Shown here in pieces: positions 1 through 5,089 of a stretch of 5,089 nucleotides of DNA (its first letter is position 1; each line of letters begins with the position of its first letter). The DNA is from Dehalococcoidales bacterium (GTDB taxonomy: Bacteria > Chloroflexota > Dehalococcoidia > Dehalococcoidales > ARS1013): contig NZEH01000041.1 in the NCBI GenBank assembly GCA_002690375.1, forward strand, positions 1-5,089. The letters are read 5' to 3'. The translations under genes were made by a program, and so were the position numbers. Below the pieces are notes generated by a model. It worked only from the letters and a program-made list of their open reading frames with translations. It was not told where the DNA came from and ran no database searches.

Positions 1-90
1 CGGTTATATGACGGTGAAATATGGGCAGGCCTTGGTTTTGCTATTCCCATTGATGACGCTAAGCTCTTTATTCAAGATTCAATAGGTTGA
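1..90 (+). CDS. C-terminal tail of an HtrA/Deg-like trypsin-fold serine protease (partial)
   Basis: Frame 1 is open from the left edge to a TGA at 88-90 and encodes 29 residues. The stretch GLGFAIPIDDAK matches the end of the S1C (HtrA/Deg) protease domain, where G-x-GFAIP-x-D precedes the last helix. In such proteases this part lies just after the substrate-binding strands; the catalytic His, Asp and Ser would be to the left of the window and cannot be checked. The protein stops about nine residues after this motif, so no PDZ domain follows, unlike classical HtrA. It may be a protease-domain-only variant or carry its other domains at the N-terminus. The frame stays open for 19 more codons after the TGA, which I treat as chance. 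The family call rests on one short motif. Confidence 0.6.
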   Translation, partial: RLYDGEIWAGLGFAIPIDDAKLFIQDSIG

Positions 91-114
91 CAGGATTTTG
101 ATGCTGTAGATAGT
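87..114 (+). promoter_or_regulatory. Candidate sigma70-type promoter for the ligase-yggS pair
   Basis: A perfect TTGACA lies at 87-92 and overlaps the stop codon of the upstream gene. GATAGT at 109-114 matches TATAAT at four of six positions, with a 16-base spacer. It is the only recognisable promoter-like pair in the gap before the ligase gene. The -10 is imperfect, so this is a candidate only. Confidence 0.35.
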
Positions 115-169
115 GTCGCAGTTATTAGATTGGTGAAGATGGGCAGATAGAATATGAGTAGCAACTTTT

Positions 170-178
170 GGGGGGAAG
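170..178 (+). promoter_or_regulatory. Ribosome binding site of the ATP-grasp ligase gene
   Basis: GGGGGGAAG lies six bases (from the end of the G run) before the ATG at 182. It is purine-rich and well spaced, which supports that ATG as the start. Confidence 0.55.
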
Positions 179-181
179 CTA

Positions 182-1090
182 ATGAAAGGTTGGACTCTTT
201 ATAAAGATTTATCCGCTAGCCTGAAGCCAGAAGTATATGAGGTGAATCATTTTATAGAAGAGGCAAGTGAAAACGGTATAGAAGTACAGGAATTTAAACC
301 AGAGCAGTTTGATTTAATTGTTACTAAAGAAGATAGGAAGGGTATATTAATTGATGGAGAAACGGCTACGCTACCAGACTTTCTACTTCCCAGAATGGGT
401 GCCAACACAACATACTTTGCTTTAGCAGTTATTCGCCACCTAGAAAGACTGGGGGTTCACTCTTTTAACTCATCTCAGAGCATAGATACAGTCAAGGATA
501 AACTATTTACACAGCAAATCCTAGCGGAAAATAATCTTCCAGTTCCCAACACAATGATGGTGAAATTTCCTGTTAATGTAGATTTGGTGGAGAGCCATTT
601 AGGCTTTCCGGTTGTTGTTAAAACCCTTTCTGGTTCACAGGGCATCGGTGTTTTTTTGATTGACTCCAAGTCCAATTTTGAGGATTTGATGCAACTAATT
701 GAAGAAACTAATAGCAAAGCAAATATTATCTTGCAAGAGTGTATTTCATCCAGCAGAGGAAGAGATTTGCGGGTAATTACTATCGGTGGTCGTGTAGTAG
801 CTTGCATGGAGAGAAAAGCAAGAAGGGGCAAATTCAGGGCAAGTTATTCAAGAGGGGGATCAGTCAAACAATTCGATGTAACACCTGAAATTGAATGGTT
901 AGCTACGGAAACATCACGTATTCTCGGTTTAGATATTGCCGGAATTGACCTGCTATTTGATGGTGGTCATTTTAAGGTGTGTGAGGCCAATTCAGCTCCT
1001 GGTTTTGAAGGGCTGGAAAAATGCTGTAACGTTAATATTCCACAGAGAATATATGATTTTATCAGACTCCGTTTAGACATGCTTAAATAA
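182..1090 (+). CDS. RimK-like ATP-grasp ligase (probable amino acid/glutamate ligase)
   Basis: The 302-residue product has the RimK/LysX-type ATP-grasp layout. An N-terminal pre-ATP-grasp domain (about 1-100) contains PRMG at 70-73 and FNS at 95-97. The ATP-binding part has DK at 106-107, VVKTLSGSQGIGV at 145-157 with K147 as the expected nucleotide-binding lysine, and ECI-x(3)-RGRDLRV at 186-198. A conserved basic/glycine segment (ERKARRGKFRASYSRGG) spans 210-226. The metal-binding end has D256 in GIDLL and E268/N270 in EANSAPGFEG. Length and motif order fit RimK (about 300 residues). Family members use ATP to activate a carboxylate and form an amide bond, for example adding glutamate to ribosomal protein S6 or to cofactors, or acting on LysW carriers. 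The substrate here cannot be read from the sequence, and no lysW or S6 gene is in view. The gene lies 16 bases before the yggS-like gene, probably in one transcript. The ATG at 182 has a good ribosome binding site. Confidence 0.85.
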   Translation: MKGWTLYKDLSASLKPEVYEVNHFIEEASENGIEVQEFKPEQFDLIVTKEDRKGILIDGETATLPDFLLPRMGANTTYFALAVIRHLERLGVHSFNSSQSIDTVKDKLFTQQILAENNLPVPNTMMVKFPVNVDLVESHLGFPVVVKTLSGSQGIGVFLIDSKSNFEDLMQLIEETNSKANIILQECISSSRGRDLRVITIGGRVVACMERKARRGKFRASYSRGGSVKQFDVTPEIEWLATETSRILGLDIAGIDLLFDGGHFKVCEANSAPGFEGLEKCCNVNIPQRIYDFIRLRLDMLK

Positions 1091-1106
1091 GTTTAAGTTG
1101 CTTGTA

Positions 1107-1790
1107 ATGATTAAGCAAAATGTTAGCCAGCTATTAAGTGAACTGCCCGATGGCGTTCAGCTGGTAGCTGCTGCTAAGACAAGGACACCAGCTGAGGTTT
1201 GTACAATAGTTTCTGCCGGTGTAAAAATTATCGGGGAAAACTATATCCAGGAAGCCGAGAGAGCCTACGAGGTAGTAGGCAGTAACGCCAAATGGCATTT
1301 TATCGGGCACCTGCAAAAAAACAAGGTGAAAAAAGCGGTCAGGCTCTTTGACATGATAGAAACCGTTGACTCCATTAAAATTGCCAGACAGATTGATAAG
1401 TGCTGCGCTCAGATTGATAAAATGATGCCGGTACTGGTTGAAGTGAATAGCGGCTGTGAAAAGCAGAAATCAGGCATCCTTCCGGAAACGGCAGAGGAGT
1501 TAATAAGGTATATTTCAGCCTTTAAGAGCATTAGGGTAATGGGCTTGATGACTATGGGTCCTCACTTTGGCAATCCAGAGAACGCCAGACCCTATTTTGC
1601 TAAAACAAAGAAGATATTTGAGCACATAAAAGGGCTAAATTTATCCAATGTCCAGATGAAATATCTATCAATGGGTATGTCTAATTCATATCGGGTTGCC
1701 TTAGAAGAGGGTGCCAATATAGTAAGAATAGGCAGTAAGCTCTTTGGCAAAAGAGAGTATGGGGCTACAGCAACAACTCCAATCCGCTAA
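1107..1790 (+). CDS. yggS: YggS/PLPBP-family pyridoxal phosphate-binding protein
   Basis: The product of 227 residues (from ATG 1107) has the single-domain alanine-racemase-like TIM-barrel signature of YggS/PROSC. AAAKTR holds the expected PLP Schiff-base lysine (K24), followed by GENYIQE, HFIGHLQKNKV, VEVNSG, MGLMTM and the C-terminal SMGMSNSYRVAL...VRIGSKLFGKR phosphate-binding region. The family binds PLP and helps keep cytosolic vitamin B6 and amino acid pools balanced; it has no clear enzymatic activity. The N-terminus is short: the lysine strand comes after only about 20 residues, against about 35 in E. coli YggS. An in-frame TTG at 1098 would add three residues, and neither start has a clear Shine-Dalgarno. 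I prefer the ATG. The gene follows the ligase by 16 bases, suggesting cotranscription. Its last 26 bases overlap the 3' end of the opposing HAD gene. The family call is firm. Confidence 0.92.
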   Translation: MIKQNVSQLLSELPDGVQLVAAAKTRTPAEVCTIVSAGVKIIGENYIQEAERAYEVVGSNAKWHFIGHLQKNKVKKAVRLFDMIETVDSIKIARQIDKCCAQIDKMMPVLVEVNSGCEKQKSGILPETAEELIRYISAFKSIRVMGLMTMGPHFGNPENARPYFAKTKKIFEHIKGLNLSNVQMKYLSMGMSNSYRVALEEGANIVRIGSKLFGKREYGATATTPIR

Positions 1791-2421
1791 CTACATCGTT
1801 GAGGGCAACAAAAGGCGTGCAATTAAGATTCACCTTCTGGCAGTGAGCAAGTAAGGGACCAGTGGCGAAGATGTAGTGGGCCAGCCTTGCCGATGAGATA
1901 TCGGAAATACCGTTACCCACATATATTATGCGATAGCCGCTTTTCAGAAAGTATCTAATATATGCCTCCTTGAAACCATCCTGTAACTCAACACCTTCTG
2001 GTCCTATGTATCGGGCTAAAATACCGGTAGGGCTAAAGCGGGCTTGGGCAGCATATAACTCAATATTATATACGCCGATAGCCTCCAAGATTGTTTTGAT
2101 ATAGAAATCGAGGCCATTACTTACTATGACAAAGCGAGCGCCTTTTTGCTGGCAGATAGCTAAAAGTTCATGGAAGCCGGGTCTTAGCCTTGCCTTTTCC
2201 CTGATCACTCTATCTAAAGTTTGTTTATTTTCCTTAATCATAGTAAACGCCTTGGCATTAAAACGGCCAACAGATATCTTGCCTTCTTTATACCCGCTAA
2301 GCAGCTGCCTCCAGTCGCTACTGGCAAAGGCATCAAGTAGCAGGAAACTGATATCTTCCTCTGTAATGGTGCCATCAAAATCACACTGAATCAGGATTTT
2401 AGTCGCTGTGATTTTCTCCAT
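1765..2421 (-). CDS. MtnX-like HAD-superfamily (subclass IB) phosphatase
   Basis: The 218-residue product has the HAD phosphatase motifs in order. Motif I is DFDGTIT at 14-20, with D14 the expected phosphorylated nucleophile and D16 the acid/base. Motif II is SNG at 101-103, motif III is K151 in DGFKEAY, and motif IV is VGNGISD at 168-174. The helical stretch at about 22-85 between motif I and the core is a C1-type cap, as in phosphoserine phosphatase and MtnX (2-hydroxy-3-keto-5-methylthiopentenyl-1-phosphate phosphatase). No other methionine-salvage gene is in view, so the substrate is unknown; a small phosphorylated metabolite is likely. In motif IV the usual first acidic residue is Asn170. 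The start ATG lies three bases after the deformylase stop, and AAGGGGGAG inside the deformylase end sits 10 bases before it, so coupled translation is likely. The 3' end overlaps the opposing yggS gene by 26 bases. Confidence 0.85.
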   Translation of the reverse strand: MEKITATKILIQCDFDGTITEEDISFLLLDAFASSDWRQLLSGYKEGKISVGRFNAKAFTMIKENKQTLDRVIREKARLRPGFHELLAICQQKGARFVIVSNGLDFYIKTILEAIGVYNIELYAAQARFSPTGILARYIGPEGVELQDGFKEAYIRYFLKSGYRIIYVGNGISDISSARLAHYIFATGPLLAHCQKVNLNCTPFVALNDVVSGLELLL

Positions 2422-2424
2422 TTA

Positions 2425-2925
2425 CTATTCTGCTCCCCCTTCAGTGTCATTGGTTTCAGAATCGATCTTATACAGCTTATCTTCGCTCTCTATATGGTCA
2501 ATATATAAAACACCGTTTAGATGATCCAGTTCATGTTCCAATGCTTGAGCCATAAGGTCAGTGGCTTTAATTCTTATTTTTGCTCCCTCTCGGCTTAACC
2601 CCTTGACGGTGACCGAAGTTGAGCGCTTGATCAGTCCCTGGTAGCCTGGAGCGCTGAGGCAGCCTTCAACAACCTCCCTCTCTCCGGAGCGTTTTACAAT
2701 CTCCGGGTTGATTATAACTAATGGTTCTTCTTCGGGCATCTTAAGTACCACGATCCGAAGGGGTACTCCAATCTGTGGCGCGGCTAAGCCCACTCCATTT
2801 GTATGCTGCATTGTTGCTATCATGTCATCAATAAACTGGTGAATTGATTTATCAATGATTGATACTCTTTTGGCTTTTCCTCTCAGCACTGTATCCGGGA
2901 GATGCCGTACTTCTCGGACCGTCAT
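2425..2925 (-). CDS. def: Peptide deformylase
   Basis: The enzyme removes the formyl group from the N-terminal formyl-methionine of nascent proteins at the ribosome, using a bound metal (Fe2+ or Zn2+). All three signature motifs are present, numbered from ATG 2925: GVGLAAPQIG at 44-53, EGCLS at 87-91 with metal ligand C89, and HELDH at 131-135 with metal ligands H131 and H135 and catalytic E132. The 166-residue length is normal. The frame is open upstream to an ATG at 2982, which would add 19 residues unlike the family's N-terminus. ATG 2925 begins MTVREVRHLPD, the expected family start, and has AAAGGAG 11 bases upstream, so I chose it. The acidic tail after about residue 147 is poorly conserved. 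The HAD phosphatase gene follows with three bases between stop and start, making a two-gene unit that diverges from tRNA-Pro. Confidence 0.95.
   Translation of the reverse strand: MTVREVRHLPDTVLRGKAKRVSIIDKSIHQFIDDMIATMQHTNGVGLAAPQIGVPLRIVVLKMPEEEPLVIINPEIVKRSGEREVVEGCLSAPGYQGLIKRSTSVTVKGLSREGAKIRIKATDLMAQALEHELDHLNGVLYIDHIESEDKLYKIDSETNDTEGGAE
2432..2440 (-). promoter_or_regulatory. Ribosome binding site of the HAD phosphatase gene, inside the def coding end
   Basis: On the minus strand AAGGGGGAG lies 10 bases before the ATG at 2421, within the last codons of the deformylase gene. This supports that start and translational coupling of the two genes. Confidence 0.5.
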
Positions 2926-2936
2926 AATAGCGGTGG

Positions 2937-2943
2937 CTCCTTT
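2937..2943 (-). promoter_or_regulatory. def: Ribosome binding site that decides the def start
   Basis: AAAGGAG on the minus strand ends 11 bases before ATG 2925. The spacing is a little long but acceptable. It favours this ATG over the in-frame ATG at 2982. Confidence 0.5.
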
Positions 2944-2972
2944 GTCATACCAGATCGGTAACCCAAAGCACC

Positions 2973-2981
2973 ATATTAGCA
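2973..2981 (-). promoter_or_regulatory. Candidate extended -10 element for def
   Basis: The minus strand reads TGCTAATAT here, an extended -10 form (TGn plus a hexamer with four of six matches to TATAAT). I see no good -35 at normal spacing. If it is used, transcription would begin near 2966, inside the longer def frame, which again favours the downstream ATG 2925. Confidence 0.25.
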
Positions 2982-3031
2982 TATTAAAAAAGATGCGTCT
3001 ATGAATGACAGTATTGGTACAAGCCTTGAGC

Positions 3032-3060
3032 TTGCTAGTGCTGGTGAGCTATGCTAGTAT
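3032..3060 (+). promoter_or_regulatory. Promoter of tRNA-Pro
   Basis: TTGCTA at 3032-3037 and TAGTAT at 3055-3060 are 17 bases apart, and TG at 3052-3053 makes an extended -10. Expected transcription start is near 3067, about 12 bases before the mature tRNA 5' end, a typical short leader. GCTAGT occurs as a direct repeat at 3034 and 3053, across the two promoter elements. Confidence 0.55.
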
Positions 3061-3078
3061 AACTAAGAAATTTAAATT

Positions 3079-3155
3079 CGGGGTGTAGCGCAGCCCGGTA
3101 GCGCACCTGAATGGGGTTCAGGTGGTCGGCGGTTCAAATCCGCCCACCCCGACCA
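3079..3155 (+). tRNA. tRNA-Pro, anticodon GGG, CCA encoded
   Basis: A full cloverleaf can be folded by eye. The acceptor stem CGGGGTG (3079-3085) pairs fully with CACCCCG (3145-3151). The D stem is GCGC/GCGC (3088-3091, 3101-3104). The anticodon stem CCTGA/TCAGG (3106-3110, 3118-3122) encloses loop ATGGGGT with anticodon GGG at 3113-3115. The variable loop is five bases. The T stem GGCGG/CCGCC (3128-3132, 3140-3144) encloses TTCAAAT. Discriminator A3152 and encoded CCA at 3153-3155 complete it. The C1-G72 pair with A73 and G35-G36 is characteristic of bacterial tRNA-Pro. It reads CCC and CCU codons. Its 3' half is repeated in decayed form at 4345-4377, and an integrase relic begins right after it, marking it as a probable integration site. 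Confidence 0.97.
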
Positions 3156-3442
3156 TTAATCCTAATTCAAAGCTATCCTGTTATGTCAAGTTATTCCCCG
3201 CTTTACATCAATCCTCCAGTCACTTGTTAACAACAAATAAAGAGTCTTTGTTAACAGACTTCCTGAATAGTAGAAGACAAAGTTTATCCCTAAAAACAAT
3301 AGAACTCCACAGGTATACTCTACAAGCGTTTCTCCAATACTGCAATGAAAGAATAACACCTGAATTAATCAATTCCTTCATTACTAGACTCAATTACGAA
3401 TGGCTGTCCGTAAATAATCGTGTTGTTATTAGCAGGTTTTAA
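3122..3442 (+). pseudogene. Tyrosine recombinase (phage-type integrase) relic, N-terminal part only
   Basis: The open frame of 106 codons begins with a GTG inside the tRNA T-arm region. Residues about 43-91 (3248-3394) look like the SAM-like core-binding domain of tyrosine recombinases: DFLNSRRQSLSLKTIELHRY, then LQAFLQYC and ITPELINSFITRL, matching the pattern 'FL..R...SLS.KTI..Y...L..F..YC'. The frame then runs about 15 unrelated residues to a stop. The catalytic domain (R, H-x-x-R, Y) is absent here and in neighbouring frames, so the gene has lost its 3' two-thirds. The true original start is unclear: no ATG is in frame, TTG codons lie at 3224 and 3248, and there is no good ribosome binding site. 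Residues 1-35 probably reflect tRNA and att sequence rather than protein. Position next to a tRNA, reading away from it, is typical of integrative elements. Confidence 0.65.
3123..3155 (+). repeat. attL-like copy: 3' end of tRNA-Pro, left direct repeat
   Basis: This 33-base segment, from the variable loop through CCA, is matched at 27 of 33 positions by 4345-4377 in the same orientation. The core CGGTTCAAATCC (3130-3141) and the final GACCA are identical. Weaker similarity continues beyond the tRNA: AATTCA at 3164 matches 4380, and 3181-3203 matches 4392-4414 at 17 of 23 positions. The T-arm and CCA end of tRNA genes are classical integrase attachment sites. Confidence 0.6.
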
Positions 3443-3471
3443 CCAAACACTACCAAATGAATCACAATGAC

Positions 3472-3500
3472 TTGACAAGTTTACGCATCAGTATTAGTAT
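3472..3500 (+). promoter_or_regulatory. Promoter of the cupredoxin gene
   Basis: A perfect TTGACA at 3472-3477 and TAGTAT at 3495-3500 (four of six) are separated by 17 bases. TATAAA at 3498-3503 overlaps but would need a 20-base spacer. Transcription would begin near 3507, leaving about 85 bases of leader with the mini-ORF. The promoter lies after the integrase relic, so the cargo gene is probably transcribed on its own. Confidence 0.5.
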
Positions 3501-3550
3501 AAATCACTTGATAATGAGAATATTGATTCAGCTAAAGGACTGGTTGGCGG

Positions 3551-3592
3551 ATGAGTAACCGAAGAAGAAGAAGAAAAGGAGAAGGGAAATAG
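3551..3592 (+). CDS. Possible 13-residue Arg-rich leader peptide
   Basis: ATG at 3551 opens a 13-codon frame, MSNRRRRRKGEGK, ending in TAG at 3590-3592. The stop shares its last base with the GTG start of the next gene (TAGTG). AAAGGA lies 11 bases before the ATG. The frame runs through a 29-base all-purine tract (3561-3589) that also holds the downstream gene's ribosome binding site, so the run of arginines may only reflect AGA repeats. Possible roles are a coupling leader, or the basic N-terminus of an ancestral longer membrane protein now in the -1 frame. It has no recognised homologue that I know of. Confidence 0.25.
   Translation: MSNRRRRRKGEGK
3574..3581 (+). promoter_or_regulatory. 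Ribosome binding site supporting the GTG start of the cupredoxin gene
   Basis: AAAAGGAG ends 10 bases before the GTG at 3592, within a long purine tract. No ATG near the N-terminus is in frame, and the membrane segment begins only a few residues after the GTG, so this start is the best one. Confidence 0.55.
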
Positions 3593-4332
3593 TGGCTCTG
3601 AGAAAAGAGTTCTGGGTAATTGGGATACTGTCCATAATGGTAGTAGGATTTATACTTATAATACTAGTTGCTACAATTGCTACCCGCGAACTTAGAACAC
3701 CACCTCCAGCGATAACCGGTTTAATCGCAACCGATACCTCTTATGACCGTCACGGACAGATAGACATATCCTGGGCCCCGAGTGATGCCACGGACTTCCT
3801 CTATTACTATATTTATGCTTCTGAGGAAGAGATAACATCTGTTGCTGATCTCTCCCCCATTGCCAAAATCGACGACATAACGGATGTTAGCTACCAGGCA
3901 ACCAAATATAGAGTACCCGGGGTTAGATTGGCTTTGTTTGCTTTCATGAACGACATCGAATATTGGTTTACCGTAACTGCTGTAGATATGGATGGTAAGG
4001 AAAGTATTGTGGCAGACAGCGTAAGTGCCACCATTGAAATGATGCCACCACCACCGACTATCTTCATACAAAAGATTTACGGGGGCAACGAAGTCCCAGG
4101 CTACCAATCAGATCCTGTAACTGTCCCCATAGGGACCACAGTTGCTTGGAGTGACCTAGACGTAACAAGTCAGATTCAGTACCCGCATACTATTACCAGT
4201 GATACTGGACTTTTCCATGAAGACTTATGGGGTTATCGGGACGTATTTATCTATACTTTTACCGAGGCTGGCGTTTTTACCTATCACTGCGAGCGCCACG
4301 ACGGGGAGGAAGCAACGGTTATTGTAGAGTAA
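3592..4332 (+). CDS. Membrane-anchored fibronectin type III-cupredoxin protein with Glu at the axial copper position
   Basis: The 246-residue product has three parts. Residues about 8-28 form one hydrophobic helix after a short basic start, with no lipobox cysteine, so it is probably an N-terminal anchor with the rest outside the membrane. Residues about 37-150 resemble a fibronectin type III domain (IDISWAPS, YYYIYAS, YWFTVTAVDMDGKES). A Pro-rich linker (MMPPPPT) leads to a cupredoxin domain at about 157-246. The end FTEAGVFTYHCERH is close to amicyanin and plastocyanin. Copper ligand candidates are H199 (PHT), C233 and H236. Aligned by its C-terminal strand, the ligand loop has amicyanin length, but the residue three after H236, normally Met, is E239. 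Such domains carry electrons or bind copper at the cell surface; the partner is unknown. The gene is the only intact one in the tRNA-bounded islet and has its own promoter. The GTG start has a good ribosome binding site. Confidence 0.8.
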   Translation: MALRKEFWVIGILSIMVVGFILIILVATIATRELRTPPPAITGLIATDTSYDRHGQIDISWAPSDATDFLYYYIYASEEEITSVADLSPIAKIDDITDVSYQATKYRVPGVRLALFAFMNDIEYWFTVTAVDMDGKESIVADSVSATIEMMPPPPTIFIQKIYGGNEVPGYQSDPVTVPIGTTVAWSDLDVTSQIQYPHTITSDTGLFHEDLWGYRDVFIYTFTEAGVFTYHCERHDGEEATVIVE

Positions 4333-4344
4333 GCATCTGCAGTT

Positions 4345-4377
4345 TGGTCAACGGTTCAAATCCACCCATTCAGACCA
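4345..4377 (+). repeat. attR-like decayed copy of the tRNA-Pro 3' end
   Basis: This segment matches 3123-3155 at 27 of 33 positions and keeps CGGTTCAAATCC and GACCA exactly. Five of the six differences are G-to-A or C-to-T transitions (GG to AA, G to A, CC to TT); the sixth is C to A. They break three of the five T-stem pairs, so it cannot be a functional tRNA part. There is no acceptor 5' strand, D arm or anticodon arm in front, although GCATCTG at 4332-4338 faintly recalls the tRNA's GCACCTG. It starts 12 bases after the cupredoxin stop codon. Confidence 0.6.
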
Positions 4378-4417
4378 CGAATTCACGCTTTTTATGTCAA
4401 CTTCTCTCCTACTTAGT

Positions 4418-5089
4418 CTACTCATCAAGAACCTGTCTTAACTCCTTTATGAAACTACTGACCGTCGATACGAAATTATCCTCATCCTCCATAAGCTGAA
4501 TTAGCCGACTGCCGACAATAACCCCGTCAGCTGTCTGGGCCACCCGTCTTGCTTGATCTATGGTAGATACGCCGAAGCCAACACAAAGAGACTGGTGGGC
4601 TACCATTCTCACCCTAGTCAAGAAGGCCTCCAAGTCAGCAGGCAGCTCTTGCCTAGCTCCGGTAACCCCGGTTACCGAGACAAGATAGATAAATCCCCGC
4701 GATCTCTCAGCCACCAGCCTGATGCGTTCTTGAGTACTAGTCGGCGCCAACAGATAAATCAGGTCAAGATTCTGCTTTTGGATGATGGTCTCCATCTCTA
4801 AACCCTCCTCAGGAGGTAGATCAGGAATGATTAAGCCACTTATACCTGAACTAGCGCAGGCCTTTAAGAATTTATCCTGACCATAACTCAAGATCGGATT
4901 AAAGTAAGTCATAAACACCAGTGGTATGCTAACCTTCTGGCTCAACTGCTCGGCTACCTCAAGACAAAGCTGGGGAGTAACCCCATTCTCAATGGCAGAA
5001 AAGCTTGCCTTTTGTATAGTGGCACCATCAGCCAAGGGATCAGAGAAGGGTATCCCCAGCTCCACTATATCGCAGCCACTCGAGGCAAG
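4418..5089 (-). CDS. trpA: Tryptophan synthase alpha chain (partial, N-terminus outside window)
   Basis: TrpA cleaves indole-3-glycerol phosphate to indole and glyceraldehyde 3-phosphate; indole passes through a tunnel to TrpB. The visible 223 residues start at LASSGCDIVELGIPFSDP. The catalytic Glu is in VELGIPFSDP and the catalytic Asp in PLADG (equivalent to E49 and D60 of the Salmonella enzyme). Other TrpA landmarks follow: PLVFMTYFNPI, GLIIPDLPPEE, LLAPTSTQERI, FIYLVSVTGVTGAR (the flexible phosphate-side loop) and VGFGVST...DGVIVGSRL. About 45-50 N-terminal residues are missing beyond the right edge; the GTG at 5065 is an internal Val and not the start. The C-terminus ends normally. trpB and other trp genes would be expected further right, but none can be seen. 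The stop lies 40 bases from the decayed tRNA copy, so the islet ended just behind trpA. Confidence 0.96.
   Translation of the reverse strand, partial: LASSGCDIVELGIPFSDPLADGATIQKASFSAIENGVTPQLCLEVAEQLSQKVSIPLVFMTYFNPILSYGQDKFLKACASSGISGLIIPDLPPEEGLEMETIIQKQNLDLIYLLAPTSTQERIRLVAERSRGFIYLVSVTGVTGARQELPADLEAFLTRVRMVAHQSLCVGFGVSTIDQARRVAQTADGVIVGSRLIQLMEDEDNFVSTVSSFIKELRQVLDE

Follow-up and report, generated by a model that had tools for sequence, protein, structure and literature searches.

Gene content of the tRNA-Pro(GGG) locus

The stretch of DNA analysed here, called the window in the following, comprises 5089 bases and corresponds to positions 2190–7278 of contig C32, minus strand, in an assembly (G000) of 0.94 Mb on 114 contigs that is 93% complete with 7.35% contamination. 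Its left part encodes a RimK-like ATP-grasp protein, an Ala_racemase_N family protein, a HAD phosphatase and a peptide deformylase (2425–2982, minus strand), the last of which has an orthologue in the equivalent place in G001, a genome of the same genus. Behind it lies a complete tRNA-Pro(GGG) gene on the plus strand (3079–3155), recognised by ARAGORN and by the Rfam tRNA model with 63.8 bits. The chromosomal neighbour on the right is trpA (4418–5089, minus strand), which is taken to extend past the window edge, since its part inside the window lacks the first 40 profile positions. Between tRNA and trpA we find an integrase relic, a single open gene and a copy of the tRNA 3′ end, all on the plus strand, and the distance from the end of the tRNA to the end of this copy is 1222 bp.

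The integrase relic is an open frame from 3188 to about 3439–3442, of which the segment 3188–3394 represents an N-terminal stub with a SAM-like core-binding domain. The stub matches PF02899 weakly (E 0.0063, below the curated cut-off) and is 50–53% identical (E 4e-16) to a stub behind tRNA-Pro(GGG) in G023, whose own score passes the PF13495 cut-off. While the initial annotation had read the frame as an integrase relic up to 3442, the homology supports this for the N-terminal part and ends at about 3394. No catalytic domain was detected in the stub, nor does the 1.5 kb that follows it show homology to an integrase C-terminus, so that the complete catalytic integrase characteristic of a functional mobile element is absent from the window. 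Among proteins of similar length in the protein database, no relatives of the 84-aa stub were found. Around the start of the stub, the direct repeat TTGTTAAC occurs twice (3224–3231 and 3248–3255, plus strand), 23–24 bases apart, and the same pair is seen in G023 and in G118, all of them at tRNA-Pro; the homologous integrase start in G118 ends at a contig edge. GTTCACAA-type direct repeats are present between tRNA and integrase at several other tRNAs; both kinds of repeat are read as candidate arm-type sites to which the integrase may bind.

The stub is followed by a 64-bp stretch (3392–3455, plus strand) that recurs with 89% identity on contig C87 of the same assembly, and by a TTGACA hexamer (3472–3477, plus strand), a possible promoter box common to 7 of the 8 aligned upstream regions of the cupredoxin paralogues described below. 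The cargo gene itself (3592–4332, plus strand) begins with GTG, is preceded by a ribosome site and encodes 246 aa in an open frame with a cupredoxin-like C-terminal domain.

Twelve bases past its stop codon begins the copy of the tRNA T-arm (4345–4377), which lies on the same strand as tRNA-Pro and agrees with it in 27 of 33 bases (~82%). The next best match elsewhere in the window reaches 18/33, the reverse strand gives at most 20, and no match above 22/33 arose when the 1934 bases downstream of the tRNA were shuffled 500 times (mononucleotide shuffles). Read from the sequence, the differences comprise five C-to-T or G-to-A changes and a single C-to-A change, and three of the five pairs of the T-stem are broken. 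The initial annotation had reported the complete tRNA-Pro, the integrase relic, the open gene and the directly oriented 27/33 T-arm copy with mostly C-to-T or G-to-A changes in an interval of about 1.2 kb, all of which was confirmed by ARAGORN, Rfam, homology searches, shuffles and measurement. Its placing of the copy start at the anticodon loop has to be revised, as position 45 of the tRNA is the first that the copy covers. Elsewhere in the order, tRNA-Pro halves begin at about position 28–33 (the G023 half at 31), several of them preceded by a common G+C-rich stretch and then T. Because of this difference in starting point, the right end of the element and part of attR were probably lost by erosion; assuming a core in the anticodon loop, the two att sites of the window share no matching crossover core.

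Empty sites and history of the insertion

Empty sites with trpA directly behind tRNA-Pro(GGG), as predicted by the initial annotation, were found in G001, on contig C77 of the same assembly and in G020, which belongs to another family. Here as in the window trpA was assigned by TIGR00262, and no second T-arm copy was found between tRNA-Pro(GGG) and trpA in G001, C77 or G020. In G001, window positions 3060–3155 and 4345–4500 map to one unbroken stretch, overlapping in the T-arm, with 1658 of 1963 aligned bases identical in the left flank and 616 of 712 in the right. Contig C77 carries a diverged allele (right flank 568/712) and is tentatively assigned to a second organism in the assembly. G002, the second of the two other genomes of the genus compared, contains no tRNA-Pro(GGG) half at up to 3 mismatches and is hence uninformative on the site. 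The bases after the right copy (4378–4417, plus strand) are the native tRNA-Pro/trpA spacer of the empty sites, while those after the complete left tRNA (3156–3223, plus strand), which form the left end of the element leading into the stub, are not native by comparison with G001 and C77. This flank pattern is the signature of integrase-mediated insertion with tRNA restoration, in which the complete tRNA represents attL and the decayed, displaced 3′ end without its anticodon half represents attR. The locus thus combines what characterises a tRNA-integrated element or its remnant, namely a restored tRNA with a fragment in direct orientation, empty sites and an integrase gene at one end, the latter represented in the window by the N-terminal stub only. 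Neither of the outcomes named beforehand as speaking against an insertion, a conserved gene order without empty sites or the remnant of a tandem duplication, was seen in the material examined.

The locus is an insertion at tRNA-Pro that has decayed to a single open gene, of a kind that is already known, and very probably an eroded tyrosine-integrase element of tRNA-Pro(GGG), with an insertion documented by empty sites and deletions deduced from its anatomy. On this reading, a tyrosine-integrase element recombined into the tRNA-Pro(GGG) gene between peptide deformylase and trpA, its own tRNA 3′ part restoring the gene and pushing the chromosomal 3′ part to the far end, as the empty sites show. 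Deletions before or after integration would have removed the catalytic half of the integrase, and a further loss at the right junction would have taken the right end of the element together with the anticodon half of attR. The anatomy points to an immobile 1.2-kb relic with a single cupredoxin-like gene as the result. An eroded, immobile relic is the most likely state of the window element because its integrase lacks the catalytic half and its right copy the anticodon half; with its right end and part of attR apparently missing and integrase C-terminal homology lacking, excision of the window copy without help is not to be expected. The integrase may have been lost after integration or already before it; in the latter case the element would have been a non-autonomous mini-element mobilised in trans. 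Called minimal in the initial annotation, the element indeed measures 1.2 kb today, but with its seemingly eroded right end it was once possibly larger.

The cupredoxin-like gene and its paralogues

The profile of the cargo family matches copper proteins of the PDB including amicyanin and plastocyanin (E down to 1e-11), and the paralogue on C87 matches PF13473 (4e-8), whereas the window protein itself scores weakly (PF00127, E 0.15). As in amicyanin and plastocyanin-like cupredoxins, one His is conserved in 9/9 aligned copies and a Cys in 7/9. The family differs from amicyanin in the axial Met position, which is Glu in the seven Cys-bearing copies, the other two copies being without Cys. It further differs from both types of protein in having an N-terminal hydrophobic stretch and an FN3-like middle part, both assigned by eye and without Pfam support, ahead of the C-terminal domain. 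Of the 156 genomes of the order, G000 was the only one in which full or nearly full-length members were found, at six loci on four contigs, and 30 other genomes match part of the profile at E 1e-8. The protein database holds 31 relatives, the best being 92% identical, and a scan of named genomes gave 57 loci with best segments of 28–47% identity, mostly in the cupredoxin part. Between the window gene and its nearest paralogue dN/dS (NG86) is 0.77, and among the six copies it ranges from 0.52 to 0.95, which means weak constraint or fast divergence with frames kept open. The proposal that the gene was kept after mobility was lost therefore has weak support, with the open frame, the TTGACA box and the ribosome site in its favour and the dN/dS value and the multicopy nature of the family against it.

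A somewhat doubtful but serious alternative is that the gene was never cargo of the element and reached an older integrase scar by duplication from an array at another place in the genome. The six full or nearly full-length copies, some of them in tandem, are in line with this, as are the copies on contigs C44, C56 and C82 and on the examined parts of C3 and C47, where no tRNA gene is present, although several of these contigs end inside a copy; the stretch at 3392–3455, which precedes the window gene, moreover sits behind the cupredoxin gene on C87. Against this alternative, contig C87 repeats the order of integrase stub and cupredoxin gene at a tRNA-Glu, suggesting linkage to such elements. 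Owing to the tandem copies and those on tRNA-less stretches, the family does not seem to have spread by tRNA elements alone, and the window gene may have arrived separately from the integrase. This also counts against the reading as an eroded tRNA-Pro element: the cargo family is found away from tRNA genes too, so that a common arrival of cargo and integrase is not a given.

On C87 (L010 2560–3645) the integrase stub flanks tRNA-Glu(CTC) on its 5′ side, with the cupredoxin paralogue next in order, and is 63–64% identical over 78 residues, translated tRNA included, to tRNA-Glu integrases in G042 and G007. In G001 this left flank is followed by a tRNA-Glu with a tRNA-Gln 12 bases beyond, which judging from the shared flank is a second empty site, this one for the C87 insertion. 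The spacing of tRNA-Glu and tRNA-Gln in G002 is 10 bases, but the flank lies on a different contig.

The C87 counterpart of the window stretch 3392–3455 (89% of 64) spans L010 3899–3961 behind the cupredoxin gene, and L388 29–107 matches L010 3831–3910 (93%), overlapping the stretch that matches the window by about 12 bases. A third tRNA-linked cupredoxin insertion, at tRNA-Arg on C53, was first proposed from fragments at L014 ~5409–5449 and 6160–6186; it was dropped because contig C7 of G002 has a nearly identical flank directly after its tRNA-Arg, which makes the G000 flank look native. The fragment at L014 6160–6186 consists of 26 bases resembling a tRNA-Arg anticodon arm between two C53 cupredoxin genes, and 19 bases of this second fragment were recovered in the tRNA-copy scan.

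Integrase relatives and tRNA elements in the order

Of the 156 genomes of the order, 21 contain a match to the window stub and 59 a match to the G023 stub, counting in each case the stub's own genome. We examined 63 loci, mostly picked from stub matches with a preference for short frames. Either stub is matched in 56 of them, and in 40 of these 56 the match starts less than 200 bases from a tRNA gene (Lys, Pro, Ala, Arg, Leu, Glu, Gly, Met or SeC). At the other 16, mostly no tRNA was found in the stretch examined, and C87, one of these 16, counts through its match to the 3392–3455 stretch only. We see the relic as a member of a tRNA-targeting group that is frequent in the order and whose integrases lie immediately behind or before many different tRNA genes. 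The longer member in G038, the sole one given to Pfam, matches PF00589. When 13 longer members were aligned, the residues that we take to be the catalytic positions (R, K, H, W and Y) proved to be present in 13/13, while in G038 the HxxR motif lacks its FRR stretch. IMG/VR contains 174 places encoding relatives, among the best 80 of which the top match by E-value is 27% identical and none exceeds 48% identity (over 45 residues).

Displaced tRNA halves of at least 37 bases cover the 3′ side from position 23–32 at L068, L220, L223, L225, L230 and L238 (weakly at L228) and the 5′ side up to position 37–45 at L123, L229, L236, L249 and L250, and their extents point to a crossover near the anticodon loop in this integrase group. 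As a rule this is weakened by L119 and L241, two loci with integrases of the same group where tRNA copies of only 23–24 bases begin at positions 52–55. In view of these, the short right copy of the window might instead reflect a different crossover place, which slightly lowers our confidence in the eroded element as the best explanation.

C-terminally truncated stubs, defined as those with at least 800 bases left and less than 25% of the C-terminal part, number 16 after setting aside rows at contig ends and five short rows, mostly translated tRNA halves; with N-terminal queries and many short frames chosen, this is a biased frequency. Three of the 16 (L121, L223, L229) retain 16–19% of the C-terminal part. 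Given the bias toward N-terminal matches and short frames, we do not conclude that truncation is a special, selected form.

The 3′ half of tRNA-Pro(GGG) was found with up to 3 mismatches in 86 of the 156 genomes and in at least two copies in 18 of these; in G000 the second half counted is that on C77, and the displaced window copy exceeds 3 mismatches. Other elements at the same tRNA, which had been expected from the initial annotation, are present in G023 (1478 bp, halves 43/45, a stub of ~97 codons and one 207-aa frame without Pfam match), in G080 (3505 bp, copy 41/44), in G031 (L071 3992–7859; 3791 bp encoding a DNA methylase and a DndB-like protein, with no match to the window stub) and in G061 (16,593 bp, copy 44/44, one frame of 331 aa being integrase-like by eye). 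A further one in G081 measures 1144 bp (copy 36/44) and holds one 188-aa frame, with no integrase recognised by eye. Sizes of 1.1–3.8 kb recur in the order, which is a caveat to the interval of 1222 bp having been regarded as unusually short at first. Inside the G023 element, L068 3391–3458 contains a piece like the 3′ half of another tRNA, Thr-CGT-like by eye.

In the G023 element as well as in those of G085 (2057 bp, halves 43/45, one 441-aa frame) and G037 (3244 bp, halves 42/42, one 772-aa frame), a single frame of more than 100 aa is found besides a C-terminally truncated integrase, the stub frame of G037 itself having 116 codons. These three, with their nearly undecayed tRNA halves, and the retention of both candidate arm repeats in the window raise the idea that the window element was integrated as a 1.2–1.5 kb unit of att and arm sites with one cargo gene, a non-autonomous mini-element moved in trans. 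We consider this improbable, at about one chance in a few, as the three elements may also have been truncated shortly after insertion, the sample of integrase loci is enriched for short frames and the eroded right end makes losses after integration likely in the window too. Moreover, the G023-type N-terminal domain occurs in G000 only as the stubs on C32 and C87, so that no such helper is seen in this 93% complete assembly. Equally tentative is the wider proposal that the order harbours non-autonomous single-gene tRNA elements of ~1–3 kb, consisting of att and arm sites with a truncated integrase start and moved in trans, two of which would have spread G000 cupredoxins at tRNA-Pro and tRNA-Glu. 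Direct orientation and ~82% identity would allow a tandem duplication of the tRNA in which one copy decayed later, but the flank comparison rejects this as extremely unlikely: it is the decayed copy that is followed by the native tRNA-trpA spacer, whereas the integrase stub with other element DNA comes after the complete tRNA. Moreover, the copy comprises the 3′ part only, and no locus scanned for tRNAs holds two complete tRNA-Pro(GGG) genes.

In G085 (L220 9148–11519), two integrase stubs lie in tandem at tRNA-Lys, and the displaced half belonging to the first is located directly before the second.

Comparison with known elements

The eroded tRNA-Pro element resembles the tRNA and tmRNA islands collected by Islander, for which PMC4383910 describes a tyrosine integrase beside a restored tRNA, a displaced fragment at the far end and anticodon-centred sites among the site types. 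It differs from them in its length of 1.2 kb and in its integrase stub; according to the same source, island sizes peak at 13.6 and 39.9 kb, candidates below 2 kb are rejected and an integrase gene is tested for. The ssrA islands of Dehalococcoides, as described in PMC3146451, likewise are site-specific, carry variable cargo and leave direct repeats of the RNA gene, but use the serine recombinase DsiB at tmRNA in place of a tyrosine recombinase, of which the window retains a stub at a tRNA. Archaeal pTN3-like and SSV-type integrases share the tRNA targets and the anticodon loop, according to PMC8371274. There, pTN3-like integrases use the 5′ half of the tRNA, as several relatives in the order seem to do, and SSV integrases are split by integration, whereas the window integrase starts at attL and is without its C-terminal half. 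Among titles and abstract openings of open-licence papers, we found no match for one-gene or truncated-integrase tRNA elements.

By direct comparison, the locus shows a tRNA-targeting element shrinking to a one-gene scar. Elements in the size class of 1–3 kb with a truncated integrase and one cargo gene are partly excluded by the Islander filters (PMC4383910). If the order indeed harbours non-autonomous mini-elements, the size and integrase filters of such island finders would miss most of them, and if some move in trans, they would offer a simple route for single genes into the tRNA sites of small genomes.

In G033, a displaced tRNA-Pro copy on C9 and the complete tRNA on C29 continue with the same 48 bases from within the acceptor end, and in G002 the tRNA-Arg half of C52 shares 199 of 200 bases with the complete gene on C7. 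Both pairs look like an empty and an occupied site within one assembly, as polymorphic or recently moving elements would give, though an assembly artefact is conceivable. On C52 of G002 (L392 240–330), the displaced tRNA-Arg half lies behind an inverted GTTCACAA-type repeat recognised by eye.
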